From contig NC_018664.1 in assembly GCF_000299355.1 (NCBI RefSeq), forward strand, positions 2,526,380 to 2,590,379: 64,000 nucleotides of DNA, given 5' to 3'. A program made the translations under genes and the position numbers. The notes beneath the pieces are model-generated. The model saw nothing but the letters and a program-made list of their open reading frames with translations. It ran no database searches and was not told where the DNA came from. Source of the stretch: Gottschalkia acidurici 9a. Its GTDB lineage: Bacteria; Bacillota; Clostridia; Tissierellales; Gottschalkiaceae. The stretch's first letter is position 1. Every line of letters starts with the position of its first letter. Below, in pieces: positions 1 to 64,000 of the stretch.

Positions 1-1
1 T

Positions 2-586
2 GCTATGACTTGTACACTGCTTACAAATAGTGAGGGTACTAAGATGGGTAAAACTGCAAAAGGTGCACTATGGTTAGATCCAGAAAAAACATCTCCTTAT
101 GAATTCTATCAATACTGGAGAAATGTTGACGATGCAGATGTTGAACAATGCTTAAGATTATTAACTTTCGTTCCTATGGATGAGGTAAAAAGATTATCTG
201 ATTTAAAAGATGCTGAAATAAATCAAGCTAAAGAAGTATTAGCTTTTGAAGTAACTAAACTTATCCATGGTGAAGAAGAAGCTACTAAGGCTCAAGAAGC
301 TGCTAGAGCACTTTTTAGTGGTGGTGGTAGTCTAGAGTCTATGCCTATGACTGAACTTAGTAGATCTAAATTCGAAGATGGAATTGGTATTCTATCTCTT
401 CTAACAGAACTTGGTCTTACTAAATCTAATGGGGAAGCTAGAAGATTAGTTCAACAAAATGGAATATCTATAAATGATGAGATTGTTTCTGATCCTACTA
501 AGTCAATATCACTATCTGACTTTACAGATGATTCTCTAATGATAAGAAAAGGTAAAAAGATTTATCATCTAGTTAAGTTAATATAA
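2..586 (+). CDS. tyrS: Tyrosine--tRNA ligase, C-terminal part (5' end outside window)
   Basis: Charges tRNA-Tyr with tyrosine in the cytoplasm. Only the C-terminal ~194 residues are present; the frame is open to the window edge, so the ATG at 5 is internal. The class I KMSKS-type loop is visible as KMGKT in [14 protein letters not shown], followed by the helical anticodon-binding region ([18 protein letters not shown]) and a C-terminal S4-like RNA-binding domain ([17 protein letters not shown]). The gene ends with TAA and is followed directly by a strong terminator, so it is the last gene of its unit. Family assignment is secure from the KMSKS context and S4 tail. Confidence 0.93.
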
Positions 587-602
587 TTTTATGAAAGTTA
601 TT

Positions 603-646
603 ATCCTTAGAAAGTAGTATGTATACTACTTTCTAAGGATTTTTTT
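603..646 (+). terminator. Rho-independent terminator after tyrS
   Basis: A perfect 17-bp stem (603-619 with 624-640, tetraloop TGTA) is followed by six T residues. It lies 17 bp after the tyrS stop codon. Confidence 0.95.
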
Positions 647-665
647 AATTATCTAAATATATCTC

Positions 666-694
666 TTGACATCTTTCTATCAATTAGTTAGAAT
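666..694 (+). promoter_or_regulatory. Sigma-A promoter of the marR-MATE operon
   Basis: The -35 box is TTGACA (666-671) and the -10 box TAGAAT (689-694), with a 17-bp spacer. It reads into the MarR gene. The -10 box lies inside the left arm of the palindrome at 685-717, so a bound repressor would block it. Confidence 0.85.
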
Positions 695-717
695 TCTTAT
701 AGTAAGAAATCTAACTA
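685..717 (+). promoter_or_regulatory. Candidate MarR autoregulatory operator (palindrome)
   Basis: TAGTTAGAATTCTTA and TAAGAAATCTAACTA are 15-base arms around a 3-base centre (TAG) and match at 14 of 15 positions. The palindrome covers the -10 box and start-site region of the promoter at 666-694, just upstream of the MarR gene. MarR regulators usually bind such sites and repress their own operon; that this one does so is inference. Confidence 0.75.
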
Positions 718-739
718 TCTGTTTGAAAGGTGATGTTCA

Positions 740-1186
740 GTGAGTGAAGAAAAAGTAAGAGAAATTGCTAAATTATTTTTTGAGTTCAGTCCCTTATACC
801 AAAAAAAGATAATATCCTTTTTTTCTAAATGTGGTGATAAAACTTACAAATGTAACTCTAGTCAAGTGAAAGCTATTATGATTATAGGAGGTAAAGAAAG
901 CATTATACCAACTAAATTAGGTCAATGCTTAGGTTTGCAAAAAGGAAGCCTAACCACTCTTCTTGATTCCCTAGAAAATATGAATTTAATAAAAAGAAGC
1001 TCACATCCTGAAGATAGAAGAAAAACATTAATATCTTTAACTGAAGAAGGGAATAATCTTAGAAACTTGAAATTAGAAGAATTCCAAAATAATATATCTA
1101 AGTTATTTAGTAAATTTCCTGAAGAAAAGTTAGATGAATTTTTACCTAGCTTTAAAAATGTATTAGATACTGTAAAAGAATTATAG
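740..1186 (+). CDS. MarR family transcriptional regulator
   Basis: A 148-aa winged-helix DNA-binding protein of the MarR family. Helix-turn-helix region is around residues 50-85 (TKLGQCLGLQKGSLTTLLDSLE), and the wing carries the family DRR signature at 92-94 (HPEDRRKTLISLTEEG). Flanking helices would form the dimer interface. The start is GTG at 740, set by the site AAAGGTGAT at 726-733. It is 13 bp upstream of a MATE efflux gene and almost certainly co-transcribed with it. The likely job is repression of this operon, relieved by a toxic ligand; the ligand cannot be read from sequence. Confidence 0.9.
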   Translation: MSEEKVREIAKLFFEFSPLYQKKIISFFSKCGDKTYKCNSSQVKAIMIIGGKESIIPTKLGQCLGLQKGSLTTLLDSLENMNLIKRSSHPEDRRKTLISLTEEGNNLRNLKLEEFQNNISKLFSKFPEEKLDEFLPSFKNVLDTVKEL

Positions 1187-1199
1187 AAGGAGGAATTAT

Positions 1200-2552
1200 A
1201 TGGATCGTTCAAAACAACTAGGAGAATCTCCTGTAGGTAAGCTTTTATTAAGTTTCTCTGTACCTGCAATTATAGGTATGGTAGTAAATGCTTTTTACAA
1301 TATTGTAGATAGAATATTTATAGGCCATTATGTCGGTGGTTTAGGATTAGCAGGTGTTGCAGTTTCATATCCAATAATGATAATTGTAATGGCATTTGGT
1401 ATGCTTATAGGTGTTGGTGCAACATCGATTATTTCAATTAGACTTGGTGAAGGTAGAAATGAAGATGCTGAAAAAGTATTTGGTAATGCTTTCTTCCTTT
1501 TAATCATTATTCCTGTATTACTTTCTGCTTTTTGTTTACTGTTCCTTGACCAAATTTTAGGTCTATTTGGTGCTAGTGAAAACATCTTGCCTTTAGCTAA
1601 AGAATATCTCAGCATAATACTTTATGGATCAATATTTCAAGTTATAGGCTTTGGTATGAATAACTTTATTCGTTCAGAAGGAAGTCCTAGAATAGCAATG
1701 ATGACTATGTTAATAGGAGCCATCATCAATATAGTTTTAGATTATGTGTTCATAGTTATTTTTAATATGGGTATGAAAGGTGCTGCATTAGCTACTATAA
1801 TAGGTCAAGCTGCTTCTGCCATCTGGGTACTTAAATACTTTTTATTTGGTCAAAGCTTATTGAAATTAAGAAAAGAGAACTTAAAATTAAAGTCAGAAAT
1901 AGTTACTCATATACTTTCATTAGGTTCTGCTCAATTTTTTTCTCAAATAGCTAATAGTGCTATTATTCTTATAATTAATAGATCTTTAGCATCATATGGT
2001 GGAGATATAGCTATATCAGCTTATGCAATAATAAATAGTATAGCCATATTCCTTGTTATGCCACTATTTGGTATAAATCAAGGTGCTCAGCCTATTATAG
2101 GTTACAACTTTGGAGCTAAAAATTATGATAGAGTCAAGAAAACATTAAGCTTAGCAATTATAGCTGCTACAATTATTGTGGTTCTTGGGTTTATAGTTAT
2201 AATGGCGTTTCCACAACTATTAGTATCTATGTTCAGTAAAGGAGATAGTGAGCTAACTAAAGTTACTATAACAGGACTTAGAGTTTTCTTAGCTGCACTT
2301 CCAGTTATAGGTTTCCAAATAATAAGTTCAAACTACTTCCAAGCGACTGGTAAACCTAAACATGCTCTATTTCTAAGTCTTTCAAGACAAGTTATAGTTC
2401 TTATCCCTGCGGTACTTATACTTCCTAGATTCTTTGGACTAGCAGGTGTATGGGCAGCAGGTCCAGTATCAGACTTTATATCATCTTTATTGACTATGAT
2501 ATTTTTAGCTATAGATATGAGACTTTTAAATAGACAAACTAAAATATCTTAA
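1200..2552 (+). CDS. MATE family multidrug/cation efflux transporter
   Basis: A 450-aa integral membrane antiporter with about 12 hydrophobic segments in two homologous halves, the normal MATE length. Family features include the N-terminal PVGKLLLSFSVPAIIGMVVNAFYNIVDRIFIG... type start (short part: NAFYNIVDRIFIGHYVG) and the second-half NQGAQPIIGYNFGAK motif. It should export drugs or metabolites driven by Na+ or H+. It follows the MarR gene with a strong AGAAGGAGG site, so it is the probable target of that regulator. Substrate is unknown. Confidence 0.93.
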   Translation: MDRSKQLGESPVGKLLLSFSVPAIIGMVVNAFYNIVDRIFIGHYVGGLGLAGVAVSYPIMIIVMAFGMLIGVGATSIISIRLGEGRNEDAEKVFGNAFFLLIIIPVLLSAFCLLFLDQILGLFGASENILPLAKEYLSIILYGSIFQVIGFGMNNFIRSEGSPRIAMMTMLIGAIINIVLDYVFIVIFNMGMKGAALATIIGQAASAIWVLKYFLFGQSLLKLRKENLKLKSEIVTHILSLGSAQFFSQIANSAIILIINRSLASYGGDIAISAYAIINSIAIFLVMPLFGINQGAQPIIGYNFGAKNYDRVKKTLSLAIIAATIIVVLGFIVIMAFPQLLVSMFSKGDSELTKVTITGLRVFLAALPVIGFQIISSNYFQATGKPKHALFLSLSRQVIVLIPAVLILPRFFGLAGVWAAGPVSDFISSLLTMIFLAIDMRLLNRQTKIS

Positions 2553-2602
2553 AAAAGTATGGATTATTGTTATTCTACATATACAATAGTCCATTTCTCT
2601 TT
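2551..2602. terminator. Bidirectional terminator between MATE gene and Nudix gene
   Basis: A 12-bp stem (2559-2570 with 2583-2594, one G-T pair) has T-rich sequence to its right and a run of six A residues to its left, so it can end both the MATE operon and the convergent Nudix gene. Confidence 0.7.
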
Positions 2603-2615
2603 AATTAATATCTAA

Positions 2616-3230
2616 TTAATTATTTAGTATACTTATAAAATTGTCAACAAATGTAGCTGTAATTCCCCAAATAGTATAGTTCTTATATTTATAAAAAGGA
2701 ACTACTTCTTCTCTTTTTTTCCATTTATATTTTTCACCATTTTCAATTTCATCATGTGGAAAATTTACATCAAATATCATATCTAGCTTCAGACTATACT
2801 TTCTAGGTGCGTTTTTTAAGAAAAATTCCAATGGAACTGTAAATATATGATCTACTTCATCTTTACTGTAGTTTATATCTTCTACTCTTATATCTCTTAT
2901 TATTCCGACATATCCGTATATAGTTATATTATATGGCATTACCATATAGTCTATTCCACCTAATATCTCTATATTATCTCTACTAATATTTAATTCCTCT
3001 TCAGTCTCTCGAATTGCTGTTTCTAAATTTGTCTCGTTACCATCTCTCTTTCCTCCAGGCAAACTAATATCTCCTGGTTGGAAATTTAATCTCTTTGATC
3101 TAACTTGAAATAGTATATTCCATTCATTATCCACTCTTATTAATGGCAGTAAAACAGAACAGTCTCTTTTATTACCTATTATTTTAGCCTCTCTATTCTT
3201 TAACTTATATAAATTGTCTATACTACTCAT
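2616..3230 (-). CDS. Nudix hydrolase, probable coenzyme A diphosphatase (NudL/YeaB-like)
   Basis: A 204-aa Nudix protein. The Nudix box occupies about residues 60-82 (G-x5-E-x7-RE-x2-EE: GKRDGNETNLETAIRETEEE). Immediately before it lies the CoA-pyrophosphatase signature, visible as VRSKRLNFQPGDISLPGG, which in this family marks cleavage of CoA to 4'-phosphopantetheine and 3',5'-ADP. The gene is monocistronic, convergent with the MATE operon and divergent from the permease at 3383. CoA as substrate is inferred from the signature; the general Nudix assignment is firm. Confidence 0.88.
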   Translation of the reverse strand: MSSIDNLYKLKNREAKIIGNKRDCSVLLPLIRVDNEWNILFQVRSKRLNFQPGDISLPGGKRDGNETNLETAIRETEEELNISRDNIEILGGIDYMVMPYNITIYGYVGIIRDIRVEDINYSKDEVDHIFTVPLEFFLKNAPRKYSLKLDMIFDVNFPHDEIENGEKYKWKKREEVVPFYKYKNYTIWGITATFVDNFISILNN

Positions 3231-3382
3231 ATCCTAAATAACTCTCCCTTTTTAACTAAATATAACCTTATATATTTGATTCCTTATATTATATTCAAGT
3301 ACTTTAAATTATACCTTACTATTAAACATTAAGATAATATATAATTATTATTATCAACTTTATTTTTAGGAGGTATCTAGAT

Positions 3383-4441
3383 TTGGTATTTATCATATCC
3401 TTGGTTTTAGCTATATTATCTTGTTTCTTTAATACACCTAGAATAGATAGTATAGATTTTAAAGTAATTATACTTTTATTTAATCTGATGATAGTAGTAA
3501 AAGCTTTTGAGAAATATAGTTTATTAGATTATATTGCTATTAAAATTTTATCTAGATTCAAGACTGAAAGAAGCATAGGTATGATGATTGTATTAACTAC
3601 CGGTCTACTTTCTAGCGTTATAACTAATGACGTAGGGCTTATTACTCTAGTCCCTATAACTATACTCATAGCTAAAAAATCTAATTTTGATCCTGGATGG
3701 ATTATAATCCTTCAAACACTCGCAGCTAATATAGGTAGTAGCCTTACTCCAATGGGTAATCCTCAGAATCTTTTTCTATATGAATTCTTTGACATAAGTT
3801 TAAAAGATTTCTTTGTAATAACTGGTGTCTTTGTTGCATTAGGATTTATTTGGCTATTTATTTTAAATCTAAAGAATAAAAACATTAAATTAGATTTAGA
3901 TTTGAAGTCAGTTAATTTAAGTAATACTAAGGTTATAATCTATTATTTATTTCTATTCTTAATAATAATTTTGTCTATATTTAGAATAGTAGACTACAGA
4001 TTAGCCTTTATTATAACTTTAATTTCCTTTATAATTTTAGATAAGAAGTTGTTTCTTAAAGTCGATTATTTACTTTTACTTACTTTCGTATGTTTCTTTG
4101 TGTTTATAGATAATATCTCTAATATAGATAATATAAGATTGTTTTTTTCTAATGTTTTAGTCGATGATAAAAGTGTTTTAGTATATTCTTCATTGATATC
4201 ACAATTTATAAGTAATGTTCCTGCTGCTATACTTATTTCATCATTTACTTCCGATTTTAGATCTCTGTTACTTGGTGTGAGTATTGGTGGCATGGGAACA
4301 CTAATAGCTTCTTTAGCTAACTTGATATCCTATAAGATATATATAAAAGAATATAAAGATTCTAATTATCTTTTAACTTTTCATATAGTTAATTTTTTAA
4401 GTTTAGGTTTGTTTCTACTATTAGGATTATTTATTGTTTAA
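3383..4441 (+). CDS. ArsB/NhaD/SLC13-type ion transporter permease
   Basis: A 352-aa polytopic membrane protein of the ion-transporter superfamily. The paired signatures are seen: SSVITNDVGLITLVPIT in the first half and ANIGSSLTPMGNPQNLFLY after it, the latter matching the conserved hairpin of citrate/arsenite/Na+ transporters. It is shorter than typical ArsB (about 430 aa). The start is TTG at 3383, preceded by TTAGGAGGT. It is 17 bp upstream of proC and probably co-transcribed. Substrate could be an organic anion, Na+ or arsenite; there is no ars context, so I leave it open. Confidence 0.8.
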   Translation: MVFIISLVLAILSCFFNTPRIDSIDFKVIILLFNLMIVVKAFEKYSLLDYIAIKILSRFKTERSIGMMIVLTTGLLSSVITNDVGLITLVPITILIAKKSNFDPGWIIILQTLAANIGSSLTPMGNPQNLFLYEFFDISLKDFFVITGVFVALGFIWLFILNLKNKNIKLDLDLKSVNLSNTKVIIYYLFLFLIIILSIFRIVDYRLAFIITLISFIILDKKLFLKVDYLLLLTFVCFFVFIDNISNIDNIRLFFSNVLVDDKSVLVYSSLISQFISNVPAAILISSFTSDFRSLLLGVSIGGMGTLIASLANLISYKIYIKEYKDSNYLLTFHIVNFLSLGLFLLLGLFIV

Positions 4442-4458
4442 TATAAAGGAGGATTTTT

Positions 4459-5256
4459 ATGTATAAAATAGGTTTTATTGGTTTAGGTAATATGGGATAT
4501 GCAATTGTTAAAGGTCTTCTCTCATCTGAAAAAGGCGAAAATATAGCTTTTTATGATATAGACAAATCAAAACAAGATAGTATAGTTAAAGAACTAGGTA
4601 TCGCCTTACGTCAAAGTAATGTTGATGTTGCTAAAAACTCTAAGTATATTATATTAGCTATAAAACCACAATTTTATAGTGAATGTTTGTCTGAAATAAA
4701 AGATTCTTTAGATGCTAATTCTGTAATAATAAGCATAGCACCTGGAATTACAATAGACAGCTTAAAAGATGTATTTGGTAAAAGTGCTAAAATAGTAAGA
4801 GTTATGCCTAATACCCCATCTCTAGTTTCTGAAGGTATGAGCGTACTATCATTTTCAAAAGATAATTTTAGTGAAGAAGAAACTGAAGATATAAAAAATA
4901 TTTTTAAATCTTGTGGTGAGATAGAGATTATAGAAGAAAAATTCATGGATGCCATAGTTCCTATCTCTGGCAGTTCACCTGCTTATATATATATGATGAT
5001 AGAAGCTTTAGCAGATGGTGGAGTACTTCTTGGATTACCTAGAAAACTATCATATAAATTAGCTGCTCAGTCAGTCTTAGGTTCTGCCAAAATGGTTTTA
5101 GAAACTGAGACTCATCCTGGTGAGCTTAAAGATGCTGTTTGTTCTCCTGGTGGAACTACAATAGAAGCAGTTGCAAAGCTTGAAGAAAAAGGATTTAGAA
5201 GTTCTATAATTGAAGCCATGATTTCTGCTTACGACAAGACAAAAAAATTAAAATAA
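4459..5256 (+). CDS. proC: Pyrroline-5-carboxylate reductase
   Basis: Catalyses NAD(P)H-dependent reduction of 1-pyrroline-5-carboxylate to L-proline, the last step of proline synthesis. The 265-aa length is standard. The N-terminal Rossmann motif is GFIGLGNMG (about residues 5-13); the C-terminal dimerisation/active-site region carries ISGSSPAYIYMMIEALADG and ELKDAVCSPGGTTIEAV, both diagnostic. The ribosome site is AAAGGAGGA. No other proline gene is adjacent, so 5-carboxylate must come from elsewhere (for example ornithine). Confidence 0.96.
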   Translation: MYKIGFIGLGNMGYAIVKGLLSSEKGENIAFYDIDKSKQDSIVKELGIALRQSNVDVAKNSKYIILAIKPQFYSECLSEIKDSLDANSVIISIAPGITIDSLKDVFGKSAKIVRVMPNTPSLVSEGMSVLSFSKDNFSEEETEDIKNIFKSCGEIEIIEEKFMDAIVPISGSSPAYIYMMIEALADGGVLLGLPRKLSYKLAAQSVLGSAKMVLETETHPGELKDAVCSPGGTTIEAVAKLEEKGFRSSIIEAMISAYDKTKKLK

Positions 5257-5283
5257 GCTAAGGGTTTTCCCTTAGCTTATTTT
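5250..5283. terminator. Bidirectional terminator between proC and yfcE-like gene
   Basis: A perfect 15-bp stem (5250-5264 with 5269-5283) closes a TTTT loop, with A-rich and T-rich flanks on the two sides. It overlaps the last codons of both convergent genes. Confidence 0.92.
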
Positions 5284-5817
5284 AATGGACTTTAGTATAT
5301 TCCCTTCTAGATCCTTAACTTCAAATAAATTGTTTTCTAATATCCCGTAAGAGTTAGGGTTATTTTCTTTTGGTAGTGTTATCGATCCCGGATTAAGTAC
5401 ATATATACCATTATATTTTTCTGCTAAAGGTACATGAGTGTGTCCATAAGCTAATATGTCTCCTTCACATATATTAGGTAGATTATCTTTATTGTATATG
5501 TGTCCATGAGTTATATATATTCTTTTTCCATTATAAAATAGAACTCCATAGTCAGCCATAATAGGATATTCTAGCATCATTTGGTCTACTTCACTATCAC
5601 AATTTCCTCTTACTGCAACTATTTTATCTTTATATTTATTTAGTAGTGATGCTACTTCCTTTGGGTTATAGTCTTTTGGAAGTGGATTTCTTGGTCCATG
5701 ATATAACGCATCTCCTAATATTACTATATATTGTGCATTTTCTTTCTCATATATATCTATGCCTTTTTCTAAATAGTGTATCGAACCATGTATATCTGAT
5801 AAAAATAATATTTTCAA
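5272..5817 (-). CDS. YfcE/MJ0936 family metallophosphodiesterase
   Basis: A 181-aa calcineurin-like phosphoesterase. All metal-binding blocks are present in order: SDIHGS (residue 7), GDALYHGPRNPLP, GNCDSEVD, THGH, GHTHVP and NPGSI. The HGPRNPLP segment is typical of YfcE-type enzymes, which hydrolyse phosphodiesters in vitro with an uncertain physiological substrate. The start is TTG at 5817, fixed by the strong site AGGGGGAG ten bases upstream. It lies 27 bp downstream of the helicase gene on the same strand and may be co-transcribed with it. Confidence 0.9.
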   Translation of the reverse strand: MKILFLSDIHGSIHYLEKGIDIYEKENAQYIVILGDALYHGPRNPLPKDYNPKEVASLLNKYKDKIVAVRGNCDSEVDQMMLEYPIMADYGVLFYNGKRIYITHGHIYNKDNLPNICEGDILAYGHTHVPLAEKYNGIYVLNPGSITLPKENNPNSYGILENNLFEVKDLEGNILKSIKIS

Positions 5818-5844
5818 TTTATTCTCCCCCTGTAAAATATATTT

Positions 5845-8800
5845 TTAATTTTTTAAAGACTCTAGTTTCATTTTTATTTTTTCTACTTCTACCTGCTTAT
5901 TCTTCCACCAATCTCTGCTCCATATTCTATGGATTGTCCAACCTCTGCTTTCTAAAAATCTTTGTCTATATATGTCCCTTTCCCTAGCAGATTTAGAGCT
6001 ATGATACGTTGCACCATCACATTCTATTCCAAGTATATATTCAGATCTATCCTCATCATATATTGCCATGTCAATTCTATAGCTAGATGCTCCCACTTGA
6101 GTCTGAACTTTTAGTCCAATATTAACTAACGCCTCATATACTTCTTCTTCAAAAGGACTATCAAAGTGAATTATATCTTTTTGTGTTCTTTCTATAGTAT
6201 CTAGTGAGTATAATATATCTCTAGCTTCTTCTTTATTATCATTTGATACTGCTCTTACATACTGTAGATATTTTTTTAGTAGTATAGCACCTTTACTTAA
6301 GTTATCTACATAGCCCAGCTCTTCTGGTTCTATAGAAGTTATTACATATATTTTTTTCCTAGCTCTACTTATGGCAACATTTAGTCTGTTTTCTCCTGAT
6401 TTCATAGTGAGACTTCCAAAGTTTCTCACTACTCGTCCTTCTTCATTTGGTGCATATCCTATAGAAAATATAATTATATCTCTTTCATCACCTTGGACAT
6501 TTTCTATATTTTTTATAAAAATACCTTTATATTCATTTCCTTCTTTTCTTTCTAATTCTTTTCTATACACAGCTCCAAATTCTATATCTCTTAAAATTTC
6601 TCTATCTAGCATCTCTTCTATACACTCTTGTTGGCTAGAGTTAAAAGTAATAATACCTACAGTTTCGTTATTTTCCCTGTCTAACAGTATCTTTTTAATC
6701 AACTGTACTACTTCCTCAGCTTCTTTTATATTTTTCCTATCTATCCACTTTCCATCTATTTTTATTCTTTCTATAGGCGAGGAATACTGACTCTTATTTA
6801 TATTAGGAACTACTTCTATCTTTCCATTATAAAAAGCATAGTTTGAAAAATTTATAAGTTCCTCATACATAGATCTATAGTGATAGTTCAAAGTAACACT
6901 CTCATACTTATACTTTGCTAGTTCTAATAAACTTTTAACTTCTGTACTTATTTTAGAAATATACTTTTCATCATCTTCGATATATTCTTCATTGTCCATC
7001 TTTACTTGATATAAGTCATTCGGTTGTAACTGTTTATCGTCTCCTGCTATTACTACACTTTTAGCTCTGTATACAGAAGGTATACTATTCTCAATAAACA
7101 TTTGTGATGCTTCATCAAATATTACTACATCAAATATTCCTTCTTTTAAAGGTAATACACTTGATACTGCTTCTGGAGTTACCAACCAGCATGGTAGCAG
7201 ATTTAGAAGTCCACTGCTCTGAAATGTATGAATAAACTTTCTTAAACTCATTTTGTTTCTTTTTTTATCTACTTCGTATTTCATATCACTATAGTTAGTT
7301 CCATCTTCTATGTCATTATTTAGTTTATCTATGATGACCTCGGGAACTAACTTTCTTTTACTTTCTAATAAATTTTCTATTTTTACTTTGATTTCATCCG
7401 GATTATCTATTGAATTTAAAATTTCCTTATTTTCTAACTCTATATATTCTATATGCTTCAAATATATAGTATTTCTTATAGCTTTGGAAAGGTCGATATC
7501 TTCTTTATCATTCCATTCATATTCTTCCATACAAAATTTCATTAAAAGCTTTTCTTTATCAGAAAGTTTATCTTTTAAATAATCTAAAATTTTTATTTGC
7601 TCAAAGTCTGTAGATATTATACTTTGTATATCCTCAAGCAACTCTTTCCACTTATTATTTTTTAATATATTACTAGTTAAAAGTTCTAATAGGTCTTCAT
7701 TAAAATACTTTTCTAATATATATACTTCTTTAGTAAGTAGTTCTACAGTCTCTATGCTTTTTATATAACTTTCTATTTTTGATATTATTTCTTTTTTATT
7801 GCTAGTATAGCTTATATCATTAATACCAAATTCGCTTTTTATTTTTAATATCTCACTATTAATTTTAGCAGTCTCATCTATACACTCTATTATATTTTTT
7901 ATACTATATCCTTTTACTCTCTGCTTTAGTTCTCTTCTACTTTTCCAGTATCTAAGTGTCCATATTCTTTTTTTCTTAACTACCTTACTAAGCTGTAGTA
8001 GTTTATTCAAGTTTTTAGTATGCTTGTCATCTAAAAGATTACTAGTATTACTAATTAACTCTAAGTCCTCACTTAGCTTTTTAGAGAGGTAAGAGGTATC
8101 TATTTGTTTATCTTCTATTAAATTTTCAATATAAACTATACTACTATCCTTCAATTTCTCACCATTATATTCTTCTGCATATCTTTTTATTCTTTCCACA
8201 AGACTTATAATTCTATCTTTTTCTATTTCCTGAAGATCTCCAAATTTTTTTCTATTCTTTAATACTAAATTATTAGAGTCGTACTTTAAATATCTTGATA
8301 TTCGATCTATATTATTAAGTATTTCTTCAAGTTCTGTACTATTTATGTCTTTAAATTCATTAAAATTGTCACCTAATATCTCTATATAATATTTATATTT
8401 ATTTGTACTTTTAGTATATAACTGATTTAAAGTTAAACCAAAGCTAGTACTTTTGTTTAAAACATCTGATAGTTTCTCTAGTTTTTCTAACTCACTTTCT
8501 ATGTCTTGAGATACTTTATTAAACTGAATATTATACTTATCTCTAAAATATCTTTCTTGATTCTCTAATATACTATTAATCTTATTAAATAGTTTTTGTC
8601 TATCTGTATTAGGAGACTCTATATTTGCAACTCTATTGTCTAATTCTAGTTTTAGTAGTCTATTATATACAACATCTAGTGCAGCTTTTTTTTGAGACAC
8701 CATTAGTATCTTCTTACCTTTAGCTAAATTGTCTACTATTAGATTTACTATTACTTGTGACTTTCCAGTTCCAGGTGGACCATATATTACTAGTTCCTCA

Positions 8801-9732
8801 CTTTTTTCACTAACTATTATTGCTTTCTCCTGACTATAATCTAGTTCAGTTACAAAGTAGTTATTTTCTTGATTCACTCTAATTCTTTTTGATTCTTTAT
8901 TTTCTCTACTAAAGCTTTTTTCTCCAGTTCCTTTAGCATCATTATGAATTAAGTTGTTTATCAATCTATTACTGCTATTTCTGTTTATAAGTTCTATATA
9001 ATCATCATATATAGAGCTTGTTGAATTAGGAAATTGACCTATTACTATATTGTTTTTTAAAATAAGTTCTCCTAGTTCGTATGTTGAAGTGTTTGAGTTA
9101 TTTATCTCCTTAAATTCTTCTATGCACGATATATCATTTTCTTTATCTATAAATATTCCATTTTCAGATAAATACTCTGCTATCCAGTTCAGTATATCCA
9201 CATCTGTTAACTCTTCAAACTCTAGTTCAAAATCTCTAAGTTTTATTTCATTATATTTTTTAAAGCCCATTATAAATGTTTTATTTATATTTATATATTC
9301 ATCATTTATACTTTGTAAAAATACTTCATCATTTTCTATCTTTAAACTTACTGGAAAAAGTAGAAGAGGTGCTTTTACAAGCGTACCATCCTTAAATTTT
9401 CCTTCCACAAATGGATACCCTATACACAGATCATGGCTCCCTTTTTCTCTTTGAATAGAGTTGTTTTCCTTATAAAGTTTCTTTAAGTCTTCATAGAGTG
9501 CAGATATATTTTCGTCATAAGGTGGTGATAGTATCTTTATCTTTCCATCATATCTTTCTGTAAGTAGCTTTAGTAGTCTTTCACAAAAATTTTGCCCATT
9601 TGCCTTTTCTAATGACTTTAAATCAAAAGCTACTTTTTTATAAAGTTTTTTTAATAATAGTGTTCTATTTCTGGTGCTTATATTTATAAGTCTATCTCTG
9701 TATATAGACAACATATCTTGCAATCTTATCAC
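5845..9732 (-). CDS. DUF4011-type SF1 (Upf1-like) helicase with C-terminal PD-(D/E)XK/Vsr-like nuclease domain
   Basis: A ~1295-aa protein. The N-terminus (LSIYRDRLINISTRNRTL) is the DUF4011 start. Walker A (YGPPGTGKSQV, ~residue 314) and Walker B (VVIFDEASQM, ~872), GDDKQLQP (~895), NYHYRS (~948), and ENVQGDERD plus NVAISRARKK (~1090-1122) are SF1/Upf1-type helicase motifs; a long coiled-coil insertion separates A and B. The last ~110 residues hold IECDGATYHSS ... RERDIYRQRFLESRGW ... RIWSRDWW, typical of a Vsr/DUF559-like endonuclease. The GTG at 9732 lies inside the Shine-Dalgarno sequence AAGGTGAT, so translation more likely begins at TTG 9723. Proteins of this layout are suspected or reported anti-phage factors; that role here is inference. 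Its neighbours are housekeeping genes. Confidence 0.85.
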   Translation of the reverse strand: MIRLQDMLSIYRDRLINISTRNRTLLLKKLYKKVAFDLKSLEKANGQNFCERLLKLLTERYDGKIKILSPPYDENISALYEDLKKLYKENNSIQREKGSHDLCIGYPFVEGKFKDGTLVKAPLLLFPVSLKIENDEVFLQSINDEYININKTFIMGFKKYNEIKLRDFELEFEELTDVDILNWIAEYLSENGIFIDKENDISCIEEFKEINNSNTSTYELGELILKNNIVIGQFPNSTSSIYDDYIELINRNSSNRLINNLIHNDAKGTGEKSFSRENKESKRIRVNQENNYFVTELDYSQEKAIIVSEKSEELVIYGPPGTGKSQVIVNLIVDNLAKGKKILMVSQKKAALDVVYNRLLKLELDNRVANIESPNTDRQKLFNKINSILENQERYFRDKYNIQFNKVSQDIESELEKLEKLSDVLNKSTSFGLTLNQLYTKSTNKYKYYIEILGDNFNEFKDINSTELEEILNNIDRISRYLKYDSNNLVLKNRKKFGDLQEIEKDRIISLVERIKRYAEEYNGEKLKDSSIVYIENLIEDKQIDTSYLSKKLSEDLELISNTSNLLDDKHTKNLNKLLQLSKVVKKKRIWTLRYWKSRRELKQRVKGYSIKNIIECIDETAKINSEILKIKSEFGINDISYTSNKKEIISKIESYIKSIETVELLTKEVYILEKYFNEDLLELLTSNILKNNKWKELLEDIQSIISTDFEQIKILDYLKDKLSDKEKLLMKFCMEEYEWNDKEDIDLSKAIRNTIYLKHIEYIELENKEILNSIDNPDEIKVKIENLLESKRKLVPEVIIDKLNNDIEDGTNYSDMKYEVDKKRNKMSLRKFIHTFQSSGLLNLLPCWLVTPEAVSSVLPLKEGIFDVVIFDEASQMFIENSIPSVYRAKSVVIAGDDKQLQPNDLYQVKMDNEEYIEDDEKYISKISTEVKSLLELAKYKYESVTLNYHYRSMYEELINFSNYAFYNGKIEVVPNINKSQYSSPIERIKIDGKWIDRKNIKEAEEVVQLIKKILLDRENNETVGIITFNSSQQECIEEMLDREILRDIEFGAVYRKELERKEGNEYKGIFIKNIENVQGDERDIIIFSIGYAPNEEGRVVRNFGSLTMKSGENRLNVAISRARKKIYVITSIEPEELGYVDNLSKGAILLKKYLQYVRAVSNDNKEEARDILYSLDTIERTQKDIIHFDSPFEEEVYEALVNIGLKVQTQVGASSYRIDMAIYDEDRSEYILGIECDGATYHSSKSARERDIYRQRFLESRGWTIHRIWSRDWWKNKQVEVEKIKMKLESLKN

Positions 9733-9769
9733 CTTACTTTCTTTAACTAAAACTTATGTTCTTATCTTT

Positions 9770-9798
9770 ATTATATGATTAAACATTAGCTTTTACAA
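9770..9798 (-). promoter_or_regulatory. Sigma-A promoter of the helicase-nuclease gene
   Basis: On the minus strand, -35 TTGTAA (9793-9798) and -10 TATAAT (9770-9775) are separated by exactly 17 bp, about 40 bp upstream of the start codon. Confidence 0.75.
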
Positions 9799-9816
9799 CG
9801 TTTAAGGTTTTTCTAC

Positions 9817-9860
9817 ATAAAAAAACATCTATTAAAGTAATTACTTTAATAGATGTTTTT
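9817..9860 (-). terminator. Terminator of the liv operon
   Basis: A perfect 17-bp inverted repeat (9824-9840 with 9841-9857) with a T run on the minus strand (A run on the plus strand from 9819). It lies 45 bp after livF. Confidence 0.9.
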
Positions 9861-9904
9861 TATAAATATTATATTTTCATACGAAAAACTTTCACTTTAT
9901 CTAT

Positions 9905-10609
9905 CTAATCTTCGCCTAAGTATGCCTTTCTAACTCTATCATCAGATAAAAGATCCTTGGCATTTCCCTCTAATACAATTTCACCAGTTTCAATAACATA
10001 TGCCTTATCTGCAACTTTAAGAGCTATATTAGCATTTTGTTCAACTAATAACACTGTTAATCCTTCTTTGTTTAATTCCTTTACTGCTTCAAATATTTCT
10101 GATACTACTATAGGTGCTAATCCCATTGATGGTTCATCTAGCATAAGTAATTTTGGTTTTGACATTATAGCTCTTCCTATAGCTAACATTTGCTGTTCTC
10201 CTCCACTTAGTGTTCCAGCCATCTGTTTCGCTCTTTCTTTAAGTCTTGGAAATAGTTTATATACATACGTTAAGTCTTTTTGAATACCGTCTGTATCATT
10301 TCTTAAATATGCACCCATAAATAAATTTTCCTCTACATTAAGTGCTGTAAATACACGTCTTCCTTCTGGTACATGTATAAGTGCATCTTTAACTATCTTC
10401 TCAGAAGCCTTACCTATTATTTCTTCTCCATTATACTTAATGCTTCCTTTTCCTTTAACTAAGTTAGATATTGATCTTAATGTAGTAGTTTTACCTGCAC
10501 CATTACTTCCTATTAAGGTAACGATTTGCCCTTCTTTTACTTCAAATGATATTCCTTTTAAAGCATGAATACCTCCATAATATACGTGTAGATCATCTAT
10601 CTTTAGCAT
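9905..10609 (-). CDS. livF: Branched-chain amino acid ABC transporter ATP-binding protein LivF
   Basis: A 234-aa ABC ATPase, one of two in the high-affinity leucine/isoleucine/valine importer. Walker A is GSNGAGKTT, the signature is LSGGEQQMLAIGRA, and Walker B LLMLDEPSMGLAP; HVPEGRRVF is typical of LivF. Its ATG shares one base with the TAA stop of livG (TAATG), implying translational coupling. It is the last gene of livKHMGF. Confidence 0.95.
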   Translation of the reverse strand: MLKIDDLHVYYGGIHALKGISFEVKEGQIVTLIGSNGAGKTTTLRSISNLVKGKGSIKYNGEEIIGKASEKIVKDALIHVPEGRRVFTALNVEENLFMGAYLRNDTDGIQKDLTYVYKLFPRLKERAKQMAGTLSGGEQQMLAIGRAIMSKPKLLMLDEPSMGLAPIVVSEIFEAVKELNKEGLTVLLVEQNANIALKVADKAYVIETGEIVLEGNAKDLLSDDRVRKAYLGED

Positions 10610-11376
10610 TATTCATCTCCTCCTTGTCCTAAGTAGGCTGAGATAACTTTTTCATTACGTTGTATCTCTTGTGGAAGACCTTCTGCTATCTTATTACCAT
10701 AATCAAGAACATATATTCTGTCCGAGATATTCATTACTAATTTTATATCATGTTCTATGACCAGTATTGTATAGCCTTTATCACGTATTTTTTTAATAAG
10801 ATTAGTCATCTCTACTTTTTCCCCGCTATTCATACCAGCAGCAGGTTCATCTAATAGTATAAGCTTTGGACCTGTAGAAATTGCTCTTGCTACCTCTACT
10901 CTTCTTTGATGTCCATAAGGTAAGCTAGTAGCAATTTCATCTTTAAACTTTGTTAAATCTAAAAAGTCTAAAATTTCTAACGCTTTTTCTTTTACTTTAG
11001 CTTCCTCTTCTTTAAAATTCTTTGTTTTAAATATAGCATCTACTAAATTTGATTTAGTTCTACAGTACTGTCCTACCATTACATTTTCTAAAACACTCAT
11101 AGTACTAAATAATCTTATATTTTGAAAAGTTCTTCCTATTCCCAGTTTAGTTATCTCATGGGGCTTTGATTTTTCTAATTTTTTACCTAGAAAAGTTACT
11201 TCTCCTTTTGTAGGTTCATATATACCAGTTATCAAGTTAAAGAAAGTGGTCTTACCTGCTCCATTAGGCCCTATTAGACTAACTATTTCGCCTTCTTTAA
11301 TGTGAAAATCTACATCATTTACAGCTGTTAGTCCACCAAATGATTTTGTCATTCCTTTTGTTTCAAGTATATTCAT
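10609..11376 (-). CDS. livG: Branched-chain amino acid ABC transporter ATP-binding protein LivG
   Basis: A 255-aa ABC ATPase partnering LivF. Walker A GPNGAGKTTFFN, the LivG-typical GIGRTFQNIRLF, a modified signature LPYGHQRRVEVARA and Walker B LILLDEPAAGMN are all present. The LPYGHQRR replacement for LSGGQ is normal for LivG. Overlaps of one base link it to livM upstream and livF downstream. Confidence 0.95.
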   Translation of the reverse strand: MNILETKGMTKSFGGLTAVNDVDFHIKEGEIVSLIGPNGAGKTTFFNLITGIYEPTKGEVTFLGKKLEKSKPHEITKLGIGRTFQNIRLFSTMSVLENVMVGQYCRTKSNLVDAIFKTKNFKEEEAKVKEKALEILDFLDLTKFKDEIATSLPYGHQRRVEVARAISTGPKLILLDEPAAGMNSGEKVEMTNLIKKIRDKGYTILVIEHDIKLVMNISDRIYVLDYGNKIAEGLPQEIQRNEKVISAYLGQGGDE

Positions 11377-12431
11377 TATTTTTTGCCCCCTTTCTTTAAG
11401 CTGTCACTACTAATCATACCCTGTGGTCTTGTTATCATCATCATTACTAGAAGTAATCCATATATAGCATATCTATATGATGATATATCTCTTAATGCTT
11501 CTGGTAGTATCGCTAATATAGCTGCACCTACTATAACTCCAGGTATACTTCCCACTCCACCTAGTACAACCATAGTAAGAATAGTTACTGATTCCATATA
11601 AACAAAGTTATCTGGATTTACATAGTGTATAAATGAAGCAAAGAAACTTCCGGCAGTTCCAGCTATAGCTGCTCCTAGTACAAATACTAGTATTTTTAAA
11701 TGACTAGGATCTATACCCATAGCTTCAGCTGCTATTTCATCATCCTTAATAGCTACAAGTCCTCTTCCAAGTCTTGAATTTAATAAACGACTTGATATAA
11801 ATACTGTAATTGCAGCCATAATTAAAATTATATAAAAGTATCCGATATTATGTTTTATAACAATTCCAAATATCGATGGATAAGGCACTGATGGTATTCC
11901 TGCTGGTCCTTTTGTGAATGAAGTCCAGTTAATCAATACTAGTCTTAGTATCTCTGCAAATCCTATTGTAGCGATTGCTAAGTAGTCTCCTTTAAGTCTC
12001 AGAATAGGTATTCCTATCAGTAGACCAAATATTCCCGCCATAATAGCACTTGCTATAAATGCTATTGAGATCGGTACATTGAAGCTAACTGTAAGTAGTG
12101 CAGTTGTGTATGCTCCTATTGCATAGAATGCAACGTGTCCCATTGAAAGCTGTCCTGCAAATCCTAGTATTAAGTTTAAACTTAAAGCTAATACTACATA
12201 TAGTAAAACTATTATACTCGTTCTTAAGAAATAAGGATTGCCCGAAGTAATTATTGGCCATAATAATAATGCTACTCCAAATATAATTCCCAAAGTTTTT
12301 CTTGATTTTTTATTCAATCCTGTATATTTAGCAGTACCCCAGTCAAAGAATTTAGACATTATCTTAATTCCAATAAAGAGTATGACTGCATAAATTGTTA
12401 TTCTAATTAATACACCTACTAAATTCTCCAT
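11376..12431 (-). CDS. livM: Branched-chain amino acid ABC transporter permease LivM
   Basis: A ~351-aa polytopic permease with about 9-10 membrane segments; GHVAFYAIGAYTTALL and the cytoplasmic GLVAIKDDEIAAEAMGI loop that contacts the ATPase are diagnostic. A GTG at 12440 also opens the frame but abuts the site AGAAGGGG, so ATG at 12431, eight to nine bases away, is the better start. Its stop overlaps the livG start by one base. Confidence 0.94.
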   Translation of the reverse strand: MENLVGVLIRITIYAVILFIGIKIMSKFFDWGTAKYTGLNKKSRKTLGIIFGVALLLWPIITSGNPYFLRTSIIVLLYVVLALSLNLILGFAGQLSMGHVAFYAIGAYTTALLTVSFNVPISIAFIASAIMAGIFGLLIGIPILRLKGDYLAIATIGFAEILRLVLINWTSFTKGPAGIPSVPYPSIFGIVIKHNIGYFYIILIMAAITVFISSRLLNSRLGRGLVAIKDDEIAAEAMGIDPSHLKILVFVLGAAIAGTAGSFFASFIHYVNPDNFVYMESVTILTMVVLGGVGSIPGVIVGAAILAILPEALRDISSYRYAIYGLLLVMMMITRPQGMISSDSLKKGGKK

Positions 12432-12445
12432 ATCAGCCACCCCTT

Positions 12446-13327
12446 CTATACCTTTTCTCTATCTGATTTACCTAGTATTCCAGATGGTTTTACTAGTAAA
12501 ATTATAATTAATATTATGAAAGCTATTGCATCACGATATCCTGAAGATATATATGCTGCTCCTAAACTTTCAGATACACCCATTATAAGTCCACCTATCA
12601 TGGCTCCTGGTATACTTCCTATTCCTCCAATTACGGCTGCTATAAATGCCTTAAGTCCAGGTACAAATCCCATCATAGGGAAAACTGCTTTATAGTACAT
12701 TCCTACTAATGCTCCTGCTGCTGCTCCTAATGTTGAACCTAATGCAAACGTAAAGTAAACAATTCTATTTGTATTTATTCCCATTAGTCTAGATGCATCC
12801 ATGTCTTGTGAAGTACATCTCATTGCTCTACCCATTCTCGTATATTTTATAATGTAGTTCAGTATAACTACTAACACTATTGTAGTTAATAATATTATAA
12901 TTTGAAGCTTTGAAACTCTCATTCCTAAGATATTATATACTGTGTTGTTAATAACATCTGGAAACGATTGGGTTTCAGGTCCCCAAATTAACATTGCAAA
13001 GTTTTCTAAAAATATTGCCATCCCAATTGCTGATAAGAATAGATTTATTCTCGGTGCTTTAAAAACTGGACTATATGCAAATTTAGCTATAAGAATTCCA
13101 AATATTGCAGCTCCTACCATACCGAATAAAAATGCTGCTATAATAGGTAAGTTTAAAAGTGTCACTCCTGTTAGAGTTAAGAATGCACCTACCATGTATA
13201 TATCTCCATGTGCGAAGTTTATAAGTCTTATAATACCATAGACCATTGTAAATCCTATTGCCGTTAATGCATATATACTTCCTAAGGCTATCCCATTACT
13301 TAGATGTTCCATAAACTCTAGAAACAT
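12446..13327 (-). CDS. livH: Branched-chain amino acid ABC transporter permease LivH
   Basis: A ~293-aa permease paired with LivM. The N-terminus NGIALGSIYALTAIGFTMVYGI and the RAMRCTSQDMDASRLMGI loop are typical of LivH. An upstream ATG at 13345 is in frame, but the site AGAAGGTGAC lies between the two, giving ATG 13327 as the start. It sits between livK and livM with short gaps. Confidence 0.94.
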   Translation of the reverse strand: MFLEFMEHLSNGIALGSIYALTAIGFTMVYGIIRLINFAHGDIYMVGAFLTLTGVTLLNLPIIAAFLFGMVGAAIFGILIAKFAYSPVFKAPRINLFLSAIGMAIFLENFAMLIWGPETQSFPDVINNTVYNILGMRVSKLQIIILLTTIVLVVILNYIIKYTRMGRAMRCTSQDMDASRLMGINTNRIVYFTFALGSTLGAAAGALVGMYYKAVFPMMGFVPGLKAFIAAVIGGIGSIPGAMIGGLIMGVSESLGAAYISSGYRDAIAFIILIIILLVKPSGILGKSDREKV

Positions 13328-13362
13328 TACGTCACCTTCTCTCATTATTGTAAGATTTTTGT

Positions 13363-14493
13363 TTACTTAGGCTGAACTTCTGCTGGAACTATTTTTCCAT
13401 CTTTAACTGTTAAAATAATAATTCCTCTAGTTACATCGTTGTCCTTAAATGTTATAGGACCTGCAACTCCTGGAAAATCTTTAACTTCTTCTAGGTATTT
13501 TTTAATACCTTGTCTATTTTCACCATTTTCTTCTATAGCTTTCAGTAAAATTTTAGCCGAATCATAAGCTAGTGCTGAATAAGTATCTGGTTCTTTTCCA
13601 TACTTAGCTTTAAATGCTTCAACAAATTCTTTTGTTCCTGAAAACTCTACATCTGGATGGAAGAATCCAGTGAATTTAATTCCTTCAACTGCTTTTCCGC
13701 CTAATTTTACTAGTTCATCAGAACTTATTCCTTCTGTTCCAAGTATCTCAACATCTAGCCCTACTGACTTAGCTTGTTGTGCTATCAGTGCTACTTCTAC
13801 ATAATATCCTGGAGCAAACAATAAGTCTGGTTTTTTATTTTTGATTTTTGTTAGCTGAGGACTAAAGTCTTTAGATTGACCTTCAAAATATGTTTCTGCA
13901 ACTACGACTTTTCCACCTAATTTAGTGAACTCTTTAGTAAATGAATTCTTTAATCCTGTTCCAAAGTCATTTGCTGTATATATTATAGCTACTTTTCTTT
14001 TTCCTAGTTCATTGTAAGCATAACTTGCCAAGTGTTTTGCTTGAGCTGTATCAGTTAAGGAAATACGGAAAAGATGTGGACTTGTTCCATCAGTAATAGC
14101 TTCATTTACTGAGTCTGTTATAACAGGCATTCCCACAGATTCATATATTCCTCTAGCTGCTAGAGTAGCTGAACTATTCCAGTGGCCTATAACTGCTAGC
14201 ATATTATTGTTGGATACAAACTTTTGAGCAACGTTTGGAGCTTCTTTTGGATTACCTGTGTCGTCTCCAACAATTAGTTTTACTTTTTTGCCATTTATTC
14301 CGCCTTTTTGATTAACTTCATCTAAGGCTAGCTCTATAGCATTAACTTTATTGGCACCAAATTGAGCTGAATCCCCTGTCATTGGATTTGCACTACCTAT
14401 TATTATTTCTGTTGATTCTTTAGTACTACAGCCTACTAGTGAAGTTCCTAGGATTAAAGTTAGTAACCCTATAGCAATATTTTTTATTTTCAC
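13363..14493 (-). CDS. livK: Branched-chain amino acid ABC transporter substrate-binding lipoprotein
   Basis: A 376-aa extracytoplasmic binding protein of the periplasmic-binding type I fold (LivK/LivJ family). A lipoprotein signal is present: a basic start, a hydrophobic stretch and lipobox LVGC with the modified Cys at about residue 22. The N-lobe starts IIIGSANPMTGDSAQFG, as expected. The start is GTG at 14493 with AGGAGG seven bases upstream. It is first in the operon, and nearly 650 bp of gene-free DNA lies upstream. The ligand is probably leucine, isoleucine, valine or a related amino acid. Confidence 0.93.
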   Translation of the reverse strand: MKIKNIAIGLLTLILGTSLVGCSTKESTEIIIGSANPMTGDSAQFGANKVNAIELALDEVNQKGGINGKKVKLIVGDDTGNPKEAPNVAQKFVSNNNMLAVIGHWNSSATLAARGIYESVGMPVITDSVNEAITDGTSPHLFRISLTDTAQAKHLASYAYNELGKRKVAIIYTANDFGTGLKNSFTKEFTKLGGKVVVAETYFEGQSKDFSPQLTKIKNKKPDLLFAPGYYVEVALIAQQAKSVGLDVEILGTEGISSDELVKLGGKAVEGIKFTGFFHPDVEFSGTKEFVEAFKAKYGKEPDTYSALAYDSAKILLKAIEENGENRQGIKKYLEEVKDFPGVAGPITFKDNDVTRGIIILTVKDGKIVPAEVQPK

Positions 14494-15130
14494 TTTTTAT
14501 CCTCCTTTTTATATCTACTTTTTAAATAGTATCTAAGTTCTTATTTTTAACACCTCCTTTCCAGCTTATATTGAGCTTTATAAATAAGTAATGTTAACGA
14601 TTTCTCCTTAGCTTTAAAATACATTTTTTATACGTTATAAATATTCTATAGATATTATTACTTAAATTACCTATTAAACATAAAAAAAATTTCTATCATA
14701 TATTAAAGTGCACCTTTGAATTTAACTTATAATATATGACTCAAAAAGATATGCTAATATTTATATGTACGAAAAGTATGAATATGACAATCTATTTGAA
14801 AGTTATAGATTGGGCTAACTCTCTATTATAGTATGGCTTGTCCTATTCAATAGATTTTAAAACTTTAGAATCACTTAAAATTTAGCTTATTTATATTGAT
14901 GTCTTTGTTTTCGCTTATATTAGTCTTCTAAGTACTTGTTTTTTACTTTTATGTATGAGTGTGGCATAATTAGTTATATATTGCTAGTTTTTAAACAAAT
15001 GGCTCTCTATTTATTTTACATTTTATTTACTATTTGTCAAATAAAGTAGACCTATGTTCTTTTATATAAATTACCCCTAATTTTTTACTCTAAACTTATA
15101 TTTAGTTATTCACTTAATAGGTTTTTATAT
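14494..15130. other. Long gene-free AT-rich spacer upstream of livK
   Basis: No credible ORF on either strand. The only structures I see are an 8-bp inverted repeat (14788-14795 with 14805-14812) and a Shine-Dalgarno-like GGAGGTG on the minus strand around 14557-14566 with no good ORF behind it. The livK promoter and control region must be here, but I cannot place a -35/-10 pair with confidence and see no T-box or known riboswitch. Confidence 0.6.
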
Positions 15131-15132
15131 AT

Positions 15133-15165
15133 AAAAAACACTTATCAATAGTTTTTGATAAGTGT
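15133..15165 (-). terminator. Terminator of the yjiH-like gene
   Basis: An 11-bp stem (15138-15148 with 15155-15165) is followed on the minus strand by a run of six T residues. It lies 35 bp after the gene at 15200. Confidence 0.88.
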
Positions 15166-15199
15166 TCATAGGTATTATTTTATTTTATTTTCTTTACTA

Positions 15200-16663
15200 T
15201 TAGTATAGTATATGCATAAAGAGTGCTGCAAAAGGAATTGCTATAAGTGTTCTTTCAATGAATATAATCATTATTTCTTTAAAGCTTAACTTTATACCTG
15301 TTGTCATAATAACTACTGCAGTTTCAGATACGTATATTATTTGTACCATTGCTACTAAACAAAGGAAATATCTTGCTGCTTCTGCTATTATATCTACTTT
15401 ATCCGATATGATTAATATAGGTATAAATGGATCTGTTATACCTGCTACTATTGATGGTGCTACTTCTAGCGCATTTGATACTCCAACTAACTTAACTAGT
15501 GGATAAAATATGTACCCTAACCAAGTAAATAATTCAGTATATTCAACAAGTATCATACTTGTTGTACCTATGGCACATAAAAGAGTTATAACTTTAGGTA
15601 CAATTGCAAGTCCACCGATAAGACTATCTTTTATTCTATAAAAAATATTTCCTGATATCCAAGCTTTTTTAGCTGCTCTATCTATCCCTACCTTCAACAT
15701 ACGCGGACTAATTTCAAGTTTAGCTTCTGCTTCTCTATCCTCATCTGTTTGAGGTCTACCATTATAGAACACTTCTTTTTTTCTCGATAGTGGTGGTATT
15801 CTACACATTATTGCAGCTATTATAAATGCTAAAAAGAATGATGAGAAGTATACTTTTGAAAATTGTTCTCCTAATCCTGCTGTTCCTATCATAAGAGATG
15901 CATAACCTACACTTACAGCACTAAAACAGGTAGATACTATACTTGATTCTTTCTCAGTATAATTATTAGACTTATACATTCTACTAGTTATAATAACCGC
16001 CATAGATGCTGAACCAACGAATGATGCAACCGCATCAACTGCACTTTTTCCTGGTGTTCTAAATAAAGGTCTCATAAGAGGCTCTAGTATAATTCCTAAG
16101 AAGTCTATACAACCATATTCGATTAAGAATGGAACAAAGAATGCTCCTACTGGTATGATACATGCTACTCCATATACTATTGGTGGTATAACCATTTGAC
16201 CTGTCTTTGCACCTATTATTATTTCAGGTGCAGGAACACCTAATAAAGCATTTAGTACAAACATGACTATATATACTCCACCTATTGAATATAATATAGG
16301 GTGTATTATAGAATCATTTTTATAATATTCGTATAAAGTTCCTTCTTTAGCTATATATTTTCCATAAATACTTAGTATAGCATTACCTGCAATTACTATT
16401 GCTACTATAGCTAATCCAAAATTACCTAAGATATTTTGAACTCCAGTGTATATGATTCCAAATGGTATTTGTCCTTGTTTTCCATTAAAGGAAACTGGAA
16501 CAAAGAAAACAAAAATAGCTATTGCCGTAAAAATTATAGATGTTATTAGTCCTTTTCTGTAATCAGATTTATTAAGCTCAATAGAATCTAGAATCTTTGG
16601 ATCACTTAAGTCTAAATCTTGGAGATTAATATCTTTTCTTTCACTTAAATTAATAGTTTCCAT
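15200..16663 (-). CDS. YjiH family nucleoside-recognition (Gate) domain membrane protein
   Basis: A 487-aa polytopic membrane protein. The soluble N-terminal ~35 residues are followed by about ten to eleven hydrophobic segments containing Gate-type features (FRTPGKSAVDAVASFVGSAS; EVAPSIVAGITDPFIP). The family is annotated as nucleoside recognition or YjiH but transport substrate is not established. The start ATG 16663 has GGAGGAATAAAGT upstream. It is monocistronic, ending at its own terminator, and is preceded by a cluster of TTGTAT repeats that may be operator sites. Confidence 0.85.
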   Translation of the reverse strand: METINLSERKDINLQDLDLSDPKILDSIELNKSDYRKGLITSIIFTAIAIFVFFVPVSFNGKQGQIPFGIIYTGVQNILGNFGLAIVAIVIAGNAILSIYGKYIAKEGTLYEYYKNDSIIHPILYSIGGVYIVMFVLNALLGVPAPEIIIGAKTGQMVIPPIVYGVACIIPVGAFFVPFLIEYGCIDFLGIILEPLMRPLFRTPGKSAVDAVASFVGSASMAVIITSRMYKSNNYTEKESSIVSTCFSAVSVGYASLMIGTAGLGEQFSKVYFSSFFLAFIIAAIMCRIPPLSRKKEVFYNGRPQTDEDREAEAKLEISPRMLKVGIDRAAKKAWISGNIFYRIKDSLIGGLAIVPKVITLLCAIGTTSMILVEYTELFTWLGYIFYPLVKLVGVSNALEVAPSIVAGITDPFIPILIISDKVDIIAEAARYFLCLVAMVQIIYVSETAVVIMTTGIKLSFKEIMIIFIERTLIAIPFAALFMHILY

Positions 16664-17128
16664 ACTTTATTCCTCCTTTTTTTGTGAGTTTCAAAATTAA
16701 TTTATATGTATTTCCCCTATACTCTTTTTCTATTGACACCTCCATGCTTAATTTTTTTCAATGATATTTATGTAGAAATTGTAAGTATTAAGTAAATATG
16801 TATTTTGTATACCATCTTTTGTATATTGTATACCTTGTATTATGTTTTTCTATCCATTTTCTCGAGTATTAAATAAGGCTCGTACTTTTTTAATAATTTC
16901 TACATCTATCACTCTACTTTGTGCCCCTTATTCTGTCGATTTTTTTCATTAAATTCCACAAACAATATACGATCCCTTCTAGCTTCCATTTTTATATTTT
17001 ATTATCAGTATAGGATATTTATATATATACCATTATTTTTATATTATAATCATAATTCTTTATCTTTATTGATTTATCTATTTTATATGACATTATTAGA
17101 CCTCAGGCTACTATTGAAATTATGTACA
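16664..17128. other. Gene-free spacer between yjiH-like and aminotransferase genes
   Basis: Apart from the TTGTAT cluster at 16805-16840, I see no supported gene. A 70-codon frame at 16919-17131 on the plus strand lacks a ribosome site and reads like random AT-rich sequence. A minus-strand GGAGGTG around 16740 is not followed by a convincing ORF. Confidence 0.6.
16805..16840. promoter_or_regulatory. Cluster of four TTGTAT repeats upstream of the yjiH-like gene
   Basis: TTGTAT occurs at 16805, 16819, 16826 and 16835 within 36 bp. Two copies extend to TTGTATACC (16805-16813 and 16826-16834) and lie exactly 21 bp, two helical turns, apart. GTATAC-type half-sites suggest a GntR-like or other dimeric regulator. 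No cognate regulator gene is in the window. Confidence 0.4.
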
Positions 17129-17184
17129 TAAAAATAAGCACTACTAAAACTTATCAATTAAAACTTCTAGTAGTGCTTACTTTT
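17129..17184 (-). terminator. Terminator of the aminotransferase gene
   Basis: A 13-bp stem (17134-17146 with 17168-17180, one G-T type mismatch at the end) with a T run on the minus strand. Confidence 0.82.
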
Positions 17185-17185
17185 C

Positions 17186-18310
17186 TTAATCTACAAAATG
17201 CTTATATATTTCTCCATTAAGTTTTGCCCCATATTTTTTTAGTACTGTGTCTAATGCTTTTAAAGTTATATATATTTTTTCTTCATAACAATTTTCACCC
17301 ATATGTCCTATTCTAATAACTTTTCCCTTTAAATAATCAAAGGCTCCTCCAATCATTATATTATGATCCTTCATCATGTCCTCAAATACGTCTTCAAAAT
17401 TTATTCCTTCCGGAACTAGGAAAGTAGTAACTGTATTTGAGTAACTGTCTAACGGATATAGCTCTAATCCTGATTTAACAAGTGCTTCTCTAGTAGCGTT
17501 AGCTATAGTTTTATGTCTATTTATATAGTCAGTTTCTAATAATCTGTCTAGTGCACAGTCCAGTGCATATATAGCATTTATTGGCTGAGTATATGGGAAC
17601 CATTTCTCTTCATACCAGCCTTTCCATATAGTTAGGTTACAATAAAAAGCTGCTATTGGAGTCTTTCTATTTATCATGGTATCCATAGCTTTTTCACTTA
17701 TGCTTAAAAATGTAAGTCCAGAAGGTGCTGATATACATTTTTGTGATCCTCCTAATGCTATGTCTATTTTCCATTCATCTACGTTTATCTCATCTCCACC
17801 TACTGAAGATACTGAATCTACTACAGATAATACTCCATACTTATTAAGAAGTGTACAAATTTTATCTATTGGATTTGTTATCCCCGCTGGGGTTTCACAA
17901 TGTACTAGTGTAGCATATTTAAAGTTACTATCCCTTTTTAAAAACTCCTCTAACTTTTCTACATCAATTCCTTTTCTATAGTCTGACTCAAAATAAACTA
18001 CTTCTCCACCATACATTTTTGAGAAGTCTCCAAAGCCTTTACCAAATATTCCATTATCAATACAAAGTACTCTATCACCTTGCTCTGTTAGTGAAGCACA
18101 TGCTGCTTCTAGTCCTAAAATCCCTTCTCCATCTAGTATTAGAACTTGATTTTCCGTATTTAAAAGTCTTTTTATTTTATTACAAGTATTTTTATAAAAC
18201 TCATAAAAATTTTCGTCTAAGTCAGGATTGGTAGCTTCTCTTGACATAGCTTTTCTAACTTCTTCATGAACCTGTGTTGGTCCCGGTGTCATTATAAATG
18301 GTGTTCTCAT
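17186..18310 (-). CDS. Class V PLP aminotransferase, alanine/serine--glyoxylate or PucG type
   Basis: A 374-aa cytoplasmic fold-type I PLP enzyme. The N-terminus MTPGPTQVHEEV and the lysine motif GGSQKCISAPSG (PLP Schiff base) are hallmarks of the AGXT/serine-pyruvate/PucG family; VDSVSSVGGDEINVDEW supplies the PLP-binding Asp. In bacteria these enzymes transfer amino groups from alanine, serine or ureidoglycine to glyoxylate. The yjiH-like membrane protein is the next gene downstream, on the same strand but in its own unit; a purine-related role is possible but not shown. The ribosome site is AAGGAGATGG. Confidence 0.88.
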   Translation of the reverse strand: MRTPFIMTPGPTQVHEEVRKAMSREATNPDLDENFYEFYKNTCNKIKRLLNTENQVLILDGEGILGLEAACASLTEQGDRVLCIDNGIFGKGFGDFSKMYGGEVVYFESDYRKGIDVEKLEEFLKRDSNFKYATLVHCETPAGITNPIDKICTLLNKYGVLSVVDSVSSVGGDEINVDEWKIDIALGGSQKCISAPSGLTFLSISEKAMDTMINRKTPIAAFYCNLTIWKGWYEEKWFPYTQPINAIYALDCALDRLLETDYINRHKTIANATREALVKSGLELYPLDSYSNTVTTFLVPEGINFEDVFEDMMKDHNIMIGGAFDYLKGKVIRIGHMGENCYEEKIYITLKALDTVLKKYGAKLNGEIYKHFVD

Positions 18311-18331
18311 ATTTCCATCTCCTTAATTATA

Positions 18332-18387
18332 TTGTATCGATTCATATATCCAAACTTATTCTTTATAAGTTGATTTTATCAATACAA
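18332..18387. repeat. Nested inverted repeats upstream of the aminotransferase gene
   Basis: Outer arms TTGTATCGAT (18332-18341) and ATCAATACAA (18378-18387) match at 9 of 10; inside them AACTTAT and ATAAGTT form a second hairpin. It lies ~20 bp upstream of the minus-strand start, so it may act as an operator pair or as leader-RNA structure. Confidence 0.4.
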
Positions 18388-18597
18388 TTTTACCAAGTCA
18401 ATAGATACATTAAATAATAATTCTATTATACATATATGAATCCTAACAAATAAAGCATATAAACTAGTACACGATAGTTACATTTACAATTTAATTATAC
18501 CATAATATAGTAGGACTTAGGATACATATACAAGAAATGGATTGATTAAAAGGACTCAGTTATTACTACAAATTTAATATAGAATTATATTAAACAA

Positions 18598-18621
18598 TAT
18601 ACTAGTTTGTAAACAAGTATA
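18598..18621. promoter_or_regulatory. Palindromic operator-like site between divergent genes
   Basis: Arms TATACTAGTTT and AAACAAGTATA around a central GT match at 10 of 11 positions, in the style of a GntR-family operator. A related sequence (ACTAGTACACGAT, 18463-18475, against ACAAGTATACGAT, 18613-18625) lies 150 bp away. The divergent spacer serves the aminotransferase and the small gene at 18708. The binding protein is unknown. Confidence 0.4.
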
Positions 18622-18707
18622 CGATTTCCTTTTATAGTTTAGGCTACTGTTTTCATTATAGAGTTATAACATATATTGTTAGTAGTTTTTAAAGGAGGAT
18701 GATACTA

Positions 18708-18938
18708 TTGGGATTAATTCCAACTGTTATTACTCTATTTTTATTGATGTATCTAGATAAAAAATATAATTACAGAAAATATTTTTTATCTAGATTAGAC
18801 TCAAAAATTTATTACTCTATTATTATTATTCTCTACTTAGGTATACTGGGTGTTTACTTTGCTTTCACCGGTATATTTCCAGTTCTTACTTCTTTCGGCT
18901 ATGCCATACATTGTTCATGTGCATTTTTTAACATTTAA
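18708..18938 (+). CDS. Small predicted membrane protein, unknown function
   Basis: A ~76-aa ORF with two hydrophobic segments (about residues 3-16 and 34-55) separated by a basic loop (LDKKYNYRKYFLSRLDSK). An in-frame ATG at 18699 directly abuts the site AAAGGAGG; TTG at 18708, nine bases from it, is the better start. The end (AIHCSCAFFNI) looks abrupt and could reflect a truncated gene. I do not recognise the family. It lies behind the palindrome at 18598-18621. Confidence 0.5.
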   Translation: MGLIPTVITLFLLMYLDKKYNYRKYFLSRLDSKIYYSIIIILYLGILGVYFAFTGIFPVLTSFGYAIHCSCAFFNI

Positions 18939-19154
18939 CATTCCCAACATACTAGTAGAGAAAAGTAAAAGAGAATAATATAATATACTACTCATATGAA
19001 AAGTCAGACTTGAAAAATTACTTATATATTTCTCGTAAGTATATTTTATAATTAATTACCATCTTAGTAAAAGTTAAGGAAATACATTTACTCTGCTTGT
19101 TCCTTCATATGAAATGAAAAATCCTATACTAGAGACCGAAGGTCATCCAAATAC

Positions 19155-19202
19155 TTTTACTTGTATTTTATTAAATTGTTATTTAATAAAATACAAGTAA
19201 AA
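19155..19202. repeat. Perfect 22-bp inverted repeat upstream of the ABC-F gene
   Basis: Arms 19155-19176 and 19181-19202 around a TGTT loop are perfectly complementary and nearly pure A/T. Neither side has a T run after the stem, so it is not a canonical terminator. The ABC-F promoter lies downstream of it, so it is not part of that leader. It could be the 3' end of the transcript from the small gene at 18708. Confidence 0.7.
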
Positions 19203-19230
19203 AAATATTCTTTATTTTTTAACTTTTACT

Positions 19231-19258
19231 TTGAAACTTCTCTTATCTCATATATAAT
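19231..19258 (+). promoter_or_regulatory. Sigma-A promoter of the ABC-F gene
   Basis: -35 TTGAAA (19231-19236) and -10 TATAAT (19253-19258) with a 16-bp spacer; transcription would start about 30 bp before the ATG at 19294. Confidence 0.7.
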
Positions 19259-19293
19259 TTTCATGTAATATATGTAGAAATGAGGACGATAAA

Positions 19294-20850
19294 ATGAGTA
19301 TTTTAACTGTTAAAAACCTAAACCATGGTTTTGGAAGTCGTGCAATTTTTAATAATGTCTCTTTTAGACTTCTAAAAGGCGAACATGTTGGACTTATTGG
19401 AGCTAATGGAGAAGGAAAGTCAACTTTTATGAATATAATAACTAGAAAGTTAGAACCCGATGAAGGCGAAATAGAGTGGTCAAAGCGTGTTAGGGTTGGA
19501 TATCTAGATCAACACACCGTACTTCACCAAGGTCTAAATATTAGAGATATTCTTAGAGATGCCTTTAAATATCTTTTTGACCTTGAAACTGAAATGAATC
19601 AAATATGTGATAATATGGCTGATGCTTCTCCTGAAGAATTAGAGAAAATGCTTGAAGATTTAGGAACAATACAAGATATTTTATCTAATAACGATTTCTA
19701 TATAATCGATTCTAAAGTTGAAGAGATAGCTCGTGGCTTAGGATTAGATGATATAGGTTTAGATAAAGATGTACAAGACTTAAGTGGAGGTCAAAGAACT
19801 AAAGTTTTATTAGCTAAGCTATTACTTGAAAAGCCAGATATACTTCTTTTAGACGAGCCAACTAACTATTTAGATGAAAAACATATAGAATGGCTTAAGC
19901 ACTATCTTTTAAATTATGAAAATGCTTTTATTCTTATTTCACATGACATTTCATTTTTAAATAGTGTTATAAATCTAGTTTATCATGTAGAGAATCAAGA
20001 GCTTAGTCGATATGTAGGAAACTATGATGACTTCCTAAAAATATATGAGGTGAAAAAGCAGCAACAAGAAGCTGCATATAAAAAACAACAGCAAGAAATA
20101 TCTGAACTTAAAGACTTTGTTGCTAGAAATAAGGCACGTGTTTCTACAAGAAATATGGCTATGTCAAGGCAGAAAAAACTCGATAAGATGGATGTAATAG
20201 AGCTTGCTAGAGAAAAACCAAAACCAACTTTTAATTTTAGAGAAGGAAAGGCGTCTGGAAAGCTTATCTTTGAAACAAAAGATTTAGTTATAGGGTATGA
20301 TACTCCACTTTCTAAGCCTTTGAATTTACGTATGGAACGTGGACAAAAATTGGCTCTTGTAGGTGCTAATGGTATTGGTAAAACTACTCTTTTAAAAAGC
20401 ATTATAGGAGATATAAAACCTCTATCTGGTTCTATAACTCTTGGAGATTATCAAGAATTAGGCTATTTTGAACAAGAAATAAAAGACTCTAACTATAATA
20501 CTTGTATCGAAGAAATATGGAATGTTTTTCCTTCATTAAGTCAATATGAAGTCAGAGCTGCATTAGCGAAATGTGGTCTTACTACAGAGCATATTGAAAG
20601 TAAGGTTTATGTTCTAAGCGGTGGAGAACAAGCTAAAGTAAGACTTTGTAAGCTTATTAATAGAGATACTAATATTTTAGTTTTAGACGAGCCTACTAAC
20701 CACTTAGATGTAGATGCAAAAGAAGAACTTAAACGTGCATTAAAAGAATATAAGGGTAGTATATTACTTATATGCCATGAACCTGAGTTTTATAGAGATG
20801 TCGTAACGGACGTTTGGAATTGTGAAACTTGGACTACAAAGCTTATCTAA
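19294..20850 (+). CDS. ABC-F family ATPase (YkpA/YbiT-like)
   Basis: A 518-aa cytosolic protein with two ABC domains and no membrane segment, as in ribosome-acting ABC-F factors. First domain: GANGEGKST (36-44), LSGGQRTK, LLLLDEPTNYLD. The linker (VSTRNMAMSRQKKLDKMD) is the P-site-tRNA-interaction region. Second domain: GANGIGKTT, LSGGEQAKVRL, LVLDEPTNHLD. It most resembles the broad YkpA/YbiT group involved in translation rather than a dedicated resistance factor; antibiotic protection cannot be excluded. It is monocistronic between its own promoter and terminator. Confidence 0.9.
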   Translation: MSILTVKNLNHGFGSRAIFNNVSFRLLKGEHVGLIGANGEGKSTFMNIITRKLEPDEGEIEWSKRVRVGYLDQHTVLHQGLNIRDILRDAFKYLFDLETEMNQICDNMADASPEELEKMLEDLGTIQDILSNNDFYIIDSKVEEIARGLGLDDIGLDKDVQDLSGGQRTKVLLAKLLLEKPDILLLDEPTNYLDEKHIEWLKHYLLNYENAFILISHDISFLNSVINLVYHVENQELSRYVGNYDDFLKIYEVKKQQQEAAYKKQQQEISELKDFVARNKARVSTRNMAMSRQKKLDKMDVIELAREKPKPTFNFREGKASGKLIFETKDLVIGYDTPLSKPLNLRMERGQKLALVGANGIGKTTLLKSIIGDIKPLSGSITLGDYQELGYFEQEIKDSNYNTCIEEIWNVFPSLSQYEVRAALAKCGLTTEHIESKVYVLSGGEQAKVRLCKLINRDTNILVLDEPTNHLDVDAKEELKRALKEYKGSILLICHEPEFYRDVVTDVWNCETWTTKLI

Positions 20851-20890
20851 ATAAAAGGATTGTTCATAATTTGAACAATCCTTTTATTTA
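20849..20890. terminator. Bidirectional terminator between ABC-F and GGDEF-EAL genes
   Basis: A ~16-bp stem (20850-20865 with 20873-20887) flanked by A-rich and T-rich sequence, serving both convergent genes. Confidence 0.88.
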
Positions 20891-23782
20891 TTAATCTTTA
20901 ATTCTATCTTCCAAATATTGAATCGCATCTGATTCAGATAGCGGCTTTCCAAATATATATCCTTGTATAACGTCACAACTAAGATCTCTTAATATAGATA
21001 ATTGTTCTTCATTTTCTACTCCTTCAGCAGTCACATTTAGTCCCATGTTATGTGCTAAATTAATTATAGATTCAGTGATTTTTACACCTTTTTTAGCATT
21101 CATCATATCCATAACAAATGTTCTATCTATTTTTATAGTACTTATAGGAAGTCTTAATAAATAATTTAGCGATGAATATCCAGTCCCAAAGTCATCTAAA
21201 TATACTGTAATCCCCATATTTCTTAATATTTCTAATTTTTCAGAATTCTCTTCGAATAATTCCATTAAAGAAGTTTCAGTAATTTCAATACCTAAAAATT
21301 TAGGATTCATTCCTGTATCATCAATTACTCTTTTTATAATTTCGATAAAGTTATCTTGGCTAAGTTGTATAGACGAAATGTTAACTGATACAACTATCTG
21401 TTCATCATATATACTTTCTATATTCATTGCAAACTTACATGCTTCTCTTAGTATCCATTCTCCCATTTGATTTATTAAACCAGTTTCTTCAGCTATTGAA
21501 ATAAACTTGATAGGTGATATAGTTCCATACTCTGGACTAACCCACCTTATAAGAGCTTCAAATCCAACCACTTTCTTACTTACTGTATCTATCTGGGGCT
21601 GATAGTTAAGCACAAACTCATCTCTATCTAAAGCATTTCTAAGATGGTTCTCTAATAATAATCTATTCTCTATTTCTTCTTCCATATTTTTTTCATAAGT
21701 TTTATAGCAGTTTTTTCCGAATTCCTTAGCTTTATACATAGCTAAGTCAGCTTTTTTTAATACTTCCTCTACGCTTCTACCATCCTTGGGATAGAACACA
21801 ACACCCATACTCACTGAAATCTGTATCTCATTATCATCTATCGAAAATGGTTCTGAGATATATTCCTGAGTTTGAATTATTTTTTGTTCAATATTGTCTT
21901 CATTATATTTTTCAAAAACTATTATATACTCGTCTCCACTTAGTCTAAAAACATGACTCTCTTTACTTTCAATAGGCTTAAGTCTATCGGCTAATTTTTT
22001 TAAAAGCAAATCTCCAAATTCGTGTCCAAATGTATCATTTATAATTTTAAAATTATCTATATCCATATATATAACAGACCCGCAACTATCTTCTTGTTTT
22101 AATATGTTATCCATTTTTTTATAGAACATTGCTCTATTAGGTAAACCCGTTATACTATCATAATATGCTAAAACTTTTATCTGCTCTTCTTGTAGTTTTC
22201 TATCTTCAATATCTATATGAAATCCAGAAATCCTACACATATTTCCATCTTTATCCCTTAGTGACTTGCCTTTTGCAAGTATCCATCTATATGTACCATA
22301 TTTATCTAATGTCCTGTATTCAACGTGATAGCTATCTCTAACTCCTTGTTTTATTTCTTTAAATATATTTTCTATTATGTTAAAATCATCTGGATGTACA
22401 TATTTGTCTAGCCTATCTATATAGTTTCTTACTTCTGATTCATCTAGTCCTAGTACTTCTTTAAGTCTTACATTCGTAAATATATTTTTTGTAACTGTAT
22501 CCATATCCCAAAATCCATCATTACTAGCTTCAGAAACTAGTCTATATCTTTCTTCATTTTTCTCTATTGTTTCACGACTTTTCTTTAACTCATGATACTG
22601 TAATTTAAGCTCTTCATCTGATGATGCAAGTTCCTCATAGACTGCAAATAATTCATCATTAGCTAACTTCAAATCGACTTCTACCTTTTTTCTCTTCTTT
22701 ATATTAAGACCTAAAAAAATTATAGTACATGATAATATAATAATGGCAGTAATGAATCCTAAAACTATATTTTTATGATCTTCATAAAATGAAGAAGGTT
22801 TATTTATTATAAGGCTATTTTTAGGTAAAAACCTCTTATCAATATTATACTTCTTTAAAATATTATAATCATACATGTTTATAGAATTATCTTTTTCTAC
22901 GATACCTACATCTGATATCTTTTCACCATTAAGAATTCTTAATGCTAGTTCACCTGTATTTTTACCATGTAAATTACCACTTGATAAACTCCCACCTACT
23001 ATTCCATGTCCTATTGCCATTTCGTGTAAATGATACATTGGTAACTTTATTTCGTTACTTATTCTACTTGATATCTCTGGTATAGATGTTTCTCTTCCAT
23101 CATCATCTTTTAAATATACTGTCCCTATAAGTAAGCTATCTTTAGGTATCTTTGGTAAGCTTGTATTAAGTTTAATTTCTCCCATTTCACTAAATGATTT
23201 TACATCTATATCTTTGTTAATTCTTAATGATGTACTTTTAATATACTTAAATATGCTTATTCCCCTATTTGTTTTATCGTGTATAACATATAATTCTTTT
23301 GCATTTGGAGTTGCCTTAAATGCAGTTGTTAGTGTCTCTTCTATATTTAATTTCTCTATACAACCAGCAATATTTTGTACTCCTTTTGTAATTTCTCTAG
23401 CTTTTTCTTTAGATATGCCGGAGAAAACTATAGGAGTATCCCTGAAAAGGTTTTCTCGATATTTTATAGCAAATTCAGTTGCCATAAGATCAGTTGTTAT
23501 AACTAAATCTGTTTTTTTGTCAGAGTATCTGTTCATAATAAGTTTATACATATTATCAATATCATCTTTATCACTTAATCCATGTTGTTCTAAACTTTCT
23601 ACGGATATGTCTACATCCAACTTAGATGAATTTAATTTTTCTAGAATCCCATTTAGTACTCTTTCTGTCCAAGAATAGTTCTCATTGTGTGAATTTATTA
23701 TTAATACTGACTTTTGTTCACTTTTGCTATCCACACTAAGACTAGTCATCATAATTATTATAATTATAAATAATGATAGCAC
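20891..23782 (-). CDS. Sensor protein: ABC substrate-binding-like domain, PAS, GGDEF (SGDEY), EAL; 5' end frameshifted
   Basis: A 963-aa c-di-GMP enzyme. Residues ~20-330 form an extracytoplasmic COG2984-like binding domain, ~340-362 a membrane segment, then a coiled coil, a PAS/PAC domain (~410-530), a GGDEF domain (~540-700) and an EAL domain (~715-960). The GGDEF signature reads SGDEY (~616). The EAL domain keeps EALIRW, DDFGTGYSSL and AEGVENEEQ, so phosphodiesterase activity is likely. The GTG start has no ribosome site. A perfect one (TAAGGTGGTGATTTT then ATG 23805) lies one base out of frame; adding one A to the run of six A residues after it would give MEKNKCLKVLSLF, a normal signal-peptide start. 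Confidence 0.85.
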   Translation of the reverse strand: MLSLFIIIIIMMTSLSVDSKSEQKSVLIINSHNENYSWTERVLNGILEKLNSSKLDVDISVESLEQHGLSDKDDIDNMYKLIMNRYSDKKTDLVITTDLMATEFAIKYRENLFRDTPIVFSGISKEKAREITKGVQNIAGCIEKLNIEETLTTAFKATPNAKELYVIHDKTNRGISIFKYIKSTSLRINKDIDVKSFSEMGEIKLNTSLPKIPKDSLLIGTVYLKDDDGRETSIPEISSRISNEIKLPMYHLHEMAIGHGIVGGSLSSGNLHGKNTGELALRILNGEKISDVGIVEKDNSINMYDYNILKKYNIDKRFLPKNSLIINKPSSFYEDHKNIVLGFITAIIILSCTIIFLGLNIKKRKKVEVDLKLANDELFAVYEELASSDEELKLQYHELKKSRETIEKNEERYRLVSEASNDGFWDMDTVTKNIFTNVRLKEVLGLDESEVRNYIDRLDKYVHPDDFNIIENIFKEIKQGVRDSYHVEYRTLDKYGTYRWILAKGKSLRDKDGNMCRISGFHIDIEDRKLQEEQIKVLAYYDSITGLPNRAMFYKKMDNILKQEDSCGSVIYMDIDNFKIINDTFGHEFGDLLLKKLADRLKPIESKESHVFRLSGDEYIIVFEKYNEDNIEQKIIQTQEYISEPFSIDDNEIQISVSMGVVFYPKDGRSVEEVLKKADLAMYKAKEFGKNCYKTYEKNMEEEIENRLLLENHLRNALDRDEFVLNYQPQIDTVSKKVVGFEALIRWVSPEYGTISPIKFISIAEETGLINQMGEWILREACKFAMNIESIYDEQIVVSVNISSIQLSQDNFIEIIKRVIDDTGMNPKFLGIEITETSLMELFEENSEKLEILRNMGITVYLDDFGTGYSSLNYLLRLPISTIKIDRTFVMDMMNAKKGVKITESIINLAHNMGLNVTAEGVENEEQLSILRDLSCDVIQGYIFGKPLSESDAIQYLEDRIKD

Positions 23783-23971
23783 TTTTAAACATTTATTTTT
23801 TCCATAAAATCACCACCTTAGACTTTTTATTGACTAAAGGATTGTTATTATAATTATATTTGTATATTTGGTAATTTATTACATGATTTATTTATTTCCG
23901 TATCTTTCTTATGTACTTTATATCTATGCATACATATTTCATGTATCCACTTAAATATTGATCTTAATATT

Positions 23972-24020
23972 ATCAAAATCCTATTTTTTAGGTTTACCCT
24001 TTAAAAAATAAGATTTTGAT
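23972..24020. repeat. 19-bp imperfect inverted repeat after the threonine ammonia-lyase gene
   Basis: Arms 23972-23990 and 24002-24020 match at 18 of 19 positions. It follows the minus-strand gene ending at 24049 and probably helps end that transcript, though the T tract is inside the stem rather than after it. Confidence 0.6.
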
Positions 24021-24048
24021 ATATAATTCTATCTTAATTTTTAAGCTC

Positions 24049-25269
24049 TTATAAAACTATTACATCATATCCTGAACTTTTTAATTCTGAAATTATTTGT
24101 TCTATATGTTTATGTCCATTAGTTTCAACTGTTACCTCAAGTTGTACTTCCATAAATCTGTCCATACTTTTAAGTTGGTTATGATCTAACTTTATTACAT
24201 TTGCACCTGTTCTCGCTAATACCTCTGCGACTTTTAAAAGTTCACCTGGCTTATCCGGTAGATCTACTGTGAATGAAAAAATGCGTCCACGAGAAACTAA
24301 CCCTCTATCTATCATACTTGCCATAGTTAACACATCTATATTGCCACCACTAACTATGCATACTATTTTTTTATTTTTCTCTTTTATTTTCTTAAGTCCA
24401 GCAAGAGATGATACTCCTGCATTCTCACCTATTAATTTATGTTTATCTAGAAGAATAAGAAATGCTTCCATTATATCAAAGTCAGAGACCTCAACTATTT
24501 CATCTATATATTCTTTTATTATAGAAAAGGTGATGTCCCCAGGCTCTTTTACTGCTACTCCATCTGCTATAGTGCATACTTTATCAAGACAAATTAATTC
24601 TCCCTTTTCTATAGAAGCCTTCATAGACTTTGCGCCTTCTGGCTCTACTCCTATAACCTTTATGTTTGGATTAATTTTCTTTGCAGATATAGCTATACCG
24701 GCAGCAAGTCCTCCTCCTCCTATCGGAACTAATATACAGTCCACATCCTTTAATTCCTCTAGTATCTCTGTTGCTATTGTTCCTTGTCCTTCTATAACGT
24801 CTAAATCATTAAATGGATGTATAAATATATATCCATTCTCTTTCTTGAGTCTAAGTGCTTCCTTATATGCTTCATCATAGCAATCACCATGTAAAATCAC
24901 TTTAGCACCATAGCTTTTAGTTGCTTCAACTTTAATCAGGGGTGTAGTTGTAGGCATAACTATAGTTGCTTCAACCCCTAATTTTTGTGCTGCATATGCA
25001 ACTCCTTGAGCATGATTTCCAGCCGAAGAAGCTATAAGCCCTTTACTTTTATCTTCCTCAGTCAACTTGGATATTTTATTAAATGCTCCGCGAATCTTAA
25101 ATGACCCTGTTGTTTGTAAATTTTCAGGCTTAATATATACATCATTTTCAAACTCTTTGCTGAATACTAGACTTTTTATTAATCTTGTTTCTGTGAGTAT
25201 TCCGTCTAATAACTTTCTAGAGTTTTCAAAATTCATACCTTCTATATTTTGCTTATCTATTACTGTCAT
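24049..25269 (-). CDS. Threonine ammonia-lyase with C-terminal ACT domain
   Basis: A 406-aa PLP enzyme converting threonine to 2-oxobutanoate and ammonia. The PLP lysine is at about residue 58 in TTGSFKIRGAFNK; SSAGNHAQGVAYAA and the phosphate-binding PIGGGGLAAGIA are diagnostic. Residues ~330-406 form a single ACT domain (FTVDLPDKPGELLKVAEVLA), the layout of TdcB-like/IlvA-like clostridial enzymes. Its ribosome site (GGTAGTGGAG) lies within sequence that matches the lost C-terminus of the GIY-YIG gene. Catabolic or isoleucine-biosynthetic use cannot be told apart here. Confidence 0.93.
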   Translation of the reverse strand: MTVIDKQNIEGMNFENSRKLLDGILTETRLIKSLVFSKEFENDVYIKPENLQTTGSFKIRGAFNKISKLTEEDKSKGLIASSAGNHAQGVAYAAQKLGVEATIVMPTTTPLIKVEATKSYGAKVILHGDCYDEAYKEALRLKKENGYIFIHPFNDLDVIEGQGTIATEILEELKDVDCILVPIGGGGLAAGIAISAKKINPNIKVIGVEPEGAKSMKASIEKGELICLDKVCTIADGVAVKEPGDITFSIIKEYIDEIVEVSDFDIMEAFLILLDKHKLIGENAGVSSLAGLKKIKEKNKKIVCIVSGGNIDVLTMASMIDRGLVSRGRIFSFTVDLPDKPGELLKVAEVLARTGANVIKLDHNQLKSMDRFMEVQLEVTVETNGHKHIEQIISELKSSGYDVIVL

Positions 25270-25316
25270 AAAATCTCCACTACCTTCTTCTACAAGTTTT
25301 ATTTTGCTTTTTCTTG

Positions 25317-25520
25317 TTAGTTTTTTATTTGATATTCCCTTTTCATAGCTTCTTGTTTTGTATCAAATTTTTCAAAATATTTTAATTTAACAGGACCTCT
25401 AGCTCTAGTGTATTTTGCTCCTTTTCCACTATTGTGTTCACTTATTCTTCTTTTTAAATCCGTCGTCCACCCTGTATAAAGAGTTCCATCTTTACACTCT
25501 ACTATATATACGTAATTCAT
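25317..25520 (-). CDS. GIY-YIG domain protein (UPF0213/YazA-YhbQ type), probably frameshifted at its 3' end
   Basis: A 67-aa GIY-YIG nuclease-like protein. [28 protein letters not shown] contains the paired YVY/YTG core and catalytic-region Arg; a shorter excerpt, [14 protein letters not shown], is typical of UPF0213. Family members run to 80-100 aa and continue after YEIK with a basic tail. Here the frame stops at QIKN, but adding one A to the run of six A residues there gives [17 protein letters not shown], which fits the family. That restored frame would then run into the threonine ammonia-lyase ATG in frame, which is odd. Role unknown; possibly DNA repair. Confidence 0.75.
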
Positions 25521-25526
25521 AAAAAT

Positions 25527-25946
25527 TTACAGCCCTTTTTTTAGAGCATCTTCAGTAGCTTTTAATATAATTTTACTGCTATAAGTAGCTCCTGTAACTG
25601 TGTCGACGTCTAGAGATTGTTTTTCTAGAATTCTTGCTACTACTTTTTCCGCATCTTTACCTTTCTGTTCTATATGTTCTAGTATCTCTATATCCTGGAT
25701 TTGATGATCCTTAACTATAATTTTTACTTTTGCTGACAGCCATACTACCTTACTTTCACCTATATATTCCCCATCTTTAACATTATCTATATCTACATTT
25801 TCAATTTTTAAACTTTCTATTTGTTTCTTATATTCCAAATATTCTTTTTCTTCTTTCTGCTTTTTATACGTATCTATAATGTATATACCTAATAATAATG
25901 TTATTAAAGTAGCTGTTATTATGCCCTTTATTTTTTTATTTCTCAT
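25527..25946 (-). CDS. FMN-binding domain protein, membrane anchored
   Basis: A ~139-aa protein with one N-terminal membrane anchor (IKGIITATLITLLLGIYII), a short charged coiled coil and an RnfG/NqrC-like FMN-binding domain. The motif TGATYSS near residue 117 contains the Thr that carries FMN covalently in this family. An in-frame ATG at 25964 is also possible; I prefer 25946 because it gives a short basic N-terminus. It faces the cell exterior and is likely to take part in extracytoplasmic electron transfer; no Rnf genes are adjacent. Confidence 0.85.
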   Translation of the reverse strand: MRNKKIKGIITATLITLLLGIYIIDTYKKQKEEKEYLEYKKQIESLKIENVDIDNVKDGEYIGESKVVWLSAKVKIIVKDHQIQDIEILEHIEQKGKDAEKVVARILEKQSLDVDTVTGATYSSKIILKATEDALKKGL

Positions 25947-25990
25947 TACAATATTTCTCCCCATATACCTTCATAAGTTAAAATTATAGT

Positions 25991-26827
25991 TTAAATTTTT
26001 CTTATACCATTATCAACAAATTCAATCTTTTTCTCTTTTAATAGTCTGCCTACGGCTCTTTTAAAAGCATTTTTACTAATATTTAATTGATCTTTTATTT
26101 CTTCTGGTGAACTACTATCGTTTAAAAACAGTATTCCATCTTCTTCATCTAGCTTATCTAAAATAATTTTTGCATCAGAGTCCATTTGCTTATAAGCCTT
26201 TTCTCTTATGCTTAAGTCTAACTTACCGTCTTCCTTCACCTTAGTTACTCTAGCTTCTACTTGATCTCCTATATTTAAACTTTTACTCAGCTCTTTCATA
26301 GGTATTAATGCATCATATTTATTATCAACTGCTACAAATGCACCTATATCTTCGTTTATACTATATATTGTTCCCTTCACTCTATCATTTTCTTTATATG
26401 GTGAAGTTTCTTCAAGAAAACTATTTACTTTCATTGTCGCACAAAGTCTTTCACTTTTATCTAAGTATAATCCTACTAAGTATTTTTTACCTTTTTTTAT
26501 TTTAGTATTTTGCTCTTTAAATGGTAAAAATAAATCCTTTGGTAATCCCCAATCTAAAAAGGCACCTATTTTAGTTTCTTGTACTACTTCTAAATATGCT
26601 GTTTCGTCAATTGTAATCATTGGATTATCAGTTGTAGCTATAAGTCTATCTTCTGAATCTTTATACACGAAAACTTCTATAGTGTCACCTAACTCAGTTC
26701 CTTGTGGCACCTGCTTCCTTGGTAATAAGACTCCTTTCTCATCTCTATTATTTCTTGAATTTAAATATACTCCTATATCAGTCTTTTTTATAACACTTAA
26801 TTTTTGTTTTTGTCCAATCTCTATCAT
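25991..26827 (-). CDS. CvfB-like S1 RNA-binding protein
   Basis: A 278-aa cytoplasmic protein with successive S1-type OB folds (residues ~5-60, 70-135, 145-210) and a C-terminal winged-helix domain (SPEEIKDQLNISKNAFKRAVG). This architecture defines CvfB/YitL, an RNA-binding virulence and translation modulator in Firmicutes. It begins just after the mscL stop, with the GGAGG site overlapping the end of mscL, so the two are probably translationally linked. Confidence 0.88.
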   Translation of the reverse strand: MIEIGQKQKLSVIKKTDIGVYLNSRNNRDEKGVLLPRKQVPQGTELGDTIEVFVYKDSEDRLIATTDNPMITIDETAYLEVVQETKIGAFLDWGLPKDLFLPFKEQNTKIKKGKKYLVGLYLDKSERLCATMKVNSFLEETSPYKENDRVKGTIYSINEDIGAFVAVDNKYDALIPMKELSKSLNIGDQVEARVTKVKEDGKLDLSIREKAYKQMDSDAKIILDKLDEEDGILFLNDSSSPEEIKDQLNISKNAFKRAVGRLLKEKKIEFVDNGIRKI

Positions 26828-26836
26828 TTCTTTAAT

Positions 26837-27292
26837 TTATACCTCCATATTCGATGTTTGTTCTAAGTTAGATGTACAGTTTGGACACTTAGTGGCCTCT
26901 TTAGCTATATCCGTAATACAATAAGGGCACTTCTTTGTAGTAGCATCCTCTACCTCATCTTTTTTCTTAGAAAAACGACTTAGTTGTTTAACCATTATAA
27001 ATATACAAAAAGATATAATTATAAAATCAACTACATTATTTATAAAAGTACCATAATTTAATGTAGCAGCTCCAGCTTTTTTTGCTTCTTCTAAGGTACT
27101 ATAACTTTTATCACCAAAGGCAATAAATAAATTTGAAAAGTCTACCTTTCCAAGTAATAGTCCTATTATAGGCATTATTACATCGTTAACTAGAGAAGTA
27201 ACTATTTTACCAAAAGCTCCTCCTATTATTACCCCTATAGCTAAGTCTACTATACTTCCTCTCAAAGCAAATTCCTTGAACTCTTTAAGCAT
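26837..27292 (-). CDS. mscL: Large-conductance mechanosensitive channel MscL
   Basis: A 151-aa channel subunit that opens under membrane tension during hypo-osmotic shock. The N-terminus [20 protein letters not shown] and TM1 are classic MscL; TM2 is at about residues 85-103. After the usual C-terminal helix it carries an extra zinc-ribbon-like tail with two CxxC pairs (CPYC and CPNC), a variant seen in some Firmicutes and bacteroidetes. It is 10 bp upstream of the CvfB gene. Confidence 0.95.
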
Positions 27293-27473
27293 ATATTTTA
27301 ACTCCTTCCTAACTTAATAATATACTCATAGTTAGACCCTAGTCTATTATACCCTATTTTTTATTTTTCTAAAATGTGAAATACGTTATGTTCTAATGAA
27401 CTTAAGTTGATTAATTGAATTATGCTAGATGTGTTATTTAAGTTATGATATAGTTGTTATGAGGTGATATACT

Positions 27474-27791
27474 ATGTTTACAGAAGCTTATGTTATACAT
27501 GTACCCGATGCAGATGCTAGTACTCATAAAACTTTACTTTCTACTGATACTTATAAATTTATTGGAGTTTTAGTCAAAGACTACGATCAAGCTTTAAATG
27601 AATGTCTGAAACTAGTTGAAGAAGAGAATGTTAACTGTATAATTCTTTGTGCTGGCTTTTCAAATGAAAATGTAGGAGACATTTCAAAAGCTGTCGGGGA
27701 TTCTGTTGCTGTTAGTGTAGTTAGAGGTGACGGGCCTGGAAATAAAATAGTTTCAAAATGTATAGAAGAAGCTGGATGGTTTAATAGTTAG
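27474..27791 (+). CDS. DUF6506-type conserved hypothetical protein
   Basis: A 105-aa soluble protein, alpha/beta by appearance (VNCIILCAGFSNENVGDIS; VAVSVVRGDGPGNKIVSKC). I recognise it as a DUF6506-like family; no function is known to me. The ribosome site GAGGTGAT precedes ATG 27474. It is alone between a divergent mscL operon and a bidirectional terminator. Confidence 0.7.
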   Translation: MFTEAYVIHVPDADASTHKTLLSTDTYKFIGVLVKDYDQALNECLKLVEEENVNCIILCAGFSNENVGDISKAVGDSVAVSVVRGDGPGNKIVSKCIEEAGWFNS

Positions 27792-27800
27792 GTATGCAAT

Positions 27801-27846
27801 AATATAAAAATACTAAGGTAATTTCTTACCTTAGTATTTTTATATT
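27801..27846. terminator. Bidirectional terminator between DUF6506 and cheX genes
   Basis: A perfect 21-bp stem (27801-27821 with 27826-27846) with A and T runs built into its outer ends; it serves both convergent genes. Confidence 0.9.
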
Positions 27847-27847
27847 A

Positions 27848-28300
27848 TTATTCTATTGATATGTTAATTGCAATTGTTATATCATTAGCTATCATGTTAA
27901 TACATATAATCTCTTTAGTATTTACCTTAATATTTATATCTTTTCCCATAACTAATACAGGTGTTGATATATCTGTTGTAAGTCCTTGATTTGAGTAGTT
28001 CATACTTGCATTTGCAGTTAACATATTTGATAGCTCAGAAATAGCACTTTGAGCCATATCATTTAGTTCATCTACAGGCATTCCCATCATCATCTGAGAA
28101 GCTACTTTTTTAGCTCCTTCCTCTTCCATTATGTATATAACGTTTCCTTTTATATCTCCAGTAATCCCAACTGTTATTGCTATTCCTGCCCCATTTATTT
28201 TATCTTTTAGTAAAATTTCTCCTTTTTCAGTTTGAAAACCCAATTGAGGCATTATAGTATTAAAAGATTCTAAGAAAGGATTTATAAGTTTTACATCCAT
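27848..28300 (-). CDS. cheX: Chemotaxis phosphatase CheX
   Basis: A 150-aa cytoplasmic protein of the CheC/CheX/FliY family that dephosphorylates CheY-P. The catalytic ExxN motif is visible in AISELSNMLTANASM (E and N), present once as in CheX. The start ATG has AAAGGGGAT upstream. It is monocistronic; its partners here could be the chemoreceptors at 32-37 kb. Confidence 0.85.
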   Translation of the reverse strand: MDVKLINPFLESFNTIMPQLGFQTEKGEILLKDKINGAGIAITVGITGDIKGNVIYIMEEEGAKKVASQMMMGMPVDELNDMAQSAISELSNMLTANASMNYSNQGLTTDISTPVLVMGKDINIKVNTKEIICINMIANDITIAINISIE

Positions 28301-28419
28301 TATGATTATCCCCTTTCAACATTTAGTCTTATTCAATATTAAGTAAGTTTTAATAAATTTCCCCTACTATGATCTGTAATTATTAATACTTACTACCTAT
28401 TTTAACATATATATAAGCA

Positions 28420-28449
28420 AAAAAATACCTAAGTAAAATCACTTAGGCG
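28420..28449 (-). terminator. Terminator of the 92-aa hypothetical gene
   Basis: A 7-bp stem CCTAAGT/ACTTAGG (28428-28434 with 28441-28447) with a T run on the minus strand. Confidence 0.7.
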
Positions 28450-28466
28450 TTTCTTCTAAAATATAT

Positions 28467-28745
28467 TTATATGGCATTGTTCTCATCTTCATGCACTGGT
28501 ACACAGTTTGTCTTTTCTTTTTCCTTATTTTTAACTAGTTTTAAACTAATATATTCATATATTCTATTATATCTACCTTCACCAAACCCGTATATTTCAT
28601 TCAGTGCTTCTTTATGTAGTGCTATTGTATTATTAACCCCATCCACATATATTTGAGTTATAAATTCCTGTACTTCCGATAAACTCATTTTATCTAACAT
28701 TTTCTTTAATTCACTAGCTTGTCTCCTTTTTGAGCTTCTTATCAC
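28467..28745 (-). CDS. Hypothetical 92-aa helical protein
   Basis: A soluble, mainly helical protein starting with a basic patch (MIRSSKRRQASELKK) followed by SEVQEFITQIYVDGVNN and GFGEGRYNRIYEYISLKL. The start is GTG at 28745 with a strong AGGAGGAG site, and a terminator follows, so it is a genuine transcription unit. I do not recognise the family. Confidence 0.7.
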   Translation of the reverse strand: MIRSSKRRQASELKKMLDKMSLSEVQEFITQIYVDGVNNTIALHKEALNEIYGFGEGRYNRIYEYISLKLVKNKEKEKTNCVPVHEDENNAI

Positions 28746-28928
28746 GTATATCTCCTCCTAATTTTTCAGCATAGACTATTTCCTCTATCTATAAACTCTC
28801 TATTCTACTATATCCTCTTCTATATCTTCATACCTATTTCCTCTTATTTATCAATACTTTCGTCTTCCTTTTATCTATATAATAAATCAGAATTTTATGA
28901 TTTTCAATATAATTTTATTTTAAACTAC

Positions 28929-28964
28929 AAAAGACACCTAGAATTTAATTTCTAGGTGTCTTTT
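28929..28964. terminator. Terminator of the peroxiredoxin gene
   Basis: A perfect 15-bp stem (28929-28943 with 28950-28964) with A and T runs in its outer ends, just after the minus-strand stop codon. Confidence 0.9.
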
Positions 28965-28972
28965 TTGTAATT

Positions 28973-29494
28973 CTATAGTAGTTTGTCTCCTTCATTCCAG
29001 TTTATTGGGCAAAGGCCGCCTGTTTTAAGTGCTTTTAGAACACGTAGCGTTTCGTCTACATTTCTACCTACGTTTAGGTCATGTACTACTGAGTATTTCA
29101 CTTGTCCTTCCGGGTCTATAATAAATAGTCCTCTTAATGCTATTCCTTCATCTTCTATAAGAACTCCATAGTCTGTTGCTACCTTTTTAGTTAAGTCTGA
29201 AGCTAGTGGGAAGTTTAATTTTCCTAGATCTCCACTTATCCAAGCTTTGTGTGAATGTTCACTATCTATACTTACTCCTAATATTTCTGCATTATCAGCT
29301 TCAAAATCTTTTTTTCTTTCACTATATGCTGTGATTTCTGTTGGACACACAAAAGTAAAATCTAGTGGATAGAAAAATAACACTAACCATTTTCCTTTAT
29401 AGTCTGATAATTTAGCTTCTCCAAATCCTTCTCCGTTTCCTAATGCAGTTTTCATTGTAAAATCTGGTGCTGGTTTTCCAACTAATCTTGACAT
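28973..29494 (-). CDS. 2-Cys peroxiredoxin (AhpC/Prx1 type)
   Basis: A 173-aa thioredoxin-fold peroxidase reducing H2O2 and organic hydroperoxides. The peroxidatic Cys is in LDFTFVCPTEITAYS and the resolving Cys in GGLCPINWNEGD near the C-terminus, so it is a typical 2-Cys enzyme. ATG 29494 has GGGGAGGA upstream. A PerR-box-like sequence at 29632-29646 lies 138 bp upstream, matching PerR control. No AhpF is adjacent. Confidence 0.93.
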   Translation of the reverse strand: MSRLVGKPAPDFTMKTALGNGEGFGEAKLSDYKGKWLVLFFYPLDFTFVCPTEITAYSERKKDFEADNAEILGVSIDSEHSHKAWISGDLGKLNFPLASDLTKKVATDYGVLIEDEGIALRGLFIIDPEGQVKYSVVHDLNVGRNVDETLRVLKALKTGGLCPINWNEGDKLL

Positions 29495-29631
29495 AATTAA
29501 ATTCCTCCCCTGTATTTTTTATTTTATTATATTTATTATTTACCACATATATCTAATATAAACCTAAATAATATAATTTTTTGTAAATTATATTAATATG
29601 TAATTATTACTTTTCAACTTCGATTACATGT

Positions 29632-29646
29632 TTGTAATGATTACAT
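29632..29646. promoter_or_regulatory. PerR-box-like operator between peroxiredoxin and carbonic anhydrase genes
   Basis: TTGTAATGATTACAT matches the PerR consensus TTATAATnATTATAA at 12 of 15 positions. The octamer GATTACAT occurs twice nearby (29622-29629 and 29639-29646). The perR gene itself is 2.4 kb away with a better box. Confidence 0.6.
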
Positions 29647-29737
29647 CTTTATTATATATCATCTATTATAAATGTCAATAGTATATCTCAAAATATGTTA
29701 TAATTATTGTATGCTTTTAATAGAGGAGGTAAGAACC

Positions 29738-30301
29738 ATGAGTGCTCTTTATGAAATATTAAAATTCAATAAGGATTTTGTTGACAACAAAGAATATGAA
29801 GCTTTTGAAACTACCAAGTATCCTGATAAAAAAATAGTAATATTATCGTGTATGGATACTAGATTAACTGAACTTTTGCCAAAAGCTTTAAACATCAAAA
29901 ATGGAGATGCTAAGTTTATAAAAAATGCCGGTGCTGTTATTGCACATCCTTTTGGCAGTATTATGAGAAGTATATTAATAGCTTTATATGAACTTAAAGC
30001 AGAAGAAGTCTTTGTAATAGGCCATTCTGGATGTGGGATGAGCAATGTTGATCCTAAAGCTATGATAGATAGTATGATAGCTTCAGGTATATCTAAAGAC
30101 ACTATAAATACTCTAGAATACTCTGGGATAAATCTTAACGAGTGGTTACATGGCTTTGGATGTGTATATGATTCTGTAAAAAATACAGTTGAAATAATAA
30201 AAAATCATCCTTTAATGTCTCCTAAAGTATCTGTTCATGGTCTTATCATGGATCCCAAAACTGGTGAGTTAGATCTAGTAGTAGATGGGAATAAAAATTA
30301 A
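29738..30301 (+). CDS. Beta-class carbonic anhydrase
   Basis: A 187-aa zinc enzyme interconverting CO2 and bicarbonate. The zinc and catalytic ligands are in SCMDTRLTELL (Cys, Asp-Arg dyad) and GHSGCGMSNVD (His, Cys). The frame opens at 29672, but AGAGGAGGT at 29722-29731 places the start at ATG 29738. Beta-type family members of this length are common in clostridia. A terminator follows. Confidence 0.92.
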   Translation: MSALYEILKFNKDFVDNKEYEAFETTKYPDKKIVILSCMDTRLTELLPKALNIKNGDAKFIKNAGAVIAHPFGSIMRSILIALYELKAEEVFVIGHSGCGMSNVDPKAMIDSMIASGISKDTINTLEYSGINLNEWLHGFGCVYDSVKNTVEIIKNHPLMSPKVSVHGLIMDPKTGELDLVVDGNKN

Positions 30302-30320
30302 CTAGTTATTAATAATAAAT

Positions 30321-30365
30321 ATACCCTAGAGATAGTCAAAATTATCTATCTCTAGGGTATATTTT
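30321..30365 (+). terminator. Terminator of the carbonic anhydrase gene
   Basis: A perfect 15-bp stem (30321-30335 with 30346-30360) followed by ATTTTAT, 20 bp after the stop codon. Confidence 0.88.
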
Positions 30366-30373
30366 ATGCCACT

Positions 30374-30413
30374 TTAATTTAATTTAAGTTATTATAAAGT
30401 TAAATTAAATTAA
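30374..30413. repeat. AT-only inverted repeat
   Basis: TTAATTTAATTTAA (30374-30387) and TTAAATTAAATTAA (30400-30413) form a 14-bp perfect stem of A and T only, between the carbonic anhydrase terminator and the toxin promoter. Function unknown. Confidence 0.6.
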
Positions 30414-30494
30414 TCTTGTTTATTACTTTGTCTAAATCATACGCTTTACTTTATAAATATAATACATTTATGCTTTATCATTGTCCTTTATTCA

Positions 30495-30523
30495 TTGCCA
30501 AATGTTACATAAAATTATATAAT
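30495..30523 (+). promoter_or_regulatory. Sigma-A promoter of the small cationic peptide (candidate toxin) gene
   Basis: -35 TTGCCA (30495-30500), 17-bp spacer, -10 TATAAT (30518-30523). Predicted start near 30530 gives a leader of about 35 nt in which CCTCTT (30531-30536) can pair with AAGGGG (30549-30554) of the ribosome site. Confidence 0.8.
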
Positions 30524-30562
30524 TATGGTGCCTCTTTTATTGTACTTGAAGGGGGGTGCCGA

Positions 30563-30582
30563 GTTTGAAGAGATTAACACGC
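30563..30582 (+). repeat. Direct repeat copy 1, over the peptide start codon
   Basis: GTTTGAAGAGATTAACACGC. It matches copy 2 (30766-30785) at 17 of 20 positions. Copy 1 contains the TTG start and codons 2-6 of the peptide gene; copy 2 is read on the opposite strand inside the candidate antisense RNA. Confidence 0.9.
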
Positions 30583-30681
30583 ATAGTACACAAGTTAAAA
30601 GTAAGAAGAACTATAAGATATGTTTCCAGCTTAGTCAAATTAATCAACGCAATAATTAATATAGTAAAGTGGTTCATATAG
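30565..30681 (+). CDS. Small cationic amphipathic peptide, candidate type I toxin
   Basis: A 38-aa peptide starting MKRLTRIVHKLKVRRTIR and ending in a hydrophobic half (SLVKLINAIINIVKWFI). It has ten Lys/Arg and no acidic residues. The start is TTG at 30565, eight bases after a strong AAGGGGGGTG site. It has its own promoter and terminator. I recognise no family; it is not Fst, TxpA or Ldr by sequence. A convergent small RNA complementary to its start region suggests a membrane-active toxin held off by antisense RNA. A leaderless bacteriocin or a regulatory peptide are alternatives. Confidence 0.7.
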   Translation: MKRLTRIVHKLKVRRTIRYVSSLVKLINAIINIVKWFI

Positions 30682-30688
30682 AACCAAT

Positions 30689-30715
30689 TAAGAGAGTTTG
30701 CCGACTCTCTTTTTT
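30689..30715 (+). terminator. Terminator of the peptide mRNA, loop UUGCCG
   Basis: Stem AGAGAGT (30691-30697) with ACTCTCT (30704-30710), loop TTGCCG (30698-30703), followed by a T run. The loop is the exact complement of the loop in the antisense RNA terminator. Confidence 0.92.
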
Positions 30716-30721
30716 AACACA

Positions 30722-30759
30722 AAAAAAGAAAAAAGACAGAGTTGCCGCTCTGTCTTTTT
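30722..30759 (-). terminator. Terminator of the candidate antitoxin RNA, loop CGGCAA
   Basis: Stem 30730-30741 with 30748-30759 (12 bp), loop CGGCAA on the minus strand, then a T run from 30734 down to 30721 interrupted by one C. On the plus strand it would also serve as a back-up terminator for the peptide gene. Confidence 0.9.
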
Positions 30760-30765
30760 CGCCTC

Positions 30766-30785
30766 GTTTAAATAAATTAACACGC
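30766..30785 (-). repeat. Direct repeat copy 2, inside the candidate antitoxin RNA
   Basis: Plus-strand sequence GTTTAAATAAATTAACACGC, 17 of 20 identical to copy 1; transcribed from the minus strand it becomes complementary to the peptide start site. Confidence 0.9.
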
Positions 30786-30842
30786 TTTTAATTTATTTTG
30801 TGAAACATTGTTTCCTTTGTTAGTATTACTTTATCTACTATC

Positions 30843-30870
30843 ATTATACTATTTATTATTTATTTGTCAA
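30843..30870 (-). promoter_or_regulatory. Sigma-A promoter of the candidate antitoxin RNA
   Basis: On the minus strand, -35 TTGACA (30865-30870) and -10 TATAAT (30843-30848) with a 16-bp spacer: two perfect hexamers, the strongest promoter in this part of the window. Confidence 0.85.
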
Positions 30871-30965
30871 CTATTTTCCAGGTTTTTTGTACTTATATTC
30901 TTAACTCAATAATCAAATTATTGCTCTACAATCTTACCTTAAGTTTTTATAATACCTTAAAATAT

Positions 30966-31009
30966 AAAAACTCTTGATGCTAGTAATTTTCTAGCATCAA
31001 GAGCCTTTT
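30966..31009. terminator. Terminator of the perR-rubrerythrin operon
   Basis: Perfect 13-bp stem CTCTTGATGCTAG/CTAGCATCAAGAG (30971-30983 with 30991-31003) with T runs on both strands. Confidence 0.92.
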
Positions 31010-31021
31010 TATATTTATATA

Positions 31022-31567
31022 TTAAGCATTAAAATATCTTTTTAATAGTCCTCTAAATCCAGCTCCATGTCTAGCTTCATCTTTTGCCATTTCATGAACT
31101 GTATCGTGGATAGCATCTAAATTAGCTTTTTTAGCAAGTGTTGCTAATTCTTTTTTACCTGCACAAGCTCCGTGCTCAGCGTCTGCTCTTAATTCTAAGT
31201 TACGTTTTGTTGACTCAGTAACAACTTCTCCTAGTAATTCTGCAAATTTAGCAGCATGCTCAGCTTCTTCAAATGCATATCTTGTAAAAGCTTCTCCTAT
31301 TTCTGGATAACCTTCTCTATGAGCTTGTCTTGCCATTGCAAGATACATTCCTACTTCTGTACATTCTCCTACAAAGTTTTGTCTTAATCCTTCTAATATT
31401 TCCTCATCTACACCTTTTGCAATACCTATTCTGTGCTCATCAGCAAAATCTTGATCTCCATCATATGCTGTAAATTGATTGCTTCCTGCTTTACATACTG
31501 GGCATTCTACTGGTGCTTCGCTTCCTTCATGAACATATCCACAAACCTTACATACAAATTTTGACAT
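31022..31567 (-). CDS. Rubrerythrin with N-terminal rubredoxin domain
   Basis: A 181-aa non-haem iron peroxidase protecting anaerobes from H2O2. Residues 1-36 are a rubredoxin-like FeS4 site with two CxxC pairs ([17 protein letters not shown]); the rest is a ferritin-like four-helix domain with [20 protein letters not shown] and [15 protein letters not shown] supplying the diiron ligands, and a second ExxH (DEARHGAGF). Placing rubredoxin at the N-terminus is the reverse-rubrerythrin order. It lies 52 bp after perR and is probably in its operon. Confidence 0.93.
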
Positions 31568-31619
31568 AATCTCTCATTCTCCTTTTTATATGTGTATTTT
31601 TTATTATTTATTATAATTA

Positions 31620-32039
31620 TTAATTATATTTTAAGCATTTTTCACAACATCCAAAGTAATAAAAGTTCTTTTCATTCACTTTGAAATCCTCAAGACCCTT
31701 GATGTTTACACTATCCTCATCTAATTTAAAGTCATATATTTCTCCACAATTTGTACATTTAAAATGTCCATGAGTTGTTACATCTGCATCGTATCTTGTT
31801 TCTCCTTCTTCTATAGTAATTACTCTTGCGACATCTTTTTCAATAAGTGAATTTAAAGTATTATAAACTGTAGTTTTTGATAAGGTCGGAATCTCTTTTA
31901 CAAGTTCAGTGTAAATCTTATCAACTGTAGGATGATTTTTATTTTTTACTAAATATTCAAGTATCTTTATTCTTGGGTAAGAGGGTTTTATATTATTTTC
32001 AACTAAATGATTTTTTATATTTTCTAAACTATAATCCAT
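31620..32039 (-). CDS. perR: Fur family peroxide-responsive repressor PerR
   Basis: A 139-aa Fur-family metalloregulator. The winged helix is N-terminal (SYPRIKILEYLVKNKNHPTVDKIY is the helix-turn-helix area); VTTHGHFKCTNCGEIYD holds metal-site His residues and the first structural CxxC, FGCCEKCLKYN the second. PerR rather than Fur is inferred from the adjacent rubrerythrin, the PerR box in its own promoter, and the peroxiredoxin nearby. It is expected to sense H2O2 by metal-catalysed His oxidation. Confidence 0.88.
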   Translation of the reverse strand: MDYSLENIKNHLVENNIKPSYPRIKILEYLVKNKNHPTVDKIYTELVKEIPTLSKTTVYNTLNSLIEKDVARVITIEEGETRYDADVTTHGHFKCTNCGEIYDFKLDEDSVNIKGLEDFKVNEKNFYYFGCCEKCLKYN

Positions 32040-32074
32040 TTATGACCCCTCCGTTTTCTGTAATCATTTTCACT

Positions 32075-32089
32075 TTGTAATGATTATAA
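32075..32089 (-). promoter_or_regulatory. PerR box in the perR promoter
   Basis: TTGTAATGATTATAA matches the consensus TTATAATnATTATAA at 14 of 15 positions and sits just downstream of the -10 box, at the predicted start site, so PerR should repress its own operon. Confidence 0.85.
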
Positions 32090-32093
32090 TTTA

Positions 32094-32121
32094 ATTATAT
32101 ATGATTTTTTAAATTTGTCAA
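32094..32121 (-). promoter_or_regulatory. Sigma-A promoter of perR-rubrerythrin operon
   Basis: On the minus strand, -35 TTGACA (32116-32121) and -10 TATAAT (32094-32099) with a 16-bp spacer. Confidence 0.85.
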
Positions 32122-32151
32122 CATCTTTTTTTAAATTTTAATTGTTTTATA

Positions 32152-33843
32152 TTATTCTATTATAAATTCATCTACTTTACTCTTCAAATCGTTAGCATTA
32201 TTTTTCATTTCCTCTATCTTTGATGTTACTTTTTCTATCGAATATAATTGTTCTTCTATCGAAGCTGCCACCTCTTCTGATGATGCCGATGTACTTTCTA
32301 CCGATTCAAGCATCATTTCAAATAATTCAGATAATTTATTCATCCCCTTGGTGACCTCACTAAAAACTATAGAAACTTCTTCTACTTTTTGTGAACTTAA
32401 TAAATTTGCCTTTCTAGTTTCTTCTATTTCCTCACTTATTCTCACTATAGTCTTTGACTGTGACACCATATTGTCGATATTTAGACCCATTGAATTTACG
32501 CTTTCTGATGTCTCTTTTTGCATTTGCTCTATAAGAACTGAAATCTTATTAGTAGCATTTTCAGATTCCTCTGCCAGTTTTCTAATCTCTTCAGCAACTA
32601 CTGAGAATCCTCTTCCATGTTCTCCTGCCCTTGCTGATTCTATTGACGCATTAAGAGCTAATAAGTTAGTTTGAGACGATATATTTGATATTATATCTAC
32701 GATATTGCCAATATTGGTAGCAGTACTATCAAGCCTTGTTATAGATTCCTTTGCTATATTTATATCATCTGTAATTAATTTAAGCTGAGAAACTGCATCA
32801 TTAATAGTAACAATCATTTTTTGTGTTAATTCATTAGAAGCCATAGCTGATTTTTCAGACTCCTTAATGCTTTCAATTCCTATGCTTATTTGATCATTAT
32901 TTTCTTTAATACTACTCATTATTGTTCTGGCTGTCTCACTTTGCATAGTAGTTTCATGCGCGACATCATTTGTGGCAATTGACACCTGTTCTACTGATTT
33001 ATTTAGCTTCTGAGTAATTTCATATACTTCTTCTGACATATTGTTTGATTCGTAGGTCATATTTTTTACTAAAAGTATGATATTTTGTATTCGTTCGGTG
33101 AATATATTAAAGTACTTACTTATATCCCCTACTTCATCTCTAGAATTATCATTTATTCTAGATGTAAGATCACTTTCTCCTTCAGAAATATTTTTAAATA
33201 CTTTTACTAAGTTAGATAGCTTATTTACCACATATAATCTAATAATTATCATAGATATTATTGTAATTACTATAAGTATAGTAAATAAAACATTGCTAAT
33301 AACTTTTAGTTGCAAAAGCTTTTTGTCAATTACTTGATTTCCAGCTTCAAAGTCTTTGTTTGCTTTGTCCAATAATATATCTACTTCCTGTTGTATATTT
33401 TCAGAAAAAGGATCGAATCTTTCCATATACGTGTTCCCTTCGTCTGTACCTTTCTCTATATATGCATTAGCCATATCTATCCCAACTTTATAGTAATCAT
33501 CTAAGCTAGTTCTTAATTCATTTATAAATTTGTCTTCTATTCCATAATCTTTTAGTTCATTAATTATATTTTTTGCATCTTTATAGAAAGTCTCGGCTTC
33601 ATCAAATCCATCGTCAAATCCCGGTTTAGCTTTTGTGGCTGATATATCAGTAAGCCATTGTTGAATCTGAATAATGTCTTTTTGAAGTGTCAACGACTTA
33701 ATCATCAAAGGCGTATTGATGCTTTTATGCAATTCAGTATTTTTCTCTAGACTTGAAATGTGAACAAAAGAAAAAAACATCGAGAATATAGATGTTAAAA
33801 TTATTAGTAATAATAGTCCATTAGTTTTCATTTTTATTTTCAT
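32152..33843 (-). CDS. Methyl-accepting chemotaxis protein, four-helix-bundle sensor type
   Basis: A 563-aa chemoreceptor. TM1 is at about 8-28 and TM2 at about 180-203; between them is an all-helical ligand domain (~150 residues) rather than a Cache fold. HAMP follows (~205-258), then a signalling domain whose hairpin tip reads [21 protein letters not shown]. Ligand unknown. It lies ~90 bp downstream of the HD-GYP gene on the same strand. Confidence 0.92.
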
Positions 33844-33889
33844 ATTCTATCTCCTTTACTATTTGTATTTTCATTTAAATAACAAGCTT

Positions 33890-33928
33890 AAGACATGATA
33901 TTCCTAAAGATTATCATGTCTTTTTTAT
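33890..33928. terminator. Hairpin between HD-GYP and chemoreceptor genes
   Basis: An 11-bp stem AAGACATGATA/TATCATGTCTT (33890-33900 with 33912-33922). The T run (TTTTTT) is on the plus strand although both neighbouring genes are on the minus strand, so it may end an antisense transcript or act only as a weak stem on the minus strand. Confidence 0.5.
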
Positions 33929-33935
33929 AACTTTC

Positions 33936-35003
33936 TTAGATCATTTCTTTTATTTTGTACTTCCTACTCTTTGAAAGATCATAATATTTATTATTTATTT
34001 TTACAATTGGGTTTGTTATATTTGTAGGCGGTATAAATGCAACTTCGCCTATATCTCCTGTATTCATTTTCACCTTAGAACCTATGTAAATGTGCACTAT
34101 ATTAGTTAAAAAAATATATAATATTTTAGAATCAAGTTTTCCCTTTCCTATCTTAATCATCTGACTAAAAGTATCAAATGGTGTTTGCTTTTCTTTATAC
34201 ACCCTTTTAGAATTAAGAGCATCATATATATCACATATTGCTATTATCTTCGCATATATAGGTATTTGATCCCCTTTCAACCCAAATGGATATCCACTTC
34301 CATCTATTTTCTCATGATGCATCAATGCTCCATGTTTGATTTCATCACTAAGCCATATTATCGGCTTGCATATATCATATCCGTATATTGTATGTTTTTG
34401 CATCTCATTAAACTCTTCTTCTGTAAGTTTACCTGGCTTGTTCAATATCTCTTGATCAATTTTACCTTTTCCTATGTCATGTAAAATTCCGGCTTTAATA
34501 ATCGATTTAATTTCCCTTTTTTCTAGCCTTAGCCAGTCTGCTAAATACATAGAATATAAGGCTACATTTATTGAATGATTATAAGTGTAATCATCTATTT
34601 CCTTAATTTCATTTATAGATTCTATTGTAGCAAGTACATCCTTTGCATTTTTAAATAGATCTGTTGATACATTTGTAATTTTGCTAAAATTAATGCTTTC
34701 ACCTTTAGCAATATCCCTAAATATATCTCTTACGTTCAAGATACTTTTTCTATAGTTTCTCTTAAATAAAGTCTTTTTCTCTTCTAACTTTCTATTATAA
34801 CTATCATCATTTGTGTCAATTTCTTTATAGTCAGGGTCAAATATATCTATATGCGATATGTTTAAGTCTCTTAGTCTACTTTTAATATATTCATTTACAA
34901 TCGTATTTCTAGTTACTAATGGATATTCCCTACTCTCCCATAGTATATCCTCTCCAACTATATCGCCAATTTTTATTTGATTCACTCTTACCTTCTTTAT
35001 CAA
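33936..35003 (-). CDS. HD-GYP domain c-di-GMP phosphodiesterase
   Basis: A 355-aa cytoplasmic protein. Residues ~1-60 form a short N-terminal domain (KIGDIVGEDILWESREYPLV), ~130-310 the HD-GYP domain with HDIGK (~173), HHEKIDGSGYP (~228) and the downstream KIIAICDIYDAL. All metal ligands are visible, so c-di-GMP hydrolysis is expected. The start is TTG at 35003 with AGGAAGGTG eight bases upstream. It sits between two chemoreceptor genes, suggesting a motility or attachment role. Confidence 0.9.
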   Translation of the reverse strand: MIKKVRVNQIKIGDIVGEDILWESREYPLVTRNTIVNEYIKSRLRDLNISHIDIFDPDYKEIDTNDDSYNRKLEEKKTLFKRNYRKSILNVRDIFRDIAKGESINFSKITNVSTDLFKNAKDVLATIESINEIKEIDDYTYNHSINVALYSMYLADWLRLEKREIKSIIKAGILHDIGKGKIDQEILNKPGKLTEEEFNEMQKHTIYGYDICKPIIWLSDEIKHGALMHHEKIDGSGYPFGLKGDQIPIYAKIIAICDIYDALNSKRVYKEKQTPFDTFSQMIKIGKGKLDSKILYIFLTNIVHIYIGSKVKMNTGDIGEVAFIPPTNITNPIVKINNKYYDLSKSRKYKIKEMI

Positions 35004-35093
35004 AAAAACGCACCTTCCTAATTATGATAATCATAATTTATTAGTATATTAATTTTTAACTAAATAATTATGCACTGTTCAAATAATCTTTGA

Positions 35094-35122
35094 ATTATAT
35101 ATCCAACAGCAGAGTACGTCAA
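35094..35122 (-). promoter_or_regulatory. Sigma-A promoter of the HD-GYP gene
   Basis: On the minus strand, -35 TTGACG (35117-35122) and -10 TATAAT (35094-35099) with a 17-bp spacer, about 90 bp upstream of the start codon. Confidence 0.8.
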
Positions 35123-35152
35123 TTATTAATATAATTTATAGCTTTATTCTTT

Positions 35153-35392
35153 CTATTTTTTATCTGCATCTAGTAAATATCTTATAAGTCCAATTATAAA
35201 TAATGATTCTTTAATCGTATTAACTATACTGATAACTAACAAAATAATGTTAAGATTTAATAAAGATATAACCAAGATAAAAGTAATCTTTGGGATTCTT
35301 AAAATATAAATATTGCGATTTTCAAATACTTTATACCCATAGATAGACTTTTTAAATCCTTTTAATTTCTCTATCTCTATCTGTCCGCATAA
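35153..35392 (-). pseudogene. Open frame for a small membrane protein without a start codon; probable gene remnant
   Basis: Eighty codons without a stop, translating to a basic stretch (IEKLKGFKKSIYGYKVFENR) then hydrophobic segments (ITFILVISLLNLNIILLVIS) and ending IRYLLDADKK. There is no ATG, GTG or TTG with a ribosome site at its beginning; an ATG at 35390 is one frame off and stops after 12 codons. A good minus-strand promoter (TTGAAA-17-TATAAT) lies just upstream around 35394-35425. It could be a decayed gene or chance. The rest of the spacer 35123-35465 shows nothing else. Confidence 0.35.
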
Positions 35393-35465
35393 TTATATAT
35401 TAAAAAACAACATTTTTCAACAAACTATGATATTTTTATTTTTAATTCTACTTTTGTCATAAATA

Positions 35466-35499
35466 ACTAAAAATACCCACTATTTTTCTTAGTGGGTAT
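35466..35499 (-). terminator. Terminator of the dCache chemoreceptor gene
   Basis: Stem ATACCCACTA/TAGTGGGTAT (35473-35482 with 35490-35499) followed by TTTTT on the minus strand. Confidence 0.9.
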
Positions 35500-35521
35500 C
35501 TTTAGAGTTTTGAATTTTAAA

Positions 35522-37513
35522 TTATTGAATTTTAAACTTCATAACAATAGACTGTAGCTCTTGTGCTAAACTTGATAAACTTTCGCTTGAGCTTGCTATT
35601 TCTTCTATAGAAGCCGTTTGCTCTTCCATAGAAGCTGATGCCTCCTGAGTTCCTGCTGAGTTTTCCGCTGCCATAGTAGAAAGACCTCCTAGAGTATCAA
35701 GTATATTATTCTTAGTTCTCTCCATTTCTTCTTCCGAAGTATTTAATTGTTCTATAGCCTCTTCTACATATTTCATTTCCTCAGCTATCAATGTATACTT
35801 TTTCTTATTATTAATTATACTTTCTGTTTGATTCTTAGATATATTAGATACTTTTTTCATAGTTTTCACTGCATCTTCAGAATTCATTTGTAGTTCATTT
35901 ACTATATCATCAATAATTTTTGTAAACTCTGAAGATTGTTCCGCTAGTTTTCTGATCTCTTCTGCCACTACTGCAAACCCTTTTCCTGCTTCCCCTGCTC
36001 TAGCAGCCTCGATAGCAGCATTTAATGCTAATAAGTTGGTTTGATCTGCTATAGATGTTATCACATTACTTGCTTGTCCAATTTGATTAGAGCTTTCGTT
36101 CGTTTTTAATATAACTTTATAGATTTCATCTATAGCATGACTATTTTCTTTTGTTATTTCAGATAGGTTATCAATATCGCTTAATCCCTCATTAACTACC
36201 CCAATTACCTCGTTTGAATTGATATTTAATTTTTTCATATATTGCTGATTTTGTTCTATAGCTGAACCTAATAAATCCGCTTTCATGACACCTTCATCTG
36301 TATTTTTCGCCTGATTTAAAGCTCTACTTGATATTGCTTCTACAGACTTCGAGACTTCTTCTATAGCAGCTGAAGACTGTTGTGTAATCGCAGTTAGTTC
36401 TTCTGAGGTGGCAGCAACTTGTGTTGAAGAACTGTTTATTGATTTAACAACTTCATTGAGGTTATTAGTTACATCTTGTATCGCCTTTGCAAATGCTCCT
36501 GTTTCATCTTTCTTTATTAAATACTTTTCAGGTACATCTCTTGTAATATTAAGATCTGCAATTTCTTGTAAATGATTTACTCCATTAATAATAGGAACGC
36601 TAATCGAATTTCCGATTAAATATGTAATAGTAATACTTAGTAATAAAACTACAATCATTAGTATGATTATGTTTTTTTGTATGTCTGGTATTGCAGATAG
36701 TATTTCATCTTTATCAGCTGTAACAACTATTGTCCAATTTGTATCTTTCACAGGTTCATATCCTGCATATATGTCCTTACCTTCATAAGAATATATACCT
36801 ATTCCAGTTTTCTCTTTTAGCATTTTTTCAAAGAATTCTGCTAACGACTTTTGACTCTTGTCATTTTTTACTTCTTTTATTGGATTAGATTGTTTTAATA
36901 CTTTTTCCTTATCTGGATGACCAACTATATTTCCCTCACTATTAATCATAAAAGAATATCCTTTACTTCCAAATCCAATATCTTTTAGGATGTTACTTAG
37001 TTCATCACCATTTCTAATTCCGATTAAAACCCCTACTACTTTATCATCGTTTTTGATAGGTGAAGCGTATACTATTCCAAGATTGTTAGTCGTCTCAATA
37101 ATAAACAAATCTGATACACTTGACTCACCATTTAAGGCTTTTTTCATATAGTCATTATCTTTTATCCTAGATACTGATCCTTTTGAGAAATATCCAGTTC
37201 CATCAAGTTGAACAATTGCCATATCAGTAAATGATGTATTCTCTAACTGCCTTTGAAGTATAGGCTGCTGAACTTGCCAGTCCATGCTTTCTATATCTCT
37301 TCTATTTGCTATCATTTCTAAAGTTCTCTTTTGAATTTCAACTCTACTCTCTGCTAATTTTGCTCCGTCAGTAGCTAACGAACTTATCGTTTCTTTTGCT
37401 TCTTTATTAAAACCTTCACTAGCCTTTTGTATAGAAATAAATCCAATACTAGTAGACGATAATAAAATTAAAGCAGAAAAATAAATAATAAGTTTTAATT
37501 TAATACTTTTCAT
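35522..37513 (-). CDS. Methyl-accepting chemotaxis protein, dCache sensor
   Basis: A 663-aa chemoreceptor: TM1 ~7-28, extracytoplasmic dCache-like domain ~30-278 (the pattern [18 protein letters not shown] is typical), TM2 ~280-300, HAMP, then a signalling domain with tip [21 protein letters not shown] and a terminal pair of methylation helices. dCache receptors usually bind amino acids or other small ligands directly. ATG 37513 has GGAGGCATTGAA upstream. Confidence 0.93.
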
Positions 37514-37695
37514 TTCAATGCCTCCATAATATATTTTTATAATTATTCATATGTATGTAATCTTATCCTCCTCTCTCATTTATTACATGTATTTATAACA
37601 TATGGACATTATATATGAGCTCAAGACATAATTCAACATTTTACGACATTTTGTATTTAAACTTTTAGAACTTAAGGGGAGTTCTTCATTTAAAA

Positions 37696-37745
37696 AATAA
37701 AAGAATAGCCATATTACACATGTGTAATATGGCTATTCTTTTATT
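37696..37745. terminator. Terminator after the sugar-binding protein gene
   Basis: A perfect inverted repeat of 25 bp with no spacer (37696-37720 with 37721-37745), A/T-rich at its ends and GC-containing in the middle (AATAGCC/GGCTATT); it ends the minus-strand operon just upstream. Confidence 0.88.
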
Positions 37746-37763
37746 TTTTAAAGCTAGTTATTT

Positions 37764-39101
37764 CTAGCTTCTTTCATTGCCTTTTTCTCCTCTTTGCTGA
37801 GCAGTCTTCAATGCTTCATCTATTGTTTTCTTTTTATTAAATACTTGGTCTAGTTCTTCTCCCAAGACATCTAATGCATTTATTTCCCCAATATTTCTTG
37901 CTCCTTGGAACCCAATATCCATGCTTTTGAATGGAATAGCCTTAACCGGCTTTTCTTCTAAAAACTTCTTATAACTATCCAACTCTTGAACCGATTTTCT
38001 TACAGGTAGATATCCTGTCTGCTCTGAGAAATATGCTGTATTTTCTACACTTGTAATGAACTTTATATACTCCCAAGCTGCCAGCTTTTCTTCTGGTGAT
38101 AATGTATTAAATACAGCTACGTTTGTACCATAAAATAATTGATCATTTGTCTTATATCCTGGAAGGGGTGCTGCAAACCATTTTAATCCCTCTACTGATT
38201 CTGAATCTATATAAGGTATTGCAGATGTTGAAGCTACACACATAGCTGCTCTTCCTTGTTGTAATGGAACATTTGGATTTTTATCTTCTCCTGCTAATCT
38301 TGCTGTTTTTTCTTGTATCATACTATTTAAAAATTCTACTGCTTCTTTAGTCTCTGGAGTATCGAAGTTAATTTGGTCTTTCTCTTCACTAATTATTTCT
38401 CCACCTGCTTGTTTTACCCAAGGTGCAATATCCGTTGAAATATTATTAGCTAAAACTAACCCATAAACTTCTGGTTCTCCATCTCCATTTTCATCTATCG
38501 TTAATTTTTTAGCTGCTTCCTTCCATTCGTCCCATGTAGTTGGAATTTCTATCCCTGCCTTTTCAAACATATCTACATTATAATATAAGACCATTTGACT
38601 TTTATTAAAAGGCATAGCATATTGTTTCCCATCCCATATACCATCCTCTAAAAATAATGATGGAATATCTTCAATTTCACCTTTTTTTAGTCCAACTTTT
38701 TCATTTTCCATATATGGTTTTAAGTCTTCAACTAGTCCTTTAGATACATACCAAGATAATCTATTTGAATATATCTGAGTTATTGCTGGAAGTTGCTTAG
38801 CTTTTGCTGCTCCCATTAGCTTTTCAAATAAATCTCTATATCCTCCTTGATTTACTAGCTTAACAGTTATGTTTTCATGTTTTGAGTTAAAGTCATCTGT
38901 TAATTTTTTAAGAGCTTCTCCATTTGTACCACTCATTGAATTCCAAAACTCTATTTCTACTGGCTTAGTAATTTCTGTTACAATATTTACTTCACTTTCT
39001 TTTTGACTATTACTAGTCTCTTCATTAGAATTTTTGTTATTACAAGCTACAAGGCTAAAAACCAATATTAGAGATAGTGCAAGTGATAAAATTCTTTTCA
39101 T
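37764..39101 (-). CDS. Carbohydrate/glycerophosphate-type ABC transporter substrate-binding lipoprotein
   Basis: A 445-aa type II binding protein of the MalE/UgpB class. Signal peptide with lipobox LVACN (Cys near residue 20). The mature start EIEFWNSMSGTNGEALKKLT, with NQGGYRDLFEKLMGA shortly after, is most like UgpB-type sn-glycerol-3-phosphate binding proteins, though ligand specificity cannot be read. It is the last gene of a permease-permease-binding protein operon; no ATPase gene is included, so a shared MsmX-type ATPase must energise it. Confidence 0.88.
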   Translation of the reverse strand: MKRILSLALSLILVFSLVACNNKNSNEETSNSQKESEVNIVTEITKPVEIEFWNSMSGTNGEALKKLTDDFNSKHENITVKLVNQGGYRDLFEKLMGAAKAKQLPAITQIYSNRLSWYVSKGLVEDLKPYMENEKVGLKKGEIEDIPSLFLEDGIWDGKQYAMPFNKSQMVLYYNVDMFEKAGIEIPTTWDEWKEAAKKLTIDENGDGEPEVYGLVLANNISTDIAPWVKQAGGEIISEEKDQINFDTPETKEAVEFLNSMIQEKTARLAGEDKNPNVPLQQGRAAMCVASTSAIPYIDSESVEGLKWFAAPLPGYKTNDQLFYGTNVAVFNTLSPEEKLAAWEYIKFITSVENTAYFSEQTGYLPVRKSVQELDSYKKFLEEKPVKAIPFKSMDIGFQGARNIGEINALDVLGEELDQVFNKKKTIDEALKTAQQRGEKGNERS

Positions 39102-39158
39102 TGAATATCCTCCTTGTTTTTTATATTTATATATAAATCCTTTATATTACAGGACTTG

Positions 39159-39986
39159 CTACCCCTTCATACCTGTACGTGATACTCCAGCAACTATATG
39201 TTTCTGAAGAATTAAATAGATTATAAACACAGGAAATATGATCATTGTCGATGCAGCCATCAACACATTATGTTGTGTTCCTGCTTCAGATGAAAAAGCT
39301 GACAAAGCCACAGGTAGGGTTCTCATATTATCTGAATTAGTTACTATAAGAGGCCACATAAATGAGTTCCAGCTTCCAACAATTTTAAGTATCGCAAGAG
39401 TCATAAGTGCCGGTTTAGCTATTGGTACCATTATTGACCATAAGTATCTACTATCAGAGCATCCATCAATTTTAGCTGCATAATAAAGTTGCTCAGGTAT
39501 CCCAAGAAAATATTGTCTCAATAAGAATATTGCAAATATACTTGCACACCATGGAATTATTAACGCTTTATAAGTATCTATCCATCCAAGATTGCTAAGT
39601 GTCACAAAGTTTGGAATTATAAGTACTTCTCCAGGAACCATCATAGTAGCTATTAGTATAGAAAACAATATATCCCTACCTTTAAATCTAATCCTCGAAA
39701 AAGCAAATGCCGCAAGTATTGTTGTAAACAGTTCACAAAGAGTAACTACTGTAGTAACAAAAATGCTATTTATAAAATATCTTTTAAATGGTGCAGATTG
39801 AAAAGCAATTTTATAGTTTTCCCACATCAATTTTGACGGTATCCACTTAGGAGGCATTATTAGCACTTCGTTTGAAGGCTTAAGAGATGTAGTTATCATC
39901 CATATAAACGGTAATAATATAAATATTGCACCTATTATTAATAACATATAAGTAACTGTTATCTTAACTGAATTTTGTCTTCTCAT
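39159..39986 (-). CDS. Sugar/glycerophosphate ABC transporter permease (UgpE/MalG-like)
   Basis: A 275-aa inner-membrane permease with six segments. The EAA loop is seen as AAKIDGCSDSRYLWSIMVPIAKP; MTTSLKPSNEV and the final AGVSRTGMKG are typical of the MalG/UgpE side. It overlaps nothing but is tightly spaced with its partner permease upstream (22 bp). Confidence 0.92.
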   Translation of the reverse strand: MRRQNSVKITVTYMLLIIGAIFILLPFIWMITTSLKPSNEVLIMPPKWIPSKLMWENYKIAFQSAPFKRYFINSIFVTTVVTLCELFTTILAAFAFSRIRFKGRDILFSILIATMMVPGEVLIIPNFVTLSNLGWIDTYKALIIPWCASIFAIFLLRQYFLGIPEQLYYAAKIDGCSDSRYLWSIMVPIAKPALMTLAILKIVGSWNSFMWPLIVTNSDNMRTLPVALSAFSSEAGTQHNVLMAASTMIIFPVFIIYLILQKHIVAGVSRTGMKG

Positions 39987-40008
39987 ATGTTTTCTCCCTT
40001 AATATATT

Positions 40009-40914
40009 TCAATAATTAATGTTCTTTTTTCCTATTTTAAGTTGGATTAAGGTAAATATAAGAATAATTATAAATAAAACAAAGGCTGCCGCCGCTGCTA
40101 TTGAAAATTGCCAATGCCTATAAAATTTATTAAATATGTAATACACTATAGTAAGTCCACTTTTAAGAGGGCCTGTCTGCTTGTCATAGAGAATAAATAC
40201 CTCATCAAATATCTTAAAAGAACCTATAACTGAAGTAATTGATACGAAAAACAATGTAGGAGAAAGTAGTGGAAGAGTAATGGATCTAAATCTTTTCCAA
40301 ACAGACGCTCCATCAATCTTAGCTGCTAAATAGTACTTTTCATCTATATTTTGTAATCCAGCTAGAAAAATAACTATCTTGTATCCCATACCCTTCCATA
40401 CGTTTAATAGAATTAATATTGGTATAGTTAGCTTAGGATTAGTCAACCAGTTTATTTTGTCTATTCCAAACATTATTAGTATAGAGTTTACTAGCCCAAA
40501 CTCTTGATTAAACATCCATCTCCATACTGTTGAAACAGCAACTATAGAGGTTATAAACGTAATAAAATAAATACTTCTAAAGAAATTTTTAAGTTTTATA
40601 TTTGAGTTCAATAGTATTGCAAATCCTAAGGATACTACTATAGATAATGGAACTACCCCTAAAACGAATATAAATGTGTTTTTAAGAGATAGATAGAAAT
40701 CATGATCTGTTAGTACATATTGAAAGTTGTCCAATCCTCTTTTATAAACAGTATCAGTAAGATAGTCAAAGTCCGTATAAAAACTCATAACAAGAGACTT
40801 TATTATAGGATATATCTGAAATACTGTTATTATAAGTAATGATGGCAATAGATATATTAATGCTTTAAGCTCTTTACTTTTCAATAACTTTCTTATAGTT
40901 GTTATTTGCTTCAC
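40009..40914 (-). CDS. Sugar/glycerophosphate ABC transporter permease (UgpA/MalF-like)
   Basis: A ~301-aa permease with six membrane segments; EAA loop AAKIDGASVWKRFRSITLPLL. The GTG at 40923 overlaps its own AGAGAGGTG site; the second GTG at 40914, six bases further, is the better start. First gene of the operon; 290 bp of gene-free DNA lies upstream. Confidence 0.92.
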   Translation of the reverse strand: MKQITTIRKLLKSKELKALIYLLPSLLIITVFQIYPIIKSLVMSFYTDFDYLTDTVYKRGLDNFQYVLTDHDFYLSLKNTFIFVLGVVPLSIVVSLGFAILLNSNIKLKNFFRSIYFITFITSIVAVSTVWRWMFNQEFGLVNSILIMFGIDKINWLTNPKLTIPILILLNVWKGMGYKIVIFLAGLQNIDEKYYLAAKIDGASVWKRFRSITLPLLSPTLFFVSITSVIGSFKIFDEVFILYDKQTGPLKSGLTIVYYIFNKFYRHWQFSIAAAAAFVLFIIILIFTLIQLKIGKKNINY

Positions 40915-41168
40915 TAAATGCACCTCTCTATACTATCTTATCTACTTTTCATATAAGAGCCTTTTATGAAGTCATTCCTAATTTTATTAAAATATTACCA
41001 AAGTTCAGATTATCACCAATAATATTGGTTTTCAAATAGAATATTTCTATCTTCTTGTACCTTATTATAGATAACTCTAATATTTACGCGGATAATTTTT
41101 ACTATATATTTAAGTCTTTTAGATTTGATTGTCTATACTTATGGCTAATTGATTTTTATGCAAACATA

Positions 41169-41201
41169 AAAATACCTACTAAGAAGAATAGTAGGTATTT
41201 T
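41169..41201 (-). terminator. Terminator of the polar amino acid ABC operon
   Basis: Stem AAAATACCTACTA/TAGTAGGTATTTT (41169-41181 with 41189-41201), loop of seven, T run on the minus strand. Confidence 0.9.
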
Positions 41202-41211
41202 ATATTTATAT

Positions 41212-42090
41212 TTAGTTAATCTTTCCACCTTCAATTACAAGATCATCAGGACTAACTGAGTCACCGTATACTGGTTTAAGAGTATCTTCATATGCCTTAT
41301 GCACAAAATTTTCTTTTCCTATAGTTTCGAGCTCCTTGTTTATCCAATCTAAAAGTTCCTTATCTCCTTTTTTAACTGCTGGTGCTATTGTATCTTGACT
41401 TCCTAATGTCGGTAATCCAACTGTAAATCCTGTATTTGACTTAGCCCATGCAAGTACTTCAGTATTATCATGTGCTAGTGCAGCTCCACGATTGTCTTTT
41501 AATGCTTCAAATGCTTCTGTATTTTGGTCAAATTTTAATAACTCTATTTCTGGATGATTTTTTGTAAAGTAAGTCTCAGCAGTTGTACCTTTGTTAACTA
41601 TAAGTTTTTTACCCTTTAGTTGATCAACAGAAGTAATTTGAGCATTATCTGGTGATACTAATCCAAGTGAAACTTTCATGTATGGATTTGCGAAATCAAC
41701 TTTTTGCTTTCTTTCATCAGTAACAGTAAAGTTAGCCATTATTATATCTACTTTATTTGACTCCAAATATGCAACTCTGTTTGCTGCCTCAACTAATACA
41801 AACTCTGCTTTTGATTCATCTCCTAAAAGATCCTTTGCAAATCTTTTAGCTATATAGATATCAAACCCTTGGTTCTCACCTTGAGCATCTATATATCCAA
41901 AAGGTGGCTTATCACTGAATACTCCTATTCTTATAATTCCACGATTTTTAATTTCCTCTATAGAACTTGCTGACTTAGAAGATCCACTAGTATCTGAAGA
42001 TTCTGGTGCCGATTTGCTGCATCCTGTGAAGCTTCCTATTGCTAAAATTCCAATAATTAATAATGCTAAAAACTTTTTAATACTTCTCAT
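41212..42090 (-). CDS. Polar amino acid ABC transporter substrate-binding lipoprotein
   Basis: A ~292-aa type II binding protein (GlnH/PEB1 family). Signal peptide with lipobox FTGC; the mature part begins after a Ser-rich linker with RGIIRIGVFSDKPPFGYIDA, the classic SBP_bac_3 start, and contains VDIIMANFTVTDERKQKVDF. ATG 42099 is in frame but abuts the AAAGGA site; ATG 42090 is preferred. The ligand may be glutamine, glutamate, aspartate or cysteine. Confidence 0.9.
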   Translation of the reverse strand: MRSIKKFLALLIIGILAIGSFTGCSKSAPESSDTSGSSKSASSIEEIKNRGIIRIGVFSDKPPFGYIDAQGENQGFDIYIAKRFAKDLLGDESKAEFVLVEAANRVAYLESNKVDIIMANFTVTDERKQKVDFANPYMKVSLGLVSPDNAQITSVDQLKGKKLIVNKGTTAETYFTKNHPEIELLKFDQNTEAFEALKDNRGAALAHDNTEVLAWAKSNTGFTVGLPTLGSQDTIAPAVKKGDKELLDWINKELETIGKENFVHKAYEDTLKPVYGDSVSPDDLVIEGGKIN

Positions 42091-42119
42091 AATTATCATT
42101 CCTTTCTTTTATTATATAT

Positions 42120-42866
42120 TTAATATTGAAATATATTTAAAAATTGCTTAGCACGATCCGTTTTAGGATTTGTAAAAAATTCATCAGGTTCTGATATCTC
42201 ACATATACTTCCTGAGTCTAAAAATACTATCTTATCAGCAACTGACTGAGCAAATGCCATTTCATGAGTTACTATTAACATTGTCATGCCATCATTTGCA
42301 AGTTCTAAAATTACATCTAGAACCTCCCTAACCATTTCTGGATCAAGAGAAGCTGTAACTTCATCAAATAAAATGATCTCTGGATTCATACATAGTGACC
42401 TAACTATAGCTATTCTCTGTTTCTGTCCTCCCGATAATTGTCTCGGATAAGAGTTCATTCTATCTAATAATCCAACTCTAGATAGTAGCTTTTTTGCTTG
42501 ATCTAACACTTCATCTTTATCTCTTCCTTGTACTTTAGTAGGCCCTAAAAGTATATTATCTATAACATTCATATGAGGAAAAAGCTCATAGTTTTGAAAT
42601 ACCATGCCTATCTTCTGACGTATCTCTTGCCAATTAACATTTTTATCTACAAGACTCTTGCCAGATAATCTTATATCACCATTGTTAATGGTCTCAAGAC
42701 CATTAATACATCTAAGAAGTGTACTTTTCCCACATCCTGATGAGCCTAAGATTACAATTACTTCACCCTTATCTACCTTAAGGCTTATATTATTCAATAC
42801 TTTTCTTCCATCATACTCCTTATCTAAGCTTTCAATTTCTAATAATGATCGTTCATTTTTATTCAT
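42120..42866 (-). CDS. Polar amino acid ABC transporter ATP-binding protein (GlnQ-like)
   Basis: A 248-aa ABC ATPase. Walker A GSSGCGKSTLLR, LSGGQKQRIAIVRSL, Walker B ILFDEVTASLDPE and the H-loop VTHEM are intact. VTASLDPEMVREVLDV is typical of the GlnQ/HisP group. Gene order permease-permease-ATPase-binding protein confirms a complete importer. Confidence 0.94.
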   Translation of the reverse strand: MNKNERSLLEIESLDKEYDGRKVLNNISLKVDKGEVIVILGSSGCGKSTLLRCINGLETINNGDIRLSGKSLVDKNVNWQEIRQKIGMVFQNYELFPHMNVIDNILLGPTKVQGRDKDEVLDQAKKLLSRVGLLDRMNSYPRQLSGGQKQRIAIVRSLCMNPEIILFDEVTASLDPEMVREVLDVILELANDGMTMLIVTHEMAFAQSVADKIVFLDSGSICEISEPDEFFTNPKTDRAKQFLNIFQY

Positions 42867-42881
42867 TTATAATAACCACCC

Positions 42882-43559
42882 TTAATTACTCCATTTTAAT
42901 TCTAACCTTTTAGATAATGCCGATAATGGATAACAAATTATAAAATATAAAACAAATATTAGACCGTAAATCCAGAATGATGCCATATCTGTCTTAAATC
43001 GAGCCACTTCAATAATCTGTTGACCTACTTTTAAAACTTCAACAACTCCTATTAACACTACTAGAGAAGTTGTTTTAATCATTCTCGTTGCTAAGTTTAT
43101 TGCTCCTGGAAGCATTCGTCTTATAGCTTGAGGAATAAGAATGTATCCGTAAAGTTGACCAAAATTAAGTCCTAGTGCCTTACCCGACTCTATTTGATGT
43201 TTTGGTAGCGACTCTAAAGAACCTCTAACAATATCCCCCATCTCTGCTGCACCCCAAAGACTAAATACTATAATCGAAACTAGTTCACCTTCCAGATGAA
43301 TTCCGAGTGCACTTGTAACACCAAAGTATATAACATATAACCAAACAAGAATAGGTATTATTCTGAAAGATTCAAGATATAGTCTACAAAGAGCCTTAAC
43401 ACCCTTTGATTTTATAGTCATTAGAAGCCCAAATATTATTCCTAAAATAATACTTATAGTAACTGATATAAAGGCAATTCTAGCTGTTACTAGTAATCCT
43501 CCAAGTAGTCTCGTTAAATTCTGTGACGTAAAAACTACATCAATTGCCGAACTCTGCAT
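42882..43559 (-). CDS. Polar amino acid ABC transporter permease
   Basis: A 225-aa His/Glu/Gln/Arg-type permease with about five membrane segments; conserved loop ESGKALGLNFGQLYGYILIPQA. Its start overlaps the end of the preceding permease gene by 20 bp, implying translational coupling; the site GGAAGG lies inside that gene. Confidence 0.93.
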   Translation of the reverse strand: MQSSAIDVVFTSQNLTRLLGGLLVTARIAFISVTISIILGIIFGLLMTIKSKGVKALCRLYLESFRIIPILVWLYVIYFGVTSALGIHLEGELVSIIVFSLWGAAEMGDIVRGSLESLPKHQIESGKALGLNFGQLYGYILIPQAIRRMLPGAINLATRMIKTTSLVVLIGVVEVLKVGQQIIEVARFKTDMASFWIYGLIFVLYFIICYPLSALSKRLELKWSN

Positions 43560-44205
43560 GTCTAACCTTCCTTTCTAACCACGTTAAGAAAAACGACATA
43601 GGTAATAGTATAATTAAGTATGCAATTACCAACATTAGTAATGATTCAAAAGTGTTATAGTATATTCCTATTAAATCCTTCGTAATATTCATAAGATCTA
43701 ATACTGCTATTGCACCAACTATAGATGTTTCCTTTAGCAAGAATATACAGTTTGCTCCTATAGATGTTATGCTAAATGAAAAAGCTTGAGGTAAAATAAC
43801 ATATCTAATAAGTTGAACTTTAGAGAGCCCTAAGCTTAAACCTGTTTCTATTTGAGATTTACTTACAGCCTCTATACCTCCTCTAAAAGCTTCAGCCATA
43901 TAGCTTCCACCTAAAAATGATAATCCAATAATCGCACAAGCATTCTCACTTAAAGATATACCTAGTTTAGTAAGTCCAAAGTATAGGAAATACAGTTGTA
44001 TTAGTAACGGAGTGTTTCTTGAAACTTCAATATAAATTCCAACAATATTTTTTAGTATTTTTATTCTATAATACATTACTACACTACAAATAAAGCCAAT
44101 TAGCAATGATGCTAATATGCCCCAAAAAGCTAATTTTAAAGTTAATATTAAGGCTTTTTGATATAGTGGTATGCTATTAATCACGAATTCCCAATTAATA
44201 CTCAT
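43540..44205 (-). CDS. Polar amino acid ABC transporter permease
   Basis: A ~221-aa permease, partner of the one at 42882; conserved loop IETGLSLGLSKVQLIRYVILPQA. TTG 44223 is in frame, but the AAAGGTGG site lies after it and points to ATG 44205. First gene of the operon. Confidence 0.93.
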   Translation of the reverse strand: MSINWEFVINSIPLYQKALILTLKLAFWGILASLLIGFICSVVMYYRIKILKNIVGIYIEVSRNTPLLIQLYFLYFGLTKLGISLSENACAIIGLSFLGGSYMAEAFRGGIEAVSKSQIETGLSLGLSKVQLIRYVILPQAFSFSITSIGANCIFLLKETSIVGAIAVLDLMNITKDLIGIYYNTFESLLMLVIAYLIILLPMSFFLTWLERKVRHAEFGN

Positions 44206-44314
44206 ATATTTTCCACCTTTCAATTGCTTTGATTTAAATTACTTATCCTATTATATTTATATGTTTAGTCTGTTTTAAAGTCATTATATGAATTATATCT
44301 ATATTTGTCAACAA

Positions 44315-44350
44315 AAAAATAAGTCTCAATTTAAATTAAGACTTATTTTT
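44315..44350 (-). terminator. Terminator of the phosphonate-type ABC operon
   Basis: Stem AAAAATAAGTCT/AGACTTATTTTT (44315-44326 with 44339-44350), extended inward by AATTTAAATT, T run on the minus strand. Confidence 0.85.
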
Positions 44351-44374
44351 AATATGTTTGATTTACTATATACT

Positions 44375-45955
44375 CTATAAAAGTTTTTTTCTTAGAGAGT
44401 AACTTAAAATATCTATCAATATAATCATAATGGAGATTCCTAATATAAGTGTTCCTACTCTTTCCCAATTTCTCCATGTAATATTTCGATTCAAGATAGT
44501 ACCAATTCCACCTGCACCTATAATTCCTAATATAGTTGAATTTCTTATATTTGATTCTAGTCTATATAAAGATAAACTTATGAAGTTAGGTAGTGTTTGT
44601 AGCAATATTCCATATCTAAAGCTAGTTAGATTAGTAGATCCTGTCACCAATATGCTATTTTTAATATTTTCACTAGAACTTTCAATAATATCACTATATA
44701 GTTTAGTAAGAACACCTGCTGTATAAATGCTAAGTGCCAAACTTCCTGCTAAAGGACCTGGTCCAACTCCTCGAAAAAATATTATTGCAGTTATTATTGG
44801 AGGAAATGTTCTTAAGATATTTATTAAACCTTTAAAAAGTATAGCTATGTATTTAGATGGAGAAGTGTTATATGAAGAAAAAAAGGATAAGACTAAGGCT
44901 CCTGCAGCTCCTAATACAGTAGCAAAAATAGCAATAGCTAAGCTTTCCTTAATACCCTCAAATAGTTTTGGAAAATAAGATATATCTATATCTATAATTC
45001 TAGTAATGATTTCCAAACCTTGTTTAAATCCAATCTTTAATCTTTCGTAATCCACGTCTATGGATATAAGTATAAGTGCTATTAATATAATAAATATACT
45101 TATATAAAAAAGCCTTCTTCTGTTATGAAATTTTCTATAGGATTCTAATGAGGTATAAGTTATAGAAGATTTTTTTATCAAATTTCTTATAAGTAAACTT
45201 AAAGTATCAATTGAAACTATAGTTAAAAATAAAATCAAAATTAAAGTTGATAAATTATCATATCTTAAATGATTTAGATCTCTCCACATTATTTGCCCTA
45301 TACCACCCGCTCCTACAAGTCCAAGGACGGTTGCACTCCTTATATTTGTTTCAAGAACTATAAATAGAACAGAAATCAATATATCTAATATTGTGGGTAA
45401 TATACAATATCTTAAAATCTGAATTTGATTCGCTCCCACAGATCTTGTTGAATTTATAATATTTTCATTTATAGTTTCTATATGTTCTTTAAAAAGTTTT
45501 AAAGACATTAAAAAAGCTATTATAGTAAGAGCTAATACACCTGAAAACTTACCTATACTAAAGACACTTACCAAAAGAGCTGTCCAAATAAGACTAGGTA
45601 TGGTTCTTAGTATTGAAAATAAAGCATTTAATATCATCGATATGTGTTTACTGGGAGCTATATTTCTAGATATCAACAGTGAGAATGGAATAGATAGAGC
45701 CACTCCTATTATAGATGATATTATTGCAATTTCTATCGTCTCCAATAACTTTGAAAATACTTCTTCTATATAAGATAGGTTTGGTCTTAAGATTCTTTCA
45801 AATAGACTATACATGCTTGGGATACCCTTAAATATTTTAACTATACTAAAATCTATAACTAGTCCTAATGCAAAAGTAATTATAATTATAGACATTATAA
45901 GTAGTATTGTTTTTTTCTTTTTCTTACTGATATAGACTTTGTAGTCGTTGATCAT
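44375..45955 (-). CDS. phnE: Phosphonate-type ABC transporter permease, two PhnE domains fused
   Basis: A 526-aa protein made of two homologous PhnE permease domains (about residues 55-265 and 320-525). Each half carries its own conserved loop and tail: ETNIRSATVLGLVGAGGIGQ in the first, ESNIRNSTILGIIGAGGIGT in the second. Most systems use one or two separate PhnE proteins of about 260 aa. The start overlaps the end of phnC by 32 bp. It forms the channel for phosphonate, phosphite or a related anion with PhnC and PhnD. Confidence 0.9.
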   Translation of the reverse strand: MINDYKVYISKKKKKTILLIMSIIIITFALGLVIDFSIVKIFKGIPSMYSLFERILRPNLSYIEEVFSKLLETIEIAIISSIIGVALSIPFSLLISRNIAPSKHISMILNALFSILRTIPSLIWTALLVSVFSIGKFSGVLALTIIAFLMSLKLFKEHIETINENIINSTRSVGANQIQILRYCILPTILDILISVLFIVLETNIRSATVLGLVGAGGIGQIMWRDLNHLRYDNLSTLILILFLTIVSIDTLSLLIRNLIKKSSITYTSLESYRKFHNRRRLFYISIFIILIALILISIDVDYERLKIGFKQGLEIITRIIDIDISYFPKLFEGIKESLAIAIFATVLGAAGALVLSFFSSYNTSPSKYIAILFKGLINILRTFPPIITAIIFFRGVGPGPLAGSLALSIYTAGVLTKLYSDIIESSSENIKNSILVTGSTNLTSFRYGILLQTLPNFISLSLYRLESNIRNSTILGIIGAGGIGTILNRNITWRNWERVGTLILGISIMIILIDILSYSLRKKLL

Positions 45956-46655
45956 CTATATCACCTGCTTTTTCATCAAAAAATATTTTTCCATCTTTTA
46001 AACCTATTATCCTAGAACAGTACTTTCTTGCTATATTTACATCGTGCAGGTTGATTACTATAGTTATGTCTTTTTTTTCATTTATCATCTTGAAATAGTC
46101 CATCACAATCTGAGCTGTTGAAAGGTCAAGACTAGATACAGGCTCATCAGCTAAAATTATTTTAGGATTTTGACACAATGTCTTAGCAATCGCAACTCTT
46201 TGCTTTTGTCCTCCACTTAACTGATCTGCTCGATTAAATATCTTATCTTTTAATCCTACCTGTTCTAAAGCTTCTACTGCTACTTGATAGTCTTCATCAT
46301 TAAATACTCCAAATAATGATTTTAGGGAAGACTTAAATCCAAGTCTTCCTACTAGTACGTTTTCCAATACAGATGATTTTTCTACAAGATTGTAGTCTTG
46401 AAATATAAATCCTATCTCTCTTCTCATGCTCCTAAGTTCTTTTTCATTTAATGAACCTATATTTGTGTTTTCTATGTATACTTTTCCCCTATATGGACTA
46501 ACCAGTAAGTTTATAGTTTTTATTAAACTTGACTTGCCGCTACCACTAGGACCTATTATACCTATAAATTGTCCTTTTCCAATTTTTAAACTAATATTAT
46601 CAACTGCTAGGTTTTTTTTATTATATAGCACTGAGATGTTTTCTAGTCTAATCAC
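45924..46655 (-). CDS. phnC: Phosphonate-type ABC transporter ATP-binding protein
   Basis: A 243-aa ABC ATPase. Walker A GPSGSGKSSLIK, LSGGQKQRVAIAKTL, Walker B IILADEPVSSLD; the IGFIFQDYNLVEKSSVLENVL segment is a PhnC hallmark. The start is GTG at 46655. It lies between phnD and the fused phnE. Confidence 0.92.
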   Translation of the reverse strand: MIRLENISVLYNKKNLAVDNISLKIGKGQFIGIIGPSGSGKSSLIKTINLLVSPYRGKVYIENTNIGSLNEKELRSMRREIGFIFQDYNLVEKSSVLENVLVGRLGFKSSLKSLFGVFNDEDYQVAVEALEQVGLKDKIFNRADQLSGGQKQRVAIAKTLCQNPKIILADEPVSSLDLSTAQIVMDYFKMINEKKDITIVINLHDVNIARKYCSRIIGLKDGKIFFDEKAGDIDDQRLQSLYQ

Positions 46656-46665
46656 CTCTTTTCAC

Positions 46666-47544
46666 CTACTTAATTGCTTCTAGGTCTACGTTCATTGATC
46701 TTGCAGTATCTTTAATAACCTCATAGTCTTTATCTGTAGCTTCCTCGAACCCATATATATTAAATAGTTCTCCTAAAAGTTTTTTTCCTTCTTCTGAATT
46801 CCCTACTTTTATTAGCGCTTTCTTTATCTTTTCTCCGATATCAGAGTCCATATCTCCTCTTAAAGTCACGCTTATATTTGGAATATCTTTTGTATATCCG
46901 AGTATCTTAGTTTTATCTATCGCATCTGGAAACTCACTTACAAAATTCTGTCTTGCATCTACAAATGTAGGTACCACATCTACATCTCCATTTACAAGGA
47001 GTTGTATAGATTTATCGTGTCCACCACTATAAGAATATGTTATATCTTTTTCTATATCTATTTCATTCCCTATAAGATAAGCCCCCGGAAATAAGTATCC
47101 TGATGTTGACGAAGGATCTACAAATGCTACCTTTTTACCTTTTACATCTTTAAAATCTTCAATATTAGAATCTTTTCTTACTAAAAACTGTGAACGATAA
47201 CTTGCTTCTCCTTTATCATTTAAAGCTGTTAATATAACTTTAGCATCACTTGTCTTGTTAGCTAGGACATATGCAAGAGGTGGTATAATTCCAAAATCTA
47301 CTTGACCTGATCCCAGTCCTTCTACAACTCCAACATAATTATCAGCAGTGAAAGCTTCCACCTTTATACCAAGTTCTTCCGTTAACATATTAGCTAATGG
47401 TTCTACAGACTCGATTAGTTTATCGCCATCTCTTAAAGGTACAAACCCCATTTTTATAACTTCTTCTTTTTCTTTTCCGCATCCAAATAAGGTACTCATC
47501 ATTACAATTGTCAATATTACCAGTACAATTCTTTTAATGTTCAT
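46666..47544 (-). CDS. phnD: Phosphonate-type ABC transporter substrate-binding lipoprotein
   Basis: A 292-aa PhnD-family binding protein. Signal peptide with lipobox LFGC; KMGFVPLRDGDKLIESVEPLANML and GQVDFGIIPPLAYVLA are family features, as is the SSTSGYLFPGAYLI ligand loop. No phosphonate catabolic gene (C-P lyase, phosphonatase) is in the window, so phosphonate, phosphite, or another small anion are all possible ligands. Confidence 0.92.
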   Translation of the reverse strand: MNIKRIVLVILTIVMMSTLFGCGKEKEEVIKMGFVPLRDGDKLIESVEPLANMLTEELGIKVEAFTADNYVGVVEGLGSGQVDFGIIPPLAYVLANKTSDAKVILTALNDKGEASYRSQFLVRKDSNIEDFKDVKGKKVAFVDPSSTSGYLFPGAYLIGNEIDIEKDITYSYSGGHDKSIQLLVNGDVDVVPTFVDARQNFVSEFPDAIDKTKILGYTKDIPNISVTLRGDMDSDIGEKIKKALIKVGNSEEGKKLLGELFNIYGFEEATDKDYEVIKDTARSMNVDLEAIK

Positions 47545-47735
47545 TTACATCCCCCTTTGTGTTGTTTGTAAATACATATTATACTAATTTTCATTACTTT
47601 TCAATACTTTTTAGAGGATTATTACAACACATTTAATATTCACTCGATAATTGTATGCATATATTTATTTTTATGATAATTTAGAACTATCTATATACTT
47701 ATGGAATAGCTTATTATTACAAGGGGGGTGCGCTT

Positions 47736-47975
47736 ATGAATCAAAGTTATTATTGGTACAATTCATGGAGTGATGTATGGATTAATAATGTTATTCCTAT
47801 AGAAATGGCTATTGCAATTGCATTAGAGCAAGTTCAAGGTGAGGTAATCAAAGCAGAGTTAGATAGAGAAAATGGTATTTTAGTATATGAAATTCATATT
47901 AGAACTCCTTATGGTGTTTATGAAGTTGAAATTGATGCAACTACTGGGCAAGTATTAGACATTGACTTAGATTAA
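47736..47975 (+). CDS. PepSY domain small protein
   Basis: A 79-aa protein consisting of one PepSY domain (IPIEMAIAIALEQVQGEVIKAELD ... VYEVEIDATTGQVLDIDLD; excerpts: YEVEIDATTGQVLDIDLD). PepSY domains often inhibit peptidases or act outside the cytoplasm, but this one has no signal peptide. The ATG at 47736 follows a strong AAGGGGGGTG site. It is monocistronic. Confidence 0.85.
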   Translation: MNQSYYWYNSWSDVWINNVIPIEMAIAIALEQVQGEVIKAELDRENGILVYEIHIRTPYGVYEVEIDATTGQVLDIDLD

Positions 47976-48040
47976 TATATTTGTTAATAAAAAATAATCT
48001 TGAGTTTCCAGGTAGGGTTCTAGGGTAGGGATAATTATAT

Positions 48041-49072
48041 CTATTTTAATCCCTTTACCCATTTTTCTATAGTATCACATGTAGTCTCTATATTATTTCC
48101 TTTAATAGTTAACTCATATTGATACTTGTTTTCTCCTTTTTTATACATAACGTCATAGTAATTCTTCATAAGTTCTTCTATTAAAACTTCTATTTCATTA
48201 TTTTCTAGCATATTTAAGTATCTCTCTATATTTGATTCACTTATATATTTTTTTAAATTATTTAAACTTTCAGATACTTCTTCCTTCCAGTTTTCACTTA
48301 CGGTATATTCTTCAATTATATTTTTAACTCTATATTCTAAATCTGTATTTATTAAAATCCTCTTGCTGTCTCTCATTTTATTATATATATAATCTGGAAT
48401 TAGAGTATGACCTATTCTTTTACTTTCACCTTCTAAAAAGATTAGATTACTATTTCTTTCTTTTAACTGATCATATACTAGGGATTCAAAAGTTTTTTGA
48501 CTATTACTTTTTCCCATTCCTACACTTCCTAAAAGAGATCCTCTGTGATTAGCACATTCTTCTAAGTCTAATATATTGTATCCTCTCATTTTAAGTTCTT
48601 TTAGAATCTTAGTCTTGCCTGTCCCTGTATTTCCTTGAAGAATTATATATTCCAACTCTTCATTAATTATTGGCAACTCATTATTTATATAAGCCCTATA
48701 CCCTTTATATCCACCTTTTAGCTTGTAGAGTTTAGATCCTAAGCTAGTTAACCAAGTATATAAAACTGTACTTCTCATTCCGCCTCTAGCACAAAAAAGC
48801 ACTACTTTATCGTGCTTATGTTCTAGTTCTTTTATTGTTTCATATATATACGGAAGTTTTGGAGCTGCTGCTTTAACCGCCATAGATTTTGCTTTGTCTG
48901 TACTTTCTCTAACATAGGCTGTTCCTATTGCTTTTCTTTCTTCATCATTTAAAATGGGGATATTTATTGATCCTGGTATAGTATAATCTTCATGCTCACT
49001 TTCACTTCTTAGATCTATTAATAAATAATCTCCATCCAATTCTTGATACTCAACTTCTATATATTTAGCCAA
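48041..49072 (-). CDS. mnmH: tRNA 2-selenouridine synthase
   Basis: A ~343-aa enzyme (YbbB/SelU) that replaces sulfur by selenium in the wobble 2-thiouridine of tRNAs for Lys, Glu and Gln. The N-terminal rhodanese domain has the catalytic Cys in VVLFCARGGMRS (~residue 95); the C-terminal P-loop domain has LQGNTGTGKTKIL. GTG 49081 lies inside the site AGAAGGTG, so TTG 49072, six bases downstream, is the better start. It implies selenophosphate supply (selD) elsewhere in the genome. Confidence 0.93.
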   Translation of the reverse strand: MAKYIEVEYQELDGDYLLIDLRSESEHEDYTIPGSINIPILNDEERKAIGTAYVRESTDKAKSMAVKAAAPKLPYIYETIKELEHKHDKVVLFCARGGMRSTVLYTWLTSLGSKLYKLKGGYKGYRAYINNELPIINEELEYIILQGNTGTGKTKILKELKMRGYNILDLEECANHRGSLLGSVGMGKSNSQKTFESLVYDQLKERNSNLIFLEGESKRIGHTLIPDYIYNKMRDSKRILINTDLEYRVKNIIEEYTVSENWKEEVSESLNNLKKYISESNIERYLNMLENNEIEVLIEELMKNYYDVMYKKGENKYQYELTIKGNNIETTCDTIEKWVKGLK

Positions 49073-49332
49073 AACTTTCACCTTCTAAAACAATTAGATT
49101 TTCATATGTTATATTAACTAACATATATATTTCCACTCAACTATTTTATTTTAAAATAGAAATGAGTTCAACTATTATTTTTTTCTATAGTAAATTTTTT
49201 ACTTATATGTCTATTAAGAAAATCCATTAAATTAACTATAACAATAGAAAAAATCAATTTGACTTATTTCATTTCTAACAATACAATTTGTAGATATATC
49301 TTATTTAAATGCTTTAAGTAGGAGGGACAGGC

Positions 49333-49866
49333 TTGGATAGAGTTAAGAAAGTCATTATTCTATGTCACTGTTTAATGAATGAAAAGTCAAAAGTAAAAAA
49401 AGTTAATATAACTTCTTCTAAATATAAAAAAGAATTCATAAGCTTACTTATAGAAAATGAAATAGGTATCATACAGCTACCATGTCCTGAAATGATATGC
49501 TATGGTTTAAAAAGATGGGGACATGTAAAAAATCAACTTGATACTCCTCATTATAGAAAACTCTGTAATGAACTCTTTCAACCTTATCTTGATCAAATCA
49601 AGCAGTATTTATCCAATAATTATGAAGTAGTATGTTTAGTTGGAGTTAATGGCAGTCCTACTTGTGGTGTCAACAGAACCTGTACGGGAAGTTGGGGAGG
49701 AGAACTTGGTCAAAATCCTAATCTCAAAGATACACTAAATACTATATCCTCTTCACGAGAAAGTGGAGTATTTATTGATGAAATAAAAGCTATACTTAAA
49801 GATCATAATATTTCCATTCCATTCATTAATTTTAATAAAAATAATATAAATAATTATATATCTTAA
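49333..49866 (+). CDS. TudS-related putative desulfidase (DUF523-like)
   Basis: A 177-aa protein. The conserved Cys residues are in LCHCLMNEKS, LPCPEMICYG and NGSPTCGVNRTCTG; related TudS proteins hold a [4Fe-4S] cluster with three Cys and remove sulfur from thiouracil. The CHC..CPE..TCGVN pattern is that of the clostridial TudS-related group. The start is TTG at 49333 with GGAGGG upstream. It lies divergent from mnmH, a tRNA thiouridine-modifying gene, which may be more than chance. Confidence 0.78.
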   Translation: MDRVKKVIILCHCLMNEKSKVKKVNITSSKYKKEFISLLIENEIGIIQLPCPEMICYGLKRWGHVKNQLDTPHYRKLCNELFQPYLDQIKQYLSNNYEVVCLVGVNGSPTCGVNRTCTGSWGGELGQNPNLKDTLNTISSSRESGVFIDEIKAILKDHNISIPFINFNKNNINNYIS

Positions 49867-49981
49867 TTTCTTATGGCATTAGTCTATCTTACTATTTTAT
49901 TCTAAATAATGTTTTAACTATTATGATGAGGGTATTATTGCTATATATTATAAATAACTTAGTTGGGAGAGTGAATCTTTT

Positions 49982-50422
49982 ATGAAAGCGAAAGATATTA
50001 TGGAAACGTCGGTTATAACTGTAGATCCAGATACTACAATCGAAGAGTTAGCAAAAGTTCTAACTGAAAATAACATTTCTGGAGTACCTGTAGTTGAAAA
50101 TGAAAAAATAATAGGAATAGTAACTGAAGGAGATCTTTTACACAAAGAGGTAAATCCTAAAACTCCAGGAGTATATTCTGTTATGGGTGGATTTGCTTAC
50201 TTAAAAGAGTTCGAAAAGTATAAGCTTGAGCTTCAAAAACTTTCTGCTCATAAAGCATCTGAAATTATGACAACAAAATTAGAACTAGTAACTGAAGATA
50301 CGGAAATAAAAGAAATAGCTTCTATCATGATTAATAAAAATATTAACCGTGTTCCTGTTGTAAGAGATGGAAAGCTAGTAGGTATCGTGAGTAGAGCCGA
50401 CGTTTTAAAAACTTTAGCATAA
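49982..50422 (+). CDS. CBS domain pair protein
   Basis: A 146-aa protein made of two CBS motifs (MKAKDIMETSVITVDPDTTI...IIGIVTEGDLL and ASEIMTTKLELVTEDTEI...LVGIVSRADVL; excerpts shown). Stand-alone CBS pairs bind adenosine nucleotides and act as energy or ligand sensors. A ~20-residue spacer between them is rich in Lys/Glu. Monocistronic, ending at a strong terminator. Confidence 0.9.
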   Translation: MKAKDIMETSVITVDPDTTIEELAKVLTENNISGVPVVENEKIIGIVTEGDLLHKEVNPKTPGVYSVMGGFAYLKEFEKYKLELQKLSAHKASEIMTTKLELVTEDTEIKEIASIMINKNINRVPVVRDGKLVGIVSRADVLKTLA

Positions 50423-50426
50423 ATAT

Positions 50427-50478
50427 AAATCACATAAAAAAGATCACACTATATGGGTGGTCTTTTTTTATGTGATTT
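50427..50478. terminator. Terminator of the CBS protein gene
   Basis: A ~21-bp stem (50427-50447 with 50457-50478) with a U-rich 3' arm; the plus-strand T run is TTTTTTT. Confidence 0.88.
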
Positions 50479-50554
50479 ATACAAAAGTAATTTAGTATTT
50501 AAAAATTTAGTTGTGGTATAATATCTTAGAATTAAGAAGAGAGGGATCTTACTG

Positions 50555-52150
50555 ATGATTAGAATAAGTCAAATTAAACTATCAATAGATGAAAATATCT
50601 CAAAACTAAAATCTAAAATTGAAAAGAAACTTAGAGTTAAATCAGAAGAGATAATATCTTATACAATTTTTAAAGAGTCTATAGACGCTAGAAAAGGTAC
50701 TATTAACTTCGTATATACTGTTGATGTTGATGTTATTAATGAAGAAAAAATTCTTAAAAAAAATAAAGATGTTTCCAAAACTCCTGATATGTCTTATAAA
50801 GAAGTGAGTGAAGGAAATGAACTTCTTAAACATAGACCAATAATTATTGGTACAGGCCCAGCAGGTCTATTTGCAGGCCTATTATTAGCTCAAAAAGGAT
50901 ATCTCCCTATATTATTGGAAAGGGGAAAGGATGTAGATAAGAGAACTGAAGATGTTAATAACTTCTGGAGTACAAGAAAGCTTAATCCTAATTCAAATGT
51001 ACAGTTCGGAGAAGGAGGAGCAGGTACGTTTTCAGACGGTAAACTTACTACTCGTATTAAAGATCTAAGATGCAGAAAAGTTTTAGAAGAGTTTGTAAAT
51101 GCCGATGCTCCAAAAGAAATCTTGTACTCATATAAACCTCATATTGGTACCGATATATTAAAAAAAGTAGTAAAAAATATTCGTAAAACTATCGAAGACC
51201 TTGGCGGTGAAATAAGATTTGATAGCAAAGTAACTAATTTTTTAATTAAAGATAATAAAGTAAGAGGAATAGAAATTAATAATGGTGAAGTTTTAGAGTC
51301 TGATCAAGTTATACTAGCTATAGGGCATAGTGCAAGAGATACGTATGAAGTTCTTTATAACAACGGTGTAAAAATAAGACAAAAACCTTTCTCAATAGGT
51401 GTAAGAATTGAGCACCCACAAAGTTTAATTAATTCTACTCAATATGGACAGTTCGCAACTCACCCTAAACTAGGTGCTGCTGATTATAGATTAACTTATC
51501 AAGCATCTAATGATAGAGCGGCTTATACATTTTGTATGTGTCCTGGTGGAAGTGTAGTTGCTGCTTCCTCAGAAGAAAACATGGTAGTCACTAATGGTAT
51601 GAGTGAACACGCAAGAGACAAGAGTAATGCTAACAGTGCTCTGTTAATTCAAGTAAATACCGAAGATTTCGAAAGTGATCATCCTTTGGCAGGTATTGAG
51701 TTCCAAAGAAAATGGGAAAGAAAAGCTTTTGAACTAGGTGGTTCAAACTATAATGCACCAGTTCAACTTGTCGGAGATTTTTTATTAGATAGACCTTCTA
51801 CGAGTGTAGGAAGTGTTAAACCATCATATCTTCCTGATATAAAGCTTGCTAGTTTAAGAGAGTGTCTTCCAAGCTTTGTAGTAGATACCATGAAAGAAGC
51901 TATAATTGAGATGGATAAAAAGTTAAATGGATTTGCTATGGATGATGCTTTACTAGTAGGGGTCGAAACCAGAAGTTCCGCACCTATAAGAATAGAAAGA
52001 GATGAATATAGTCTGGAGAGCCTTAATACTGCTGGCATTTACCCTTGTGGTGAAGGCGGTGGATATGCAGGTGGTATTATTTCAGCGGCTGTAGATGGAA
52101 TAAAGGTAGCTGAAAAGATTATTGCTAAGTATTCAAAACCTAAACTATAA
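50555..52150 (+). CDS. NAD(P)/FAD-dependent oxidoreductase, COG2509 type
   Basis: A 531-aa flavoprotein. An N-terminal ~90-residue ferredoxin-like domain precedes the FAD site PIIIGTGPAGLFAGLLLA (~residue 96). VQFGEGGAGTFSDGKLTTR, IKDLRCRKVLEEF, CMCPGGSVVAASSE and the C-terminal GEGGGYAGGIISAAVDG are hallmarks of this uncharacterised dehydrogenase family widespread in Firmicutes. Substrate unknown. ATG 50555 follows AAGAGAGGGATC. Confidence 0.9.
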   Translation: MIRISQIKLSIDENISKLKSKIEKKLRVKSEEIISYTIFKESIDARKGTINFVYTVDVDVINEEKILKKNKDVSKTPDMSYKEVSEGNELLKHRPIIIGTGPAGLFAGLLLAQKGYLPILLERGKDVDKRTEDVNNFWSTRKLNPNSNVQFGEGGAGTFSDGKLTTRIKDLRCRKVLEEFVNADAPKEILYSYKPHIGTDILKKVVKNIRKTIEDLGGEIRFDSKVTNFLIKDNKVRGIEINNGEVLESDQVILAIGHSARDTYEVLYNNGVKIRQKPFSIGVRIEHPQSLINSTQYGQFATHPKLGAADYRLTYQASNDRAAYTFCMCPGGSVVAASSEENMVVTNGMSEHARDKSNANSALLIQVNTEDFESDHPLAGIEFQRKWERKAFELGGSNYNAPVQLVGDFLLDRPSTSVGSVKPSYLPDIKLASLRECLPSFVVDTMKEAIIEMDKKLNGFAMDDALLVGVETRSSAPIRIERDEYSLESLNTAGIYPCGEGGGYAGGIISAAVDGIKVAEKIIAKYSKPKL

Positions 52151-52183
52151 TAACCAAAAATATAATAACCAAAAATATAATAA
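52146..52183 (+). repeat. 15-bp tandem repeat, 2.5 copies
   Basis: TATAATAACCAAAAA is repeated exactly at 52146-52160 and 52161-52175, with a partial TATAATAA after. It begins in the last codons of the flavoprotein gene; the third partial copy joins the terminator stem. Confidence 0.9.
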
Positions 52184-52230
52184 AAGGAGTAATTTACTAC
52201 AAGATAGTAGTAAATTACTCCTTTTATTAT
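52177..52230. terminator. Terminator after the flavoprotein gene
   Basis: A perfect 24-bp stem (52177-52200 with 52207-52230), loop AAGATA, T-rich 3' arm; bidirectional with the convergent 90-aa gene. Confidence 0.92.
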
Positions 52231-52253
52231 AAATAATTTCATTATGTTAGTTT

Positions 52254-52526
52254 TTAATATCTTGATTTTTTAATTTGTAAAAATAGAGCCACTATCCAAC
52301 CTATCATAGTCCCTTCTATTACTCTATTAATATTGCTTGCTGTTCCAAAAGCAGCTTCTAAAACAAACATTACTAGAACAAATAGAACTACACTTATTGC
52401 TGTTAAAAGTAAGACTGATGATGAATTATCAAATAATCCCCTTCCAATACCTCTTGGGAAAAATATATTATTAAATAGTGCAAATGAAAGTATTACAAAC
52501 ATGATTAGCAAAAATTTACCTATCAC
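52254..52526 (-). CDS. Small three-TM membrane protein, unknown function
   Basis: A 90-aa protein with hydrophobic segments at about 4-22, 36-58 and 68-84 and the loop FFPRGIGRGLFDNSSS. The start is GTG at 52526 with GGGAGGTT upstream. I do not recognise the family. It is in the same orientation as the ydcF-like gene 92 bp upstream. Confidence 0.7.
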   Translation of the reverse strand: MIGKFLLIMFVILSFALFNNIFFPRGIGRGLFDNSSSVLLLTAISVVLFVLVMFVLEAAFGTASNINRVIEGTMIGWIVALFLQIKKSRY

Positions 52527-52618
52527 TTTAAAACCTCCCGCCTATATTGTTTACGATATTGATAGTATATACCCAAGGTATAAAAATGATAACATTTATA
52601 TCGGTTATTAATATGTTT

Positions 52619-53215
52619 TTATACTTTATCCAAGATTATTGACTTTAAAACGGCAAAATATTCTCTTATGTAACTTTTAGGAATTGACACCGTAGGTGTT
52701 TTTGCCGGAAGTCCTATAGGATTAAACCCTAATCTCTTTGCAATAAACTTGGATCTAAATACATGAAAATCAGATGTAACTATAACTATATCCAAATTTT
52801 CTCCATTGTCTATTTCATTTATAATATCTTTAGCATTTTTCAAATTTTCAAAAGTACTCGTAGATGTTTGCTCTTTTATAATCCTATCTTGACTTATTCC
52901 TTTATCTAATAAAAACGATTCCATTGCCTCTGCCTCAGGAATGTCTTCATCCACACCTTGTCCACCACATACAATTATTTTAGAGCCTTTATATTTTTCT
53001 GCATATTCTAGTGTGGTATGTAACCTTTCTGATAAAGCCTGTGAAGGAGATCTACCATAAAGTCTTGCTCCTAGGGTTATAACATATTCGACTTTCTTTT
53101 CTTCATAATTACTTCTACCATATAGAATCATTCCTTCTATTAGAACAAATGAGATTAAGAACATCATAAATATAGTAAAAATTATCTTTCTTGAATATTT
53201 AATTATAGGATTCAT
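52619..53215 (-). CDS. YdcF/SanA-like DUF218 membrane protein
   Basis: A 198-aa protein with one N-terminal membrane anchor (about 9-30) and a DUF218 domain: ITLGARLYGRSPSQALSERL, ICVCGGQG-like VCGGQGVDEDIPEA, STSTFENLKNAKDI and VTSDFHVFRS are the family blocks. Relatives influence envelope permeability (SanA). Role here unproven. Confidence 0.87.
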   Translation of the reverse strand: MNPIIKYSRKIIFTIFMMFLISFVLIEGMILYGRSNYEEKKVEYVITLGARLYGRSPSQALSERLHTTLEYAEKYKGSKIIVCGGQGVDEDIPEAEAMESFLLDKGISQDRIIKEQTSTSTFENLKNAKDIINEIDNGENLDIVIVTSDFHVFRSKFIAKRLGFNPIGLPAKTPTVSIPKSYIREYFAVLKSIILDKV

Positions 53216-53514
53216 TTTTATTCTCCTAGTTTACTAATATACTTATTTAACTTATATGCAGTCTATATTTCGACTCTTCTCTTGTAGATTTATATAGTAT
53301 TGTGTTCATTATATAGAATTTGCATCTTTTATTCAACAAAAACACTAAAAGTGTTACTCAAACTTAATATATAAGCTTATACCTAATCTAATTACAGAAA
53401 TTAGAACGAAGAAGTAGATTATTTAATCAAACCTTAAAGTATAAGACCATAAATATATGGATAAAATCACTTAATAAGTTTCATTAAATGGTATTAGGGA
53501 AAGGAATGATTAAT

Positions 53515-54693
53515 ATGATACTAGAAAAAACTTTTATAAAAAAACTTTTTAGAGATGTAGATAATATATCTTTTAAAGTGAAGTTCAAAGATAACAAAGA
53601 GATGGATTTTGGACAAAAAGAACCTGAATTTACTGTATTCGTAAATGAACCATTAGATAAGAGGGCTCTTATGAGGAGTACATCTTTAGCTTTAGGTGAA
53701 TCTTATATGGACAAAGTATTAGACGTTGAAGGTGACCTATTTAAAGCCCTTGACATAGTCCTAAGTAAAATGGATGAGTTCACAGTAGATCAAAATTCAC
53801 TTAAGAGTATACTGTTTACTTCTAATTCAGCCAAAAATCAAAAAGAAGAAGTATCTTCTCATTATGATATTGGAAACGACTTTTATAAGCTATGGCTAGA
53901 TGATACGATGAACTATTCTTGTGCCTATTTTAAATCAGAAGATAAAAGCCTTTATGAAGCTCAATGTGACAAAGTTGATTATATTATAGATAAGTTGCAT
54001 TTAGAAGAAGGCATGTCCTTATTAGATGTAGGTTGCGGATGGGGCGGTCTTTTAATAGCTGCAGCTAAAAAATATAAAATTCATGGTTTAGGAATTACAT
54101 TAAGTCAGGAACAATACGATGAGTTTAAGGAAAGAATAAAAAAAGAAGGACTTGAAGATTATCTTGACGTTAAGTTAATGGACTATCGTGAATTTAAAAA
54201 ATCTAATCTTTCATTTGATCGTGTTGTAAGTGTTGGTATGATCGAACATGTAGGAAGAGAGAACTATGATTTATTTTTAGAAAATATTGATCATGTTTTA
54301 AAGAAAAAAGGAATACTCTTACTACACTTCATTAGCGGACGTAAAGAATCTTTGGGAGACCCATGGATCAGAAAATATATTTTCCCTGGAGGCGTAATAC
54401 CTAGTCTTAGAGAAGTAATCAGTAAGGGTTCAGAAAAGAACTTCTATACAGTTGATATTGAAAGTTTAAGACGTCACTATGTAAAAACATTACTTTGCTG
54501 GTATGAGAACTTTAATAAGGAAGTTGATACTATAAGTAAAATGTTTGATGAACGATTTATAAGAATGTGGAAACTATACTTAGCTTCTTGTGCGGCTGGA
54601 TTTAACAATGGTGTGGTTGATTTACATCAAATTATATTTTCAAAAGGTGTTAATAATGATTTATCAATGACTAGAGATTATTTATATAGATAG
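53515..54693 (+). CDS. cfa: Cyclopropane-fatty-acyl-phospholipid synthase
   Basis: A ~392-aa SAM-dependent enzyme that methylenates unsaturated acyl chains in membrane lipids. The N-terminal domain is followed by SHYDIGNDFYKLWLDDTMNYSCAYF, the SAM site LLDVGCGWGGLLIAAAKKY and MIEHVGRENYDLF, all family hallmarks. Frames open upstream at 53488, but the AAAGGA site at 53500-53505 points to ATG 53515. Substrate supply would be unsaturated phospholipids; it fits stationary-phase or acid stress. Confidence 0.94.
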   Translation: MILEKTFIKKLFRDVDNISFKVKFKDNKEMDFGQKEPEFTVFVNEPLDKRALMRSTSLALGESYMDKVLDVEGDLFKALDIVLSKMDEFTVDQNSLKSILFTSNSAKNQKEEVSSHYDIGNDFYKLWLDDTMNYSCAYFKSEDKSLYEAQCDKVDYIIDKLHLEEGMSLLDVGCGWGGLLIAAAKKYKIHGLGITLSQEQYDEFKERIKKEGLEDYLDVKLMDYREFKKSNLSFDRVVSVGMIEHVGRENYDLFLENIDHVLKKKGILLLHFISGRKESLGDPWIRKYIFPGGVIPSLREVISKGSEKNFYTVDIESLRRHYVKTLLCWYENFNKEVDTISKMFDERFIRMWKLYLASCAAGFNNGVVDLHQIIFSKGVNNDLSMTRDYLYR

Positions 54694-54705
54694 AATGACT
54701 CAAAA

Positions 54706-54753
54706 TAAAAAACCTCCTACTACAATTTCCATTGTATGATAGAAGGTTTTTTA
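54706..54753. terminator. Bidirectional terminator between cfa and feoB
   Basis: Imperfect stem built from AAAAAACCT...ACAAT and ATTGT...AGAAGGTTTTTT around a TTCC loop, with A and T runs on the two sides of convergent genes. Confidence 0.75.
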
Positions 54754-54778
54754 CTTTTATATTAACTTTTATAATTTT

Positions 54779-56641
54779 CTATATGATAATTTGTGCTAAT
54801 ATTCCAGCTGTTAAGAATGCAAGTACAAAACTACTTACCCATATTAACGCTGATTCTTTCCAGCTTCTTTCTTTGAATATAACCATTATAGCAGCTATAC
54901 AAGGTACAAATAATGTTATTGCTACTAATGATACTATAACTTGGCTACCTGTTAGTATTCCTTTAGCTACTAAGTCATTTAATCCTGCAGCACCAAAGTC
55001 TCTTCTAACTATACCCATTATGAATGCTCTTGATGTTTCAGCAGGTAGCTTTAAGAATCCTTCTGTAAATGGTGCTAAGGCAGTTGATATTGCATCCAGT
55101 GATCCGGTAATTTGCATAACTGATATTATAATAGCACCTATTGCGAATAATGGTGTTGCTTCTTTTATGAACATTTTTGATTTGTTATAAGTTTTTCTTA
55201 ATACATTAGAGAATACTGGTAATCTAAGTGGTGGTAAGTCTATTAATAAATCTGTAGATTTACCCGGCATTATCTTGTTTAATAAAGTTCCTGTCAATAC
55301 GAAAACTATAAATATAGTTAAAACATATATAAGTAGTGCTTTAAAACCTAATGGAGATATAAGTCCCATAATAACACCTAATTGTGCTGAACAAGGTATC
55401 GCTATACATAAAAGCATTGTGGCTATAAACTTCTCTCTTTTTGATCCTAATAATCTAGTAGTTATAGTTGCCATAGTAACACAACCAAAACCTAAAATCA
55501 TAGGTATTACTGCTCTACCATTCAATCCTAAAAACGTAAGAACTCTGTCTACTAGTGCAGCTATTCTTGGTAAGTATCCTGAATCTTCCATGATCGATAA
55601 GAAGAAATAAAAACCAACAACTAGCGGTAATAATAGCCCTAGTATATATATAGGAACCATTGTTAATATACCAAACTCACCTATTAACATTTGTCCTATT
55701 ACTGATGCCTCATCTATTACTTTTCCAACAGTATTCATTATAAGGTCATAATAATATCCACCCATTATTACTTCTTCAGTTATTCCTACTACTGTTTGAG
55801 CTACAAAGACTCCTATTGCTTGATACATTACGTATAAAGTTATTAATAATATCGGTATTCCTGTTAATGGCTGAAGCATCCATTTTCCTAGTTTGTTTCC
55901 AAATGAAGAGCTATCTTTTACTTGCGAAACAGCTTTATCCATAATCTCATCTACTCTACTTCTTCTTAATTTGTAGACCTCTTCTCTTTTGCCTTCAATT
56001 CCTTTTATATTATGTCTTTCAATTATATTTTTGTCTTCCTCTATTACAAGAAGTGCTTCTGATTCTGTATCAACCTTGTCCATTACCTTATTCATTAATT
56101 CTTTTACTTCTTTGATTGGATTACCCTTTTTAGCTCTAGGTATAGCATTTTTAATATTTTCTAGACCCTCTTTTTTAGTAGCAGTCGTAGGTATTACTTC
56201 TACTCCTAATTCTTTTGATAAGGTCTTAATATCTATATTTATTCCATTTCTCTTAACATCATCCATCATGTTTAAAGCTATTACCATAGGTTTTCCCATA
56301 TCTATGATTTGTTGAGTTAAAAATAAGTCTCTCTCCATGTGGACTGCATCAACTACGTTCACTATAACATCTGAATAAAGTATTATATCACGCGCAACAC
56401 TTTCCTCATCATTAAATGACGATACCCCATATACTCCTGGTGTATCCATAACTACATCTTTATCTAACTTACCCATGCTTATGTCTATTGTTGTTCCAGG
56501 AAAGTTAGATACATCTACGTATATTCCTGTTAAATAGTTAAAAAATACTGATTTACCTACATTAGGATTACCAGCTAATACTATTTTCTTTGCATCTTTA
56601 GGTATTTCTATCTCCATTGCTGGATTATGACAACTGCTCAT
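54779..56641 (-). CDS. feoB: Ferrous iron transport protein B
   Basis: A ~620-aa GTPase-permease for Fe2+. The N-terminal G domain has GNPNVGKS (24-31), NFPGTTID, DTPGVYG and NMMDD; a helical region follows and then a core of about nine membrane segments with paired Gate motifs (RAVIPMILGFGCVTMA; ETSRAFIMGIVRRDFGAAG). It is somewhat shorter than E. coli FeoB (773). TTG 56659 is in frame, but GAGAGGAGAC points to ATG 56641. Third gene of the Fur-controlled operon. Confidence 0.95.
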   Translation of the reverse strand: MSSCHNPAMEIEIPKDAKKIVLAGNPNVGKSVFFNYLTGIYVDVSNFPGTTIDISMGKLDKDVVMDTPGVYGVSSFNDEESVARDIILYSDVIVNVVDAVHMERDLFLTQQIIDMGKPMVIALNMMDDVKRNGINIDIKTLSKELGVEVIPTTATKKEGLENIKNAIPRAKKGNPIKEVKELMNKVMDKVDTESEALLVIEEDKNIIERHNIKGIEGKREEVYKLRRSRVDEIMDKAVSQVKDSSSFGNKLGKWMLQPLTGIPILLITLYVMYQAIGVFVAQTVVGITEEVIMGGYYYDLIMNTVGKVIDEASVIGQMLIGEFGILTMVPIYILGLLLPLVVGFYFFLSIMEDSGYLPRIAALVDRVLTFLGLNGRAVIPMILGFGCVTMATITTRLLGSKREKFIATMLLCIAIPCSAQLGVIMGLISPLGFKALLIYVLTIFIVFVLTGTLLNKIMPGKSTDLLIDLPPLRLPVFSNVLRKTYNKSKMFIKEATPLFAIGAIIISVMQITGSLDAISTALAPFTEGFLKLPAETSRAFIMGIVRRDFGAAGLNDLVAKGILTGSQVIVSLVAITLFVPCIAAIMVIFKERSWKESALIWVSSFVLAFLTAGILAQIII

Positions 56642-56693
56642 ATTCCGTCTCCTCTCCAAAGCTTAAGTAATTCTCAATTCTGTTCGTTTTAAA

Positions 56694-56912
56694 TTAAGCT
56701 ATTTTTATTTCTATTTGTCTTGAGAGATTTCTCCCTATGGCTATTTCTTGCATTCTATTTTGTAAAATAATAGGTCCTGCTGGTATCTTTTCAGAACATA
56801 TAAGCTTTGCACCTTCACATATTCCTAACCTAATTGCTTGGATTCTTATATTTTCATCTGGAATTCTTATTATCTCAATTTTTTGTCCTTTAGTAGCACA
56901 ATCTAAAGTCAT
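56694..56912 (-). CDS. feoA: FeoA family ferrous iron transport protein
   Basis: A 72-aa SH3-like protein (LGICEGAKLICSEKIPAGPIIL; ending AIGRNLSRQIEI), needed for FeoB function. It is 52 bp upstream of feoB and 19 bp downstream of the small Cys-rich gene. Confidence 0.92.
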   Translation of the reverse strand: MTLDCATKGQKIEIIRIPDENIRIQAIRLGICEGAKLICSEKIPAGPIILQNRMQEIAIGRNLSRQIEIKIA

Positions 56913-56930
56913 TTAAATTCCTCCTTATAT

Positions 56931-57071
56931 TTATCTTTTATTTTTTGCGCTAGGACAATTACTACAATTACATCCTCCCGCTTTTATTGATTTTACAACC
57001 TCTTTTATACTAAACCATCCTACGACTGCTATCACTATTCCACCCATAACATATCCTAGTAACTTATCCAT
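56931..57071 (-). CDS. FeoB-associated Cys-rich small membrane protein
   Basis: A 46-aa protein too short for usual ORF cut-offs: one membrane helix (YVMGGIVIAVVGWFSI) and a C-terminal Cys cluster (GGCNCSNCPSAKNK). This matches the small FeoB-associated family. ATG 57071 has AGGAGGTGCATC upstream. It is the first gene of the feo operon, directly behind the Fur box; in many genomes it follows feoB instead. Confidence 0.85.
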   Translation of the reverse strand: MDKLLGYVMGGIVIAVVGWFSIKEVVKSIKAGGCNCSNCPSAKNKR

Positions 57072-57118
57072 GATGCACCTCCTAGGCATTTTTTATTTAT
57101 CATTAAGTTGACGAAGTC

Positions 57119-57137
57119 GATAACGATTCTCATTAAC
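57119..57137 (-). promoter_or_regulatory. Fur box of the feo operon
   Basis: GATAACGATTCTCATTAAC matches the 19-bp Fur consensus (GATAATGATAATCATTATC) at about 15-16 of 19 positions and lies just downstream of the -10 box, so iron-replete Fur should repress the operon. Confidence 0.8.
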
Positions 57138-57140
57138 GTA

Positions 57141-57169
57141 ATTGTACCTTATTAATTTAACTTTGTCAA
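57141..57169 (-). promoter_or_regulatory. Sigma-A promoter of the feo operon
   Basis: On the minus strand, -35 TTGACA (57164-57169) and -10 TACAAT (57141-57146), spacer 17 bp. Confidence 0.85.
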
Positions 57170-57293
57170 TATAATTAGCTTTGATTTGTATAAAATTTAT
57201 CACGCTTTTACTAATTAATGTAGTTTTATTATAACTTTAATTACAATTTACAACTTCTTATTACAATAAAGTGGGTTTTTAGACAGGAATACG

Positions 57294-57322
57294 TTGTAGT
57301 TTATATATATTCCTTGTATAAT
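57294..57322 (+). promoter_or_regulatory. Sigma-A promoter of the small broken gene
   Basis: -35 TTGTAG (57294-57299) and -10 TATAAT (57317-57322), spacer 17 bp, 38 bp upstream of the TTG start at 57361. Confidence 0.75.
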
Positions 57323-57360
57323 ATTAGTACATACTATTTATATTTAGGGAGGAGATTTAA

Positions 57361-57734
57361 TTGATAAGCTTTGATAATGGAAAAGTTAGTTATACTATGG
57401 ACTTAAATAATCAAAAAAATATTTACATCTTAAAGCTTGTGGTTTCTTTAGTGTAGAAGATGGACAATCTTTCTTAAATGACTATAATAAAGTCGTTAAA
57501 ACTTTCAACACAAGCTCATATAATCTAATAATTGACGCTTCTGACTTAAAGGCATCTGGTGCAGGTTCTGCTGAACTGTTAGGTAAATTACTACATAGAT
57601 ACATAGAAGTTCCTTTCAACAAAAGATATTTAGTAGCTGATAACCCTGTAACTAAAAGCCAATTTAGACGTTTAGGTGAACAAGTTCCTGGCTGGGATGT
57701 TGAGTACATAGAAAGTTTAAGTCAAGTTATATAG
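57361..57734 (+). pseudogene. Small soluble protein gene with one-base frameshift in a poly-A tract
   Basis: Promoter, a GGGAGGAG site and TTG 57361 start MISFDNGKVSYTMDLNNQK, but the frame stops at TAG after ~31 codons. If the run of seven A residues (57413-57419) had eight, the frame would continue as KKYLHLKACGFFSVEDGQSF ... and end at 57734 with ...VEYIESLSQVI, about 124 aa, directly before a strong terminator. The product looks soluble alpha/beta, faintly STAS-like (NLIIDASDLKASG), and I do not recognise it firmly. All other gene signals are intact, so either the run is miscalled or the gene is freshly inactivated or slippage-controlled. Confidence 0.75.
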
Positions 57735-57741
57735 TAAACGT

Positions 57742-57773
57742 AAAAAACCACATAAAATCTTATGTGGTTTTTT
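57742..57773. terminator. Bidirectional terminator between the broken gene and the KAS III-like gene
   Basis: Perfect 14-bp stem (57742-57755 with 57760-57773) with A and T runs as its outer ends. Confidence 0.92.
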
Positions 57774-57777
57774 TATT

Positions 57778-58785
57778 TTAAAATTTATATAGTATTGATA
57801 CTGTTGTTGATCCAGAACCTACAGAGCAAAATACACAACTATCTCCGTCTTTAATTATTCCAGACTCTAACTTCTTATGTAATGCTAATATTGGACTAGT
57901 TACTCCTGTATATCCATACTCATCTCCTACGTATACCATTCTACTATTGTCTACATTTAATTTCGAGAGAGTTTCTTTTGAAGACGGATTAGAAAACTGA
58001 GAAAAAACATAGTGATCAATTTCTCTAGGTGATATATTATTATCATATGTTACTTCTTCTATAATTCTCATCCAATAATCCGATAAAAAATCACTATCAA
58101 AAGGATCCCAAAACCATTTTTTATCTTCTTCATCCAATATACAGTCTCTTATAGTTCTTGAATACCCTATCTTGGGCATTAAAATATTATCATGCTCAGT
58201 AGTTTTTGTGTAGTAAACTGAATCAATAAATCCTCTTTCTATATCTTCTTCTTCTTTTTCCAATATCATAGCGGCTGATAAGTCACCAAAGTTTGGATAC
58301 GTTACTGAGTCATTTTTACTTACTACTGAACTTATGAGAAGAGAACCTACAACTAAAGCTTTTTTAAATTTTTTATGTGTTTTAAGAATTCTTGAAACTT
58401 GATCCATTGCTGATAACATCCCTATGCAGTTGCTATTTGTGTCATATACCATCTTCGCATTTGTTGCTTCTATCATATGTACCAATTTTATAGCATTTGA
58501 AGGTGAGGTATACTCTGGAGTGTCTGTCGCAAAAACAACTATATCAATTTCATCTACATTAATATTAGAATTTTTCAGAGCATTAATACTTGCATTATAT
58601 GCCATAGTGATAACTGTTTCTTTAGGGTCATCTGAGTGATAACGATAATTTCTTTCTAAGTGAGTTAAGAGACCTTCTACTTCTACCTCTAATTGATTAA
58701 AGTGCTTTATAAAGTACTCATTACTTAGTCTGTTAGTTGGATGATATATACCTGTGCCTTTAATATTAATATTTTGATATTTCAC
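57778..58785 (-). CDS. 3-oxoacyl-ACP synthase III-like protein with non-canonical catalytic residues
   Basis: A ~335-aa thiolase-fold protein of the FabH family. The nucleophile is present in YDTNSNCIGMLSAMD (Cys ~119) and the family end VGSGSTTVSILYKF is intact. Where FabH has the HQAN motif this protein reads YVFSQFSNPS, and where it has the YGN motif with catalytic Asn it reads EYGYTGVTSP, so the catalytic His and Asn appear replaced. It may use another acyl chemistry or be specialised for an unknown product. GTG 58794 overlaps the AAGGAG site, so GTG 58785 is the better start. It stands alone. Confidence 0.82.
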   Translation of the reverse strand: MKYQNINIKGTGIYHPTNRLSNEYFIKHFNQLEVEVEGLLTHLERNYRYHSDDPKETVITMAYNASINALKNSNINVDEIDIVVFATDTPEYTSPSNAIKLVHMIEATNAKMVYDTNSNCIGMLSAMDQVSRILKTHKKFKKALVVGSLLISSVVSKNDSVTYPNFGDLSAAMILEKEEEDIERGFIDSVYYTKTTEHDNILMPKIGYSRTIRDCILDEEDKKWFWDPFDSDFLSDYWMRIIEEVTYDNNISPREIDHYVFSQFSNPSSKETLSKLNVDNSRMVYVGDEYGYTGVTSPILALHKKLESGIIKDGDSCVFCSVGSGSTTVSILYKF

Positions 58786-58794
58786 TTTCTTCAC

Positions 58795-59007
58795 TCCTTA
58801 TTATCAGATTAGTTTTTAAATAACTTCCCGTCTTACTACAATTAGTTTCTTCATAGATATTTTTTAATTTTTTAGTTGTAGAGTTTTCAAATATTTTTAA
58901 AGTTCTCTAATGATTTCAAAAATATTCTTCCTCATATGTAAATTATATCATTATTAAGTAGCAGTTTGTCAGATTTTTTATCAAATTCCAACTATAATCG
59001 CTACATT
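58795..59007. other. Gene-free spacer upstream of the KAS III-like gene
   Basis: AT-rich with no supported gene on either strand. A TATAAT on the minus strand near 58940 could be a -10 box for the KAS III-like gene but its -35 is poor. Confidence 0.5.
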
Positions 59008-59036
59008 TTGACAATAATAAATAGGTGTGATATTGT
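59008..59036 (+). promoter_or_regulatory. Extended -10 promoter of the metal-chelate ABC operon
   Basis: -35 TTGACA (59008-59013), 17-bp spacer, -10 TATTGT (59031-59036) with the TGn extension (TGA at 59028-59030). Transcription would start near 59043, leaving a ~275-nt leader before the first gene at 59320. Confidence 0.7.
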
Positions 59037-59041
59037 GTTAT

Positions 59042-59160
59042 CAGTTAAATATATCACCATAGAGATTCTTAAAATAGTTCTCAAGATTAATAAGAATCTT
59101 GGTGGGTTTATATATGCTGAGATGATGTAAAAATTATGTTTCATATCATTTCAGTGTGTA
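59042..59160 (+). promoter_or_regulatory. Structured leader RNA upstream of the metal-chelate ABC operon
   Basis: Two hairpins can form. The first has AGATTCTTA/TAAGAATCT (59063-59071 with 59091-59099) extended across a 3-nt bulge by CACCA/TGGTG (59055-59059 with 59100-59104) and by an outer CAG/CTG. The second pairs TGAGATGAT with ATCATTTCA (about 59118-59126 with 59145-59153). It does not match cobalamin or other riboswitches I know. Confidence 0.45.
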
Positions 59161-59319
59161 AAATTTATGAAGCATAAATCTGATAAAGTACAATTTAAAT
59201 ATTTGCCTCTTATTTTGCACACATATGCTATAAATGAACGAGTACATCTTGTAACTTTTTCCATCTTCTTGGCTATTACTTTAAAATTATTTAAATTTAT
59301 TTGATGGGAGGTTCTAATT

Positions 59320-60264
59320 TTGATTAAAAAAAATAAAGCAATATTTTTATTAATTTTAACTTTTGCTTTGGTATTTTCATTTCTAGGTTGTTCAGGTACT
59401 ACTGACTTATCTGACAGTAGCGAAGATAATGTCAAAAACAATACTAGCTTTCCAATAACTATAACAGATTCTTATAATAGAACCGTAACACTAGGTAGTG
59501 AGCCTCAAAAGATTATATCTATTGCTCCTAATATTACTGAAATTATATTTTCACTAGGTGAATCAGATAAATTAATTGGACGCTCTGAATATTGTGATTA
59601 TCCTGAAGATGTTAAAAATATTCCTTCAGTAGGTTCTTTAACAGATCCTAATTTAGAAAAAATTGTTGAATTAAAACCAGATCTTGTTATAGTTTCACCT
59701 ATTGTTCCTGAAGAAATTATTGCTAAGCTAGATGAGCTTGGATTAAAGGTGGTATCTTTTCATGGTAAGGAAAACTTTGATGGAACATACGAGATTATAG
59801 AAAATGTAGCTAGGGTTTTAAATGATAATGAAAGCGCAGAAAAACTTATCTCAGAAATGAAAGCTAAAGTTCAAAGTGTTGTAGATAAGGTGAAAGATGA
59901 ACCTAAAGTAAGTACTTATTATGCCTTATCTTTTGGAAAGTCTGGAGATTACACTGCTGGAAGTGATACCTTCATAGGTGAGATGATAGAATTAGCTGGT
60001 GGTAATAACATAGCTGATGATATATCTGGTTGGGCATATAGTTTAGAAAAGTTAGTAGAAAAAAATCCTGATATAATTATTTGTTCAAAATATAGTGATT
60101 CAAAACAAGGTATAGAAAATTCTAATGGGTATAAAGATTTAGATGCTATCAAGAATGGTAAGCTTTATGAGATAGATAATAATCTACTTGATAGACAAGG
60201 TCCTAGAGTTGCAGATGGACTTGTAGAAATCGCTAAGATAATACATCCTGAGGTTTTTAAATAG
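59320..60264 (+). CDS. BtuF/FecB-like metal-chelate ABC transporter substrate-binding lipoprotein
   Basis: A 314-aa type III binding protein. Signal peptide with lipobox FLGC (Cys ~24). The mature domain shows ITDSYNRTVTLGSEPQKIISIAPNITEIIFSLG (excerpt SIAPNITEIIFSLG) and a central helical backbone, ending with DNNLLDRQGPRVADGLVEIAK. It most resembles BtuF (corrinoid) proteins, but iron-siderophore or haem ligands are possible. The start is TTG at 59320 with GGGAGG upstream. First gene of a three-gene operon. Confidence 0.88.
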   Translation: MIKKNKAIFLLILTFALVFSFLGCSGTTDLSDSSEDNVKNNTSFPITITDSYNRTVTLGSEPQKIISIAPNITEIIFSLGESDKLIGRSEYCDYPEDVKNIPSVGSLTDPNLEKIVELKPDLVIVSPIVPEEIIAKLDELGLKVVSFHGKENFDGTYEIIENVARVLNDNESAEKLISEMKAKVQSVVDKVKDEPKVSTYYALSFGKSGDYTAGSDTFIGEMIELAGGNNIADDISGWAYSLEKLVEKNPDIIICSKYSDSKQGIENSNGYKDLDAIKNGKLYEIDNNLLDRQGPRVADGLVEIAKIIHPEVFK

Positions 60265-60280
60265 TTTAGGGGTAATTTAA

Positions 60281-61336
60281 ATGATATTTATTAAAAAGAA
60301 AAAAATATTGAATCTAGCTTTAGTTATTTCATTCGTTATTTTGTTATTATTAATAGCTCTCTCAGCTACTATTGGAGTTGCAAATGTATCTTTTTTAGAC
60401 GCTATTAAAATAATGATTAGTAAAGTTCCTATTTTAAATAAATTTTTGTTTAATAATGATATAGATAGTTCACATTCTTTAATAATCTTAAATTTAAGAT
60501 TACCTCGTATCATTCTAGCGTCTTTAATTGGCGCTGGTCTATCTATAGTAGGTGCAACTCTCCAAGGCATGTTCAAGAATCCTATGGCAGATCCTTATGT
60601 TCTTGGAATATCTTCAGGAGCTTCTTTAGGTGCTACTATTGCAATAATTCTTGGTGCTGGATATACATTTTTTGGAGTGGGTATAGTAACTTTATGTGCA
60701 TTTTTAGGCTCTATACTTACTATGCTCTTTGTTTATAGTATATCTAAAGTAGGAAGTAAAGTACCAGTAACTACAATTTTACTCTCAGGAGTTGCTATAA
60801 ACTTTATGTTATCTTCTATAGTTTCTATTATTATGGTATTTAATAGAGATCAAGTAGAAAAAATTATATTTTGGACTATGGGTAGTGTTTCCTCAGCAGG
60901 TTGGAATCAAATTCTTATAATTTTTCCAATAGTGTGTTTAGGTATTTTTACATTGATGTCCTTTTCAAGAGATTTAAATTTAATGTCTACTGGTGAAGAA
61001 ACAGCCATTAGCCTTGGAGTTGAAGTTGAGAAAACAAAAAAAATCTTAATCCTTGTATGTTCACTCCTAGTTGCTACTTGCGTGTCCTTTAGTGGTATTA
61101 TTGGGTTTGTAGGACTTATAATTCCACATACAGTTCGCTTAATTATAGGCTCTGACCATAGAACTTTACTTCCATTTTCGGTAGTTGGCGGAGCAATATT
61201 TATGGTGATTTGTGATACTATTGCAAGAAGTGTTATTCCTCCAATGGAGATACCTGTTGGTGCTATAACTTCAGTATTAGGTGCACCATATTTTATTTAT
61301 TTCTTATATAAAAATAAAAAGAAGGTGTTCGGATGA
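60281..61336 (+). CDS. BtuC/FecCD-like metal-chelate ABC transporter permease
   Basis: A 351-aa permease with about ten membrane segments. LRLPRIILASLIGAGLSIVG, GTMFKNPMADPYVLGISSGA-like MFKNPMADPYVLGISSGASLG and SFSGIIGFVGLIIPHTVRLI are hallmarks of the FecCD family. It follows the binding protein by 16 bp and overlaps the ATPase gene by four bases (ATGA). Confidence 0.95.
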   Translation: MIFIKKKKILNLALVISFVILLLLIALSATIGVANVSFLDAIKIMISKVPILNKFLFNNDIDSSHSLIILNLRLPRIILASLIGAGLSIVGATLQGMFKNPMADPYVLGISSGASLGATIAIILGAGYTFFGVGIVTLCAFLGSILTMLFVYSISKVGSKVPVTTILLSGVAINFMLSSIVSIIMVFNRDQVEKIIFWTMGSVSSAGWNQILIIFPIVCLGIFTLMSFSRDLNLMSTGEETAISLGVEVEKTKKILILVCSLLVATCVSFSGIIGFVGLIIPHTVRLIIGSDHRTLLPFSVVGGAIFMVICDTIARSVIPPMEIPVGAITSVLGAPYFIYFLYKNKKKVFG

Positions 61337-62130
61337 GTTTAAATAAACATCCTCTGATTACAATAACTAATCTTAACTGGAGTTATAGTGAAGAAGCTAT
61401 TTTAAAGGATATTAATATTGATTTTTATAGTAATAGAATCTATGGAATTATTGGACCAAATGGTTCAGGTAAAACTACTCTTCTTAAAAATATTTCAAGA
61501 GCTCTATTGCCAAAAGAAGAAACTATTTTTCTTCAAGATAAGGATCTGACCAGTTTTTCCAACAAAGAACTTTCTAAAATAGTATCATATGTGCCTCAAA
61601 ATACAAATTTAGAGTTTGAATTTTCTGTTATGGATATTGTATTAATGGGTAGAAGCCCTTATTTAAAAAGATTCCAGTCTGAGAGTGAAAGTGATATTGA
61701 TATAGCAGTAAATGCAATGAAGATCACCAATACCTGGCATTTAAGAGATAAAAATATAGGTCAAGTAAGTGGTGGAGAAAGACAAAGGGCTATTATTGCT
61801 CGTGCTCTTGCTCAACAAACTGACATTATGATATTAGATGAACCTGTGTCACAACTAGATATTCAACATCAAATTGAAATACTTGATATACTAAAAGGAT
61901 TAGCAGAAAATAAAAAGCTAACTGTTATATTAAGCTTGCATGATCTTAATATTTCCTCTGAATACTGTGAACATTTGATACTAATGGATAAGGGTAAGAT
62001 TTTTAAAAGCGGAACTCCAGAAGAAATCATTTCAGAAGAAAATATTAATAAAGTATATAATATCAGAGCTCTCACAATGAAAAACCCACTTACTGGTAAA
62101 CCTCATATAATACCTTATATGAAAAAATAA
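61333..62130 (+). CDS. BtuD/FecE-like metal-chelate ABC transporter ATP-binding protein
   Basis: A 265-aa ABC ATPase. Walker A GPNGSGKTTLLK, the family-typical YVPQNTNLEFEFSVMDIVLMG and VSGGERQRAIIARALAQ, Walker B IMILDEPVSQLDIQHQ, H-loop LSLHDLN. It overlaps the permease gene by four bases and ends before a strong terminator. Confidence 0.94.
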   Translation: MSLNKHPLITITNLNWSYSEEAILKDINIDFYSNRIYGIIGPNGSGKTTLLKNISRALLPKEETIFLQDKDLTSFSNKELSKIVSYVPQNTNLEFEFSVMDIVLMGRSPYLKRFQSESESDIDIAVNAMKITNTWHLRDKNIGQVSGGERQRAIIARALAQQTDIMILDEPVSQLDIQHQIEILDILKGLAENKKLTVILSLHDLNISSEYCEHLILMDKGKIFKSGTPEEIISEENINKVYNIRALTMKNPLTGKPHIIPYMKK

Positions 62131-62166
62131 AAAAAGCTACTAGATTATAATCTAGTAGCTTTTTTT
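62131..62166. terminator. Bidirectional terminator between the metal-chelate operon and hemL
   Basis: Perfect 16-bp stem AAAAAGCTACTAGATT/AATCTAGTAGCTTTTT (62131-62146 with 62149-62164) with A and T runs. Confidence 0.93.
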
Positions 62167-62167
62167 A

Positions 62168-63436
62168 TTACATATTTCTCATTATATCTATAAATTTATC
62201 TATATCACTTTCAGTATGTCTAACTGATAAAAACATAGCTTCAAATTGAGATGGTGACATAAATATTCCATTAGTTATCATATGCTTAAAGAATTTCGCA
62301 TAAAGGCTAGTATCACATTTCTTAGCATCTTCATAATTATTTACTATTCCTTCTTTGTTAAAGAATATAGTCATCATAGACTTGAATCTGTTTACTACTA
62401 TAGGTAGCCCTTTTTCTTTAGCTACTTCTTCTACACCTTGTTGTAGTCTAATAGCAAGACTTTCTAGGTGGTTATAATATGATAGATTACTATGAAGTTT
62501 TTTCAGTGTTGCTAACCCTGCTGCCATAACTATAGGATTTCCTGACATAGTTCCAGCTTGATAAACTGGCCCCATAGGTGATAGTTGTTCCATTATGTCT
62601 CTCCTACCACCATATGCACCACTCGGAAGTCCGCCACCCATTATCTTTGCCATAGTCGTTATATCTGGTTTTATTCCATATAAGCTTTGCGCTCCTTTGT
62701 AAGCTACTCTAAATCCAGACATAACTTCATCAAAGATTAAAAGTGATCCATGTTTTTTACAAAGACTATCTAGCTCTTTTAAAAATGCTTTATCTCCTGG
62801 TACTACACCCATATTACCAGCTACTGGTTCTATGATAACTCCTGCTATTTCTTCACCAAATTTGTCAAATATATATTTTATGTTTTCTATATCATTATAG
62901 TTGGCTACTATAGTATTTTTTATAATCTCTTGTGGTACTCCTTCGCTCCCTGGGATTCCTTCTGTAAGTACACCCGATCCTGCGCTAACTAAAAATGCAT
63001 CAAAATGGCCATGATAGCATCCTGCAAACTTAACTATCTTATCTCTTTTTGTAAATCCCCTTGCTAGTCTTGCTGCACTCATAGTGGCTTCTGTACCTGA
63101 GTTTACCATTCTAACCATATCTATATTGTCTACAGTAGTACATATATGTTTCGCAAGTTGAAGCTCAAGATTAGTTGTTCCTCCAAATGATATAGCATCC
63201 TCTGCTGTATTTTTTATAGAGTTTACTACATCTTCATCACAATGACCTAATACAGCTGGTCCCCATGCCCCTACATAGTCTATATACTCTTTATCTTCTT
63301 CATCATAAAGATAAGCACCTTTTCCCTTTTTTATGATAGGAGGAGTAACGTCCACGTCTTTATATGCTCTAACAGGACTATTAACTCCACCTGGCATATA
63401 TTTTTTTGATTCATTGAATATATCTGCGTTCTTCAT
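62168..63436 (-). CDS. hemL: Glutamate-1-semialdehyde 2,1-aminomutase
   Basis: A 422-aa PLP enzyme making 5-aminolevulinate from glutamate-1-semialdehyde (C5 tetrapyrrole pathway). [14 protein letters not shown] at the N-terminus, the PLP lysine in [18 protein letters not shown] (~residue 263) and [17 protein letters not shown] are diagnostic. ATG 63436 has AAAGGGTGAT upstream. It lies downstream of hemB and the DUF1232 gene on the same strand, apparently one operon. Confidence 0.96.
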
Positions 63437-63491
63437 TTATATCACCCTTTTTATCTTTTCTTATTTCGTCTTATAAACAAAATAGTTTTAT

Positions 63492-63887
63492 CTATAAAAA
63501 TTTATTTTTTAATATAATGATTAATATTGAAACCCAAATAAACACAATTATAAAAGCTGGAATCCAACTTTTAAGCTTATTTTCTTTAAAAATATTCTCT
63601 GCTTCTTTTCTACATTCATCCATGATATTAGCTGGTATTAACTTTATTACTATCATTATTCCTATAGGTAAAAGAAGTAAGTCATCCAAATACCCTATTA
63701 TTGGTATAAAATCAGGTATCAAATCAATAGGACTTATAGCATATCCTACTACAATTATGGACAATACTTTAGCGTACCATGGCACATCAGGTCTTTTATA
63801 TGCTAAGTATAGTGCACTTATTTCTTTTTTCAGTGTTTTAGCTTGTAACTTTAATTTATCTAAGATTATTTTTAATTTTTTCTTCAA
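63492..63887 (-). CDS. YkvA-like DUF1232 membrane protein
   Basis: A 131-aa protein with the DUF1232 core VGYAISPIDLIPDFIPIIGYLDDLLLL (excerpt AISPIDLIPDFIPIIGYLDD) and a C-terminal membrane helix. The function of the family is unknown. The start is TTG at 63887, just four bases after the hemB stop; its AAAGGA site lies within hemB. Its place between hemB and hemL suggests co-expression with haem/corrin synthesis. Confidence 0.85.
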   Translation of the reverse strand: MKKKLKIILDKLKLQAKTLKKEISALYLAYKRPDVPWYAKVLSIIVVGYAISPIDLIPDFIPIIGYLDDLLLLPIGIMIVIKLIPANIMDECRKEAENIFKENKLKSWIPAFIIVFIWVSILIIILKNKFL

Positions 63888-63890
63888 CTT

Positions 63891-64000
63891 TTACTTTAAA
63901 TCCTTTATCCACTTACATGCATCTAGTGCAAAATAAGTTATAATAATATCTGCACCTGCTCTTTTTATAGATGTAAGTATTTCTAACGCTATCTTTTTTT
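63891..64000 (-). CDS. hemB: Delta-aminolevulinic acid dehydratase (porphobilinogen synthase), C-terminus only
   Basis: Only the last ~36 codons are in the window, on the minus strand, ending at TAA 63891. The translation (EILTSIKRAGADIIITYFALDACKW, excerpt SIKRAGADIIITYFALDA) is the conserved C-terminus of HemB, which condenses two 5-aminolevulinate molecules to porphobilinogen. The next step after HemL in the same pathway supports it. The gene continues beyond the window edge. Confidence 0.88.
   Translation of the reverse strand, partial: KKIALEILTSIKRAGADIIITYFALDACKWIKDLK

Follow-up and report, generated by a model that had tools for sequence, protein, structure and literature searches.

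A short stand-alone DUF4011 helicase-nuclease of Gottschalkia acidurici 9a, probably a single-gene phage defence

The 64,000-nucleotide stretch of Gottschalkia acidurici 9a DNA analysed here (the window) encodes a protein that combines a DUF4011 domain, a Upf1/IGHMBP2-type SF1 helicase and a C-terminal MTES_1575 (Vsr-clan) nuclease, with all catalytic motifs present. The gene joins an already known kind, the DUF4011-helicase-nucleases, as a short stand-alone member, and it is probably a single-gene phage defence nuclease in the neighbourhood of PDC-S37, Hhe and ProA. One-gene phage defence is preferred to a housekeeping role because the relatives are patchy, move singly and often lie among anti-virus genes. 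The initial annotation had suggested single-gene defence. Its suggestion gains from the architecture, the family match, the lack of universality and the defence-rich flanks of the Bacillota relatives, but not from a variable insertion in the gene's own lineage or from a promoter of its own, and the anti-phage role is a predicted one. The gene adds a compact branch (about 1,240–1,310 aa; 39 full-length sequences aligned) to a kind represented by models of 1,550–1,900 positions. It offers a smaller protein for asking how Upf1-like helicase-nucleases distinguish phage from host, and a clear example of a likely defence gene travelling alone.

Gene and domain organization

The open frame at 5845–9732 on the minus strand is intact and, as first annotated, has 1295 codons from a GTG start. 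A TTG at 9723 is the more likely start, since AAGGTGAT at 9735–9728, which overlaps the GTG at 9732, resembles its ribosome-binding site; the gene would then occupy 5845–9723 (minus strand) and encode 1292 aa. Its GC3 is ordinary (0.184 vs a mean of 0.183), and a six-frame search of the genome gives a single DUF4011 match (38.9 bits).

Pfam matches above cut-off are DUF4011, AAA_11, AAA_12, MTES_1575 REase and DUF559; all features in this section lie on the minus strand. DUF4011 (PF13195; 9274–9690) scores 33.3 bits against a gathering cut-off of 22.2. The first RecA-like half of the motor, AAA_11 (8266–8844; Pfam and predicted fold), carries the Walker A motif GPPGTGKS (residues 318–325; 8758–8781), at least 95% conserved among 65 aligned sequences. 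Walker B, read from the same alignment as DEAS (residues 873–876; 7105–7116), follows at a distance of about 550 residues. The stretch between them is almost all helix in the AlphaFold2 model (pLDDT below 50 at model residues 523–646), with a long insert of ~465 residues (about residues 378–845; 7198–8601). The second half, AAA_12 (6334–6930; Pfam), is followed by the MTES_1575 nuclease (PF18741, Vsr-clan PD-(D/E)XK; 5866–6153), with 121.9 bits against a cut-off of 38.2. Its putative active site, D1221 ... E1237-C-D1239 (6016–6072), is at least 95% conserved in the 65 sequences, and a catalytic role for these residues is suggested by the PD-(D/E)XK pattern. The initial annotation had described an SF1 helicase split by a long insert and joined to a Vsr/DUF559-like nuclease, and Pfam, motifs and model all agree; the three motifs it quoted for the nuclease are located at residues 1236–1240 (IECDG), 1250–1253 (RERD) and 1271–1276 (WSRDWW).

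Both motifs and fold place the protein among the Upf1-like SF1 helicases. The C part of the model (pLDDT 82.9) retrieves Upf1 (Z 18.4), and the N part (pLDDT 70.6) retrieves IGHMBP2 (Z 21.4, 406 residues) and Dna2 (Z 20.7); these searches are dominated by helicases and barely probe the nuclease part. The IGHMBP2 alignment ranges, which give the first and last residue alone, begin at residue 27 in both the N-part model and the chain, from which we infer that DUF4011 is probably the counterpart here of what in Upf1-like helicases is the OB-fold/stalk 1B region.

Relationship to known systems

The proposed kinship to anti-phage factors is supported by both PADLOC and NCBIfam. The best defence model is PDC-S37, a PADLOC single-gene candidate (E 8e-179, judged by E-value rather than by PADLOC's own thresholds), with residues 637–1291 aligned to positions 713–1342 of 1550, plus a second stretch, taken together as a match to most of the profile. 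The model exceeds the window protein by about 260 residues, and a search of the available literature found no paper under that name. Hhe, a DUF4011 anti-phage protein called 'Gao Hhe' (PMC13249269), is matched in PADLOC at E 2.7e-91. Its NCBIfam model (NF042953), the title of which likewise names DUF4011, has 1797 positions and is matched in two stretches, the C-terminal one (806–1291) spanning the second helicase half and the nuclease; at 460.8 bits against a curated cut-off of 2000, the window protein is not an Hhe equivalog. Nor is it an equivalog of the anti-phage protein ProA (NF058533; 1903 positions), which it matches in three stretches at 602.1 bits (E 2.6e-180) against a cut-off of 1500. 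The literature search yielded nothing on ProA.

The available text on CoCoNuTs describes the Type III-B CnuH as a UPF1-like SF1 helicase in which Walker A is followed by a helical insert and to which a Vsr-like nuclease is fused (PMC11090510), and the window protein matches this plan. However, the CnuB/CnuC/CnuA operon has no counterpart in the window, where yfcE and a liv-type operon flank the gene; the Sul7-like wHTH of CnuH was not identified in the window protein, and that text does not mention DUF4011 for CnuH. CoCoNuT membership is ruled out, as the partner genes have no nearby copy (a McrC gene lies 437 kb away). The giant MTES_1575 proteins, as presented in the accessible part of PMC3710099, also share with the window protein an SF-I helicase and the same Vsr REase domain with no modification gene, but their HEPN, transglutaminase and C-terminal wHTH (DUF3320) domains are absent among its 8 Pfam families. 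IGHMBP2, Upf1 and DNA2 share the motor fold but have neither the long insert nor the Vsr-clan nuclease, and the score for TIGR00376 is 77.8 bits vs a cut-off of 348.9.

Distribution and mobility of relatives

Relatives occur in 2 of 4 genomes of the family, 10 of 249 genomes of the order (2 of them full-length) and 14 of 391 genomes of the class. Universal presence at the locus, which according to the initial annotation would argue for a housekeeping repair role, is therefore not found. Among Bacillaceae, 28 of 193 genomes carry a relative; as tallied by reading the search table, 14 copies are open and full-length, 2 align over the full length with one stop, 2 are pieces at contig ends and 10 are broken or partial. 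The gene is common in one genus with genomes of 0.7–1.5 Mb (48 of 81 species, partly at shared loci); this, together with its fixed place in two genera (see below), also fits a beneficial resident function. Plasmid or phage origin is ruled out: only 1 of 516 matching plasmid records, 33% identical, reaches 80% query coverage, and none of 7 matching phage records does so.

The closest orthologue lies in a genome of another genus, G002 (L024:9992-13936, 59% identity). The alignment of 65 rows leaves out 17 of 80 fetched loci, with best frames outside 1200–1620 aa. In a tree, the window and G002 sequences cluster with a Sericytochromatia bin (100/99), away from Bacillaceae, although their place is uncertain because of the long branches and the metagenome bin.

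Relatives occupy varied genomic places, and DNA similarity mostly breaks off no more than a few hundred bases beyond the gene. One pair (L056/L057) is 95% identical across the gene and 213 bp upstream; another (L086/L087) is 98.8% identical across the gene and about 300 bp on either side. In the Bacillota relatives, the gene moves alone. Its flanks there are rich in defence genes. For 37 of the 39 short forms (all but the window and G002) and neighbours of 80 to 1000 aa, 110 PADLOC models are matched at E<=1e-15 by the nearest genes (143 proteins) and 127 by the far genes (138 proteins), whereas a control set of 138 proteins, taken from arbitrary regions in Bacillaceae, matches 7; the models are redundant, so that family counts exceed the true number of proteins, and the tables give models, the first 25 for each set. 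At 1e-60 the counts are 23, 23 and none (best control E 6.5e-30). The most recurrent neighbour family is seen at no more than 10 of 81 loci (80 fetched relatives and G002).

The locus ahead of yfcE

The gene keeps one position ahead of yfcE (5272–5817, minus strand; a YfcE-type phosphodiesterase gene) on the same strand, with a gap of 27 bp in the window and 12 bp in G002. A recent insertion is ruled out because G002, of another genus, has it at the same location and GC3 is unremarkable; most likely it was gained before the two genera split and has since been kept ahead of yfcE. The variable insertion that synteny might have revealed is thus not seen in this lineage, while the Bacillota relatives are patchy, often broken and mobile. 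yfcE is found without the helicase-nuclease in G001 (in a different gene context), G003 (split across two contigs) and other genera of the order. It is ruled out as a general functional partner, as no neighbour recurs at other loci.

The surroundings are housekeeping genes on both sides, as the initial annotation stated: MarR, MATE, Nudix, CitT, proC and yfcE lie on one flank, and the other carries a liv-type ABC operon; four of these names (MarR, MATE, Nudix, liv) come from reading the translations. It had also placed the gene outside any obvious defence island, in agreement with PADLOC, where the 53 other window ORFs match only three generic mads models and reveal no island. Two of the three (mad2, mad3) also match the control set.

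Proposed function and alternatives

In the proposed mechanism, the Upf1/DNA2-like motor would load onto exposed single strands of invading DNA, most likely replicating phage DNA, and track along them, powered by ATP. The DUF4011 region and the long helical insert would form a sensing or gating part, and the C-terminal nuclease, on a helical linker, would cut the strand while the motor runs. We infer the anti-phage effect, the enzymatic activity, DNA rather than RNA as substrate, and the gating. Weighing against defence are the lack of an island in the window, the ordinary GC3 and the fixed place in two genera, as well as a DUF4011 gene being given as core in P. aeruginosa in the available part of PMC10250203. 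A broader scenario is conceivable but doubtful: a minimal, self-sufficient helicase-nuclease that would spread by naked-gene transfer (promoter and frame, with neither transposase nor island) among bacteria and some archaeal bins, use the integron-like cassette arrays of marine Bacteroidota, and, within the window lineage, have become a fixed innate-immunity gene co-transcribed with yfcE.

The motor might instead act on phage or damaged RNA, to be cut by the Vsr-like domain. The solved fold relatives are mostly RNA helicases (Upf1, IGHMBP2, Sen1, senataxin, ZNFX1), and RNA targeting is proposed for CnuH, of the same plan, in the available text of PMC11090510. However, Dna2 fits equally well (Z 20.7), the REase MTES_1575/DUF559 group is considered DNA-directed in the accessible part of PMC3710099, and no CoCoNuT partner adjoins the gene, so that RNA-directed defence appears unlikely. 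Less probable again is a housekeeping repair or surveillance enzyme acting with YfcE. It would suit such an enzyme that two genera share this gene pair in identical order and on the same strand, and that the window is island-free, but yfcE persists alone in the genomes listed above, no neighbour family exceeds 10 of the 81 loci, and the gene is patchy and, in Bacillaceae, often broken. A split Type IV restriction system, in which the protein would depend on a partner encoded at a distance, is very improbable; the genome's McrB/McrC-like pair (a McrC-family gene and the adjacent upstream ORF, about 437 kb away) would be one candidate. CoCoNuTs do combine such helicases with McrBC (PMC11090510, available text), but here the pair is not adjacent, and no neighbour family, among families only partly named, recurs widely beside the relatives.

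Transcription signals

The promoter of its own that had been ascribed to the gene is plausible but unproven. A 10/12 sigma-70-like site (TTGTAA-17-TATAAT; 9798–9770, minus strand) follows an inverted repeat, but the scan gives 3 promoter-like matches vs 2.5 expected by chance. The repeat itself (42 bp with A and T runs; 9820–9861), read from the sequence rather than scored by the scan, might terminate the liv-type operon upstream. Given the short same-strand gaps in both genera, the helicase-nuclease may be co-transcribed with yfcE, and a terminator-like hairpin with a T run after yfcE (5247–5286, minus strand) could mark the end of this transcript.

Domain architecture and predicted fold

The helicase-nuclease is encoded by a single open frame at 5845–9732 on the reverse strand of the window. 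Its start codon is more likely TTG 9723 than GTG 9732, because AAGGTGAT at 9735–9728 resembles a ribosome-binding site. In the 1292-aa product, Pfam places DUF4011 at residues 12–150, AAA_11 at 294–486, AAA_12 at 932–1130 and an MTES_1575 REase domain, overlapped by DUF559, at 1191–1286. Across 65 aligned sequences (63 of the 80 relative loci, the orthologue of G002, a family member of another genus, and the window protein, P0001, whose numbering is used), the residues of Walker A, Walker B and the other SF1 motifs, together with nuclease residues D1221, E1237 and D1239, reach 95% conservation or more, and the window copy has every one of them intact.

A sequence search of PDB chains with an E limit of 1 matched 16 sequences, in the helicase stretches only (best E 4.6e-14). 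Residues 840–1295, modelled with AlphaFold2 (mean pLDDT 82.9), have Upf1-type helicases as their best PDB matches in Foldseek (2xzl_A: VIA-align Z 18.4, rmsd 4.3, 274 residues). A model of the protein without its nuclease (pLDDT 70.6) matches IGHMBP2 (Z 21.4, rmsd 4.3, 406 residues), Dna2 (Z 20.7, rmsd 4.1, 408 residues) and also Upf1, and has a nearly all-helical stretch between the two RecA-like halves, with model residues 523–646 at low confidence. The helical model and the fold matches bear out the initial annotation, which had described an SF1 helicase interrupted by a long insert of coiled-coil type. Judged by these models, the helicase belongs to the Upf1/DNA2 branch.

Distribution and genomic position

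The gene is present in two of the four genomes of the family, its own included. Within the order, 10 of 249 genomes match at E≤1e-30, and a full-length orthologue occurs only in the window's genome and G002; 391 genomes drawn from the class gave 14 matches at 1e-100, again including its own. In genus g97, with genomes of 0.7–1.5 Mb, 48 of 81 species match at 1e-60. The version found there (L167, L170–L188, L193–L199) is mostly 1250–1400 aa long and occupies several different loci, two of them each common to two genomes among those looked at.

The window and G002 have in common the order helicase-nuclease, yfcE and, further on, proC, Nudix, MATE and MarR, with two chemoreceptor-like genes inserted between yfcE and proC in G002. 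In both, yfcE lies directly 3' of the helicase-nuclease (window 5272–5817, 27 bp gap; L024:13949–14503 in G002, 12 bp gap). Identities between the two (helicase-nuclease 58–59%, YfcE 71%, ProC 66%) are those that common descent would predict. G001, of a third genus, lacks the helicase gene, and its yfcE follows YciI-like and NrdG/NrdD-like genes; in G003, another family genome, yfcE is split across two contig ends, again after a YciI-like gene (these names were read from translations). Since the gene stands at the same place in the window and G002 and is missing from G001, it was gained or lost at the yfcE place within the family, and has stayed stable in the genomes that carry it. Its position being shared, it is not a recent insertion, and the variable insertion at this locus raised initially is not upheld.

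In the Bacillaceae, the labelled family of Neobacillus cucumis (G249), a match at 1e-100 is found in 28 of 193 genomes. Our reading of the table counts 14 open full-length copies, 2 that cover the full span with one stop, 2 located at contig ends and 10 broken or partial ones, contig ends having been checked for those 2 only. Across 81 loci (80 relatives plus G002) the gene family itself occurs in 74, and next comes the commonest neighbour family, in 10. Between relatives at 80–99% DNA identity, similarity usually stops 3–301 bp before the frame and, on the 3' side, between 57 bp inside and 273 bp past its end; in L089/L103 and L090/L103 it stops 251 bp inside the frame. Exceptions to these sharp limits are the very close pairs L057/L110, L074/L109/L079 and L094/L099, and the L064 rows, where the frame is broken. 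Because the limits lie close to the frame, the gene appears to move alone.

Neighbourhood in relatives

Around 37 loci of the short form, the compact branch that includes the window protein, up to two ORFs per side (near set, 143 proteins) were compared with up to four more distant ORFs of the same loci (far set, 138 proteins) and with a control of 138 proteins from 20 arbitrary regions, picked by us at round coordinates, in eight Bacillaceae genomes that also have a homologue. PADLOC models at E≤1e-15 number 110 (near), 127 (far) and 7 (control), counted as redundant models in which DndA/SspA-type matches may be ordinary cysteine desulfurases; at 1e-60 there are 23, 23 and none (best control E 6.5e-30). 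The contrast with the control is still large despite the redundancy and the choice of control. Near-gene models include PbeA/PbeC, DndF/DndG, NERD+UvrD and PD-Lambda-1, and far-gene models JetA/JetD, DpdF, DndB/DndC, a type I methyltransferase and ThsB. As the nearest genes are no richer in defence than those 7–10 kb off, the signal points to defence islands rather than to a fixed partner. No defence enrichment is seen in the window: 53 of its ORFs give three generic PADLOC models only, in keeping with the initial annotation of a gene outside any obvious defence island.

Relation to known systems

The top defence model for the window protein is the PADLOC candidate PDC-S37 (8e-179), followed by Hhe. 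Against the NCBIfam models of the anti-phage proteins ProA (602 bits, cut-off 1500) and Hhe (461 bits, cut-off 2000) it scores below the cut-offs, and is therefore classed by score as a relative of both, not an equivalog. The name Hhe was reportedly coined by Gao and colleagues. An excerpt of PMC13249269 uses the phrase "Gao Hhe". CnuH of CoCoNuT Type III-B, outlined in part of PMC11090510 as a motor with a helical insert after Walker A and a Vsr-like nuclease, has the same plan as the window protein; the McrBC-like partners of CoCoNuT are not found at the window locus. About 437 kb away in the same genome, a McrC-family gene (L142:8367–10488) and an adjacent ORF form a possible McrBC-like pair. 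According to a section of a HEPN survey (PMC3710099), MTES_1575 proteins are giant helicase-nucleases that lack modification genes, with an attack on invading DNA as their proposed function; the giants described there carry extra HEPN, transglutaminase and wHTH parts, which the window protein lacks. In an extract of PMC10250203, a DUF4011 gene forms the conserved right-hand boundary of cDHS1, a defence hotspot of P. aeruginosa, so some DUF4011 proteins are core genes. A limited literature search found no experimental study of the short form, and one may still exist.

Proposed role

A one-gene defence nuclease is the best explanation, and a probable one, given the patchy presence, decay, single-gene movement, defence-rich context in relatives and similarity to Hhe and ProA. 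The Upf1/DNA2-like motor would load onto invading nucleic acid where it is single-stranded, with DUF4011 and the helical insert acting as its gate, and cutting would fall to the tethered nuclease of the Vsr clan. The Upf1/DNA2 branch includes both RNA and DNA motors; DNA is favoured as the target on account of the nuclease family and the predicted match to Dna2, and RNA is an unlikely one. A housekeeping role together with YfcE, for which the stable helicase-nuclease/yfcE pair speaks, seems distinctly improbable: the universal presence at this locus that the initial annotation associated with a housekeeping repair role is not seen, half of the family genomes having the gene and G001 having yfcE without it.

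Longer relatives

In marine Flavobacteriaceae, 1460-aa relatives (L082, L084, L086, L087) are embedded in series of repeated sites similar to CAACACCGTATATAATTTATTGC, which share a single orientation, are spaced ∼0.5–6 kb apart and number 10, 17, 5 and 12, respectively. In the 19 long-form loci scanned there are 47 such sites; shuffled controls average 0.4, and a set of 35 Bacillota and other loci has one. The series resemble gene cassette arrays of the integron type (attC/CALIN). For most sites, the pattern used did not pick up the paired second half. L086:7180–12136 and L087:6510–11470, from two genera with unrelated flanks, are 98.8% identical in DNA over the gene and ∼300 bp per side, and the gene of L088 (Labilibaculum, another family) has 90% DNA identity, values that indicate recent transfer of one gene. 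After the nuclease, a flavobacterial form (L081:9119–13501) carries a GreA/GreB C-terminal domain and a Nitrososphaeraceae form (L078:9863–14365) a Schlafen AlbA_2 domain, add-ons that hint at RNA polymerase or nucleic-acid sensing.

Follow-up and report, generated by a model that had tools for sequence, protein, structure and literature searches.

Why two neighbouring terminator hairpins of Gottschalkia acidurici 9a should present exactly complementary loops is the question raised by this locus, which was studied within a window of 64,000 nucleotides, the whole stretch of DNA that was analysed. It is flanked by gene-end hairpins, one after the carbonic anhydrase gene (30317-30364) and the other after the rubrerythrin gene (30966-31008). 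As judged from its sequence, the locus is probably a type I toxin-antitoxin module of the chromosome whose RNAs follow the plan of par (pAD1/Fst). The direct basis of this proposal is sequence, predicted folding, complementarity and kinship of plan, from which we infer transcription, toxicity and binding order; transcript ends were placed according to promoter and terminator positions. The parts are as follows.

30495..30523, plus strand: predicted promoter of the peptide mRNA, TTGCCA-17-TATAAT, 11/12 consensus.
30531..30555, plus strand: 5′ stem-loop pairing the ribosome-binding site GGGGGG (30550-30555), −9.4 kcal/mol.
30558..30582, plus strand: mRNA copy of the direct repeat (DRa/DRb-like), covering the start codon and 20/25 identical to 30761-30785.
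30565..30681, plus strand: putative 38-residue peptide MKRLTRIVHKLKVRRTIRYVSSLVKLINAIINIVKWFI with a TTG start, an open frame preceded by a strong ribosome site.
30690..30715, plus strand: hairpin H1, predicted terminator of the peptide mRNA, loop UUGCCG (30698-30703), with a U run.
30720..30836, minus strand: antisense RNA of about 117 nt, ends deduced from promoter and terminator.
30730..30759, minus strand: hairpin H2, predicted terminator of the antisense RNA, loop CGGCAA (30747-30742).
30761..30785, minus strand: antisense copy of the direct repeat, complementary to the mRNA start region according to repeat comparison and folding.
30770..30798, minus strand: 5′ hairpin of the antisense RNA, loop AAGCGUG, exposing the repeat end; 10/11 pairs are kept in a related genome (G002).
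30843..30870, minus strand: predicted promoter of the antisense RNA, TTGACA-16-TATAAT, 12/12 consensus.

H1 reads AAGAGAGT-TTGCCG-ACTCTCTT (30690-30711) and is followed by a T run reaching 30715, whereas H2 reads AAAAAGACAGAG-TTGCCG-CTCTGTCTTTTT (30730-30759) with a T-rich tail on the minus strand. As TTGCCG stands on the plus strand in both hairpins, the end loops UUGCCG and CGGCAA of the two RNAs can pair at six of six positions. The preliminary description had reported just this, two adjacent hairpins with fully complementary loops, and its coordinates and letters were confirmed in the sequence. H1 has its U run on the plus strand only and is expected to terminate the peptide mRNA. H2 is flanked by T runs on either side, one of them a T5 on the plus strand, and could serve both transcripts as a bidirectional terminator; H1, however, precedes it and should stop the mRNA first. 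In RNA folding, a U-G wobble closes the H1 loop with a frequency of about 82%, which leaves four bases unpaired, so that the open bases in this loop are predicted to number four to six.

The agreement of the loops exceeds what base composition would yield. With this base composition, the probability that two random hexamers agree is 7e-4, and that of a random hexamer being TTGCCG is 7e-5 by the same estimate. On both strands of the 3.1-Mb genome, TTGCCG followed by T6 within 14 bases occurs at two sites, the second of which, judged by its letters, is no hairpin. A family-specific chance level is about 3%, since 10 of the 300 pairs formed by 25 par-family terminators with six-base loops have equal loops.

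The layout around the hairpins is that of a par locus in several respects. The predicted promoters converge. The ribosome site is hidden, GGGGGG being unpaired with a probability below 0.1 in the predicted fold. The repeat score of 30558-30582 against 30761-30785, at the start site as in par, was equalled by one of 2000 shuffles; the predicted duplex of the start region amounts to −33.4 kcal/mol against a shuffle mean of −18.3, and a joint fold of mRNA and antisense RNA pairs through the repeat. The antisense RNA itself folds better than all of 200 shuffles (z −3.3). The whole peptide mRNA folds no better than shuffles (z −0.5), and its predicted fold contains no long-range pairing of the 5′ end that would correspond to the upstream helix (UH) of par. 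An open frame on the minus strand (30537-30677) was rejected as a product of the locus, since termination of the antisense RNA is expected ahead of it.

The candidate peptide frame was selected by its position, ribosome site and repeat, the TTG start at 30565 lying nine bases downstream of GGGGGG. By a hand estimate from base composition, a frame of this length arises by chance in about 5-7% of cases. The peptide carries a net charge of +10 from ten basic residues (K and R) with zero acidic ones, and a helix from residue 3 to 37 is predicted (pLDDT 78, single sequence), the N-terminal half being cationic and the C-terminal half amphipathic-hydrophobic. These models suggest a cationic, helical, membrane-type peptide and putative toxin. 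No relatives were found in Pfam, NCBIfam, PHROGs, PADLOC, PDB, plasmids or phages, nor in 249 genomes of the order and 391 of the class; three weak matches (L015, L016, L040) have no par layout and were judged unrelated. Thus an Fst/Ldr-type toxin was not recognized by Pfam or NCBIfam, two collections that also miss the Fst-like peptides of another genus described below. The charge, the lack of acidic residues and the amphipathic C-terminal half would also suit an exported antimicrobial or signal peptide whose output is limited by the antisense RNA, and the polarity is reversed in Fst-type toxins, which begin hydrophobic and carry a charged tail. Such an exported product is nevertheless improbable, as no obvious export or processing genes adjoin the peptide gene and the layout is that of type I toxins acting within the cell.

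A BLAST search with the antisense RNA in 100 related genomes returned one real relative, a match of 76 nt with 83% identity in another genus of the same family (G002, contig C7, 95833-95917; L003, L019, L054). Both hairpins are kept there, with the terminator loop CGGUAA instead of CGGCAA. In the terminator stem we noted two double compensatory changes and one change to G-U, which is weak evidence from two sequences. The copy sits among short, broken-looking frames, and because no peptide, repeat partner or H1 is found beside it, it looks like an orphan antitoxin or a remnant. In G001, a genome of the same family, a rubrerythrin gene of 81% identity is followed by another gene and the module is absent at this place; one genome is known to carry the complete module. 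Against Rfam, no antitoxin family matched the antisense RNA at gathering score, the weak matches being unrelated families. A leader-pattern search in four genomes of the family found no second par-like module. Matches of the antisense-repeat pattern in the genome and in viral contigs were at chance level, and a second match of the start-region repeat in the genome itself (L029) was rejected as it lies inside a coding frame. Separately, 28 bases identical to H2, including the hairpin with its TTGCCG loop, were seen in plasmid pLBY of Leptolyngbya boryana (L039, 1501-1528); they stand between two genes and are probably best read as a chance terminator match, not as a relative.

That the antisense RNA is conserved in a second genus, at a different genomic place, also argues against reading the region as a pair of ordinary gene-end terminators plus a chance frame, without any regulatory module. 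In favour of that reading, gaps of this kind often contain terminators, and the searches returned no relative of the peptide. Two strong promoters, the start-region repeat, the ribosome-site hairpin and the common loop all speak against it, and we regard it as very improbable.

A covariance model built from the antisense RNA led to par loci of the Fst type in another genus of the same order, g28. Besides the two copies already known, its hits included terminators in four genomes of this genus (G108, G109, G111, G121) that have the loop CGGCAA on other stems. On the opposite strand lies a short hydrophobic peptide, e.g. MFVSLVISILAGIICHYICKFLDRYIDDN, with the ribosome site GGGGGTG and start-region repeats, and layout and peptide character together let these loci be read from sequence as Fst-type par. 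Five covariance-model matches (L057-L060, L062) are terminator-like and were not taken as par loci. The g28 loci with the loop TTGCCG/CGGCAA are L056, L061, L063, L064 and L066. One type of g28 locus has the leader AGGGGGTGATTGGTTTG compared with AGGGGGGTGCCGAGTTTG in G. acidurici, with a TTG start in both, and bidirectional terminator stems such as AAAAAGACAGGAG in g28 closely match that of H2 (AAAAAGACAGAG). Searched with a profile of the g28 peptides, 34 of 249 genomes gave matches, many of these genomes having several copies, and the G. acidurici genome gave none. Across g28 and its neighbours, Fst-like par loci (L061, L063, L064, L107-L132, L137-L176) reach up to seven matches per genome and are often arranged in tandem. 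Their peptides were missed by Pfam PF13955 and, for the four peptides tried, by NCBIfam as well. The locus L056 (G111, contig C2, near 634290) is par-type with the loop TTGCCG/CGGCAA and encodes a peptide, MGSKILELLLIVCSNFVLPLLSNILFEIWKEKRNKE, unlike the HYICKWLD type.

These loci help to decide how the common loop of G. acidurici arose. The preliminary description had argued from the differing stems that the two hairpins are not a simple duplication. This argument does not suffice alone, because H1 and H2 have four loop-adjacent pairs (GAGA/TCTC) in common after a shift by one base pair. A par-type system in which the loop has no special role is therefore conceivable: H1 would be a leftover duplicate of H2, sharing GAGA-TTGCCG-TCTC with it, and the RNAs would be held by the start-region repeat alone or by read-through of the mRNA into H2, whose T runs on both strands and likeness to the common terminator of the family would fit the latter. 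The family comparison makes this unlikely. Tandem par copies in g28 conserve the stem and change the loop, and the terminator survey gave a mean inner-stem identity of 0.65 against a mean loop identity of 0.50, whereas H1 and H2 show the reverse, equal loops on different outer stems. The pattern at this one locus speaks more for a recognition loop that was retained than for a simple remnant of duplication. Surveyed g28-type loci have a single bidirectional terminator, usually 3-15 bases past the stop codon. By sequence, H2 would thus be the par-type terminator and H1 an extra one.

How close, then, is the module to known par systems? It resembles pAD1 par of Enterococcus faecalis (RNA I/Fst and RNA II) in its convergent promoters, ribosome-site stem-loop and start-codon repeats (PMC7472228). 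The complementary terminator loops UUGCCG/CGGCAA are a further feature of par found here, together with a toxin-side YUNR stretch, which is UUUG if the closing U is counted (PMC7472228). The order of parts is also the same in enterococcal par loci (PMC7472228). In contrast, pAD1 par has one common bidirectional terminator instead of separate H1 and H2, an upstream helix that is not predicted in the G. acidurici mRNA, and a toxin, Fst, that is hydrophobic and then charged, whereas the G. acidurici peptide is unrelated and of reversed polarity. Compared with g28, the loop hexamer is the same in some loci, an H2-type stem is present in others, and leader and TTG start are similar in some; these loci differ by one terminator shortly after the stop codon and by peptides mostly of the HYICKWLD type. 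The par-type reading put forward initially is well supported by the layout and by the use of an identical terminator loop in independent par loci within the order. The plan and the RNA organisation are common to par, yet the module is not classed as a member of the Fst family, given that no Fst-type toxin was recognized and no upstream helix predicted. Some enterococcal plasmid par loci (L072-L075) contain a second hairpin between stop codon and common terminator. Its loop region (e.g. AAGTCGCAA) shares TCGC with the terminator loops TTCGCC and CTCGCA, and this hairpin, positioned like H1, might be a second docking site.

Other type I systems share single aspects. The transcripts of bsrG/SR4 and bsrE/SR5 of Bacillus subtilis overlap at their 3′ ends. 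In both systems loops, including the antitoxin terminator loop, make the first contact (PMC6562991), a likeness to the contact proposed here, whereas the toxins are different and the plan of start-region repeats is missing. In Clostridioides difficile, the modules CD2517.1-RCd8, CD2907.1-RCd9 and CD0956.2-RCd10 comprise convergent toxin and antisense genes and encode small, positively charged membrane peptides (PMC6563280), as seems to be the case here. They differ in having overlapping transcripts, an N-terminal membrane part and a lysine-rich tail, and no sequence kinship of the G. acidurici module with them was found.

On the par-type reading, the promoter at 30495-30523 would produce a short mRNA for the 38-residue cationic peptide that ends at H1 and conceals its ribosome site in the 5′ stem-loop. 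The strong opposing promoter would supply the antisense RNA of about 117 nt ending at H2. In pAD1 par, loop-loop pairing is established as the first contact, the repeats serve to block translation, and the ribosome site is sequestered in a 5′ stem-loop (PMC7472228). The kissing first contact claimed in the preliminary description is by analogy with that system the best reading for G. acidurici, and the end loops UUGCCG and CGGCAA likely meet first. The repeats would pair next and cover the start codon, so that the peptide is not made. Once the antisense RNA is exhausted, the peptide would be synthesized and presumably harm the cell's own membrane. The ends of the two RNAs have barely any overlap, so the loops should remain in a kissing contact, without zipping into the long duplex seen in par, and repression would be left to the start-region repeat. 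Predicted energies are in line with this: the H1-H2 duplex reaches −20.2 against −9.5 and −9.0 for the separate hairpins (sum −18.5), so full opening gains little and the contact should remain reversible, although so narrow a margin also counts against the proposed module. A g28 terminator pair with fully complementary ends has about −44 kcal/mol.

What is unusual in the G. acidurici module is the mRNA's own extra terminator H1 and the +10 peptide without relatives. Tentatively, and with less assurance than the par plan itself, it is possible that a par RNA unit was re-used, the Fst gene being swapped for a cationic peptide of reverse polarity and an extra terminator keeping the antitoxin recognition hexamer, so that two RNAs with scant end overlap would meet through a pure loop kiss together with the start-site repeat. 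The module would also add a peptide type without a found relative to those under par-like control. In known par systems a single hairpin is transcribed in both directions, which by itself makes the loops complementary, and the function of the loop is thus inseparable from the overlap. Tandem par copies of g28 that keep their stems and vary their loops are what one would expect if the loop sets the matching of antitoxin and toxin RNA. In G. acidurici, the loops lie on different hairpins, so that each can be changed alone and the kissing step becomes directly testable.
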